64,000 bases of DNA, taken from the NCBI GenBank assembly GCA_004123355.1, contig SCHM01000004.1, positions 5,979,017-6,043,016 of the forward strand. The letters run 5' to 3'. A program made the translations under genes and the position numbers. The DNA is from Amphirosellinia nigrospora (taxonomy: Eukaryota; Ascomycota; Sordariomycetes; Xylariales; Xylariaceae). Under the pieces are notes generated by a model that ran no database searches, had not been told where the DNA came from, and saw only the letters and a program-made list of their open reading frames with translations. Below, one piece after another: positions 1 to 64,000 of this stretch; position 1 is the first letter of the stretch, and the number at the start of each line of letters is the position of its first letter.

Positions 1-1233
1 TACGGGCTGGTAATACGGATATCCGAGACAATCATTCTACAGCTACCAGGACCACTATTTATGTCTTTGGTTTTGGTGCGTGGATCCCTAGATCCTCTAA
101 CTGCACGGACCACTTTTTTGTCTACTACCCCTTTTCGCCCACTTTAGCACTCTATATTTTATATTATTTAAATTATATTGAAACGGCTTTGAATTATATT
201 TTAATCAAACTTGAACTATGGGCCAAAGATCGGAGTGTAGTTTCTACCTTGTGTCTGTATCACGAGAAGGAAAACCATCTAGGTCAGGTACAACAATAGT
301 ACTCTTAATAATAGGTACCATACAAGACTAAAGCTTAAAGGAAGGAGTCTAGTCCAGGAGATGGGCGAGTGTAGTATGTATGTATATGCTGGTATTGCAG
401 CCCAATACAACCAAATATTCCTGACAGTTTGGATATCCTGCTCTCTCTTTCCCCTCTTAGGCTCAGGCAAGGTATAGGCAGAGAATTGAGCAGAGTACTG
501 CAGCCATTCAGCGTGCAAAATTGCAACCCTAACGCTCCTTGGAGCTTGACTCTAGAGCCTCTAAGCGAGATGCAGGCTATTCTCTTTTCGCTTATCTTAT
601 TCGCGCATATTTGGCACTGTGCATGTCGACTGTGCATGTCGCAGCAGCTTGGACGAGAAAAGTGATGATCATCGAATAGACGAAGCAATGGGAGTAGAAA
701 AAGTAGATTGAAAAGGATGGAGGATTCTCTTACTTGCATGCGACGCGGGGAATTCGACGTAATGCAGCAGCTTCCTGTTCGAGTGTCGTCAGCCTGCAGG
801 AAGCACATACCGCCGCCATAGGTACAGAAGCCCGTTATTGAGCACCAAAACCAAAACTAACACCATATTGTCCAAGCGTGCGTAAGGCAGGATGAGGCCG
901 GAATGGGCGGTGGGCAGATGGAGAGAGCGAGAGGTAGGGCTTGTGTACGTGGACGTGTGTATTGCGTGCGTGAATCTCTGTGTGAAAGTGGTTGCAGCAT
1001 TTCCTGCAGTCTACTCACTAACGTATGGATTCGCTTTCAGATGTTTAGATCAAGCTCTCCTATTCCATCCCATCGCATCCCATTCTTCTGATACCGGTCC
1101 TATATAAACCCCTAACCTGTACATCCTCTTGTCCAACTCAAATCCCCTTATATCCCATTCTTCACTTCCTTCCCTCAACCGTCGGCGTCCCCAAAAACGA
1201 CATCACCGCTTCCACTGCCACACATCCCCAACA
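1..1233. other. Left-edge intergenic region
   Basis: No convincing gene is seen. The open frames here are short, lack codon bias and overlap on both strands. The last 150 bp look like a promoter and 5' leader for the P450, with a TATA-like box and a C-rich leader. Confidence 0.5.
1101..1108 (+). promoter_or_regulatory. TATA box of the P450 gene
   Basis: TATATAAA lies 126 bp upstream of the chosen ATG at 1,234, followed by a pyrimidine-rich leader. The spacing is usual for fungal RNA polymerase II promoters. Confidence 0.55.
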
Positions 1234-3762
1234 ATGTTGTTCGAAATAGCACCCCTCCTCAACCTGCTGGTCCTAGCAGTCCCCTTCACCACCATTGTCT
1301 TCTTGGTCCGCTTCATCCGACAAGCAGCGTTCCGCAAAACAGGACCGAAAATCCCGCCTGGTCCGCCGGGCAGTGATCATGCGAAGTACTTGCAAGCTGA
1401 TCGCTGGAATGTGTTTAAGGCGTGGAACGAGAAATACGGTATGTCTGCTCCTGTCTTGGCTGTGTAGAAACAAGTGTGGTTTGCTGACATGGGGTGGGGG
1501 ATAGGCAATGTGGCGAGTTTTTACACGGGGCCGCAGTTGAATGTTTGTATGTTACCTGACCCTAGAGAAGTGAGCAGTGACGGGCTTGGGAAAGAGTGGC
1601 TGATATGATGGGTGCTAGTGCTTGGGACTATGGAGGGAGCTATAGATCTCCTCGAAAAAGCCGGCGAGACGTTCTCCAGTCGTCCCGACTTCGTCATGGG
1701 GTAAGATCAACATCCTCCTCCATCCCCACATCCTCTCACCCCTTCAAACACTAAACAAGACCAGTGAATTCCTCTTCTCGACTCCGAGGGTTCTCCATGG
1801 TATACGGCCAAAAATGGCGGGATTGGCGCACGGTTAGTCTGCTTGTTTTTCGCGAATATTTCGAAAAGTCAAATCATGATAGGGGGCTAATGGAGGCGGT
1901 ATTACACCATAGATTCACAACTCGCATTTCAGTGCCAAGGCATCGCCGGCGGCGAAGCCGATGCAGGAGAATGAGTCGGCGGTTTTGATTAAGGATTTGT
2001 TGGAGAATAAGGCGAAGGATGGAATTTTGGACCGTAAACATAAGATTTTGAGACGGTAAGAGTACTAAGGGCTGGAGAATGGTAGGGGTGATAGGGAGGG
2101 TGCTAATGGGTTTTATAGGCATATGGCGTCTACGATGTTTCAGATGGCGTACGGACGCAGGGTTACATCTATGGAGGATCCGTTGGTTATGGAGCATGAT
2201 GAGGTTGAGGAGTGTAAGTACTTGATCCTCCCGCTTCGACGAGCGCTTTGCTGATTGTTTTGACAGATATTGAAAGGTACGTCGGAAACATGCTGTTATG
2301 AACAGATAACTGTTTGCAAGTTGTTCACACTGCTTTTAGTACAAAGTAAGTATCAACTACGGACTCAACCTCCGAGTATGGACTAAGTTATTATCAGGGT
2401 CCCGGGCCGCTTCTTCCTCGAGAGTGTAGGTTCTTCTACTAGCGATAAACTTTGATCCAGAAATTAGAACTAACCATCAAAACAACAAGTGGCCTCAACT
2501 ACTATGGCTTCCAGTAAGCAGCGCTTCTCCCTCGCCATGGCCAAAGTTCTACTAACACCCTTCCGGAAACCATTGCAGTGGTTCAGCTGGGAACCCGAGA
2601 GCCGCCGAGACACCAACACAAGACTCTACATGACCGTAATGAACGACGTCAAGGAGCGAATGAAAGAGGGTACGCAAGTCCCGTGCACAACCCAATGGGC
2701 TCTCGAACGACAAAAGGATTTGGGCTTCGATGATCTGGAACTGTCTTATGCGTTGTCCTCTCCGTGGGCTGCGGGGATTGGAACTGTGTCTACTGCGATT
2801 GAGATCGCTATCCGTATGTTTAGCCCCTGAATGATTTTATGATGCCCTTCTTTTTTTTTTTTTTCATTTTCCAGGGATCGTGGACCTCTGACAGTGTTAT
2901 GTAGTCGCCATCTTGCACTACCCAGAAGCCCACGCGAAAGTCAACGAGGAAATGGACAGAGTAGTAGGACGAGACCGTATGCCTACATTTGCAGACCAGA
3001 AAAATCTACCTTATCTAGACGCTTTCATCAAGGAGACTATGAGGTATATCTCCCTATTCCACATGCTAGTAAAGTAATGGTCTGACGTGCATTTTGATGC
3101 AGATGGCGCCTCGTGACACCAACAGTCATTGCGCACTCTTCGACCAGGATTATACGTATAAGGGCATGTTTATTCCAAAGGGCACGGCGATTTATCCTAA
3201 TGGCACGTGAGTCGTCCCTGAACCCCAAGTCGCAAAGCCATCCAGCCGTTCAGTGATTAACAACTACATGAACCCTCGTAGGATGATGATGAGAGATCCA
3301 GCGGTATTCCCCGATGGTGATGCGTTTAAGCCGGAGAGATTCCTGAATGTCACCGATCCAAGGCTGCAGACGTACAAGTTCGGCGTGTTTGGGTTTGGGA
3401 GAAGAATTTGTCCGGGGATGTATGTTGCGCTGCAGTCGCTGTATATTGCGATGGCGCGGTAAGTGGAGCCTTTCTCTCCTTTCTTCCTCCCTCTCTCATC
3501 CTCTCTTTCCACTGCCTTTAATTTTAAACAGGACTCCCCCTGACGCCACCAAACAGCATGCTCTGGGCTTTCAAAGTCCTCCCCGTCATCGAAAACGGCA
3601 AACCCTACATCCCGACGCCGACGACTTTAGCTACGGTCTTGTCAGCTACCCGCAGCGCTGAAATACAGACTTGTTGCGCGCAGTGAGAAGCACAGGGAGA
3701 TTGCTATGAGGGAGGCGGAGCTGGCGGAAGAGAAAATGGCAGGGTTGCCGGGGTCGTATTGA
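1234..3762 (+). CDS. Cytochrome P450 monooxygenase, 14 exons, three frame breaks (possible pseudogene)
   Basis: Haem-thiolate monooxygenase of fungal secondary metabolism or detoxification, expected on the ER membrane. Seen in order: N-terminal hydrophobic anchor (LLNLLVLAVPF), proline hinge PPGPPG, C-helix WRDW, I-helix AAGIGTVST, K-helix KETMR (ExxR), PERF motif, and haem loop FGFGRRICPG with its cysteine ligand. Exons read by splice sites and phase: 1234-1438, 1505-1546, 1619-1700, 1760-1832, 1913-2055, 2119-2213, 2267-2276, 2340-2345, 2398-2429, 2490-2813, 2905-3043, 3103-3206, 3282-3458, 3557-3762. The two micro-exons (10 and 6 nt) keep frame but are tentative. Three places need one extra base to stay in frame: near 3,142-3,146, 3,617-3,621 and 3,656-3,661. 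The last two lie in the C-terminal tail. The family is certain; the CYP number and substrate are not. Confidence 0.88.
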
Positions 3763-4754
3763 GAGAGAAAGTATTGCGAACCGACAGTGGGAAAGGCCCA
3801 TCGACGGCGAGTCTATCGATCCAACATCGTAGGCAAGCAAGGTAATAAAAAATCTAGGGCAATAACTGTCCTATATCTGGTTACTCTTTTAGTTTTGCTC
3901 CCTGGCTAGTAATCTAAGCACACATTTATCTGAATACGTGGAAAGCCGGTTAAGCCTCTCTAACGTGCATCCATGATTCTACCTATTGTTCCCTGCAAAT
4001 CAAGACCCCAACTTGACTGCCCTACTATCAAATCGATAGTCGGCAGGCTCGTTACATTTTGATAGGTCCCTGGTCAATAGGTGATCATACCTAGGAAAGA
4101 CTGAGTTAGGGCACGAATGGTTTTGAACCGCGTTCTGTAATGTTGCCGCCACTAGCTTCAGTGCGAAGTCAACACTCGATCTGTGACAAGGGCTTGTGCT
4201 CAAGTGCTTGGAATTTAAGTTCAATTCAGCTAATGATCTTTTTGGGGTCTCTAGGGGCTCAGATTTCCTAGTTCTGGCTTCAATGTAACCTCGTCCAAGC
4301 CCTCAATTTATAGACGAATTCCTAGGACCTTTGCCTCCTCGCAGGCCTCCGAAAGCATAACTCCTCGAGAGGATGATGTCTCAGCCCACGAAAATGCCTC
4401 GGAAGCAGCCAGTGTGGCTCCTGTGGCTAAGTCCTATGGCTAGATCCTGTGAGTGGTCCGTGTGACACGATCCTTTCATCACGGGTTAGCCGGGAAGGAA
4501 TCACGCCAAGAGCACGCTTCGTCATCCCAGAAAGCCACACCCTGAATTGACTGGTTCGCTTAGTTCTGACAATAGGCAATCCTTTGCCTACGCGACGCAG
4601 TTTCTGATCTGATCTGACTGAATCCCCTTCCTTATTAAAGAGTGGCTACATATTATTTCGTTTGTCATTTTAATCTTTTGAGATTATCTCAATCCCGCAA
4701 TCACCCACATACCTATTTTCCTGCCATTTCTTATTGCTATCTTGATTTGAAGAT
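3763..4754. other. Intergenic region, P450 to membrane protein gene
   Basis: About 1 kb without a supportable gene. The 3' end of the P450 and the promoter of the next gene must lie here. No repeat or RNA gene was recognised. Confidence 0.5.
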
Positions 4755-5433
4755 ATGGACAAGATTTGGTGGTACGGAGCTCATATGCTCGCCATTGTGA
4801 CCCATCTCGGCCTGCTTTTTGCAGGTGGAGTGGCATTCGCAATGGTTGGAATGAATTCTATGAACGACCACCTCGACCTGCACGATTTCAACGTACAAAA
4901 ACAATTCGACTCATTTCATGCTTCACGTCGTAGGGTATCCCTAGCCTGGGGCTCTGGAATTGTAGTAAGCAGCCTCGGGCTTTCAAGCAAGCATGTAGAT
5001 CTGGAGTGACTTACAACAATTAGGGAATGATTGGATTGGCATTCAACGTTGCCATCTTCACAGCTTTGTGGAAGGCCGACAAAGCCGTAAGCCACTCGGC
5101 ACACTTCCAAAGACAGATCACGACTATAGTCGCCGCTTGCGTTGCTATGATTCTAGTCGTTGGAGAGATTATCATGGCCAAAGCCTTGGGCCATCAAGGC
5201 TCAGCTCTATTCGGAGGCCTTTGTGTCATCACATCGTTGGCCGCGTCAGTATTACCCTCCTGTGCCGGCGCCTTCGACAAAAAGAAATATATGTACTCAC
5301 TCACACATTCCCTACTAGAACATTCACACTGCTATCAGTCGTCGCGGATATCGTCAAACAATACACATTTGACCAAGAAGACGCAGAAGAAGATCAACTA
5401 ATATGGGAATCGCAACGAATCCAGCTCCAATAA
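4755..5433 (+). CDS. Small four-helix membrane protein, unknown function
   Basis: I do not recognise a named family. Exon 1 is 4755-4964, then an intron (GTAAGC...TTAG), and exon 2 starts at 5024 in phase. Four hydrophobic stretches are visible: around residues 8-31 (HMLAIVTHLGLLFAGG), 63-85 (across the splice, GIV then GMIGLAFNVAIF), 100-122 (ITTIVAACVAMILVVG) and 130-150. A short charged loop follows helix 1. The C-terminus is unclear. Reading through gives a stop at 5401. A third exon ending at 5433 would give a more protein-like acidic tail (DQEDAEEDQ) but does not join in phase by a normal-length intron. A membrane protein is well supported; its role is unknown. Confidence 0.6.
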
Positions 5434-5829
5434 GCTCGGTGCGTCATGATACAGCTTTGACTTTTATCATCTCCGGTGTAGATCTGATCAAGTTCAATGA
5501 TCAAATGAGGATCAAAAGAAAGAAAGTTTCTCCTAATAGTCCAGATATTGGCGCTACTGCGTATTAGGTACCTACAACAAATCGAAGCCCGTTTGAGCGG
5601 TGTGGAAGAGAACGTTGCAATCACATTACCCAATGTTTCAATTATCTCGCGCATCCCATCTTTGCTTTTGACCATACTCACAGCCCCTATTTCGGTATAA
5701 GAAGGTGTGGTATGTTATTGCCATCCAACTCTTGGGCCCTTGCGACTTAGCCCCGGGGGAGATTCTAGATAACGATGTCTCTCATTGCCGCTGTCTGCTT
5801 CTACTATATGACCACCGCCTATTTCGACA
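5434..5829. other. Intergenic region
   Basis: About 400 bp with no supportable gene. It separates the membrane protein gene from the weak minus-strand gene traces. Confidence 0.4.
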
Positions 5830-6790
5830 GGGTGTTTTTCGGGTGAGCTATCAGACCCCTGCATGGCAATTTTGCTTTGATCGGGCTTTGAAATGGCGTC
5901 GCCAAGCCCACAAGCCGACTAGACCAAGCACGATGCTGCCGACAGAGAGCGAAACCCCCAGAGCGATCTTTTCCCCAGTGGCCAAACCAGGTTGGGCGTG
6001 GATGTCGGGCTAGTAGGGTGATGTTATAGTTGCATCGTTGTCGATGACGATTTTGTTGTTGTGGCTGAGGGGAGGAGGGGGATGTTGAACTTGAATCTGC
6101 GACCGCGACAAAATGAGAAACGGTTCGCTGACGCCACTACACTTGGCGATTCTGTGTTGTCTGTGTGTTGATCGCTTTGAAGGAGCATTTGATATTACTT
6201 GCAGCTGTTTGATTCGCCGGGATAGTCCAATCGTATGTCATCTTCGTGGTGCCGCAAATATCAAAATAGCCCCAACTCGTGCGTCGTTGCCTAGTGTAGC
6301 TCCGTAGTGAACCGAAGTCGAGTTAACTACCCGAAATCTGTTAATTCAAAGGAAACAAGGGTTAGAGGAACGTGAAATCATACAAATGGTTTGCTCAATA
6401 TCAGATGAAATGCTTTGTAAAGCCACATCTCAATTTGAACCCGTCTGGAGCATCATCAATCATAGGTTCTTTACCTGAAAACCACTGTTATATTTATACT
6501 GTTAGATATACCACTAGATGCGGGGAGGTAGCTTCAAGATGAAGTAGAAGTTAAAGTATGGGTTCAAGCCAGAAACTTGCTTACACTGAGTCGAATAGTG
6601 TCGCCAACATGATAAACGTCCGCGCTTTGAGGGACGAAGAATTGCCCGAATAATCCTCTTCTGTACACTCCGGTGTCCCGACGCGAGGACCGCCGCTCAT
6701 GTTTAATATTAAATAGTAAGGATGTCCTGGCAGATGAAGTGATCTAATACTCGGCACGAGGGACCTCAACGACAACAAGAGAGTAAACAA
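5830..6790 (-). pseudogene. Traces of a minus-strand single-pass membrane or surface protein gene
   Basis: Three protein-like pieces occur on the minus strand in the order expected for a fungal surface protein. The first, near 6,680-6,586, reads FVPQSADVYHVGDTIRLS and stops at a good GTAAGC donor. The second, near 6,240-6,170, reads YDWTIPANQTAASNIKC. The third, near 5,975-5,893, is a clear membrane segment (ALGVSLSVGSIVLGLVGLW) followed by a basic cytosolic stretch. An ectodomain starting with a GDTI-like strand and ending in one helix is common in Pezizomycotina surface proteins. I could not connect the pieces by a complete exon chain, so the gene may be broken or I may have missed small exons. 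Low confidence. Confidence 0.3.
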
Positions 6791-8063
6791 TGCAAGGGGT
6801 CAACCAAATGGTCTTCACCAGGAAAGAAGTGAAAGAAGAGAAAGTTGGAGAGGAGGGGAGTAAGCTGGCAGCTCGGCCTAAGAGAGGTGTGAAGAGCGAG
6901 CATGTCTCAGCTAGTACCAGCAACTAAACTTGTCTAATCTGAAGATGGACTTTTGCATGAATGCAAGAGAAGATTGTTGGTGACTGATTGGTCACACTCT
7001 CTGGCCATCACCTTGGTATAACCCATCATATTGTTTATTAAGGCGTCAGCTAGCGAACACTTAATCGCTTTCAGCTTCTCAGTCACATATAGATCAGCCA
7101 CATCGAGTCTTCGCGATGCTTTGGGGTCCTTAACTAAGAATTGTTATTACAAGACGTGTAGAGCACATGGAACACATAGAATATAGCACCCAACCAGAAC
7201 CGGACAACAATATCAAGTTCGAAGTCGCACATATCGCGACCTTGATCATCTATGCACGCTACGTAACGCGTGGGCTCGAATTGAACGGTGTTACACATCT
7301 AAAATTACGAAGGCTACTCGTCAAAAGTTTCGCAGCTTCTGAGTGAAAGGTATTATCCAATCCAAAGCAACGAAAAACAATGACTTATTCTCCTAATCCC
7401 TAGTAGAAAGGAATTCTACCTAGAATTCCTTTTTTTTTTTGGGTGAGGCTTGAGAAACTGCTAGATGCGGTACAACTCGAGCTATAATTAAGGCGGATAA
7501 CATTTCTTAATCGTGTCTTTAGCTATAGGCGAATTCTCCTGTATACCTAAAATGAACTTTTTATACCAAGGCCAATAAGTATCCCGTATCCAGGCCGTAA
7601 TGTACCGTAAGGCGTGAATGATCTGGAACACGCCTAGGATGTTACCAGTCGCGCCGATGCTCTGTTTTACCCAGAGGATCTGTCATAAAATAGACGGTCA
7701 GCCAGAATAAAATAATAAAAAGCAACAGATATAGGGAGCAATATAGCGAGCGACGCCGATACACGGCATGGAGGAGCGACGCAGGTCAGAGACGAAGCGA
7801 AGGGATACGGGGAAGGGCACAGTACGAGGGTGACATGGGGTGCAACATGAGTGTTCACAAGGGGAAGCAGAGGGAGAGAGGCACAGAGAGTGATAACGGA
7901 GGAAGACACAGAGACCGACACGGAAATACGACAACAAAAGGTAACATACCGTATGCCTCCCTGCCTTGTAGTAGCAGCAAAAGCCTACTCATGCCCCTGA
8001 ATGATAAGCGCGGGCAGAAAGGAATCAACCCTTCTCCTCCTCTTTCGTGTTACTACCTAGGCA
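6791..8063. other. Intergenic region
   Basis: About 1.3 kb, moderately AT-rich with short homopolymer runs (for example a T run near 7,430). Overlapping low-complexity open frames at 7,667-8,146 run on both strands and look like noise. No gene is supported. Confidence 0.4.
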
Positions 8064-8640
8064 TCAAACTCTCAAGCAGTGCCCACTGCGCCGCCACACC
8101 CCAATCTGGATCTGCGCATCCCTGTAACCTTCGCCGGGCTTCTTAGACTCGGCGCTTAGTACGACGGGACGGCGACGGAGGGGATGGTAATCGGTGTGGT
8201 TGGCGCGTTCTCCGAATAGCGATCCTCGGATCTTGTCGACTCGTAAGACGTCACTTTCACAAGGCTCGACGAAGATCACGTAGTCGACCATTTTGTACCC
8301 GCGCGGACGCCCGATTAGATGGGCTGTGGTGCTAGGCATGGCCAGGATTTGAGGGGTCTGGGTCTGCGATTCTACTTGTTCTGTTGACCCTGCGACCGAC
8401 GCCTCTACGCATCAAAGGGCGTTGTACCATGGTGTTCCATGATGACTCGGGTGTAAGTTCTCGGCGTACTCTTCCGGCGGCGCGTTGGGTCAGCTCGTCG
8501 CTTGATAGGATCGATAAATCGTCGGATCCGCCGTCGTCCATCATACGGTGCTGCATCGTGGCATTGATCCGTGGTCTCGCTATCTGCGCGACGTTGAAAC
8601 CGAAGACGCATTGTCCGACGTACCTAAGTAGGTAGAGTGA
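8064..8640 (-). pseudogene. Remnant of a fungal PD-(D/E)XK nuclease-like gene
   Basis: Two minus-strand pieces look like the ends of the nuclease-like family common in ascomycete accessory DNA. The upstream piece (about 8,580-8,400) has an acidic, Ser-rich start (DDLSILSSDELTQR) and a basic stretch. The downstream piece (8,339-8,064) has VDYVIFVEP, then NHTDYHPLRRRP, then SAESKKPGEGYRDAQIQIGVW, which matches the family's ExK-containing core (E-S-K here). The long segment expected between them is missing, and the end after GVW does not continue. I therefore read it as an internally deleted, C-terminally truncated gene. Before the retrotransposon stack arrived, it lay just downstream of the Clr5-ankyrin gene on the same strand. 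The family name is from memory of its motifs, not a search. Confidence 0.5.
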
Positions 8641-8819
8641 TGTGCAAGGGAGATGTGCGGGCCAAATAATCGATTTCGGCTGGGGCAGGGTATTTCGTAG
8701 CGCCAAACACCAACTACAAGGGGCTAGGTTAGTGGCGGCACCCCACACCTGAGATCTATCGCGGCTGTTCCCGACGACCCACTTATACAAAGTCCTTGCC
8801 TTCCATACACTTAGTCCTT

Positions 8820-8824
8820 TAATA
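8820..8824. repeat. Left target duplication of element E (taata)
   Basis: Pairs with taaca at 42,971-42,975; one C/T difference, the kind RIP makes. Together they bracket the whole AT-rich block. Confidence 0.65.
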
Positions 8825-10780
8825 TGCTGAAGTAATACTTGTTACATTACGCACCAACTAGTGATCTAGCTATACATCACTAAATAGATCACTAGGTTGC
8901 TTACTTAATATATGTAGCAGTACGCCGGGGCTTAACTATAGCTAGTGCTCCTATTAAGTACTTTATACTAGAAATGCTTTAATTAAGCTTAGCAGTAATA
9001 TATAAATAGATTAATATATATATATTACTAAATTTAATAATTAAAAGTTTTATTATAATTTTTATATTTATTAAAAAATAAAGCTATAAAAATACGTACT
9101 AAAAAATTATTATTATATTTATATTAATTATTATAATTTTTAATTTGTTAAAATTTTTTTATAAAAATAAAACTTTATAGCGTTTATAATTTTAAAATTT
9201 TTTAAAAATATTTATAACTAAAATAAACGCAATTTTTTTAGCTTATAAACTAAACATATTAAATATATTTAATTTTTTATATTTATAAATAAATTTAACG
9301 ATTATTATATTAATAAATTTAATAATAAATAAATAAACTTTATATATTAATATTTAATAATGCTATAATATTGTTTTAAAATAATATAATATTTACCGAA
9401 ATAAAATTATTAAACTTTTTAAATAAATATAAAAAATAATAAATTCGAACTATAAATTAACTTATATAAAAGCTTATTAAACTTTTAATTAATAATAATA
9501 ATTTAAAAAAGTTTAATAAAATAATAAACTAAATTTTTAAATATAAATATTAAAACAAATATAAAACGTTTATTAATTTTATAGTAAAAAAACCTATTAA
9601 AAACTTTATTAAATAAACTAATAAATAACTAAATAAAATTATTAAAACAAATATTAAAAAATTAATATTATTAAATTGTTTAAGCTTATAATTAATTTAA
9701 AAATTTTTTTATATAATATTAATTTATTTTAAGCTATATTATTAAAAAAACTTATAATAATAAAATTTTAAATAATATTTTAAATTATTAATAATAATTA
9801 TTAAACTTTAATATAAAACTTTTATATTAAATATAATATAAATATTTATAAAAATCGTTAAAAAAAAACTTTTATTATTTATAAAACTAATAAATAAAAA
9901 AATATAAAATTATTTAGCTTATTTTAATAAAAATTAACTTAAATAAACTTATTAAAATAAAAAATATATTTTTAAATAGCTTAAAACTAACTAAATAGCT
10001 AACGTAATAATTTTAAAAAAACTCTTTAGGTATTTTTATAAAATGTTTTAAAATAAATATATAAACTAAAACTAAAAAAAAACCTTAATATAACGGATTA
10101 TATAATTTATTATAAAAAATATTTAATTATAAATTATTAGTTTATTTTTTAAAGTTTTATTTTAAAAATTTTAAAACTAATATTTATTTTAAATATATTT
10201 ATTTATATAAAATAACTACTAAAAATAACGTTAAAAAATAATAAAATATACTAAAAACTAATAAAAAAAAACACGTTAAATTTAATAATTAATTTATAAA
10301 TTAATATAAAAATTAATTCGTATAACTATTAATAATATATTATAAGCTTTTTATAATTAATAAAAAGCTCGCTAAATTATATATATTACGTAATTACGCT
10401 ATAATAAACTTTAAGTTTAATATATATATTTTAATTAAATAAATTATTTTTTAACTTTAAAAATATTAACTTAAAAAATATAATATTAGCTAATAATAAT
10501 ATAATTAAAATATATAGCTATAAAAAATCGATATTAAAACATAAAAACTAAAAAAACTTATAGTTTATAAGCTTTATAATATAACTTTTTACTTTAATAT
10601 AACTATTAACTTTATTTTATTATAAATTTTTAATTATAAAAACATTTATTAAAAAATAAACTTAATTTAGATCTTTTAAAATACTAATAAAAAGCTTTTA
10701 TACTCGTTAACTTAAATATATAGATAATTTGTTATAAAGACCTCTTAATACGCCTAATAAAGCACGCCTTTTATACCCGA

Positions 10781-11054
10781 AGTTACGGATCTGCAGGCTC
10801 TGGTGGCTGTGCCCCACTAGCCACAGCACCCGTAATCTCCACTTGCAGTAATTGCCACTTGCAGTGAATGCAGTTGCAATGAATGAAGGCAGGCACTTGC
10901 AGTAAATGCAGTTGCAGCTGCCCCACGCGAGTATTTAAGCAGCTGCCTATAACGTAACTTAGACCTTCCTTCCTTCCTACTTTATCTGTAGATTTTATAT
11001 GCAATATACCACATATGCTGGAGCTTTGTCTTTTCAAGTGTGTAAAGCATAACT
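10781..11054 (+). mobile_element. Solo LTR of family B, nearly free of RIP, in element A
   Basis: A 274-bp GC-normal island in otherwise about 90% AT sequence. It starts AGTTACGG, ends CATAACT (inverted ends) and is flanked by a perfect 5-bp repeat cccga (10,776-10,780 and 11,055-11,059). It is the same sequence as the heavily RIP-mutated repeats at 21,755-22,047 and 36,631-36,894. A TATTTAAG motif and repeated ACTTGCAGT words are visible. A single LTR with an intact duplication is what LTR-LTR recombination leaves behind. The open frame across it is incidental. Confidence 0.8.
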
Positions 11055-12511
11055 CCCGAAAGAACTTTTTAAACTTTTATATAAAATGTTTTTAGTTATA
11101 AGCTAATATATAAATAATATTAATATTTAAAATATATAAGTTTTAAACTATTAAAATAACTATTAATATATATTAAAAAAATAATAATTATTTTTCGAAA
11201 AAATAACGAAATTAAAACTATAAAATATATTAATTATAATTTTATAAAAGCTTATTAAAAAATAATATAAAAAGTTTAATTTAAAGTTTTTAAAGCTAAT
11301 ATTTAGCTAATAATTAATTTTTATAAATTTAATAACTTTAATATAAAAATAATTATTTATAAAAATAATATTAATTATTAATAAATATTTAAAATATATA
11401 TAAAATTATTATATTAATAATAAACGCGTTAATATTATATAAATAGCTTTTAAAAACTATATATATTATATTTAATTTATTATAAAAATAATATAATTAT
11501 AATAAAATAATAATAAGTTAATAAATATTAAAATAAAACTATTTAATTAAAACTTATATAAAATATTTATAATATTAAATTTACGATTTTTTATTATATA
11601 TTTAAAATTTTAATAAAAAAACAAAATAAATTAAAACTATTATTAAATAATAAATAAACTTAATAAAAAATAAATATAAGCTTTTTGTTTTTTTATAGCT
11701 TAAAATAGTTTATATTATAATATATTTATATAACCGAACTTTTTATTATATTAATAACTAAAAAGCTTTTTATAAAAAGTTTTATTTATATTTTAATAAT
11801 TTATAAAATTATATAAATTTTAAATAAACTTAAAATATTTTATATTTAATAGTATAAATATATAATTTTTATAATTATTACTATAAAACGTAAAAAAAAA
11901 AGCGTAAAAGGTTCGATTTTAAAGCTTAAATAAAATATTTAATAAAATATTAGTTTTTTAATATTTATTAAATTTAATTATTATATAAAAATAAAATAAT
12001 TATTATAAAAAATATTTTTTAATAAAAATAAGTTTTTTAATAATAAAAATAAGTTTAAAAATAATTTTTTAAAAATAAACCGGAAAAATTACGAAAAATT
12101 TATTAATTAAATTAATTATTAAAATATAGCTAAAATAATAACTAACGTTTTTTATAAGCAAAAAAATAATAAACTAAAAAATTTATTATTAAAAAACTTT
12201 ATTAAACTATTAAATTAAACTAAATAAAAAATTAATTTAAATAATAATAAATTTATAAAAAACGATTTAAAAAATTATATATTAAAAATTATTTATATAT
12301 TAATTTAGAATTTTTTTTAATATATTTATATTAAAATTATTAAAAGTTATTTATTTAGCTTAGCTATAATATAATTAAAACTTATTAATTTAAATATAAA
12401 TTATAATTAATTTAATTATTTATATTAAAATTAAATAAGTTTATATTTTTAAATTAATTTATTAAACTATAAATTATATAATTTAATATAATTCGATTAT
12501 ATATTTATTTA

Positions 12512-15500
12512 TGTAAAAGTTATAGCTTTAAAGCCAAGAAATATTATTTATTAACTATAATAAAAAAAAAGAAATTTATGCGCATTAACATATATAGAAA
12601 GGTTGCTATATAATAGCTTTAGTTCGGGGCTAAAGCTATAACCTAAGTTATAAGCTTATTAGCTTAGCTAACTTATAATATTTTTTTTATTTATTTATTT
12701 ATAAGCGTAAATATAATTAATAAAACGTAAAAAATAATTTTTATTATTAAGCTTTATTTAATAATATATTATTATTTTATATTATTTGTTTATTAATATT
12801 GTTGTTTTATTGTTTTCGTTTAATTATATAAAAAAAAAGGTTTTTTTTTTTAGTTTTTTTTTTTTTTTTTTTTTTTAACTTATTATTTTCGTAAGTTTTA
12901 TTATTTTTAAATATTTAACTTATAATTAAAATATAAGCTATTTTTTATTTACGTTAAAGCAATAAAAATTATTTATTTTTAATATATTTTAAAGCAAATA
13001 TATATTTTAAATTAATATAACTATTAATTAGTTATTTATTAGTTATTTTTGTTTTATTTTTATTTTATTTTTATTTTATTTTAAAAAAAAACTAATTATT
13101 ATAAGCTTAAATAGTTTTTTTTTAGCTTATAAGCTGTTTATTTATTTATTTAATAAAGCTTAAGATTTTTTATATATAAAATAGTTATTTAGCTATTTTT
13201 TATTTATTTAATATTTATTTATAATAATATATAATATATTTTTATTTAGTTAAAGATTTTTAAGCTTTTTATATTAACGCTAAAAATAAATAATAGTTTA
13301 TTTAATATTTTTTAATTATTTTTAAGCTTTATTTTTTTAAAGCTGTTTTTTTTTACTAACGTGCTATTAAATATTAATAAACGTTATAACGTTTATTAGC
13401 CCGGATAAAAAGTTAAAATATATATATTTTTATAAATATTTTATATTTATTTTTATTTTTTACTATTAATAAAGTTTTATAGCTTTTTATATTATTAATA
13501 TAATTAAAACTTTTAATAAATTATATAACGTTATATATAGTTATATAATAAAAATATAAATAAATATATAATATTATATTAGTTTAATATTTATTAATTT
13601 TTATTTAAATATTATTACGATTTAAAAAGCTATTAGCGCGTTTATATATAAATTATAAGTTTTTATAGCTTTAAAGTTATTTTTTTTTTATTAATAAATA
13701 GTTTAAGCGCTAAAAAAAACTTTTAGTTTTATATTTAATATTTTTTATAAAAATAATAGCTTAATATTTATAAATAAATAGCTTATTATAAACTAAAAAA
13801 TAAATAAATATTTATAAGCTATTAATAATATTTTTTATTTTATTAAATATATATTAAAAATATATTTTTTTTTGTTTAAAAGCGTTAAATTTTTTTAAAT
13901 AAACTATTTTTAAGCTTATTTTTTTAATTAAAATTTCCGCTTAATAAAAAAGCAATATAAAAGTACTTTTAAATTATATAATTATAACGTTAGTTATAGC
14001 GCTTTTATTAATAATAATAACGTTATAATAAAAATATTAATAAAAATTAATTAATAGTTTTATTTTATTTTATGTAAATTTATTATAGCTTTTTATTTGC
14101 TTTTTAATAAAATAGTTTAAGCTTTTTATAGTTTAAACTTTAGCTAATATAGCTATTTTTTTTTACGAACTATTTGTTTTTTTTTTGCTTTTAAATAAAA
14201 TAAACTAATTTATTATTAATTAAAAAGAAAATAAATAAAAATAAATAAAAAAAATAAATAATATATTTTATATAATTTATTATATAATATTTAGCTAATA
14301 AATTATTATTTAGTTATTTTTTAGTTATTTTTTAAATGTTTTTTAAAAATATATTTTAAAAATATTTTTATTTTATTATTTAATAGCGCGGGCTTTTTTT
14401 TTTTACTATTAGCTTAGTATATTTATTTATAGTTTTATAATAACGTTTAAATAGTTTTAACGTTTTTATTTTTTTAAAGTTATAAATTAGTTTTTATATA
14501 AGTTATTAATAATTTTTTTATTTATTAGGATTTATTAATAAATTAAGCTTTTTTTGTTTTTTTATGTTTATTTTTTGCTTAAAATATTTTTTATTTAATA
14601 TTTATTTTATTTAAATATTATTACTAAAAATTAAACGTTTAAGTTTAATTATAAAAATAAAAAATTAATAATAGTTTATATAATAAATTAATATAAAAAT
14701 AAAAATATATTTTTTTAAAAATATTAAACTTATTATATATAAACTAATAATTTTAATAATTTTATATTTAAAATATAATTAAGCTAATTTTTAAAAAAGC
14801 TAGTTTATAATAATATTTTTTAAATTTAGCTATATTTAGTTATTTATTTTATAATGTTCGGCGGAAAATTATTTAATATTAGCTATTTTTTTATTTTTTA
14901 TATATATTATTATTATTGCTTAAACGAACTATTAAATATTTTATAATTTTTAAATAAAAGCTTTTATTAAAACTTTTAGCTTATAAATAAATATATAAAT
15001 ATTTTATTTATTTTATAAGTTTAATATAATATTTATATATAAAAAAAAAATTTAGCTTTATAATTAATAAATTTTTATTATTAATTATAAATATTATTTT
15101 TAAAAGTAAATTTTTTTAATCGAATTATATATAAGCTATAAAAATATAAAAATAAATTAATATTTTTTAGTTTGTTTATTTTATTATTTTATTAGTTTTT
15201 AAATAATAAACTATATTTAGTTTTTATTTAATATTAATTAATTTATATAATTATTATTAAAGCTTTTTATTTAGTTTAATTTTTAATTATTTATAATATT
15301 TTTAAAAAATCCGTAAAAACGTTAAAAATAATTAATAAACTATTCGGTATATATTTTATATTTATTAAGTTTATTATTTTATTATAATTATTTTATTTAG
15401 TTTATTATAATAATTATTATAAAAAATAAATTATTTTATTTTTTATTAATAAATTTATTATAAAATTTATTAATAGTTTATTTTAAAACTATTTTAATAT

Positions 15501-18500
15501 TAATAAAAGCTTAAAAAGTTTTTGTTTTTTATATTTTTAAATATTTTTTTTATTATATATATTATAATTATTAATAAAATAGCGTATTATTTAATATATT
15601 TCCGGTTAAAAATAATTTTTAATAAAATAGCTAAAATATTATTATATTTTAAATAATTAATTAATATATAAATAAATAATTTTAAATTAAACTAGTTTAA
15701 AATAGTTTTTATTTTAATATTTATATTTAGTTTTAATATTTAAATAAGTTATTAGTTTTAATTTTATATTTAAATATTAATATATTAAAAAGTTTTTTTT
15801 AATTTTAAAATTTATAAGGAATTTTTTTTTATTTTTATAGCTTTTATAGCTAGTTAATAGTTTAAATATTATTTTATAATTATATTTTATTTTATTATAA
15901 GTTTTTATTTATAAAAACGTTTTATTTTATAAAGATTTTTTTATTTATTAGTTTATAGTTACTATATATATTATTTTTAGTTTTTTTTTTTATTTTTTTT
16001 TTTTAAAAATTAAAATTTTCGGCTAAAAAATTATTCGTTAGTTTTAAAAAATAAGTTTTATTTTTATTTAAAAAAACGTTTAATTATTATTATTTTTTTA
16101 GTTTATAAAATAACATAAACTTAAAATTTATAAAAAAAATTTATCGAATTTATTATTTAAAAATTTTTTAATTATTATAAAATATTTTAAATTTTTATAG
16201 TTTAATAAAATTAAAAACGTTTTTTTTAAGCTTTAAAGTTCGATATTTTATATTTTTAAACAATTTATTATTATTAATAGTTTTTTATTATATATTTTAT
16301 AGTTAATTTTATAAATAAAAAGTTTTTAAAAAAAATAAATTATTAAATAAAAAAGTTTTTATTTATTATATTAAAATAAATAATTTTTATAAGCTATTTT
16401 TAAATAATTAGCTTTTATAATTATAAGCTTATTTAAGTTAAATTAAATAAAAACTAGTTTTAATATAAAAAAACTTTTAACTTTTTAAAAATTATTTTTT
16501 TTATTTTTTTTAATAAAAAAGATTTTTTTTTTATAAATAAAATAAATAATATAATAATATTTAAATATTAAAAAAATTATTAATAAAAGTTTATAAATTT
16601 TAAAAAACTTTTTATATTTTTAAACGATTTAAAAGTTTTTATTTTTAAATAGTTTTTATTTTTTTAAAGTTTATATATATTTTAACGTTTATTTTAATAA
16701 TAAACTTAAAATATTTAGTTTTTATTACTTTAAATTTATATTTATTAATATTAAAATATAATTTTATAGCTTTTAAAATATTTAATATTTGTTTTATTTT
16801 TTTATATAGTTTTTTTTTAATTTATTAAATTATATTAAAACGTTATTTATATACGCAAATATAAATATATTTAAATATTAGCGTAAAATTAAATTTATAT
16901 AGCGTTAAAATATAGCTAAAGCTTTTAATAGCTTAAAAAAAATAACTAACTATTCGAAAAATCTAAACTAAATATAAAATATTTTTTATTTATTTTTTTT
17001 TTTAATATAAAGCTTATAAAAATAGCTTTATATTTAGCTTAATAAATTAATATATTTAATAAGTTTATTAACGTTTTTAAAATTAAAAAAAAAAAATATT
17101 TATTTGCTTATATTATAACGTTAAATATTTAATAATTAATATAAAAATATAATTTTTTTTTAGTTTTTTTATAAATAATATTAAAGCTTTTATTAATAAA
17201 CTATTAATATAAATATAGCTTTTATTAAATAGTTTTATAAATATTTTTATAATATTAATAGTTTATTTTTAATATATTATATAATAACTTTTATAAAACT
17301 AAAAGTTTTTATTTTTGTTATTTTATATAATAAAGATTTTATAATTTATTTTTTTATAATATAAAAAATTTTTTTTTTTTTTTTATTAAATAGTTTTATT
17401 TAAAGTTTAAACTTTTTTAGTAATTATATTTTATTTTCGTTATATTTTTTAACGTAAGCGTTTTTATAATATTTATTAATATAATTATAAATAAATATAT
17501 TTATTATTTTAAAATATTTTAATTTTTTAATTTTTATTTTAAAAATTATTATATTAAATTATTTAATTTTTATATTTATTATAGCTATTAGGTTTTTAAT
17601 ATATAATTTAACTTTTATATTTTAAAATAGCCGGTTTTTTTATATTAATTATATATTTATAAACTATATATATTTTTTAATTTTTTATTTATAGCTTTTT
17701 TAAAATTAAATTATATTATAAATAGTTTATTATATATATTAATATTTATTATTAAAAACTATTTATATTAGTTTTTACGTAAGTTATTTTATTAATAATT
17801 TTTTATTTTATTATTATTTTTATAGTTTTTTTAATATAATATTATATAATAAATATAAACGTTAAACTAATAAACTATTTATAATAGCTATATATTTATA
17901 ACTTTAATTTATTAATATTTTAATTAATATTTTATTATAAATAAAGTTTATAATAAAAAATATACTATTTATATATTATTTTAGTTTAGTTTTTAAGTTT
18001 ATAAAAATTAAATTTTTTATATATTTTTATTTATCTAAAAATAAAAATTATTTATTTTTAATTTTTTAAAATTTATTAATAAGTTTTAGTATCTATTATT
18101 ACGTTTATAGTTTTTATTTTATTATTATATTTATTAATATAAAAAATATTTACTAATAAAATAGTTTATTTTTTTATATTTAAAATATTATTTATTAGTT
18201 TTTTATTTTTTAGTTTAATATTTAATATTTAATAAGTTTAAAGCTTATAATAAGCTAAAATAGCGCTAATAGTTCCGATTTTTATTATAATTATATTATT
18301 TTTAGCATTTATAGTAAAAGTAAAAATTAATAAATAAATAATAATTATTGTTTTTTTTTTGCTATTTTTTATATTAGTTTTAACGTAATAGCTTTAGTTT
18401 TTAAAGCGGCTAATTATAGCTATAATTTTATTAATTTATTTATTATAATTTTTAAAAAAGTTATTTTAAAAATTAAAATAAAAATAAACTATTTATTTAA

Positions 18501-19498
18501 TATTTTTTTTAGTATAACTAGCTTAGCTTTATTAGTTTATAACGTATTATTTATATTTAATATAATATTATTTTTATTTTAAAAAAAATTTAAAAAATAG
18601 TTTTTTATTTTTATATAAATAAAAATAGTTTTAAAATAGCTTTTCGTAAATAATTAACGTTAAATAATAGTTATAAAAAAACTATATAAATTTTATAAAG
18701 TTATAAATTTAAAAGCGTTTATTAATAATAAAAAATAACGTAGTTATAGCTTTAATAATATTTTTAAACTATTTATTAATTTAATAAAACTTATTACGGT
18801 TATTTTTTATAAATTTAATATTTCGGTCGAGTTTTTATTTTATAGCTATTTTTTACGCAAAAAATTTCGTATAAATATTTATAAACTTATTTAGCTAAAA
18901 TAAAAATTTATATTTCGATTTATTAAAAAAATTAGCTATTTTTATAAAATTTTTTATTTATAACTATTTTGCTATAAAAATAATAATACTAGCGTTAAAT
19001 ATTAAAATATAAAAATAAAAATAATATTATAATATATTTATTTATTTTTTATAGCTATTATATATAATTTAACGTTTAAATTTTATTAATTATTAAAAAG
19101 TTTAAATTTATTCGGAAAAAATTAATACTATTTAATTAATAATAACTATTATTTTTATAGCTTTTATTAAAAGCTATTTAATAAAATTTAAATTATATCG
19201 TTTAAGCTTTAAATTATTATAAAAAGTTTCGCAAAAAACTTTTTATTATTTATATATTTATTAGTTTTTATTATTATATAACTAATAAACTATATATTTG
19301 CTATTTAAAAGTAAAATAATCGTAATTAATATATAAAAAGTTATAGCTTTAAAGCTAAAAAATATTGTTTATTAATTATAATAAAAAAAAAAATTTATAT
19401 ACGCTAACATATATAAAAAGCTGCTATATAGTGGTTTTAGCTTAAGGCCGAAGTTATAACCTAAGTTATAAGCTTACTAGCTTGGCTAACTTATAATA
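12512..19498 (-). mobile_element. Element D: 7.0-kb LTR retrotransposon fossil nested in A
   Basis: LTRs of about 168 bp: 12,512-12,680 and 19,332-19,498. They share GTTATAGCTTTAAAGC near one end and GCTAACTTATAATA at the other. The flanks are a perfect 5-bp repeat attta (12,507-12,511 and 19,499-19,503). The interior is T-rich on the plus strand, opposite to A, and a purine run abuts the 12.68-kb LTR when read on the minus strand, so the element is read on the minus strand. Interior heavily RIP-mutated and multiply broken; superfamily not determined. Confidence 0.75.
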
Positions 19499-19617
19499 AT
19501 TTATTATAAATAAAAAATAATTATTAAAATATAAAAAATTAAATTATTAAAAAGCTTTTTTAAATATTATAATTTTAAGTTTAAATATTAAATAAAAAAA
19601 AATAATATTAATTTATA

Positions 19618-19905
19618 AAAAAATATTTTTATAAAAGCTTACGATTTATTATTTATTTAATTATAAATATTAATATTAATAAAAGTTTTAAATAAAACGA
19701 AAAAAAAAATATTTTTATAAAAGTTTATTATTTATTATTTATCCGATCGTAAATATTAAATATTAATAAAAGCTTTAAATAAAATAAAAAAAAATACTTT
19801 TATAAAAGCTTATTATTTGTTATTTATTTAATTATAAATATTAAATATTAATAAAAGCTTTAAACGAAATAAAAAAAAAATATTTTTATAAAAGCTTATA
19901 AACTA
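19618..19905. repeat. Tandem repeat, period about 86 bp, in element A's interior
   Basis: The word ATATTTTTATAAAAG (one copy ATACTTTT...) recurs near 19,623, 19,709, 19,794 and 19,880, each followed by a similar AT-rich unit and a run of A. That is a little over three copies. RIP has hit the copies differently. It starts about 115 bp from the right end of element D. Confidence 0.6.
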
Positions 19906-20499
19906 AATAAAAAAGAATTTTTTAAATTAATAATATATTATTTTAAAGCTTATTTATAAAAACTATTATTTTAAAAAAAACGTATATATTATTAAAATTT
20001 GCTTTTATTTTTAAAATAATATAAAAAGTTTAATTCGTATTTATTAAAAAATTATTTAAGCAAACAAAATATATTTATTTATAAAGCTATTAAAAAATAA
20101 AAACTTAAAAAAAAATACTTAAAAGCTTAACTTTAAATAAACTAGTTTTTAATTATATATAAATATATATATATAAATTCGATAAATATAAATATTATAA
20201 TAAATATAAAGCCCGGCTAATAATATATAAAAATTAAAAACTAAGTTATAATAAAAAAAATATTTATATAAATATTTTAATAAAAAATTGTTTAAAACTT
20301 TAATAATAATTACTATTAAATTTAATTTCGAATTTAAATAATATAATATTATAAATATTTTTATTAACGTAAAACTTATTAAAAAGTTTATATATATATA
20401 CTTTTTAGCTATAAAAAATAAATATTATAATTAAACTATTATTAATATATAGATCTAATACTTAATTAACCTAATAATAAATTATATAATTATTAGTGC

Positions 20500-20622
20500 T
20501 TAAGTAGCTATATAGCATAATAGCACGTAGTTTTATATATGCGTTAAATATTGCGTAGCATGCGTAAAAAAAGCTTTTTTTACGCAAAATAAAAAAAATA
20601 TTAAGCTATTATAGCTACTTAA
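20500..20622. repeat. Inverted-repeat (MITE-like) unit with a 26-bp perfect palindrome at its centre
   Basis: TTAAGTAGCTATA near 20,500 is repeated inverted as TATAGCTACTTAA ending at 20,622. Inside, 20,561-20,586 is a perfect palindrome: TGCGT, seven A, GC, seven T, ACGCA. This patch keeps more C and G than its surroundings. No clear target duplication was seen. It could be a small DNA transposon or a non-coding hairpin of element A. Confidence 0.4.
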
Positions 20623-21258
20623 ACAAATTTTTAATATTTAATAAAAAATAGCTTATTTAATTTATAATTAAAAGATTAAAAATATATAATATATAAATAT
20701 ATTAATTAAGTTATTTAATTTAATATTATTTTTTAATATTAATATTATTTTTATATAATAGTTAGTATTTTTACGATTAATTAATTTTTAAAACGTTTAA
20801 TTAGTATATTTTAACTATTTTTAGTTATTAATTTAAATTAATAAATATTAACTAAAAAAAAGTTAAAAAAAGTTATTATAAATTTAAAAATTAAAATAAT
20901 AAAATATTAATATTTATTTAATAAAATAATTAATTAATAAATTAACGCTTAATAATAACTAAAAGTAATAAATATAATTTTAAAATATATGAAAGTAAGC
21001 TATATTAAAAAAAAAAAAATATAATAAAGTTATTAAAAATTTTAAAAAAAAAATCAAGAAATAATTTATTAATTATAAATATAAAATAAAGCTTATAAAA
21101 AATAAGTTTAACGAAATTATTAATAATTTAAAAAAATTAAATAAATTAAATAAAAAGTTAATTTTAGTTAATTTAATTAATTTAGTTAATTAAGTTAATA
21201 GTAAGCTTTATTAAAAATAATATAATATAAGTTTATATTAAGTAATAAAAAAAAAAGC

Positions 21259-21388
21259 AGGTATTAAGTAAAGCTTTTACTAGAAAAAAAACTTACCTAG
21301 TTTTTAGCTTTTTATTTAATCTATAAGACTAAACTTTATTTATTAATAAAGTAAGCTTTACTTTATAATAAGACCTTTTATAAAGGTC
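21259..21388. repeat. Second inverted-repeat unit with low RIP
   Basis: AGGTATTAAGTAAAGC near 21,259 is mirrored by GCTTTACTTTATAATAAGACCT ending at 21,376 (AAGTAAAGC and AGGT shared). A near-palindrome, GACCTTTTATAAAGGTC, follows at once. The patch stands out because ACC, CACC and GGTC survive in RIP-mutated DNA. It may be a MITE-like insertion; no duplication was confirmed. Confidence 0.3.
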
Positions 21389-22804
21389 ACCCCCCTTGTT
21401 AAAGTGTAGTAGTTAATTTAGCTAATAAAAATATATTTAAAATATTTAATAATAAATAATATTATTAAAAAATAATTAAAAAGTATTAAGCTTTTTAAAT
21501 AAAGTAATAAAAAAATAAATAAGTTTTTTAAAAAGTTTAAATCGATCGATTTTAAAAAAAAAAAAACCGAAGCGTAATTTATTAAAAAAAAGTTTAAAAG
21601 TAAAAAAAAAAAAAAATTACTTTTATTTTAAATTTAAACCTAAATTTATTAAATTTATTATTATTATTATTAAATTTAAAAAAATTTAATAATATTTATA
21701 TTAAATATAAATATTTATTTATAAAAAAATTTAAAAAGTTTTATTTATAAATAAAGTTATAAATTTATAAGCTTTAATAGCTAAGCTTTATTACTAGCTA
21801 TAGCACCCGTAATTTTTACTTATAATAATTATTACTTATAATAAATATATAACTATTATTTGCAATAAATATAGTTATAATAAATAAAAGCAAGTATTAA
21901 TAAAATATAGCTATTTTATGCGAATATTTAAGCAGCTATTTATACTATAAATTTAAACTTTTTTTTTTTTTTATTTTATTTATAAATTTTATATATAATA
22001 TATTATATATACTAAAGCTTTATTTTTTAAATATATAAAGCGTAACTATTTATAAATTATTTAAAATATTATAAAATATTAAAACTATTTTTATAATATT
22101 TTTTAATTAAACTAAACGATTAATTTAACCTAAAAATATTAAAATATTTTTTAAAAAAAAACTAAATAATAAATATATATAACTATATATATTAAAACTT
22201 TTATTAATATTTCGGACTTATTTATTTCAAATATTTAAAATAATAAACTTTTTATAATAAAACTTTATGCTACGCGTAGGTAAGGGGACCTAGTGCCCCT
22301 AGGGCACTGGGGTCACCCTGTGGCTGTACGTGGCTGTGACCAGTGGCTGTGGCACACCCCACCCAGGGGTGGGTCACGTGGCCACCCCACCTACGTGGGG
22401 TAGGTCACCTGACTACTGGCTATAGCCCACGTATATAAGGTGGGTGTGGTGGCCGCGGGCTACTACTACTACCTTTATAACACCACTAGACTTATAGATA
22501 CTATAATATATACACTCTTACCCCAGGCTACTTGTATTAAATAGTGCGGTAAGCTAGGTCCATCGCACGGCGACGTAAAATAAACGCGAGCAGCGCCCCC
22601 TTTTTAAGTCTTTTTTTCGAAGCGGCAAATACGCCGTTGTTTAATTACTATCGACGCTCCGGATACACCGTTCTTAATACTTTCGCCGGAGCCAATCACG
22701 TTCTCCTAGCATTTAAACGCCGTACGAAGCTACATTTATACCGTTTTTAATACTCTTATTTACAGCCGAATATGCTTTAAAAGCAACGCTGTTAACGCTC
22801 CGTT

Positions 22805-22923
22805 TAGCTATATACGACCGATCTGGAATTTTGCGTATAAGCTAAACGCCGCCGACGTTCTATTCATTTAAGCCTACGTTAACTAGCTATATACGACCGA
22901 TCCGGTATTTTGCATACAAGCTA
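22805..22923. repeat. Duplicated 40-bp word inside element F
   Basis: TAGCTATATACGACCGAT... at 22,805-22,844 recurs at 22,884-22,923 with a few changes, 79 bp apart. Non-coding. Confidence 0.7.
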
Positions 22924-22941
22924 GACTGTAGGATCTAAAAT

Positions 22942-23250
22942 ATAGACCTCGAAACGCAGACTTTGACCTATGTAGACCTCGAAACGTAGACCTTGACTTT
23001 TGTAGACCTCGAAACGTAGTAGACCTAGATATATAGACCTAGATACGCAGACCTACGCAAACTCCGACCTACGTAGACCTCAACCTGCGTCAACTTGCGT
23101 AGATTTATATAGACCTACACTTACACAAACCCCTATAAATCTACAGACCCTTTTATAGATACCCTACAGGTCTACAAACCCTTTATAGGTTTATAGACCC
23201 CTGTAGATCTATAGACCCCCTATAGACCCCCGTAGACCTACGTAGACCTG
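22942..23250. repeat. TAGACCT-based degenerate tandem array inside element F
   Basis: About 15 occurrences of the heptamer TAGACC(T/C) or CAGACC(T/C). The first two units are 30 bp long (TAGACCTCGAAACG plus spacer) and then break down into shorter, C-rich steps. No coding potential was seen. A short GGCTAG/GGGCTA array follows at about 23,290-23,340. Confidence 0.7.
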
Positions 23251-24644
23251 GGTGGAGGAAAGTGGTATTGGCAATATAGGTGGATTTGTGGCTAGTGCTT
23301 GTGGCTAGGGTGTGTGGCTAGGCTAGGGCTAGGCTAGGGCTATTGAGGTTAATAGGATTTTTGTATGTGTGTGGCATTTGTTACGCGTAGGTAAGGGACC
23401 CAGTGCCCCTAGGGCACTGGGGTCACCCTGTGGCTGTACGTGGCTGTGACCAGTGGCTGTGGCACACCCCACCCAGGGGTGGGTCACGTGGCCACCCCAC
23501 CTACGTGGGGTAGGTCACCTGACCACTGGCTACAGCCCACGTATATAAGGTGGGTGTGGTGGCCGCGGGCCACCACTACTACTTTTACAACACCACTAGA
23601 CTTATAGATACCATAATATATATACTCCTACCCTAGGCTACTTATGTTACTTTAATAAATAATAAAAAATATATTTATTTTAGCTTTTTTAACTATAAAA
23701 AACTATAATAATAAGCTATAAAACTAATTATTTTTAATTAATTTAATATAATAGTTTTATAATATTATTAATAACTATATATTTAAAAAATAAAAATTTA
23801 ATATAAACGTTATTAGTTTTAATTAAATAGTTTAATATTTAATTAATAATTATATAAAATTATAAATAAAAAACGCTAAGCTTAATTTTTATTTTAAACT
23901 AATAATATATTATAATAAAATAATTTAGTTTAGCTTTAATAAAAATATAAACTAAACTAATATAAATAATATATATAAAAACTTTATTATTATTTTTAAA
24001 AAATAAAAATATATATTTTTTAATAATAATTTATTATTATTTTATTATTAATTTATATATATTTACTAAAAAATTAAAAAATAAAATAAAGTTTTATTTA
24101 ACTAAATAAAAATAAAATAAAATTATTATTTTTTATAATAAAATATATATTATATTAATATATATTATTAATATTTTTAATTTATAATTAAAAATAATTT
24201 TAATTAATAATAAACTAATTAATAAACTATTAATTAATTATTAAATAAACTATAAAAATAATTAAATAATATAACTACGCTTAAAATAACTTAAATATTT
24301 CGAACTAATAAATAATTAATTTATTAAATTATTATAAAATAACTTTTATTTTATTAAACAATAAAAAAATAATTAATATATAATTAAAATATTAATATTT
24401 ATTTTTATAATAATATAATTAAAAATAAACTTAAATTTAAAATATAAATTCGAACTATATAAAATTATTTAAATTTAACGCTAATTAGTTTTATAATAAT
24501 ATAGTTAAAAAATTAATATTAAAACTTATATTAAAAACTATATAGCTAATAATTTTTTTTTATTTTTTATTTAATTATTTTAATATATTTATTAATTTAA
24601 AAACTATTTTAAAATATTTTAAAAAAATCTATATTAATATTAAC

Positions 24645-27600
24645 TATAATAAATATAATATAAGTAAAAAGTTTAAATATTTAATTTACTTTATATTAAA
24701 AGCTAATATTTTATTTAAAAAAAAAAAAAAAAAGTATTAATATATTAATTTATAAATAATAATAAATATTTATAAGTATATACTTTATACCGTTTAATAT
24801 TACTATTATATATTGCTTAACCTAGTATTACTATATATTTTTTATAAGGTAGCTATAATATAGCTATAGCTTTAAATAAATAGGTTAAAAAGTAGGGCTA
24901 TAATAATTTCTTTTTTTTAAAAAAGATTTAACCTAAGTTTTTTTGCGCTTGCGCGGGGCTTTAAATCTGTAGGCCTAGTTTATATCGCTTACGTAAAAAA
25001 TTAAACTATAAGTTTTTTAATCGATATTTTTAAGCTAAAAAGTTTTTTTCGGTTTATAATAACTATTATTTTATAAAGCTTTTTATATTTTATTATATTA
25101 TTAGCTATTTAAATAAACAATTATATAATAATTATATTGTTTAATATATTTTATTAGCTATTATATAAGCTTTTTATTTTTTTTGTATTTTTATATATTT
25201 ATTTTTATAAGTTTATTATTATTTTTATATTTTTTATAAACTTATGTTTTTTATAGCTTTTAGCTATTTATTTAATTATAATAAACTTATTATATTTAAA
25301 TTTGTTTTATAATATTTTTTAGTTTTTTTATAAAATTTTTTAAATTTATAATTAAATATTATTTATTGTTATATTTTTAGCTTTTTTATATAATTTTATA
25401 GTATAATTTATAATAATAAATATATAAAAATAATATTTTTTCGATTTTTTACTTTTTTTTAAAAAAATTAAAGTTTATTATTTTATTTTTTAGTTATTTA
25501 TACTTTTAGCTTAATAAAAAATTATTTAAATATTTATATAAACAATTAGTATAAAATTATTTATTTTTATATTAGCTATTAAATAATTATAATTAAAAAT
25601 ATTAAAATTATTCGGTTATATTTTTTTAATTTTATAATAATTTTTAATTATAAAATAATTTAGTTTATTATTAAATAATTAATTTGTTTGTTTTTTTATA
25701 TAATATATAAATATAGTTTTTAATAATAAAATTAAGATTTTTTTATATTTATTAGTTTAAATAATTATTTTTTACTATATTTTTTTACGTTTTATTTAAT
25801 AACTTTAATATATTTATATATACGCTATATAAATATTTAAGCTTTTTTTTTATTTAATTTTTTTTAGCTAAATAATTGATTAGTTTTTTAGTTTTAAATT
25901 TTTAATTAAATATATTTTTATTAATTAGTTTATAAAGATTTTTTTAACGTTAAATTATTAAATAATTTATAAAATAAAAATATTTATATTATATTTAAAA
26001 TAAATAGCGCTTTTAATTAATTTTTTAAAAATAATTTATAAAAATTATAGTTTTTAGTTTATTTATTAATATATAATTTTAATTTAGCTAGTAGTTTATT
26101 TATATTTAATAAAAAAAAATTTAGCTTTATTTTATATATTTTAAAAAATTTATCCGTAAAGTTAGCCTTAAATTATAATTTTTAATTATTTATAAACGAT
26201 TTAAACTATTTAAAAATTTAATAAAAGTTTTAATAATATATTTTAATAGTTTTTTTAGCAATAATTTTATTTTTATATATAATTATTTAAAAAATTTTAA
26301 TTAATTGATTAATAATATAAAAGTTATATTATTTTTATATTATTTTTAAAAAAACTTTTAAAATTAATAATAATATATTATTAAAAATACTTTAAGATTT
26401 TTAATAATATTAGCTTTTTAAAAGTTTTATTATATAATATTTTAAACAACTAATAATAATAGTTTATAACGTAGCGTTTAATATTACTATATAGCCCCGG
26501 TTATTAGTACTTTTAAAAAATTATATAGCGTGTTTTATTTTTATTTAAATATGTTATTATTAATTGTATATAAGCTTTTTTAATAATATATTTAAACTAT
26601 TTATTTTTAATATTATAAGTTTTTTTTATATAAAAATAAATTATTTAGTATAAATTAATTAAAATATATATTAATATAAGTTTAAATTTAATATTTATTA
26701 AAACTAATATTTTATGGTTAGCTATTAAAATAATATTAATTAATATTATTTTTAATAATAATATTAGTTTAAAATTTTTAAAAGCATAAATTATTGTTTT
26801 TTTAATAATTATACGTTTATAGTAAGCTTAAATAAAACTATTGTTTATTATTTATTTTAAATTTATTTTTATATTTTTACGTTTTTATAAAATTAAAATA
26901 AAATATTAGCTATAATATTTTTTAATTTTAATTATATATAATTATAAAATTATATTAAACAATTAATTTAGTTTATTTTGTTTATTATAAATTTAAAACT
27001 TTTTTATATTAAAATATTTTAATATAATATAATTAATAATTATAATAAAAAGTTTTTATTTTTAAAGTTTTATAAGTTCGGTTTTTTAATATAAAAAGTT
27101 TTTTATAATAATAAGTATTTTTTTATTAAAAATATTATAATTAAGCTTTTTTTTTATAATATTTTTAAATAAAAAACAACTAGCTTTTAAAAGTTATTAA
27201 GTTTATTATATTATAATAATATATTTATAACTATATTGTTTAATATATTAGTTTTTATATAAGTTTTTAATTTATATAAAAAGTATTAAAAAATAAAAAC
27301 TAATATTAAAGTTTTTTTAAAATATTAAAAACTTATTAATATTATTTAGTTTATATTAAATTTACGCCTATTATAATTAATTTATTTAAAAATTTAATAA
27401 TATATTTATATTTTAATAAAACGTTTATAAAAATTATAAAATTTTAAAAAAAACGTATTTTTTATAATATAGCTTTTTATTTTTAATTAATAGTTATTAA
27501 TATTAAATAATTTTTATTTTATTTTAATTAATTTTATATTTTTATTTTTATAATAAAGCTTAAAAATTTAGTTTAAATAATAAAAATTTATATTTTTTAA

Positions 27601-30600
27601 ATTAGCTTATAATTTAATTTTTTAAAAGCAAACTAATATTTATTTATATATATATATTTTAGTTTATTATTAAAATAAATTAAAATATTATTAATAATAT
27701 TATTAAAAAATATTTAAATATTTATTTAAAATATTATTAATAAAACGTTAAAATATTAATAGTTTATTAATAAAACTAAATAATAATATTTTAAACTAAT
27801 AAATATTATATTATATATAAAAATAATTAAACGTTTATTATTTTTATAATATAAATATAATAAAAACTTAGTAAATATTAATTTTAATATAAACTTTAGT
27901 TTTAACTAATTAAAATAACGTTTTTTTATTAATAATAAAAAATAATTTTTTTAAATAATATTATTTAGTTTATAATAGTTTATATAAAATTATAATAATT
28001 TATTATTTTTTATAGCAAATAATATTAAAGCAGCTTATAATATATTTATAAGCTTAATAAAATTTTTAAATAGGTTTTTTTATATATATTTTTAATAAGT
28101 TTTAGTTTTATTTAATAATATTTTATATAAAACGTTATATTTTAACAATTTTAGTTTTTTTTAATTATAATTTTATAGTTTATTTTAATTATTAAAAAAT
28201 AATTCGTTTAAAATTATTTTGCTAAATATATTTAAATATTTATAATATTATTTAAATATTTTATAATAAGCTTTTCTACGTAATTTTATTTCGTTTTTAA
28301 ATAATAGTTCGTTTTTTTTTTATCGATAATTTTTTTAATTTTATATAATAAAATAAAACTATATATAATTATATATTTTAATATAAAATTATATAAAAAT
28401 AAAAACGTTAATAGTTATAATTTATATAAGTTTTTGTTTATATAAATTAAAAACGTTTTATTTTATATATATAGTTTATATTTATTTTTAATAACTTTTT
28501 TTTTAAGTTTATTTATAACTTTTATATAAAAAAAATTTATATAAATAGTTTATAATTTTTATTTAATATTTTCGTTATATAATTAATTTTTATTATATAT
28601 AATTATTTTTTAGGTTAAAATTAGTTTATAAAAGTTATAAAATTATAATAAATATTTTAAATAATAAGCTTTTAGTAAAAGTTTTTTTAAAAGTTTTTAG
28701 TTTTTTATTTTAATTTTATAATTTTATTATATAGCTATACTATTATTTTAAGTATAAATTTTATATATTTTTTTAGTTTTTTAACTTTTAAAAATATATT
28801 TATAACGGTTTTTATTTTATTTTACTAGTTTATAAAGTATTTTTTTTAACTTTATTTTTAATAATAAATAAAAAACGTAATTTTAAAATAATATTAGTAG
28901 CTTTTTATATATAACGTTTTTAATTTAAATAACTATTATAATAGCGTTTATTTTTAAGTTTTATTATTTATTTCTAACGATTTATATTTTATTAATAGCT
29001 AAAGTTTTAGATTAAATTTTTATTTTATTTATAAATAATTTTTTAAATAATATTTAATTTTTTAATCGGAAAAAAATAATAATTTTTTTAGCTACTATTT
29101 ATTAATATATTATAATAATCAAAAAAAATTTTTCCGATAATTATATTATATTTTATATTTTATTAAAAATAGCATATTAAATATAATACGTTTTTAAACT
29201 TAAAAATATAATTAAAAAACTAAGTTTATAGTTTAAATTGTTTTTTATTATATTTAATAATTATATTAAGCTAAAACTTTATTATTTTTTTTAAATTTAA
29301 ATATTTTATAATTTATATTATAAAATTTACGTTTATTAATAAATATATATTATTTTTATATTAAATAAAACTAATATAAATAATATAAGTTATTATTTAT
29401 TATTATATATTTATAAATAAAAGGTTTTTTTTAAAAGTTTTTTTAAAAAGTTATATAGAATTTTTTTATATTTTTTTATTTTTAACGCCGATATTTTAAT
29501 TATTTTAAAAAAAAAAACTAATTATTTTAAACGTTATTTTTAACTATTTGTTTAAATAAATATTTTTATAATTTTTACGATAATTTTACTAACGTAAATA
29601 ATATTTAATTGTTTTTAGTTAGCTTTTATAAAATAAATATTATTATAATAATTTTATTTATAATAAATAAAATATTAGTTTTTTATTATTAATAATTTTA
29701 TTTATTTAAAATTAAGTTTAATATATATTTTTATTTATTATTAATAGTTTTTATTAATATATATTATAATATTTAAAATATAATTTTTAATAGTTATTAT
29801 TTTAAAAATAAGTTTTAAATACTATATTAGTTATAATATTTTTTTTTTTTTTATGTTTTTTTTTTTTTTTTTTTTTATTATTTTAAAAAGTTTTTTATTA
29901 TTAATAATTATATATAATAATATAGTTATAATATTCCGAAAAAATATATTTAAATTATTAAGTTTAATAATATAAAGTTTATTTAAGCGTTAAAATAATA
30001 TATTATATATATTACGTTTATATTTAGTTTTATTAATTTATATTAAATTAGTTTATTAAATAAATTAAATTTTAAACTTAAAAAATTTATTAGTAGTTTT
30101 ATTATAAAATATTTATATTATAAACGCGTTTTTTATATTTATAAAAATTATAATATTAATTATAAAATATTTTAAAATTTTATTATAAATTATTAATATA
30201 AATAAACTATTAAAATTATAATTTTAAATAAATAATATTAAGTTTTTAAATATAGTTTTATTTATATAATTAATAATATAATTAATTTGTTTTTTTTTAT
30301 TTAATTAATAATCGGTTTTTTTTTAGTTTTTTTTTAATAATATAAACTAATATTTAAATTTAATTTTAAGCTTATTATTAATAAGTTTATTAATAATAAA
30401 AATAAAAAAATATTTAATTTTTATAAATTGATTTTTATTATTTATAAAAGCTTTTATTATATAAATTGTTTTAATATAAACTATTATTAAAATGTTTTTA
30501 TAATTATAATATATTATAATAATTAAAATAATTATAAATTGTTTAATAATAGGTTAAACTTTTATAAGTTTATAAAAGCAGTTAATTATATTATTTTATT

Positions 30601-31761
30601 TTTAAATATATCAATTTTTTTTTTGTTTTTTTATATTTTTTATAAAAATAATTATATATTTTTTAAATATATAATCGTGAACCGCGGCTTTATTTATTAA
30701 ACTTAATTTATTTAAATTTAATTTTTTTTAAATATATTTTAAATAGTAAGCTATTTTATTATAGTAAACTTTTATATTTTTATTATATTATTTATAGTTT
30801 TTATAATATAATATAAATTTTTAGCTAAATTGTTATTAATAGTAAAAAAAAAAATCGAAGTTTATATTTATCGAAAAAAGCAATAAAGTTTTCGTTAAAC
30901 ATTTTTATAAATTAAATAGCTATTATTATAAAATCGAAAATAAACTATTATTTTTATTTTATAAAATATTAGTAATAAAAATATTATTGTTTTTTTGCTA
31001 TAATAAAATATTTAATAAAATAATTAATTTAAGCTTTTATATTATTTTAATTTTAAATAAATAATATTTAAAATTTATAATATAATAATAAAAATAATAA
31101 ACTTTTCGTAAAACTTTTTAGTTTTATAGTTAAATAAAACGTTATTATTATCGAACTATTTAATAGGTTTTAAGTTTAACTAATTATTAGTTTTTTTATT
31201 GCTTATTATAATAATTATTTTAGTAAATTTATTTATATGTTTTTTTATAAGCGGATAAATAAAACTTATTTAATAAGTTATTTTTAAAAAGATTATTTTT
31301 TATAAAAAATATTTTACGGGAATATTTTCGGGCAAAGTTTTTATTAATAAATTATACCGATTTTTTAATAAAAGCTATAATTTTAAAGTTAATAGTTTTT
31401 TAGGCATTTTATTATATAGCTAGCTAAATTTAGCTTATTTAATTCGTTTTTTTTTTTTAAGAATTTATTATTTTTTAAATAATAGTTTATATAAAATAAA
31501 ATATTATAATAAATATAATATAAATAAAAAGTTTAAACATTTAATTTATTTTATATTAAAAGCTAATATTATTTAAAAAAAAAAGAAAAAAATACTAATA
31601 TATTAATTTATAAATAATAATAAATATTTATAAGTATATATTTTATACCGCTTAATATTATTACTATATATTACTTAACTTAGTATTGCTATATATTTTT
31701 ATAAAGTAGTTATAATATAGCTATAGCTTTAAATAATAAGTTAAAAAGTAAAGCTATAATA
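24645..31761 (-). mobile_element. Element C: 7.1-kb LTR retrotransposon fossil nested in B
   Basis: LTRs of about 260 bp: 24,645-24,905 and 31,505-31,761. They share TATAATAAATATAATATAA at the start and GCTATAATA at the end. The 5-bp flanks are ttaac (24,640-24,644) and ttaat (31,762-31,766). Directly inside the left LTR, a pyrimidine run reads on the minus strand as a purine tract, and the interior is mostly T-rich on the plus strand. Both say the element is read on the minus strand. A less RIP-mutated strip (24,906-24,990, with GCGCTTGCGCGGGGC) adjoins the left LTR. Interior otherwise heavily RIP-mutated and multiply broken; superfamily not determined. Confidence 0.7.
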
Positions 31762-34700
31762 TTAATTATAATAAAAAAACTAAAACTAATTTTAATTATT
31801 TAGTTTTAATTAATATATATTAATTAAATTTTTTAAATTTTAAACTATTTTGTTTATTTAATTAAAAAATTAAACTTAATAAAACTAAATAAAAAAAAAA
31901 TTTAAAAATAAGCTATTTTTTAATTAATAATTAAAACTATATTAAAATATTTAAAAAAAATATTAATTTTAACGTTTATATAAATATTATTTTTAAATAA
32001 TTTATTATTTAATAATAATTAATTATAAATAAAATAAAACTTATAAAAAAAATATAAAAATTTATTGTTATAATTTTTATTTTTATTTTTTTATTTATTT
32101 AAATAATTTTTTATTTTATTTTAAAAATAAATAATAATAATAATAATTTTATTTAACTATTTAAACTTAACGCTAATAAAATATAATAATTAATTTTTAA
32201 TAATAAATATTTTAATTATTTAATAAAAATATATTTTAAAAAAATATTTATTAAAAATTAAACTTTAATAAATAAAAAACTTAAATTATTATTATTTTAG
32301 CTATATATAATATATTAAATATTAAACTAATTAATATATAAAAAAATAAACTTATAAAATATAGAAAAAAAAAATAATTTTAAAAAAAATAGCTTTTTTT
32401 TTAAAAAAAATATTTTAAAAAATATTATTAATTATAAAATAAATTTAATAAAAAATATTTAAATAAAAAACTTTTATTATATATTTATATTTTATATAAT
32501 AATAAATTTTTTTAATTATAAATAATTTTTTTAAAAATATAAAAATAAATATATATATAATATAAATTAATAATTTATAAAAAAAATTATTAAATTATTT
32601 AATTATTATTATTATAAACTTTTTATTAAAAAAATTATAAAATATAATAATAAAAACAAAAAAATATTAATTAAGCTTTTTATTATTATTAAAAATATAT
32701 AAAAAAATTTTTAAAAATAAATTTATAATTATTATTAATTTAATTTATAATATTATTTTAAATAAATTATAGTTTAAATATTATAATATTTATATTAATT
32801 ATTAATAAAATTATTTAATATTTTTATTTTAATTATTTTTAATTATAATATAAAATATTATTTAATAATAAATAAATAAATATATTATTATAATATTTAA
32901 TTTATTAATTTAATATTAATTAATAAAATTATAATTTTAAAATCGAAAAAATATAACGTTAATAATAAAAAAAAAATAAAATAATATTTAAAAAATATAA
33001 AACTAAAAATATTTATTTTAAAATATAATAATTTAATATAAAAAAACTTTAATAAAATAAAATAAATAATATTTAATTAATTTTTATTAAAACTTATTTT
33101 TAAAAAATATAAACTATATTTTTTTATAAAAAATATAATTTTAATTTTTATTTAAAAGTTTAATAAAAAAATCTTTATTATATAATAAAATAATATTAAT
33201 TATATATAAAAAAAAACTAATAATTAAAATATTTAGTTTAAATATAATTATTTTTAATATAATAATAAAAAAAACCGGGTAAAAAACGTTTATATTATTA
33301 GTATTAATAAAATTAATAAAATAATTAAAAAATTAAAAAAAATAAAAATAATTTTTTAAAAAAAAAAATTAAAAAATTAAAATAAAAAGTACGAAAAAAA
33401 TACTTAAAAAATATTAAAACTTAATATATATTTTTAGCCGAATAAACTTTAATATTATTATTATATTATTTATAAATAAACTATAAATAAAATTTATTAA
33501 AAATAAATTTAAAATTAATTTAAACTATAATTTTTTATATAAAATATTATTAAATAAATTAAAAACTATATAAAGATTTTTAATTAAAACTTATATAAAA
33601 ATTTTATTAAATTTAATAATATTTATATAATATATTTATTTTATTTATAAAAAAAATAAATAATAAGTTTTATTTTTATATAAATTATTATAAACTAAAT
33701 AAAATTATAAAAAAAAATTAATATTTATTTTTTTTTATTAAAAAAACTTTAGTTTATATTATTAAAACGAAAATTTTTTTTAATTTAATATATAATAAAT
33801 ATTTAATTATATTTATATATTATTTAAAAATAAAAATTATATAATATTTTATATAAAATAATATATATTAATTATTAATATTATTATTTAATTTTATTAA
33901 TAAATTTTTAACGTTTTAATAATATATTAATAATTATTTAATTTTTTAAATAATTTTTATAATATATATAATAATGTTATTATTTATTTAAAATAAAAAA
34001 AATATATTATTTATATATATTATATATTAAAACGATTAATTTAAACTAAATTATAAATAAATTTTAAACTATATTATTAATATTAAAAAAATTTAAATAA
34101 ATTTTATTAAAATTAATGCTATATTAAAATAAAAAACTTTTATATTAGTTAAAAATATATAATTTTTTTAAAATTTATAATTTTATTAAACTTTTATTAA
34201 TATTTAAAATTATTATAGCGCTTTTAAACGATTAATATAAAAAAATATACTTTTTAAATAAATTAAAAAATATAAAAAATTATTTTATTAGTTTAAAAAA
34301 GCTTTAATAAAATTTTTTTATTAAAATATTTCGATTATAATTTATTAATAAAATTAAAACCGATTTATTTAATAGCGTTAGTTTTAATATATTATTATAA
34401 TATATAATAAAATTTAATATTTTATAGCGTATTTTTAAAAATATTTATAATATTAAATTAAACTATAATATTTATAATAAAAAATTATTAATAATTATAT
34501 TATATTTTAAAAAATAAAAACTTAAATTAATTAAAATTATAATAAGCTTTTTTTAATATTTATTAATAATTAAATATTAAATTTTTTAACGAAAAATAAT
34601 ATTTTAATTTAAAATAAACTAAATAAATTAATTTTTTTTAAAATATAACTTTTTAATATTATATTATTTTAATAAAATAATATATTAACTAACGTTTTAG

Positions 34701-37700
34701 TATAAAAATAAAAAAACTTAATAATATAAAAAATTAAAAAAAAAATATAATATTATTTTATAATATTTTAATTAATAAATAATATAATATAATTAATTTT
34801 ATATAAATAAAATTATATTAAATAAGTTTTATTAAAATATATAATAAATTAAATATTTTTATAAAATTATTATTAATCGAATAAATTTTTAAAAAAAACT
34901 ATAAAAATATAAGCATAAAAATTTATTATTAATAAAAAAAAATAATAAACTAAAAAATTTATAAAAATTAAAAAACAAATTAATTATATTTTATAAATAT
35001 TTAATAGTTTTTAATTTTTTATATTTAAAATATATTTTATTAAAAAAATATATTATAAAATATTTATTATATATTTAAATAAAAAAAATATATAAACTTA
35101 TTATTAAACGTTATTAATAGTTTAAACTAAATAAAAATTATAATTATTATATAATAAACTATATAAAATATAAACTTATTAAAATATTTAAAAATAAAAT
35201 TTTTAATAAATTTATATTTTTTTTAATATTTAAATATATAACGTTATTTTATTATTAATTTTAAATAAATATTTAAAAATAAATATAAATATAATAATAT
35301 ATTAATTATAATAAACTATTTAAATAAATAAATATAAATTATATTTTATATTATAAAAATAATTATAAAAATATTATTAAAATATATTATAAAAAACTTT
35401 TTTAAATTTTTAAAATATTTATAATTATAATATTAAATTATAAATTTTAATTTATTTTTATTTTTATAAATAAACTATATAAACTAATAAATATAAATAT
35501 ACGTTAATTATTATAAAATATTATAAAACTATAAATAAATAAAAATTATAAATAAATATATTAATTAAAAATTATAATTATATATAAATTATTATTAAAA
35601 TAACTAGTTTAAATATATATTTATTATAAATTACGTTTAAACGTTAATTTTTTATATTTTAAAAAAATTATTATTTTATAAAATTAAAATAAATTTTTTA
35701 ATATTATTTAATTTTAATTAAAAAATTAAACTATAAATAAAAAACTATAAAAGCTTTTTAAAAAAAAAAAAAATAATTCGAACAAATATATAAAAAAATA
35801 AAAAAAATAATATAATTTATTAAATTAACTAAAAAAAACTTATAATATATTTAAAAATATATAATTAATTAAACTAATAAAAATTAATATAAACTTAATT
35901 TTAATATAAAAAACTATATATTAATTTTAAAAAAAAAATAGTTTTAAAAAATAAATTATTTATTAAATAAGCTAAATTTTTTTATAATATAATAAAAGTT
36001 TAAAATATATAAAAAAAATAAAAATATTTTTATATTAAATATTTTTATAATTTAAAAAATATTTAACTAGTATTATATAAACTAATTATAAAAATATTTA
36101 AATAATTTATTATTAAATTAAAAAATAAAAATTTAAAAAAAAAATAATAAAACTTAAAAGTTAAAAAAAATTTATAATTAAAAAAATATAAACTTTTTAG
36201 TTTTATTATTAAAAATTATAATATTAAATAAATTAAAAAATTAAAATCTTAATAATATATAATATTTATAAAAAATTTTAAAAATAACGTAAAAATACTA
36301 AAAATTTTTATAATATAAACTTTAATTTAATTAAACTTTTAATAAAATTATAAATATAACTAAATATAACGTAAAATAATAATTTTAATAAACTATATTT
36401 AAATAATAATAAAACTATAACGTAAAAAAAAAAATAACGCGAAAAAAAAACGCTTAAATATTATTAAATAAAAAAAACTTTAAATAACGTATAAAAAAAC
36501 TAATAATAATTAATAATATAAAAGCTTTATAAAAAGTTATATTAATAAAAACCTAAAGCGATTTTTTTTTCGCTAGAAAATAGTTACGATTTTAACCCTA
36601 GTTAAATTATTTTTTTTTTCAAAAAAAAGTAGTTATAAATTTATAAGCTTTAATAGCTATATTTTATTACTAACTATAGCACTTATAATTTTATTTATAA
36701 TAACTGCTATTTATAATAAATATAATATAATAAATAAAAGTAAGCATTAATAATAAATATAGCTATTTTACGCGAATATTTAAACAGTTATTTATAACGT
36801 AAATTTAAACTTTTTTTTTTTATTTTATTTATAGATTTATATATATAATTATATATACTAAAGCTTTGTTTTTTCGAGTATATAAAGCGTAACTTTTATT
36901 AACTAAAACTTAAAAAAAATAACTAAATTTGCTTTTTTTAAAAAATATATTAAATTACATACTAATTAATAATTTAGCTATATATTACTAAATAAATTAC
37001 TAGGTTATTGATTTAATATATATAATAGTACGCTAAGGCTTAACTAATAACTAGTGTTCTCGTTAAGTATTTTATACTAAAAATACTTTAATTAAACTTA
37101 ATAATAATATATAAATAAATTAATATATATATTATTAAATTTAATAATATTAAGTTAAAAATCATTATAAATATTATAAAAGCATAAGCATTTATTATAT
37201 ATATAAACAAGTTATTTATTTATTTTATTATATAGTTAAATAGTTAAATAGTACGCTTGTATATTTTTTATTTTAGTAAGTTATAAGCTTAAAGATTTTT
37301 TTATTAAAATAGCTAGCTAAATATTTTATTTATAATTTTAAATTAACTAATTAAAAATATAAGCTTAAGCTTAAATATATATTAAACCGAAAATAATAAA
37401 ATATTAAATATAATATAAATAAATATAAATTCCGCGCTAAAAAAAAAATTATTTTTATTATTTTTTTATTTTATAATATTAATTAAAAATAATTACAATA
37501 AAAACTTAATTAATATATAATAAAAAAATAAAAAATAAATAATTTTATTTATTATTATTTAAAAATTATTTGCTATTAATAATTTTTTATAGTTAGTAAA
37601 AAAAATTTAATTATAGTAAAAATATAATAATTTAAAAAAAAAACGAAAAAAAATTTGTTTATATAAATTTATTTAAAACAATTAACGATTATTAACTCGA

Positions 37701-40700
37701 TTTTAATAACGTAAATATATTATTTACGTTTAATAGTTAAAAAATATTTAGTTTTTAAGTTAAAATATTAAAATTAACCGCTATAAATTTTAATAAAAAT
37801 TAATAAAAAATTAGTTTTTTTAATAGTTTAAGTTTTAAAAAATAAATTAATATTTTTAAAGATTTATAGCTATTAAAATTAGATTTTTTATAACTATTAA
37901 TTTTCCGAATTTATAGTAATTTTTTTATTATTTAGTTTATATATTACTAATATATTTATTAAACGAAAAAACGGCGATTTAATTATAATTATTATAAAGT
38001 AATATAGTAAATATTAATATTATCGAAATATTTAAAATTAATATAAGCGTTACGAAAATTAAATTTTTTATAAAACTAAAAAGTTAAAAAAACTATTATA
38101 AATAAATTTTAATATAATAATTATATTAAAAGTTTATAACGTTTATAAATTTATTCCGGGCAAATTATAAAAAAAAAAAAGTAAATATTTTAGTATTAAA
38201 AATAAAATAAGAAATTTTTTAACGAAAAAAAGTACTATTAATAAAAAATAGTTTAAATTATATATTAAACTTATATTTTATATACGTACGAATAATCTTT
38301 AAAATATTTAATTAAATAGATAAAAAGTTTAATAAAAAAGTAGTTATTTTTTTTTAAAATAAATAACTTATTAAAATTAAACAATTATTAAAAATTTTTT
38401 AATAGCGCGCGAACTAATAAATAAAATTAAAATAATCTAAAAAAACTATATTAAAATTAAACTAAAATATATATTTTTTAATAATTATTTTATAGTTTAT
38501 TTTATTTACGGTTTTAAAAAAGAATTTAAAGCTTAAGTTTAAGTTTTTTAAAATATAATAAAAGCTAAAATATTATAATTAATTAACGTAGTTTAAACCG
38601 TAAAAATTAAAAAGGTTTATATAAAGTAATTATATTAATTATTTAAGCTTAACGTTATAGCTATAATAATTAAGACTAATATTATAAAAAAAAAAAAAAA
38701 ATTAATAATTATTTTATTTATAAATAAAAAATTTATTTTTATAAAAAAACTTAAATATTTATATTATAAAAAAATTAAATATATAAAGTTAAAATGCTAA
38801 AATTTATATTTAAAGTTATAAAAAAAGCAAGCAAAAAAAAAAAAATATATAAAAAAAATAGCAAATATAAAAAAAAAAACTTTATTAATAATATATTTAA
38901 AATTAAAAATAATAATAGCAATTTAGTAAATATTATTTAAATTATTAATTTAAACTATTATAAATATTATTATAAAAAACTTAAATTTTTATTTTATTTA
39001 ATAATAATATTATTATTTATATAGCTTTAATATTTTAATTTAAAAGATTTTAAACTTATTATTTAATTATTTTTTATTATAGTTAAATTTAATAGCTTTT
39101 TAAAAATTTATAAAATATTGTTTTTTATAGCAAGTTTAAATATTAAATTTAAACTACGCTTAATATATTATATAAATAAAAATAAGCTAATTAATTATAA
39201 AAAGCTTATTTTAAAAAAAATTATTATTATAAACGTTAAAAAAATAAAATATTTATAATAAAAAAAAAATCTAATTAAAAAATATATTATAAAAAATAAT
39301 TATATTAAAATTATTTTTACTAACGTTTTATATATATTAAAATTAAAAGTTAATTTTATTTTAGTTATTTAATTTTTCGATAAAAAAGTTTTAATATTTT
39401 TAAAAAAACAATATTATATTTGATTTTTTTTTTAAAAAATATTATAATCTAAATAATATAAATTTAAGAATTTATTTATATTAAAATAACTTAAATAGCG
39501 TTATTAGTTTAATAATATATATAATAAGTTTATTTATAAAGCTATAATACGAACGAATAAACTATTTTAGCGAAAAATTACTATTAACGTTAAAAAAAAT
39601 CGTATAAAAAATAAATAACGTTTAAAGTTATTATATTTACGAACTTTATATTTTTAAACAAATATGTAAAAAATATATATAAAAAAAACTACCCGAAAAA
39701 AAATTTTAAAAAAATATATTTATTAATATTTACGGACTTTTATATTAAAAGCTATAAAAAAAAATATTAGTTTATTTAAATCGATATATATAATAAGCTA
39801 AGTGTTTATTAAAGCTTATAAAAAATAAAATTAATATATATATATATTAGCAAATTTATTAATAATTTAGCTAATTTTAAACTATAAAGGCAAAAATACT
39901 ATATTATATACGTAAATAAAACAAGCGAATTTATTTTAAAAATACTAATAAATAAACTATATAAAAAAAAAAAATATTTAAATAGCGCTAAAAAATATAA
40001 AAATAATAATATAGCTAAAAGTTTTAATATTATAATATATAAAAAATTTTATTTATAATAATAAAAATATTATTAACTTAAAATATTAGCTTAAAGTTAT
40101 AATAACTAAATTATTTATATAATAAAAGCTTATATAATATATTTAACGTTATATTTTTTAAAAAAGTTTACGGTTAAAAATTTAATATTTTTTATATTAA
40201 AATATTTAATATTAAATTTAATATTTATTTTTAAGCACTAAATAAAAAAACTAGATTTTAAGTTAATATTAAAGATTTTAGTTAAATATAATAGTAATTT
40301 TATTTATAAATAATAATTTAATAATAAAATTATTAAAATTATAAAAAAAATATATATTTCGATATTAAATAAAACGTTATAATAATTAATAAAATTTTAC
40401 GATTATTTAATATATTATAAATAGTTTTTATTAATATTTAAACGGATAATACGGCTAATAAAGTTATAAAAATAAAAAACTTATATTTTTATTAATAAAA
40501 TAAAAATATTAAAATATTATTATTTTTAATTAAAAATTATAATAAATTTAATTATAAACTTTTAATTATATTTTTAAATAAAGTTATATTATTTATTAAA
40601 AAACTATTAAACTTCGGGATTATTAATAAAGTTTTTAATAAACTTAAACTTAAATATTTATTTAAAAATTTTTAGCTTTTATTTTTTAACTTAGTTTAAA

Positions 40701-42824
40701 TACTATATATTATATTAATTTTAATAGCTATATTAAAGTTATAATAATAAAATTAAACTTTTTATAGTAAAAAAAATATTAAAAAACTTAAATAAAAAAA
40801 AATAATTATAAAAATAAAAATTAAATTTAAATTTTTAGTTAAAAATAAAATTTAAACATTAATATAATTAACTAAAAATATATATATATTAAAAAAGAAA
40901 TAATATATAAACTTAAACGTAGCTTTAATAATAAAATTATTCGCTATAAAACGAAATAAATAGTTTAAAAATTTAAATAAATCGAAAGCGTTAATTATTT
41001 TAAAACGTTCGTTTTAGTTATTAAGCTAATAAGCTATAAAATTTTATTTGTTATAATAGCGGCTTAAATTTAAAAATAAAATAAATAAACGTAAAAATAG
41101 CGTTTTTTATAAAAAAATAAAAAAAAATATTTATATCGAATAATTATATAAATTTAAAAATAATATAAAACAAGTTTATAAGCTAAAAAAAGTTTATATA
41201 GTTTAAAATAAGCTTTAAAAGTTTAGTTTAAATATTATTTAAGTTTTTATTATATAAATTATAAACTAATTAATATTAATTATAATATATTTATAAATAA
41301 TAAAATAAGAATTTTTATTATAGTTTATATTAACGATTTATTTATAATAAAAAAAATAAACTAAAAATTAATAATATTAAAGTAGCTTTAAATAAAAAAT
41401 TTCAAATAATAAATTTAAGCTTATATTAATATTATTTAAATATTTATATATAATATAATAAAGCAAATAAAACTATATATTTTAATTAATAAAATATATC
41501 GATAAAATATTTATATATAAATTAAAAAACTATAAACTAATAAATATTTTTATAATAATAAAGCTATAAAAAACTAAGCTAAAATAAATATATTTAAAAA
41601 TAAAAAAAATATAATATTAATTTAGCGTAAAATTATTAATATATTTAATAATAAAAATTCGGCTAAATATTATATACGTAATTATAGTTAGTTATTATGT
41701 TTTAAACTTTATATTTATTTATAAAATAATAATTAAACGAATTTTTAAGTATTTATTAAATACGAAGAAATTATTTTTTTTTTAAAAATTATTATAGTTT
41801 TTAATAAGCTAAACTAAATAAACTAAAAAAAGATTTAAATATATAAAAATTAACCTTAAAATATATTTTAATTTTAGTAATAATATAGTTAGCTAATTAT
41901 TAAAATAAATAATATAATATTTTAATATAAAGCTAAATATTAAAATAATACTAATATAATTAAAAAATAATATAGCTTTTATAATTATATAACGAATTAA
42001 ATACTAGTTATAAAAAAATAAAAAAATAATAAATGCTAAAAAAGCTTTATATAATAGTTATTTATAGCAATAATTAAAGTTTTATTATATTTATAAAAAA
42101 TTTAACGTAATATAAAAATAAAATATAAATATATATTAATATATATTTATTTATAAATAAATTAAGTAAAAAAAATATAGCTAGAATAAGTTTATATAAA
42201 AATAATATAATAAACGGATTAATAAAACTATTTTTTAAAAATATGTTCGAAAAATTTAAAAAAATATTAAAATTAAAAATAATTTTTAGTAATTAAGTTT
42301 AGCGATTTTTATAATTTAATAATTTAAAAGTATATAAAAAGAACTTTAAAAAAAAGAAAATATTTTAAAAATTTTATAAAAGCTTATTAAACGAAAATAA
42401 ATTATATAAATTTAAAAATTAAATTATAAAAAAAACGTTATTAAAATTATATAACGTAAGAACTTAATATATATAATTTTAATAATTTTATAATTATTTA
42501 ATCTAATAATTATAAAGCTATTGTTTTTTTTATTATTTAAAGTAAAAAAAAAAATTACGTTAAATATTAAAAAACTACGTTTTATATTTAATAGTAACGT
42601 TAATAAAAATAAATAATAAAGTTTTAAAATATTTAATTAATAAAATAAATAATTTAATTATAATTAATATAGCTAATTAATATAAAAATTATAAAAGCTA
42701 TAAATATAAAACTATAAGAGTTTTTTATTTTTATAAGTTTATAATTTATAATATAAATCTTCGGTTAATTAGTTAATAAAAATAAATAGATTATTTAAAC
42801 CTATAATATTTTTTTAAGCAAGAG

Positions 42825-42970
42825 TATTAAAATAATATTAAGTTAAGGAGTTATTATAAGTATTGTATAAGGGTATAAGTATCTATTGTGTATATAAACA
42901 GGTTATCCCACCTACTCTATTATATAGTTAAGTAGCTGAATAGTACGCTCGTATACCTTCCATTTTAGCA
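42825..42970 (+). repeat. Right LTR of element E, supplies the present stop of the Clr5-ankyrin gene
   Basis: This copy keeps many C and G that its partner (37,152-37,278) has lost. It ends TTTTAGCA and is followed by the duplication taaca. Its last 43 bp, read on the minus strand, are now the final codons and stop of the neighbouring gene. Confidence 0.75.
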
Positions 42971-45900
42971 TAACAGTCTGTGTCGTGGTCCTCCGTCTCA
43001 CTACCACTCTCAACCTCACTATCGTCCTCGACCTCGCTGTCATCATTGCCGTCGTCACTTAGCTCATAGAAAGTGTATTTGCTTTCGATGTCTTCAGTTT
43101 CGAGTAAGCTGTCATCCTCATTCGCCCAACCCCGTGACTCTTTCAGTAAGTTCGCGGCGACATCATCGCCTCGTCTTATTGCCATCTTGACGGCTCTAAT
43201 AAGTTGTCGACGCCAACGACCACTCGTCTCAGCCCCATTAGTTAGTAAAAGTTGCAGCATGTCGAGTCTTCCCCACTCCGCAGCTCCTTCGAGAGCAGTC
43301 CTCCCATTCTGTTCTGCTGGAAGTGCATTAATTTCGGCACCGAGCTCGAGTAAGTACTTGGCTATTCCGAGATAGCCTTTTGATGCAGCTATCTGTAATG
43401 CTGTTACCCCCGTCAGATGCAGGTGGGAGTTGATATTCGCACCAGCTTCCACCAGGCAGCCGACCATTTCGATATTGCCAGATTCCACCGCCAGCTGAAG
43501 AGGAGAACGGCCAAACCGCACGGATCTTTCGTGCTCGTTGATGTCTACTCCGGCTCTCAGGAGAAGTGCAACTAGCTCTCTATGGTGGTGCCCGACAGCA
43601 CCGATTAAAGGGCTTCCGCATGTCAATTTCCTGCAGTCGTGCAGGTCGTCCTTCCTATACTGCTGTTCATGGTCTAGTAAGAATTGAAAGAACGGGACGT
43701 TGTTCCAGTCAGATGCCACCAGCCAGGTAAGCATATCAGGCTGAAAGCCATGTTGTAGAAGCTCGGAACAAGCCTCTATTGCTGTGCCATCAAATTCCTT
43801 TGCTGCCAAGAAAGCCAGTGGGCTTCCCCAGAGATTCCCTTGGTGCCCTGAGGGCAGAATATGGCAAACGTTGGAATGTTTGAAATCCCCAGTCACAATA
43901 AAGCCAAATACTCGTGTCCTCTCTTAACGTCACTCGCCCAATCTTGCAAGTTGGCGGGTGCTCAAGTAGACTTCGCAGGAGACCAAGGTCTCCCAACTCT
44001 GCAGCCATACCGAGAGCGGTCACCTCCAAAAAATGAGTTAATGGTTTATTGCGACGATTGAATAAAAGCCGCTCGACTATTGAGTGTTGGGTTGTGATCG
44101 CAGCGCACTGCGCGCCTGCGTCATAAATTCCCGGGTCGACCTCGAACAATTGCGTCAGGATAGGAAGGGACTGTGATTCAATGGCTGCTTCAAGCGCGGT
44201 TAGTCCTGATCGATCGGTATCTAACAATGTTGCCCCGTATGTAAGCAAAAGATTTACAAAATTGCAATCCCCGAGACGAATTGCCAAAATGACCTCTCCG
44301 CCTACTAAGCCTATACCGTAGTGCAGAAGCTGTTCCACAATACTATATATCGGCCTAAGGTCCTTGTGTTCGGCTTGTGAAGTTTTTGCTCGTCGCAGCG
44401 CTTGCAATAGTGCACTATCTATGCGCCCTTTCTTTTCATTTAGATCCACCCCAGAAGACAAAGCTAGTCTGAGCAAGCCAATACAGGAGTTGGACACAGC
44501 GAACGCGACCTCGCGTTCAGTTGGCTTAACGCCAGCATGGATCAGCATGGTTATACAAGACACAGCTCTTTCTGGAACCGGGATACCCCCGGAGTTTTGG
44601 TAAATCATGTCAATAGGTTTGGGATTGGAACCCAAACGATAGTCCGAAAAAATTTGGGACGAAATTCTTCGTTCTTTTTGTTCAGTGTAGTCAAACCTGG
44701 CCACGTCCTTAACATCTACGCCCTTTGAGATTAAGAATTCGACGATATCCTTATGGTGCCTATAACAAGCAGCGTGGAGAGGAGAGAACGTCGGTCGGAA
44801 ATTTGAAACATAGTTGCCGTATACAGGGAAGAGTAGTTCGCAAATCCTCAGGTCGCCTCCATATGCGGCCGCATGCAACGGCGTGAAACCGTATTTGTTC
44901 GCGATGGGGATTCCAGACTTGTCGTACAAGAGTAAGACAGTATCATAATTTCCAGCAGCGGCAGCCGAAATCAGCACATCGGCTGTGATAAAAGAAGAAA
45001 TAAGAAAAGACGGGTTGCCAGATGCCAGAAGATTGAGAATATATCGCGTTTGCAACAAATCCGTAGCTGCGGCGACGCTGAGGGCAGTCGCTTTGTACAC
45101 CAAGCCAGATGAACAATCTGATTCCGCACTAAGGTCGGCTCCATGATGCAGTATCAAATTTATCAGTCTCCTGTCCCTTCTTTCCCTTATGGCGACATGC
45201 AGCGCCTCAGTCATATTGACAGACACTCCATGTTTCATCAGAAGATTGACCATGCGCAAGACCGCACTATCACTCCATTCCGAACTCAAGGCATGCTCCA
45301 ATATCGTTCTAGGCTTGCGATAGGTGGCGAATGGCGGGGACGTATTGTTAGCATCAGCGCCAGCTTCTAAAAGCTTCTCCGCCAGCTCTAGCTTGGCTTC
45401 TTCATTTGCAGCAGATAAGCTCGAAGTAGAAGATTTGCACCGACGCCAAAATGTTTCGCCAGGAATTATTGGGCTCTGTCCCATAGTGAGGAGCCATTTG
45501 AGTACGGCTATCGTCTCTTCGTCGTCAACGAGTCCATTGCCATGGTCCAGCATGTGGATTGCGGCATAAAGTAGGTTCTCCATGAATCCGTCAATAGTCC
45601 GGCTATTCAGGCTTTTTAGGTTGATGTTGATTTCCAAAAGACCACTTGTTTTAAGTATGGTCACTGTTGTCTGCCACTGATCATCGTTCCAAAACTCGTG
45701 TAGGTCGTTGGAGAACCTATGAATAACCATTAATAGCAATTCGTAAACATGCTCTTCTCGTGATCCGTTGAGTAATTGGTGCGCACGTTGCAGATGTTCT
45801 TGTGGATAGGATTCGGGCATTAACGATCCGATGACAGCAGCTAATCCTGAAATCCCGATTTGAGAGGTCTTGGTTAAAGGTTGACTCTCGCGGGCGAAAG

Positions 45901-46622
45901 ATTTAGGAATAATAGTGCTGGGTTGGACTGCCTGATCTTCCAAGATCTTCCCCATATAGGGAGTGAGGACGCCTATAATGTTAAATATTAGTTTCTTATA
46001 TCCAGCAACATTTGCAAACTGAAAACTTACTTTGGCGGTCTTGCACCAGGAACCTCAACCAAGGTAAAGTTTCTGGCCACTCGAATTCCATCGAGAAGGG
46101 CTGCGGAGTACAAACTGAAACTTGAGTGTCAACTAGAATCGTAGATGGTGACGAACTTCGTTCTATATTATACAGTTAGTAAACTACAGGGGCCAACGTG
46201 AATGTTAACTGACGCAAGGCGGGCTGAGAAAATATGCTCCTATCACGATAACGGTCTGTTTCCTTATCAATCGTGTCTGGTTTCATCCGCTTGCTGCACA
46301 ATAGCACTTCGCCATCTTTACCCTCTCTCTTCCGCTTGGTGAGGCATTGGTCGATGGCGATCCATGTTTTCTTGTCGATATTCTTTCGAAACCCCCATTT
46401 CTTCAACTTGTACTCTAGTTGACTGGGTCTATATTGTGTCAATGACTTGTCATCATGAAACAATGTATATCCATATAACACTCACGTGACAGTAAGGCCA
46501 AGATTTTTCAACCTGCTTACGAGTTCGCCAAGTGGCATCTCGTCCATGAGGTACAAGCGTCTAACCAAAGCTTTGTGACGAAGCCATTGCTCCTCACTTG
46601 GCTTAGGCAATGATAGACTCAT
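42928..46622 (-). CDS. Clr5-domain ankyrin-repeat protein, five exons, C-terminus altered by element E
   Basis: Exons: 46622-46486, 46428-46214, 46162-46031, 45972-43912, 43847-42928. They sum to 3,465 nt with all phases closing (1,154 aa). Residues 1-90 look like a fungal Clr5 domain: EEQWLRHKALVRRLYL near the start, then QLEYKLKKWGFRKNIDKKTW. Ankyrin repeats fill the rest, clearest at GFTPLHAAAYGGDLRICELL and GVTALQIAASKGYLGIAKYL. The tail is acidic (DDGNDDSEVEDD). Clr5 domains are found in putative fungal regulators, and ankyrin arrays bind proteins; the partner is unknown. The ATG at 46622 is chosen because it begins the Clr5 homology. A minus-strand TATAAAA near 46,760 fits. The last 14 residues and the stop come from the LTR of element E. 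Reading of the exons is confident. Confidence 0.88.
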
Positions 46623-46758
46623 GTTGACGATGTGAGGAGTGATGGAAAAGTTTATTGCGTGGTTGGACTACAAGATCAAAGAAGATCAGAGGGTAGGCAG
46701 CTGGAGAGTAGGTTGTTTGAGTAATCCAAGTAAAAGCCAGGCGCCAGGCTCTGGGTCT

Positions 46759-46765
46759 TTTATAA
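46759..46765 (-). promoter_or_regulatory. TATA-like box of the Clr5-ankyrin gene
   Basis: TATAAAA on the minus strand, about 140 bp upstream of the ATG at 46,622. Position and sequence fit a fungal core promoter; no other support. Confidence 0.4.
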
Positions 46766-47310
46766 GTAAAATCATCGATACGAATAAGTAGGATGAGTTG
46801 CGGACAAGGGTGCATTGTTGCCATGCCATGCCATGTGAATGGTCAAACCCAGAATCCGAGCCCCACCACATTTGAGGTTGCTGACTTGCATATCCGAGCT
46901 GCATATCCGGGCCAGTGCTCAACTGGATACTAGACTAGGTTTGTTCTTCGATTGGCCGTCGTCAGAATCTGAAATGCAAGCAATTATGCTCATCCATGAC
47001 GGACTAGAGTCATTGGGTAGCATCAAGGCGAACACGCAAGCTTGAGGCCCCCCTACAATAGACACGACGCCAATTTAGGCAGACAAGATGTAGTTAGAGC
47101 GTTCTCCATTGCCGTTATCTGTGGCTCCCAGAATCTGAGAATATCAGCCCTGCAAGATGTAAATATGTCATGCGCCGCGCCTAGATAACTCATAGAATCT
47201 GGAGAGCCTAAACCCAAGATCGTGACAATGATGACATTTCTATTGGCTCGCGCCAGAATCCAAAACAATATCTATGGGGGCTACGACCTTTTTGCTCCTA
47301 TACGCCGCCC
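46766..47310. other. Intergenic region
   Basis: About 550 bp upstream of the Clr5-ankyrin gene. Short open frames on both strands show no family features. Nothing supportable is seen. Confidence 0.4.
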
Positions 47311-48024
47311 CTATGAAACCCTTCCCAGTCGTTCGGTGATTTGCTCGTCAAGGTCTGGAAACTTCGTTCTCACGTGGTCTATGTCGTAGGGTTCGTAATA
47401 TGCGATGTCTGTGAACTCAGGCGATCGGTAGCGGTCGTATGGTGCTGGATCCCTGATCGAGACTGAAAGTCGCAGAAGACACCTGATAGCATCGTTTATA
47501 TTTCTGGTTATTTGCGCCAGTTCCGTCCCCGGTGTCAGAGTCCAGTACAGGTATAGTCAACTGCAGACAGTCAAGTGCTCGACTTGACAACGTTCTACTT
47601 TTGTAGTGTTGTGGTATAGTGTGCAGTTCTGTTCCATGACACCCGGTACTGTTGAATCTAGTTCATTCTCATGTGGAAGGCTTTGATCTAGGGATATATC
47701 GTCGTCGTCTTCCTCGGTAAGTTGGTCCCATGGTATTTTGTTGCCTCGAATGATAGAACTAGCATCCTGAAGCATATCTCGTAGCGATCCAAGCAGTCTC
47801 AATACTTGATCTTTTAGATGCGAGGCATCTCTCAGGTGGTATTGAAGAGAGCTTCTGCCGGTTTTATGTGCCCCTAGATTCCCGGCCCAAATTTTGAAGC
47901 GACAGAGCTCATCTTCTATGCCCGACAGCTGTTCATTATGGCCATCATTAGTATCCTGTATAATTAGGTCATTGAATCCTCCTAGGCACTCGGAAACAGT
48001 ATCAGCAATACTCGCGTCCATCAT
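47311..48024 (-). pseudogene. Conserved fungal protein of unknown function, interrupted and C-terminally short
   Basis: From 48024 the frame reads a start typical of a widespread, unnamed fungal domain: IADTVSECLGGFNDLIIQ, then LCRFKIWAGNLGAHKTGRSS and LRDASHLKDQVLRLLGSL. It stays open for 155 codons. The same frame continues after one in-frame TGA (47,559-47,557) with more of the same family: TELAQITRNINDAIRCLLRL, IRDPAPYDRYRSPEFTDIAY and DHVRTKFPDLDEQITERLG, stopping at 47,311. No AG acceptor sits where a simple intron could remove the TGA without losing conserved residues, so a nonsense change is likely. The end falls just where relatives, as I recall them, continue into an Arg-rich helix, so the gene also looks truncated. 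Function unknown. Confidence 0.6.
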
Positions 48025-49942
48025 GATATCTTTTCTTCATGCAAGACTATTACCGCGATCAAATGGTAGCACTCCGAAGTTGCGTAGTGTTCTCGTAAGA
48101 ATCAAAGAATGCCATGGCAGGTTCGGGAGGGAAATATAAGATGGCGCAAGGGCGGCCATCGATATCCCTGCATAGGACACGACCTCAGATATCCATCGCG
48201 AAGTCCAATCATTTCATTTGTGACTAATTGTACCTCCCATCAATGCTTCAGGGTACCTAGATAACTGGTTGTAGCCCAGAAAAATCAAACTAAGGGCTGT
48301 TACGGATATATAACGCGCAACCACGCCACGACACGTCGGTAGTACGAGCTGAACTGGGCTCCAGGGAGGAAATGGTCAGTCACAAGCGATAATATCTTCT
48401 TTACTGAAAAGGACGGGCGCCGCTCATCGACCAAGTTTTCATCTCGCAGCACACCCCGGAACCCTCTCAGCCAAACCCAGACAGCCTGATAAAACCTAAA
48501 TCTTTCATCCTCAACTTAGGGGTCATTCCGCTAGCTGAAATCATCCTAGGCAGATCATTATAAAGCCACAGCACATCAGCTGGGCTGGGACCTGACTTTA
48601 TTTCCGACAGTAATGCCGCGCAAAAGCTACTGGTTGAAGTGAACAATCTGGAGGACCAAACTATGGAAGTGCTGTGCGCCGATGCCTAAATCATTACTGT
48701 TACTAACACAACACGAGTTTTGAGGACTGAGAGTTTGGAGACAGTATTTACTGCGACGTTGTCGCCCCCTAGAAGAGAACATGGCTACCATTTCAGCTTA
48801 CTGGCATGCACCAGTTATGTACGGATGCTATGTGTGTTTGTGAAGTATTAATTATGACATAAATAACCCGCAACCGCTTCAGCAACCGCAATACCGGATT
48901 TCAAATCTACTATAATTAGCCAGAATCGCGAAGAGTACACATATGCGAATTAGTAGAAATAAAATAGTAGCAAATTCATAACGGGTCTTTTTTTAAGCAG
49001 CTAATAGTTTTTAAACCGAACAAATGTTTGACCTATGATATATAACATAAAAACATGAGAGTCGACGCTAGGAAAGTCTTCAAACTAGGGCCCGGGGGCT
49101 ATCCCCTCACTATCACTTTCAGATTTCTCAAAATAAGTGAGACATGATCTATGTAGAATCGTGAGTACCATGCGCAAGAGTGTCCGGGTGTAGCCTCCTC
49201 TAAATTGATCAATGTAGACTTCCCAAAGAAATGGAATTTTGCGCCGTAATTTCAAGCCAGTTTTCCCGCATCAATGAGCTCCTGCTTTACAATAGACAGA
49301 AATATCCGTTAACTAAGACTAGGTGTCATACAACACACGCAACAAATGGAAACTTGTATATAGATAGTCCGGACATTTCACGTAGGTAGCCTTCAACACC
49401 TTGTTGTAGCAACAAGTGTTGACTCAAGTGTAGCGTGCCTGACATTGAGGTGATTCAGAGGCAAGAAAGCTCACACCGTAGTATCTAACCATGTATATAA
49501 TCATAGCTGACGTCCATCGTGCGCTTCCTTCTGATGACTTAGATTTTGAACCAAATGATATTCTGTAGATTGCGTACGAGATTGTTTATCTTCATCCCCC
49601 AAAAGATCGAAATGGGTATGTGCATTGAGCTTTTGTCGAGCCCCGATTCTATTTGCTGGTGTGTGTAGGTTGTGAGATTTGTGGTATAGAAGAGCTAGTT
49701 GGGGGTATTTCCAAGAATGGTTGCGCATAGGAGGCGGCCCAGAATGCTCTAAACCGGGCACAGATACATCGTGATAGAGAGAGTAGGTGGAGGGCTACTT
49801 CCGCTCACAGTTGTTTCATGCGACGCTGAGGTCCCCCTCCATCTTACATCTCTAGGCTAGATCAGAACCATGGAAATGTCCTCGGTGGAAGCGGGAAGTT
49901 GTAGACGAAGGGTCGACTTAATAAGGCGTTGAAACCAGCGCG
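48025..49942. other. Long intergenic region
   Basis: 1.9 kb without a gene I can support. An 86-codon minus frame at 49,501-49,761 has no recognisable features. Base composition is ordinary; no repeats or RIP were seen. Confidence 0.4.
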
Positions 49943-50505
49943 TCATAAAGAGCTCTTCAATAAAACAAATAAAGCGTCGACTCGAGCGAGAATAGCACCA
50001 CTTTCATCTTCAATAGTCCCTTGGGTGAAGTACTTGCGACCCTCGATCTTGATGAACCTCGTCCGCGCAAGGATAGTCGCAGGCGTCGGCACAGGCTTTA
50101 AGAAAGTAGTGTTCAGGTATGCCGTCATAAACACTCCCGCAGGAATCCGCCCACGGTCTTGATTGATGGGTACTAACATGCCGATGACCTCGTCTAGTAT
50201 GGTCGTGACAAGCCCCCGTGACAGACGTTGGGGTAGCCGTTCAACCCGTTGCCCAGTGTCAGGAACACCTTCAACTCATCGACTTGTTCTGTCAGTGATA
50301 GAGGCTCTTCATACACCTGGAGCATTCGCACGACGCCTTCCTCTGAGTTCAGTGTATCTGCGAAAAGAGAATTCTCGCCAGTAGGCATGAGAGTTCTACT
50401 CGGCGGTGTCGCGGCGACAACGCGGTCGCCATGGAGATGACGGGCACACCAAGGGATGGCAGCAAAGTGTGCATGATCTAAAGCGTCCGTGCCCTTTGTG
50501 CCCAT
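49943..50505 (-). CDS. Hotdog-fold thioesterase superfamily protein, one frame break
   Basis: PaaI/4HBT-type acyl-CoA thioesterase-like protein. Seen: HFAAIPWCARHL near the N-terminus, TGENSLFADTLN, LTLGNGLNGYPNVCHGGL (the hotdog helix motif with HGG), then in the next frame TTILDEVIGMLVPIN, FLKPVPTPATILARTRF, and the last strand GTIEDESGAILARVDALFV. The family is usually 160-230 aa; this one is about 187. The two halves are in different frames, and one missing base near 50,208-50,214 explains it. That base lies beside GCCCCC. The start at 50505 gives a short leader before the conserved HF; an upstream exon is possible. The substrate cannot be told from sequence. The gene is either a recent pseudogene or has an assembly indel. 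Confidence 0.72.
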
Positions 50506-51109
50506 GCTGATATCGAGATCGTGAATTTAGGAATGGATAAGCAGTAATAGTGAAGGCCTGGAGCTTGCGGAAGTACAGAATGAGTAAGAAGTAGGTACTA
50601 TAGATACATCGGAGATAACATTGGTCTACCGAGGTAAGATTCGCTAGGTACCTACCTCAGGTGGGTAAGCACTAGGTACCGCTAACTACAGGATCTTATG
50701 TAGGTACTTACTAGGTTAGCGCACACTAGCAGACAGGCGGCCGGCCAAGGCATTATCTACCTAGCCACCTGCATTGCCAGCAATCAAGATAAGGGGCTTC
50801 GCCTGCGCTACAATTGAATCTATTCCCATGAGCGTTCACTGGGTTAAAAATAGGATCTTCAATCATTTTAAACCAAGAGGTAAAATATTTACTAATGACA
50901 TACTTTGAGGACAATAATGCTTCCCACGGTCCAGTGCTTTGAAGTTGAGCATGGGAATTGGTGCCGCTTGGCGTGTTAGATGACTGACAAGGATTCAATA
51001 AAGAAAATTCGGCATGAAATGAGCACACTTTTGGATCCCGAAAGATACATGTTTTACTACGGAAGACGAAAACAATAAGACTAGATTTACGCCCATTCGA
51101 GCTGACAGA
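50506..51109. other. Intergenic region with TAGGTAC words
   Basis: A cluster of TAGGTAC(C/T) words at about 50,590-50,765 (for example GCTAGGTACCTACCTC) is noted. The minus-strand frame at 50,753-51,157 has no family features. No gene is supported. Confidence 0.4.
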
Positions 51110-51835
51110 ATGGCTGGCATTGCCCCAAGCTTTACCGACGCGACATGCAATACGCATAATGCCCTTAAAAACATATCGGGCTACGCCTGCGGCGTGACAT
51201 TCTCATTCAAAGACTCGGGGAGCCCGCCGGACATGCACTACGGCGTAGTGTCGCTGCAAAAGTGCTGCGACAAAGTTGACGCGCCCGTTCTACGCATCCC
51301 CGGCAACACGGGCTGCGAGATACAGTTCTGCGTAGTAGACCCGGTCACCTCTTCCTACACCGAGACGGTCCAATACGCCTACGCGACCGGGACCGGAACG
51401 GCAGCCCAGACACCAGCCCCGTATGTGACCGAAGGGGCGAGGATTGGTCCCCCGCCCGAGGTCGAGAACTGCATGAGTTTTGTATACAAGGGCGATTTGC
51501 CGGACGACATATCGACCCGGATCTCGGACGCGTCGAGTTGGTCCGTGGTTCGATTCTACGACGACGAGCTTCCGCCCGACGACGTGAGCGCTGCCGCTGC
51601 CGTCTTGGCCAGCCCGGCGCCGTCTAGCTGGACATCTGCCGCCGCCGATCCATGGGACAAGCTATTCTCGAGTAGTGACGCGACAACTACCCCCACATCT
51701 ACTTCATCATCTAAAGCCACACCATCATCGTCCGCACATCGCGTGGTCGGCTGCTCAATCCGACAGGACTGGATCGGCTTCGAAGCATGGGCCATCGCTG
51801 CGATCGCAGTGATAGGACTCGTCGTTGCTCTTTGA
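51110..51835 (+). CDS. Cys-rich surface protein with C-terminal membrane/GPI-like tail, unknown function
   Basis: An uninterrupted 241-codon frame. The first 125 residues hold a Cys-rich globular part (TCNTHNALKNISGYACGV, MHYGVVSLQKCCDKVDAP, GCEIQFCVVDP) of a kind found in unnamed fungal extracellular proteins. Residues 165-215 are Ser/Thr/Pro/Ala-rich, a likely O-glycosylated stalk. The last 15 residues (WAIAAIAVIGLVVAL) are a hydrophobic tail ending the protein, as in GPI-anchor signals. There is no signal peptide after the chosen ATG, so a short upstream exon may have been missed, or the start was lost. The codon use looks real (GC-rich third positions). The function is not known to me. 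Confidence 0.65.
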   Translation: MAGIAPSFTDATCNTHNALKNISGYACGVTFSFKDSGSPPDMHYGVVSLQKCCDKVDAPVLRIPGNTGCEIQFCVVDPVTSSYTETVQYAYATGTGTAAQTPAPYVTEGARIGPPPEVENCMSFVYKGDLPDDISTRISDASSWSVVRFYDDELPPDDVSAAAAVLASPAPSSWTSAAADPWDKLFSSSDATTTPTSTSSSKATPSSSAHRVVGCSIRQDWIGFEAWAIAAIAVIGLVVAL

Positions 51836-52808
51836 TCCGGAGGCATTTCAAGCTAACCACTCTGCCCGCCTCTTATCCCAACTCAACATCATTCGCCCTA
51901 GCATTCAATCTAGTGGGCAGCGGCTAGATTGGATGTGTGAAATCTGGTCACTCCCGGACTCAACATCACCTTTATCATCCTTGTTTTTTAATCGTCATGG
52001 TTCAGCTTTGGCACGTGTTTTCGACAGCGGGGGTAGCCGAGAGGGCTATACTGAATCTCGCCATTTGAACCGAGAGATGAGCCACGACCCCATAACCATG
52101 CCGCGCGTAAAGCCCAGATCCACAATTGTACTATCCTACGCGAGTTTTTGACCTCATACCGTTCCCGTGGAGTGTCGAGATAGCTTGTGAATGTCTTCTC
52201 GTCGAATGGGTTATTCCGCACTGTCACAAGGGACACTTGAATCTATACAACAAGGAGCATTCTGTATATAGTTGGGTTACCTAAGGAAGGTATTTTAAAG
52301 ACTTCGCGCAATACTAAATATCTACAACCTACTGAAAGTATAGGTTTGCTATCCCATGCATCTCTGCAGTTGTTAAAGATAGTGGCTTGGCACATAGCTT
52401 GACGACTTCGCGGACTTATCGGTGTTAGAGCACACTGCGCGGGGTCATGTAGCATTTGCCTACCCATATAACCACTCCACTTCCGCAATACGCGTATTCA
52501 GGGATCGTGAATTCTTTCAGGAATTAGACGCCTCCTCTTGGATGGGTTTACCTTGCCTCGGAAAATTCAAAATGTCCGCCTAGCACGGTAGACGGTAATA
52601 GTGTTTCCTAATTCCGAGTGGGCTAAGAATACGACAGTTAAGATGGTAGAATGGCAAGTTCAGCGGCGTATATAAATCTCAGCGGCGGGCGTTCTACTAA
52701 AGTTGCCCTATTTATTTCGCTATCGTCTACATCCCATCTTCACTAAGCAAACGACCAATCAGCCCATTGGCAACACTTACGAAGTAACACTTGGCCCCAT
52801 ACTCCATC
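51836..52808. other. Intergenic region, ends in SDR promoter
   Basis: About 970 bp without a supportable gene. A TATATAAA box is at 52,669-52,676. Confidence 0.45.
52669..52676 (+). promoter_or_regulatory. TATA box of the SDR gene
   Basis: TATATAAA, 133 bp upstream of the ATG at 52,809. Confidence 0.55.
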
Positions 52809-53641
52809 ATGGTATCAAACAAGATCATCATCCTCGTTACAGGTAAGCTTACACATTGATGCCTAGATATTGGTGTCTGAAAACTGATCTTCGACGTCAA
52901 GGTGCCAACAGCGGCATTGGCCTTGAGACAGTCGAGGCTCTTGCTACAACATCCTCCGATTTCCATGTCCTGCTCGGATGTCGGTCAGCTGAGAAAGGAA
53001 ACGATGCCCTCAACAAGATACGCACTACGCTCGGAGACTCCATGAAGGGCACCGTTTCCGTGCTACAGATTGACGTCTGCGACCAGAACTCGATAGTAGC
53101 AGCCAAGGAGCAGATTGAGAGCCAATTCGGTAAATTAGACGTTCTGATCAACAACGCCGGCATCATTGTTTACCAGCAAGTCGACACCATGACATCGCTG
53201 CGTCAGACGTTTGAGACCAATGTGTTCGGACAGCTGGTAGTCACAGAGACCATGGAGGGCTTGCTTCGAAAAGCAGCCAAGCCATATGTTATTTATGTCT
53301 CGTCTGAGCAAGGCTCAGTTACCATGAGACTGGATCCAGAATACAAGTTCCGTCAGATCCGTGGAGATCACTATCGGATGAGCAAGGCTGCCTTGAATAT
53401 GCTGTCTGCCTGCCATCGCTACAATTTTGCGGATTGGGGCTGTAAAGTTTTGGCTTTCAACCCTGGGTGGTGTGTTTCTAATCTCACAGGGGAAAAGGGT
53501 CGTGAGATGCGGATGAAAGCAGGGGCCAGAGATCCTAAGGAGCCTGCGATCGCGCTAGTCGATATAGTGCTAGGAAAGAGGGACGCAGATATTGAAAAGA
53601 ACGCCATGGTCGATCTTGATGGAGGTGTAGTGTCATGGTAA
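52809..53641 (+). CDS. Short-chain dehydrogenase/reductase (SDR), two exons
   Basis: NAD(P)-dependent oxidoreductase of the classical SDR fold. Exon 1 is 52809-52842, exon 2 is 52902-53641. The splice rebuilds the cofactor motif TGANSGIG at residues 10-17, so the true start is the short first exon rather than a later Met. Also seen: NNAG, the catalytic Ser in VSSEQGS, YRMSK (Tyr and Lys), and NPGW after strand 6. At 257 aa it has normal length with no breaks. It resembles fungal carbonyl-reductase-like SDRs. Substrate unknown. It is convergent with the isochorismatase-family gene 450 bp away. Confidence 0.92.
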
Positions 53642-54091
53642 GACGAAGAGATCTCTCACATAAACTAGTCTGTTCTGAAGACATGCTCTCAGATTAAGCA
53701 GACTGTCGCGAGGGTAGTTTGTGCATTGTATCTTAGAGCTCTAGCTGGAGCAGAACCGTTCGGCAGCAATATGAATACGGCGATTTTATCAAGGTAAACA
53801 AGACACAGCCCTGTGAAGTCAGAATGGCGACTAAGGACGAATCTACGCCACAGCTGATTGGGCGCATTAAAGTACATTCCGTTCCCAATGCATTGAGATT
53901 AATATTTAGACCCCAGTAAGGTCTAATTTATGATGCACGCATCTAATCAGGAGCTTGAATTTATTCATATCTGTCCTGCCTCTTATAAGGGGTAATCGGT
54001 ATTACTTAAGTGAGGCATTGACGCAGTTGCTGCATTGAAATTCTGGTTCGTGGAGATCAGGGTTCTTCATAATAACTATCCGCTATCCCAA
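53642..54091. other. Convergent 3' intergenic region
   Basis: 450 bp between two convergent genes. It holds no gene that I can see and must contain both 3' ends. Confidence 0.5.
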
Positions 54092-54755
54092 TCATGCAAT
54101 GTCCCTGCTCTCAAGAACCGTGCCAAAAGCATCGGCGATCTCGCTCAACGACACACGAACTAACTCGGCAGCATCCACGCCAGGAATGTGGCGATCGCCC
54201 ACCGCATCCTTAGCAATGATGACATCCCAACCTCTCTCAGCGGCTTGGCGAGCGGTTGTAGAGACACAAACATGAGCCTTTAATGATAGGGAAACAATGC
54301 ACCTCGTTAGTATGGCTGGTTCCTTCTAGTTCTGCCAATGTCGTGCAAGTAACTCACCATATACCCAGTCAACACAACCTTCTTGCGGCCAGTCTTCTCT
54401 AAGATTTCCTGCAGCTGAGTTCCCGTAAAAGATCCGGGGGCCTGCTTAACCACAACACTCTCTCCATCTTTCGGCTGGAGCTCATCGAACTCGTCGGCGA
54501 GCGGGGTGCCAGTCGTAAAGACGGAGCAGCGTCAGAGGACTCATGCACTACATGCACGATGGGCGCGTCGGCAGCACGGTACTTCTCGAGCAAGGCGGCA
54601 TTAGCAGCCCGGGTGTTTTCGATATTCTCTGTCTTGAGGAGGCCGGTGGCGTACTCGTTCTGAGCGTCAATAATGACCAGAATACTATCGCTAGTGGAGG
54701 CTGTTGAAGGCGACGCGCCAATGGTCTGCCGGAAGCTCTTGACTGTTTTTGACAT
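54092..54755 (-). CDS. Isochorismatase-family cysteine hydrolase, two exons, one frame break
   Basis: Cysteine hydrolase of the isochorismatase/nicotinamidase fold. Exon 1 is 54755-54358, intron 54357-54278 (GTGAGT...AAG), exon 2 is 54277-54092. The catalytic triad is visible: Asp in [10 protein letters not shown], Lys in [10 protein letters not shown] and Cys in [18 protein letters not shown], with Cys just after the splice. [10 protein letters not shown] marks the end of the first frame. From about 54,521-54,525 the homology continues one frame over ([14 protein letters not shown]), so one base appears to be missing next to a C pair. The C-terminus ends [18 protein letters not shown]. About 194 aa if in frame, normal for fungal members. 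The substrate cannot be told. Confidence 0.8.
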
Positions 54756-56362
54756 GTTATTTGCTTGCTTTGGGTATATTTTTGAGTCCTTGAATAAAAT
54801 AAGGGGATCTAATTGCTAACAACCTATGCATACGGCTAGATTCAGGGCGAAGAGGTCTACAGCTAACATCTATAAGTACTTTTATAATCCTCCACGCTAC
54901 ATTCCCAATCCGGCCCAAAGTCGTATATACCTGTCAGCGAAATAAGTCCATCTCTTGACGGCTATAAACTGACTATTATATTTCACCATCCGCCTTCAAA
55001 TGACATGTAATATTCGAAATGATTACATCGATATGAATAATCTCAGAGCGTCGATTCATAATCACTGTGCATACCTAGGTACTTAGGGGCATAAGAGAGC
55101 CCGGTGAGGGGCAGTTGCTTAGGTAAGTGGTTTGGAGCACTGCGCATTAGCGGGGAAGTCCCCTAACCTTGGGTTAGCCGTTTACTTCGACGGCAGTTAT
55201 TAAACCAGACACGTGCGAATCCTCCCAATTCACCTTTACGCGCCATCTGACAGCCATCATACAGTTAATCCATCTCCGAGTCGAGAAACGTCGCACCACA
55301 ATCCGAGTTCCACCACGTTACGCTTGCCTCCCTAGCGACCGTATTAAAGACCCATCCAACTCCGTAACCTTTCCGGCCCAGTTTTCTTGTCGCTCGCTAC
55401 CGGCTTGGACTATTACACATAAAGTATGGGATTAGGATTAAGCTACCTAGAAAGAAGTGTCAGGTGACGTACTAGATCAGTTCTAGCACTTAAATATGGT
55501 AGTCAGGGATAATGTGCTCTCGGTATCTTGCAGTTCGGATCCGGCTATCAACTGTAGGATCTTGCTGGCGACTACAAAACATTCAGACAATGCCGGGCCA
55601 TGATGACAGCGTAAGCGCTTTGCGATTTTATACTCAGCTCAGCAAGGTGACTGGCCAACACAGGTAGAGATCACACGCAGAAGGTATAAGGCTTTGTCTA
55701 GCGTCTGAAGCTCTTTAACCTAGGGTGTTAGGGAGGCTATGAAGATCTTGTCTCCTCGATCTTTCCCAGCGGGCGATCTCTGGTCCATATGCCTCAGTAG
55801 CCTCGCTTCTAGTTATCTTCTTGGGTGCCCTTGTTTCCTTCACTTTCGTATGACGGTCTTGTAGGGCCAGGAAGAATATATGTGCGGTTAGATAGCGAAG
55901 GCCTCATACAGAGAGTCGCACTCGTACGTTATTATACTTGATGAGTAGATTCTCCGTCTTAGATTCAAAATTCAGTCTCTCGGTACGTGCGACATCGTTT
56001 CAGCACTCGAACCAATGGATTTCGTTATAGGAGTTGTGTTGTCAATGCCCTTTAGGTAGCTTGGGGGTTTTGGTTCCATTTCCATTTCGTATGGGCTGGC
56101 CGAGCCACTGGATGAGTAAAGGCTATCTAGATTCTCCTTAGCTAGTGTCCTTAATGTTCACCGTGTCTATTCACTGTCTCCCCATAATGGAGTATAGATG
56201 TAACGCTTAACTACGCGACAACTATGTCATCAGGTCCCTTTCATTCTTATCGTGCTCTTTCCTCGTTCATCGGATTGCAATCGGTTCATAGGGTTCACTA
56301 TGTCACCATTTTCATCAAGCCACATGCTACGTCCCTCGATGGGGCAGATATTCTTACAGATC
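54756..56362. other. Long intergenic region
   Basis: 1.6 kb without a gene that I can support. Vague protein-like words on the minus strand around 55,750-56,030 were examined but do not form a recognisable domain. Confidence 0.4.
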
Positions 56363-57451
56363 CTAGCGCCGGCATGACTTAATCTCGTTGATGATGGCGT
56401 CACCAAGAGATTTAGTTGACCCTTCGCCTCCCATATCTGCCGTTAGTACATCCGGCTGAGAGCGACCAAGGACGTTTTCCACAGCTCTCAAGAGTGCCTC
56501 GGCAGCCTCCGTGTGACCGAAATGTTGGAGGAGCATCTGACCGGCCCAAATCATGCCCACCGGGTTAGCGATACCCTTACCGGCAATATCAGGCGCACTG
56601 CCGTGGACGGGCTCGAAAAGACTGGGAAATTTGCCCTCGGGGTTGATATTGGCGGAGGGCGCGATGCCGATTGTCCCTGTGCAGGCAGGGCCGAGGTCGG
56701 AGAGTATGTCGCCAAAGAGGTTGCTACCGACGACGACGTCGAAGATATTGGGCCTTTGGACAAAGTGAGCAGTAAGGATATCAATATGGTATTTGTCGAC
56801 GTTGACGTCCGGGTAATTCTTGGCTATCTCGCGCACGCGGGCATCCCACCACGGCATGGTAGTGCTGATGCCGTTACTCTTTGTTGCGCTTGTGAGTCGC
56901 TTGCGGGGTCGACTCTGGGCCAGATCAAAGGCATACTTGAGGATCCTGTCAACGCCGAACCGCGTCATGACAGTCTCTTGCATGACAATCTCACGATCGG
57001 TGCCCTCGAAGATTTTGCCGCCGATGCTACTATATTCACCTTCGGTGTTCTCGCGTACAATCCAGAAATCGATATCACCGGGTTTACGGTCCGCTAGGGG
57101 CGACTTTACGCCCTGGATAAGGCGGCACGGTCGTAGGTTGACGTATTGATCAAACTCACGGCGGAATTTCAGGAGGCTGCCCCAAAGAGTCACCTCGTCA
57201 GGGACTTCGTCGGGCATGCCAACGGCGCCGAAATAGATGGCATCAAATCGGGATAGGGTGGTCTTCCAATCTTTGGGCAACATATCCCGTGCTTTTTGTA
57301 GTAGGGACGCTAGCAAAATCGAATTCTTCGAATTCAAAAGGGATATTGTAAATGTCGCCGATTGCTTGTAAGCATTGCACACCAATTGGTGTGACCTCGA
57401 CGCCAATGCCATCGCCGGGATGACGGCAATCTTCAAAGCCTTCTGGGTCAT
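56363..57451 (-). CDS. Tartrate/D-malate dehydrogenase-like enzyme (isocitrate/isopropylmalate dehydrogenase superfamily), frame-disturbed N-terminus
   Basis: NAD-dependent beta-decarboxylating dehydrogenase acting on tartrate, D-malate or a related 2-hydroxy acid. Seen: NLRPCRLIQGVKSPL, WIVRENTEGEYSSIGG, the substrate-binding Tyr/Lys region, DVVVGSNLFGDILSDLGP (metal-binding Asp residues) and EPVHGSAPDIAGKGIANP. At 362 aa it is of normal length, but residues about 13-55 read as unrelated sequence. The neighbouring frame holds the expected start instead: GDGIGVEV, then IPFEFEEFDFAS. Two changes, near 57,416-57,421 and 57,304-57,310, shift out of frame and back in, so the frame stays open although the GDGIG motif is lost. 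An automated caller would report an intact gene. Either a damaged enzyme or two sequence errors. Confidence 0.85.
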   Translation of the reverse strand: MTQKALKIAVIPAMALASRSHQLVCNAYKQSATFTISLLNSKNSILLASLLQKARDMLPKDWKTTLSRFDAIYFGAVGMPDEVPDEVTLWGSLLKFRREFDQYVNLRPCRLIQGVKSPLADRKPGDIDFWIVRENTEGEYSSIGGKIFEGTDREIVMQETVMTRFGVDRILKYAFDLAQSRPRKRLTSATKSNGISTTMPWWDARVREIAKNYPDVNVDKYHIDILTAHFVQRPNIFDVVVGSNLFGDILSDLGPACTGTIGIAPSANINPEGKFPSLFEPVHGSAPDIAGKGIANPVGMIWAGQMLLQHFGHTEAAEALLRAVENVLGRSQPDVLTADMGGEGSTKSLGDAIINEIKSCRR

Positions 57452-58994
57452 GATGAACTCTGGCTGTGAATAAACAAGTATGCAATCAACAGTATTGTCT
57501 GCGTAAACGAAATAGGGTTGTGAAAACGCGTCAACCCTAGTGATCGAGCACCAAATGTTGTGGTGGCGATTGTTGTTCCATGATGTACCCGCAAGGTAAG
57601 GAGGGGCAGTTCAATGCTGGTATCACCTAACTAAGACATGACGCCGATATCGTATGTACCGACTCAATAAATTAATTATATGTCGACTACTCTCTCAACG
57701 TCTTTCATATCTCGTGCGCGCAAGGTATCAGGTCGCTTTGCTGCTAGATGTTAGCCAGCGATTCTAAAAATGACTGTTCTTGCTAAAGGGACTAGTTTAG
57801 ACTTATAGAGCATTAGCTGTCTGTGGGCTCGTGCGGCGTAGGGGGACCCTTCTTCCTTCTTCCCCATATGGGGTATGGGGAAGACTTGACTTAAAGAAGG
57901 TTGGTCTCCGATACAAGTTGAAATGACAGATTAGCTAGGCGCTTCAAGTGAGTAGTGGCTGTAAGCCTGCTGACCTGACTAAATAAGTGACTAAATAGGT
58001 GAGGCAGAAACATAGTACACGTGGTAGTAAATAATTACATGGCAGAAGTTACCATATGATAGTATGAAGCACTGCAAAGTGCGCAATCGTGAGGGCGTTA
58101 ATCAGTTATATTAACAACTTGGAACGGAGTGCTAACTTTATTCGCAACTTGAATGACTATAACCGCAATTGTTCCGATGACTTCTAGCTTCCTTCTTCCC
58201 GTGCCTGATTGACAAGTTCTACCCCAGCTTTTACCTCTTACATATAGTTTACCTCCCTTAGCGTCTTACTCATAGCACAATCGTCATCTATGCATTAATC
58301 TGGTTTTTGAAACATGCCCACGCGAGCGAATTCCTTGAGCTACCATCTCAATAAGTTAGCTTGGCTGGCACATAGTAAGAATGTCCACTTTAGTATTCCT
58401 GATCCGGAAGTTCACAATGGGACCAAGCTATTAGCTACATTTTCTAATCCGGGCTACCTGATAGTTATATTTACAGTACCTACCTAATTCGAGGAGAGCG
58501 GCCGTAGCAGTCTGGAATGATCGACATGTGTGTTCCATACATCTGCTACATACCTTTGGCGCGCTCCGTGATATCGCGGCATCACTGCGCCCGAATTGCT
58601 TCAAAAGGCTGGTGACCTATTGCTACTAAGGTGGAATTAACGTATACTTAGCTTTATTCCTCTATATAATCCTATTCCCTCGTGTTGATCACTATTAGCG
58701 TTTTGGTGCCAAGACCTTGATGGCGTCGAAATGCTGACTAGCACTTGAACGGGCTCGGTTCACCTCCGTCCACGACGTCACGGCGATGCCGGTCTCACGT
58801 TATTCCTATGAACGCTAGCGAGCGAGCCATAATAGTAAACTAACAAAAGTGTAATCAATAGGATGTGGCATCCTGCTCCCTAATTGAGGATATAAGAAGA
58901 AGAGATGCTGCACATATTTCTGAGATGATATTCTGATCCCATCCATAAGCCCAAAACGTCTCTTACAGCACCAATCTCCTCAACCCCATCAACA
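57452..58994. other. Long divergent intergenic region
   Basis: 1.5 kb between two divergent genes, so both promoters lie here. A TATAAG is at 58,891-58,896, about 100 bp before the secreted-protein gene. No other gene is seen. Confidence 0.45.
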
Positions 58995-59700
58995 ATGCAG
59001 CTCTCTACTCTCCCACTTCTTCTCCTGGCCAGTGCCGTTTTTGGCAGCCCGATTGCAGAACTCAACCGTCGTCAAGACAGAGGCCAGTACAACGTTCCCG
59101 GCCTTGGTGCTCGCAAGCAGGCTATCCTCAATGCCGGTGGAAATACTCTAGACTTGGCGATTGCAATGCTGGAGACTGAGACCATCAGCACAGACTACCC
59201 ATATGGTACGTGGGATATATAACCCTCACGCCAATGCTGCATTTGGGCTGTGACGAAATTAACGATTTCCTAGGCGATAATAAACAGGGTGACGCTGCCA
59301 ATTTTGGAGTTTTCAAGCAGAATTGGAGCATGCTACGTGTGTGCGCCACACGCGCCGGCTTTGCTGGTCAAGGCGAAGGAGATTGGAACAACGGCGCAAA
59401 ATTGAAGTACGATGATTTTTTACCAATTTATACCAAGTGAAATGGAAGTTGTCGGCTAACTGAGTCTTTAGCTCTGATATATTCGCGGATGTGGCCTCTC
59501 GCTGGGATTGCCAAAATTACTACGGATATGATTTATGGTTCGCCGGTCATCGGGATGGCGCATCCGGTCTTGCAAACCCGAACACCGACGACATCAACAA
59601 ATACAAGAGCGCGGTGCAATGGATTCAGAGCCAGGTCGACAGCAATGCCGTGTACCAGTCTGATGACACCAGGTTCTGGGTTGATGTCAACGCCATCTAG
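58995..59700 (+). CDS. Small secreted protein of a conserved fungal family, unknown activity, three exons
   Basis: Exons 58995-59205, 59274-59406 and 59472-59700 close in phase and encode 190 aa. A clear signal peptide (LPLLLLASAVFGSP) is followed by NRRQ, a dibasic site as in Kex2-processed proteins. The mature part has LAIAMLETETISTDYPYG, then GDAANFGVFKQNWSMLRVC, then RWDCQNYYGYDLWFAGHR and NPNTDDINKYKSAVQWIQSQ, ending DTRFWVDVNAI. I have seen close relatives across ascomycetes labelled hypothetical. The acidic residues after the first helix and the Trp/Tyr-rich groove would suit a carbohydrate-active or lysozyme-like fold, but this is a guess. No breaks. Confidence 0.85.
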
Positions 59701-61354
59701 AATATTCAATGGCAGTAACGGCGTTGAATCTGATATGAGTCATGATAATGTGGGATAAAGAACGGGTTGTATATAAACTGGGCTAGGGCGGCCCGTGTTT
59801 CGGGACGCGTCGCCCAATACCAAGTGCTCGAGACGAAGTTAAACTCGGCAGTGTTACATTACTTGTCAAGATGCCTATACCCGTAGTATAGGAGACGTGT
59901 ATATATATAGCCAAACTAGGCCACGAAGATAATTATACTTTCACGTGGCGACATGAACCTAAGTATACCCGTACTAGGAGATCCTGGTAGCTCAACTATT
60001 GAATTGTTCAGGTATTATGTGACATTACAAAATGCAGGCGATTCCTTCGGGGCGAATCAAATCACCCAGGCCATTTGAAACCTTGTCAATTATTCTTTCT
60101 AATGCTCGGCTAAAATAGGTGACTCTCATACCGCCCCTTCTTATTATAGCCCATTCACCAAATTCCGGACCTGAAATGCATATATTCCACCTGGTTAATA
60201 GGAAGTATTTGAGCGTATTGTTTAGATTATTTGACAGTATGTGAGTGGGCTACAGAGACTGACTTGTATACATGACAGGATGCTTTCTACACGTGTTGCG
60301 ACTAATTGACTCAATACATTAGACACAAAATTCCACCATACATTGCTAGGCTTAGGAAGACTACATGTGGTACTAAGACATGATCTTGTCTTATCTAGTT
60401 ACGGGTAATCTGAAAGAAGCGCCTTCGTGTCCATCTATATTATATACACCATTATAGGACGTTGCCCAGTGTTTCCCATGTTCTATCGTCCCATCTATAT
60501 ATATTCGACTACCTGGTAACGAGCGCCTGTCGTCAAGAGCTTGAAAAAGTATTTGACATATATTGTTAACATCCGGGCTGAGCTAGGTAGTTGATATAGG
60601 GGGTATTCATAAATGTCAGCCAGGAGGTTTCATTTCCCGACTATATGTGTTCCGTGTGCCAATTTTATACAACTGCACTCCTCTTTCAGCCATTTCTCTA
60701 GAAAGGAGGACCTGGTCAGCAGCTTGCCTGATCAATATGTGCAGTTCGAGTTCCACAAAGGGAAGCAAGCTCTTCGATCCCGAGTACCATAGAAATCTAT
60801 GTGGTCCAACTGCAACTACCACCAATCTAGCTAGCTTAAGGAGAGATTTTACTCTAGATTCGTGTGGCTCGTCGGCGGTTCGTTTTTAAGTGTAGTTTGG
60901 GCACATAAGCTGGGGCTGGACGCTGGCTCATCGTAGGCAACTGTGACTATGGAGACCAGCCAGTAACAAGTACGTCGCCTTAGTCAAAGAGAGCACCTAG
61001 GATTGGCTAGTGATTAAGTTATCGAAGTAAGTTAGCAAATTTGGAGGGGTAGCTTATTCGCTCGTCCCCTGCTCCAAAGCGGCGATAGTTATCATGGAGT
61101 TGCAATCGGTTATCATCAGATCCCTTTCCTGTATCAGCTTTGTTTCAGGACAGTTAGGAAACCGAGGAGAATTAGTTATAATCAACCCCTGAGAATATTC
61201 TAAGGAGAACATATCATTCCAACGTGCCGGTCTCCTATTATGGCCGCTGTTGAACCACCTTCATCAATTTTAGTATTACTCTATTGACAATCCGTGATAT
61301 AGTGATCTCAATTACACTGGTACTTATCATGTTGCCTAGCGTTAAAGAATATAT
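59701..61354. other. Long intergenic region
   Basis: 1.65 kb, AT-leaning, no supportable gene. Two overlapping frames at 60,616-60,889 on opposite strands look like noise. Confidence 0.4.
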
Positions 61355-64000
61355 ATGCACCTGTACCGAACTGTCTCAAGTGCACGGTCATTGCCCGAGC
61401 GGCCCTATGTGGAGCTGACCGTACCTGCCGATGCCCGAAAGATCGTATCTGTGACTTTCACAACTGTGTCACGAGATCAAGGTAATGCCACCTCACATAA
61501 ATAACAGTAGCATCCACCCGCATCTCCTATATATCTAGAAACAAAGAGGAGGGTCATTGCTTACTAAAATGCATGTACAGGTTGGGCAGATGAGGCCGGT
61601 TTTTCGTATTCATGGTTCGACTGCATCGTCCAAAGGCGGACATCAGGCCTCACAGACTTGCCCTCGTACACCATCTGCGCAAACCGTACGGCAAACCCCG
61701 AGTTTTTCACACATGAAACACGCTGGGACTACCAGTCAGACCTGCATATCCGCCTCTGGATTGAGGCCTTGCAGGCCGGCGATACCATCAGCATCTTGCC
61801 CCGCGCTATTTTCCCGGCACGCGTGAATATCATTCGCGAGGCAAGCATTAAGCTTCAGTATGAGGCATATCAAGGGAGACAACATGAGCTGCCCACTACT
61901 GAACACGAAGAAGAAACGTTCTATAACAGGCCGCTAAAGACAGACGAACACGAGATACGGATTCTTGTTGTCGAGCCAGGTCCATTTGATGAACCCATTC
62001 ATTGTAGTTTCGACTACACTACACTCAAGGCAAATGATTCCACCGTCCCACTGCCAAGTTTTGATGCCCTTTCGTACTGTTGGGACAATTCTTTTAGCGA
62101 GTACTATGTCTTGCTCGATCCGAACTTTCATTTCGGCAGAGAAGGACCTTGGGCGGGACGGAAATTCGCTGTCGGACGAAATGTCGAGACGGGCCTACGT
62201 CGACTGCGACAGGAGAACAGACCGATTCGAATTTGGATAGATGCTATTAGTATCAATCAAACGGACGTCGAGGAAAGGGCCCAGCAGGTGAGCATAATGA
62301 ACTTAATTTATTCTTATGCTACGACCGTTCATATTTGGCTCGGCGAAGGCAACCTGGTAGTTGATACTGCTCTGTGCGTCGTTCACGAGTTGATCAATCT
62401 TGCATACGGTGCTTGTCCTGGAGCCAATTCATGCCATTGTATAGCAGATGGCATTTCGAAGCATAGTGTAAGCAGACAAGACGCCAATGGTACACTACCG
62501 GTAGAGGGACTCACATCATCATCATCCCACCACGTCAACGAGTTCTGGAATCTTATTAAACGTACATTCATTCAACAATTGAGACAAATCGGCGACGATT
62601 GGTATAGTGGCGAAGTGGCGGCAATGATTGGTGGTCTCTACCAGCATGCATGGTTCACTCGGGTTTGGGTTCTACAAGAAGCCATCCTCGCCCGTCGAGC
62701 TTTTGTCCGTTCAAGCGCTGAGGTTATCCCTTTCGAGGAAATTATCTCGACGAGTAATCTGATTCATGATATTAGACATCAAGGAGGCTGGTTGCCGCAT
62801 ATCAAGTGGCGAGCAGCTTTAGCTCCTATCTGGGTTCGTCTAGGAAAACCGGCCGTCATTCAAGCCGGTGAGTTCCAGGTTGGCCAAAGTACAGAGATTA
62901 ATGAGTCAGACTTGCTTGCTTCAGTTGGTGTAAAGCCCGTCGGCATCTTGGATGTCTTTGTTGATGCGCTTGTAATGAGAGCCAGTGATCCTCGAGACAA
63001 GCTATTTGCACTCCTCCCATTTGCCCACGAAGTCAGCAATCCAACCGAGATGCAAAAGCAAACTTCTAAACTCGAACTTTTAATTAAGCCGAACTACTTA
63101 AAATCCACCGCGGTCGTCTTTGCAGATTTCACAAGGTGGTGGATCATACCCACCAGTCTCTTGCCATCTTATCATATATCCATGCAGACCCAGCCCGCTC
63201 CTGGCGGATGACAAGTAACCACAGACACTCTACGGCACCTACTTTAGATATCACGGAAGAACCAAAGCACCCGACATGGAGCATCAGTACAAACGGGCGG
63301 GCTTCGTGGGCCCGCGCTACGCTCAATTCGCAGTTCTCCTTTCATGCAACGGGAAGCACAACGCCATTCCTCGATCCGAATTACGGCGACTTCGAACTAC
63401 ACGACGACACGGCGCATTTCAATATCAGACTCAAAGGGGTAATCGTCGCCAACATCGTGGATATTGGCCATTTCCCTGTCGAGAAGTTGTTCCCCTATGG
63501 AAGCAAAGACGCCATGAATGGTGATGACGAAATAGTTAACGGCCAGAGGCAAAGTATACGAGCTGTCTTCCATAAGATATTTGATCCCTGCGGCCTTCAT
63601 CAGTTCTGGACACTCGAAGCCGACCCTGGCGAAGATACACACTACGATCTCGCGAGAGCGCGGAGCTGTTATTCGGACCACCTTCGCACGCACTGGGCAT
63701 ACTGTCCCGTGAAAAGCTGCTTGCTATGGCGCCTCCATCTGGGGGTGGTGATAGCGATGGAGGTGCCATGCTCTACAAGACAAATAATCTTCCCACGTGC
63801 CTCGACCCCTGTTTCTTCGTCGCTACAGGAGGTTATTACGGTTTGTGCCCCTGGACTGCACGAGAGGGTGATGTGGTCGTCTTGTTGTACGGCGGGAATA
63901 TTCCTTACCTTCTCCGACCAGTCGATAATGAGATGAATGCAAAGGAGGGAGTCGTTAATACCCAAGACATGTTCGAGTTTGTAGGCGAGTGCTATGTCCA
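61355..64000 (+). CDS. HET-domain (heterokaryon incompatibility) protein, partial at right edge, two frame breaks
   Basis: HET proteins take part in fungal non-self recognition and can trigger cell death. Exon 1 is 61355-61481, intron 61482-61580, exon 2 from 61581 to beyond the window. Residues 1-150 form a separate N-terminal domain: PYVELTVPADARKIVSVTF, VSRDQGWADEAGFSYSWFD, LQAGDTISILPRAIFP. The HET domain follows: FDALSYCWD, RIWIDAISINQTDVEERAQQ and VHIWLGEG. The C-terminal part has DPRDKLFALLPFA and, further on, ATGGYYGLCPWTAREGDVV and FEFVGECYV. The frame slips by one missing base near 63,147-63,151 and again near 63,701-63,708, both beside CCC. The stop lies outside the window. Family certain; specificity unknown. 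Confidence 0.85.

Follow-up and report, generated by a model that had tools for sequence, protein, structure and literature searches.

Locus and gene model

The window, by which we mean the whole stretch of 64,000 nucleotides analysed here, corresponds to C6:5979017-6043016 in a 48.1-Mb genome of 11 contigs. Immediately to the right of a long AT-rich block it holds a predicted gene on the minus strand, whose product combines an N-terminal Clr5 domain (PF14420, E 1.1e-10, 41.9 bits against a cutoff of 22.3) with ankyrin repeats (PF12796, E 4e-62). Our model of this Clr5-ankyrin gene has five exons between 46622 and 42928 and a predicted length of 1,154 aa:

46486-46622, minus strand: predicted exon 1, with the start ATG at 46622-46620 and the Clr5 domain PF14420, followed by an intron at 46485-46429 (GTGAGT..ATATAG)
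46214-46428, minus strand: predicted exon 2 (gene model)
46031-46162, minus strand: predicted exon 3 (gene model)
43912-45972, minus strand: predicted exon 4, with the ankyrin repeats (gene model and Pfam)
42928-43847, minus strand: predicted exon 5, host-coded down to 42971 and LTR-coded over 42970-42928 (sequence and gene model)

The four predicted introns (46485-46429, 46213-46163, 46030-45973 and 43911-43848) were picked by canonical signals, a choice that is not unique, and 770 intron combinations keep the frame open for longer than 1,000 codons.

In the AT-rich block, GC is 3-13% in most 1-kb steps of 9,001-43,000 but rises to 20% at 10-11 kb and to 35-37% at 22-24 kb. RIP indices are strong in the 9-43 kb block, and we infer that RIP is strong in this genome. 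The GC island inside the block, at 22001-24000, carries a 255-bp direct repeat (22285-22539 and 23395-23649, 95%) and is possibly a younger, less mutated insertion.

Element E and its ends

Next to the gene lies an LTR retrotransposon, here called element E, which spans 8825-42970 with about 5.8 kb of sequence of its own. It has two direct LTRs with defined ends in TG and CA, one at 42825-42970 and the other in two parts (8825-8839 and 37152-37278) on either side of a nested element A. All comparisons among fungal sequences were made inside this one genome, with other E copies and with a paralogue of the gene. The features at and between the two ends are as follows:

8819: base beside the target in the empty site, giving TAA on the gene strand (sequence)
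8820-8824: left target copy of E, TAATA (four of five bases; sequence)
8825-8839, plus strand: first 15 bp of the 5' LTR of E, TGCTGAAGTAATACT (sequence and other copies)
8840-37146, plus strand: element A in the 5' LTR of E, with LTRs at about 8840-9039 and 36948-37146 and flanks ATACT (8835-8839) and ATATT (37147-37151) (extent and flanks from sequence)
37152-37278, plus strand: remainder of the 5' LTR of E beyond the nested insertion (sequence and alignment)
37279-42824, plus strand: interior of E at roughly 9% GC, opening with a primer-binding site that is mutated (AGTTATAAGCTTAA against GGTTATGAGCCCGG; sequence)
42825-42970, plus strand: 3' LTR of E, 146 bp, with RIP-type change fading towards the gene (alignment to the solo copy L027)
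42971-42975: right target copy of E, TAACA, which is TGTTA on the gene strand (sequence)
42928-42972, minus strand: C-terminal tail of the predicted protein, Tyr plus 13 residues (YAKMEGIRAYYSAT) and TAA (sequence, model and LTR copies)

The right end was searched in the genome with 42900-43300, and 40 of 63 candidates were scored. Among the 39 matches listed other than the window itself, 21 end exactly at 42970; the end falls at query positions 69-74 in 32 of the matches, at 66 in six and at 78 in one. The LTR closes with TTTTAGCA in 24 of 31 other copies (seven differ), and the flanks past this end vary by site, save in four copies that are 5' LTRs and continue into the primer-binding site. 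At the opposite end, TGCTGAAGTAATACT forms the start in 17 of the 21 other copies whose 5' end is readable. A solo copy on C10, L027, shows the whole LTR: it starts with TGCTGAAGTAATACT and closes with TTTTAGCA (TG and CA ends), measures 146 bp and is flanked on both sides by identical 5-bp repeats.

Target duplications were checked at 31 other sites. These comprise 17 solo copies in which both ends are present, four 5' LTRs, the three 3' partners L006, L007 and L008, and seven sites that stand outside the test (L002-L005, L038, L044 and L090). The solo copies have a 5-bp duplication that is exact in 14 of 17, has one mismatch in two and shows no match in one. Three of the four 5' LTRs can be matched to a 3' partner flanked by the same five bases (L034/L008 with TTGTC, L041/L007 with ACGAA at a distance of about 30 kb, and L043/L006 with GCTGT), and for the fourth, L033, no such partner was found among the copies examined. 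A short target duplication is thus a feature of the family. An earlier note on this DNA had taken TGTTA for the duplicated target; the copies elsewhere in the genome bear out the 5-bp type, while the duplication in the window proves inexact, with four of five bases shared. The mismatch between TAATA on the left and TAACA on the right is a C to T change before A, which is of the RIP type.

The left boundary is more intricate. Positions 8825-8839 are exactly TGCTGAAGTAATACT, and after these 15 bp the 5' LTR of E is broken by a nested insertion of 28 kb; a different LTR family starts at 8840, for which 40 of 449 candidates were scored in the genome search. The 5' LTR of E restarts at 37152, past the second LTR of A and ATATT, a near-copy of ATACT. 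With TGCTGAAGTAATACT standing before 8840 and the LTR restarting at 37152, we place A inside the 5' LTR of E and take E to run from 8825 to 42970, a pairing that rests on 15 LTR bp, a 4-of-5 target and the LTR restart. Further nested material is presumably present within A. Position 8840 (TGTTAC...) was also considered as the left end of E and was rejected, since it starts another LTR family and its flank mismatches the target at 42971.

As for the class of the element, the 5' LTR is followed by GGTTATGAGCCCG(G) in L033 and L043 and by mutated forms of it in L034 and L041. This string is complementary to CCGGGCTCATAACC, the anticodon arm of a tRNA-Met gene that this genome carries, so that the other E copies have a primer-binding site for an internal initiator-tRNA fragment; an exact initiator-tRNA string used as query had no match, and a shorter string matched. 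A primer-binding site of this kind marks Copia elements, and together with the 5-bp duplications it points to E as a putative Copia-type element primed by an initiator-tRNA fragment. Translated in its three forward frames, with X for each stop, 37277-42824 (DNA of 9% GC) matched 0 Pfam families, and with no coding domain recognised in the mutated copy the superfamily of E is an indirect assignment. In L033 on C9, past the LTR end at 1523, the 5' LTR and primer-binding site abut a stretch, GATTAGCTCAGTGGGTTGAGCG, that looks tRNA-like by eye. ARAGORN found no tRNA in it, and the junction is possibly a priming or template-switch product.

The C-terminal tail and the probable ancestral stop codon

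Across the host/LTR junction at 42970/42971 (marked by a slash), the gene strand reads ...GAC TGT TA/T GCT AAA ATG GAA GGT ATA CGA GCG TAC TAT TCA GCT ACT TAA, with the stop TAA at 42930-42928. The Tyr codon of the tail is made up of two host bases and one LTR base, and the terminal codons and the stop of the predicted protein are element sequence. The earlier note had described the last host codons as GAC-TGT-TA running into the LTR, and the insertion as turning the stop into TAT, so that Tyr and 13 LTR-encoded residues are added before a TAA in the LTR; sequence and frame are exactly so. Its statement that the other 3.4 kb of coding sequence is intact holds for the model with four predicted introns, whose host part has 1,140 open codons, or 3,420 bp. 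That nothing but the 3' UTR was lost, as the note also held, goes beyond what sequence can show.

The same note had fixed beforehand a point on which the reading could fail, namely that the base after TGTTA in the empty site should be A. This is what the left flank gives: 8819 is T, and on the gene strand the empty site reads GAC TGT TAA, with a protein that would end in ...ETEDHDTDC*. Even if 8819 had itself undergone a RIP-type change, the gene strand would earlier have carried G, giving TAG, which is also a stop.

The stop within the LTR recurs in most of the copies read. When read in the same way, 26 of the 31 other E copies have a stop at the same codon (TGA in 17 and TAA in 9), so that E very probably carried its own stop, TGA or TAA, and in eight of the 31 the peptide is identical to YAKMEGIRAYYSAT. 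Five of the 31 deviate, with an early stop in L007 and L043 and a frame that runs on in L008, L034 and L091. The other two antisense frames of the L027 LTR stop after 1 or 19 codons.

Taken together, we consider it very likely from the sequence that LTR retrotransposon E hit the stop codon of the Clr5-ankyrin gene, rewriting its predicted C-terminus. This was the central claim of the earlier note, and it is upheld by copies in the same genome, which give the LTR ends, the 5-bp duplication and the origin of the tail. The ancestral gene would have ended in GAC-TGT-TAA, with the 5-bp target of E extending over the stop codon's first two bases. The gene strand would then meet the 3' end of E in antisense and pass through 13 more sense codons to a stop, so that the insertion would have changed TAA to TAT and supplied a stop of its own. 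The lesion reached no further than the last codon and so left the host frame open. RIP of E, with A and probably others inserting later, would account for the 34-kb AT-rich block. The most likely outcome would be a protein with a nearly neutral predicted tail of 14 residues, unless the adjoining block silences the gene, and we propose that the 3' end of the mRNA would fall within the LTR, on its AT-rich antisense strand.

Alternative readings

The most serious alternative concerns expression and is compatible with this insertion history: the gene could be silenced, or be a pseudogene in waiting, beside the presumably heterochromatic AT-rich block, in which case there would be no stable protein and the tail would exist on paper only. 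Heterochromatin forms at AT-rich RIP blocks of this kind, and the low GC and strong RIP indices over most of 9-43 kb speak for such a fate. On the other hand, the frame is open across all 1,140 host codons, and the coding sequence has ordinary GC and RIP indices, except that (CA+TG)/(AC+GT) drops to 0.83 over the final 200 bp. We regard silencing as a real possibility, albeit less likely than not.

Much less probable, in our view, is that the ancestral frame ran on and E truncated the gene, with the TAA at 8819 arising by chance or the left flank not being the original neighbour. About half of random bases make a stop after an in-frame TA; against this reading, the frame of the empty site meets a stop straight away, and the left flank fits a simple insertion with 15 of 15 LTR bases and four of five target bases. 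The closest paralogue that we found, on C5 (36% and 40% identity over the two longest matched stretches), can be read either way. It has an acidic tail that is longer, with 115 residues beyond the last aligned motif against 54 here, as truncation would have it, and its end is not alignable; yet it likewise closes with Cys and a stop (...DWFEKYVVC, then TGA), and this shared ending supports the ancestral stop weakly and is suggestive only. Between the gene and this paralogue, the DNA surrounding the stops shows no significant similarity (as good in 522 of 5,000 shuffles), nor does the downstream DNA alone (3,694 of 5,000), and homology of their 3' flanks was set aside as unsupported by the shuffles.

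Other E copies show that truncation is conceivable for this element. Frames of at least 100 open codons enter the LTR in five of 16 loci examined (L004, L007, L008, L025 and L034), and two of these look like insertions in mid-gene, with 215 (L004) and 214 (L008) open host codons entering the LTR end. Given such open frames, E probably hits genes, and the window case may lie at the mild end of the range. At C1:1836214-1843870, a long E copy with L008 and L034 as its LTRs adjoins the 214-codon frame, probably interrupting it; the predicted product of this frame resembles a decarboxylase-type enzyme. The usual stop has been lost from the LTR-coded tail of this copy.

Insertion into the stop codon remains our preferred reading for the window, and it raises the question of whether E integrates preferentially at gene ends, with its LTR tips as ready-made and nearly harmless terminators. 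The idea derives from the antisense L027 LTR, in which a host frame would meet a stop after 1, 14 or 19 codons according to its phase, and from the position of L027 itself, one base past the stop of a 487-codon open frame with the TAA within the target duplication. This frame has no Met and only sub-threshold Pfam matches, so it may be an exon or no gene at all. A RIP-mutated relative of it that lacks the LTR (L085, C9:1038187-1038705) provides a natural empty site with a clean 5-bp target. With the window excluded, one of 16 other solo sites (target with at most one mismatch) has on its left a host frame of 100 codons or more that ends within 10 nt, and the same test on the right gave none of 31 other sites; the background for a frame end within 7 nt is 0.0094 for frames of at least 100 codons and 0.0005 for those of at least 450. 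The window itself was chosen for its stop-codon feature, and the case for a stop-codon preference of E is weak; a general preference for gene ends strikes us as quite improbable. In their distribution, 20 of 42 matches to the LTR end of E fall on C9, C10 and C11 (1.33, 1.30 and 0.25 Mb), about 6% of the genome, among matches with at most 3 mismatches, which favours little-mutated copies. These three contigs could be accessory chromosomes on which RIP has acted less.

Finally, the tail has kept its sequence within a heavily mutated element. The interior of E has TA/AT of 1.22, (CA+TG)/(AC+GT) of 0.13 and 9% GC, and E is a RIP-mutated repeat, with C-to-T and G-to-A changes against L027 and high TpA. 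Counting RIP-type changes as C/G sites turned T/A relative to L027, the 3' LTR in the window has 0/11, 2/8, 1/11, 6/12 and 7/12 in successive 25-bp steps from the host edge. One could suppose that selection kept a useful tail free of RIP mutations, given 0/11 changed sites in the last 25 bp and 7/12 at 100-125 bp, but seven other mutated 3' LTRs (L002-L008) fade alike (pooled, 4/77 at 0-25 bp, three of the four being in L007 and one in L004, and 48/83 at 100-125 bp), the gradient is reversed in the 5' LTRs L034, L041 and L043, which adjoin host DNA at the opposite end, and the remainder of E's own 5' LTR, with no host DNA beside it, has 5/10 sites changed at 0-25 bp, all of which makes selection scarcely credible and led us to reject it. 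The preservation of the tail looks like an edge effect, and the fade of RIP-type change over the last ~75 bases at the edge suggests that LTR tails can outlast RIP without selection.

Comparison with known systems

Transposable-element exonisation can supply the last codons and the stop of genes in animals, usually because a gene is newly spliced into an element that lies in an intron or downstream. The likeness to the Clr5-ankyrin gene is that a mobile element gives the last codons and the stop, here of a predicted protein; the difference is that E would have inserted directly into the stop codon. Another relative of the case is the Ty1 insertion at HAP1, in which host residues at the insertion are reportedly replaced by Ty1-coded ones; the original study is that of Gaisne et al. 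1999. E resembles Ty1/Copia elements in its TG..CA LTRs, its 5-bp target duplication and its primer-binding site against the anticodon arm of tRNA-Met. Passages in three papers describe Ty1 at the 3' end of the HAP1 coding region in S. cerevisiae S288c as reducing function (PMC5978988), HAP1 function in S288c as partly compromised by Ty1 (PMC7397035), and the effect of the insertion on expression as broad (PMC9634822). In both cases an LTR retrotransposon occupies the final stretch of a coding sequence in a fungus; in HAP1, however, the coding region was hit and function is impaired, whereas in the Clr5-ankyrin gene it would be the stop codon that was hit, with zero host residues lost. E in the stop codon is a tidy example of an already known kind of event, and its value lies in being a clean case in which mobile-element sequence appears to have rewritten a stop codon while doing minimal damage, in a fungus with heavily mutated repeats.
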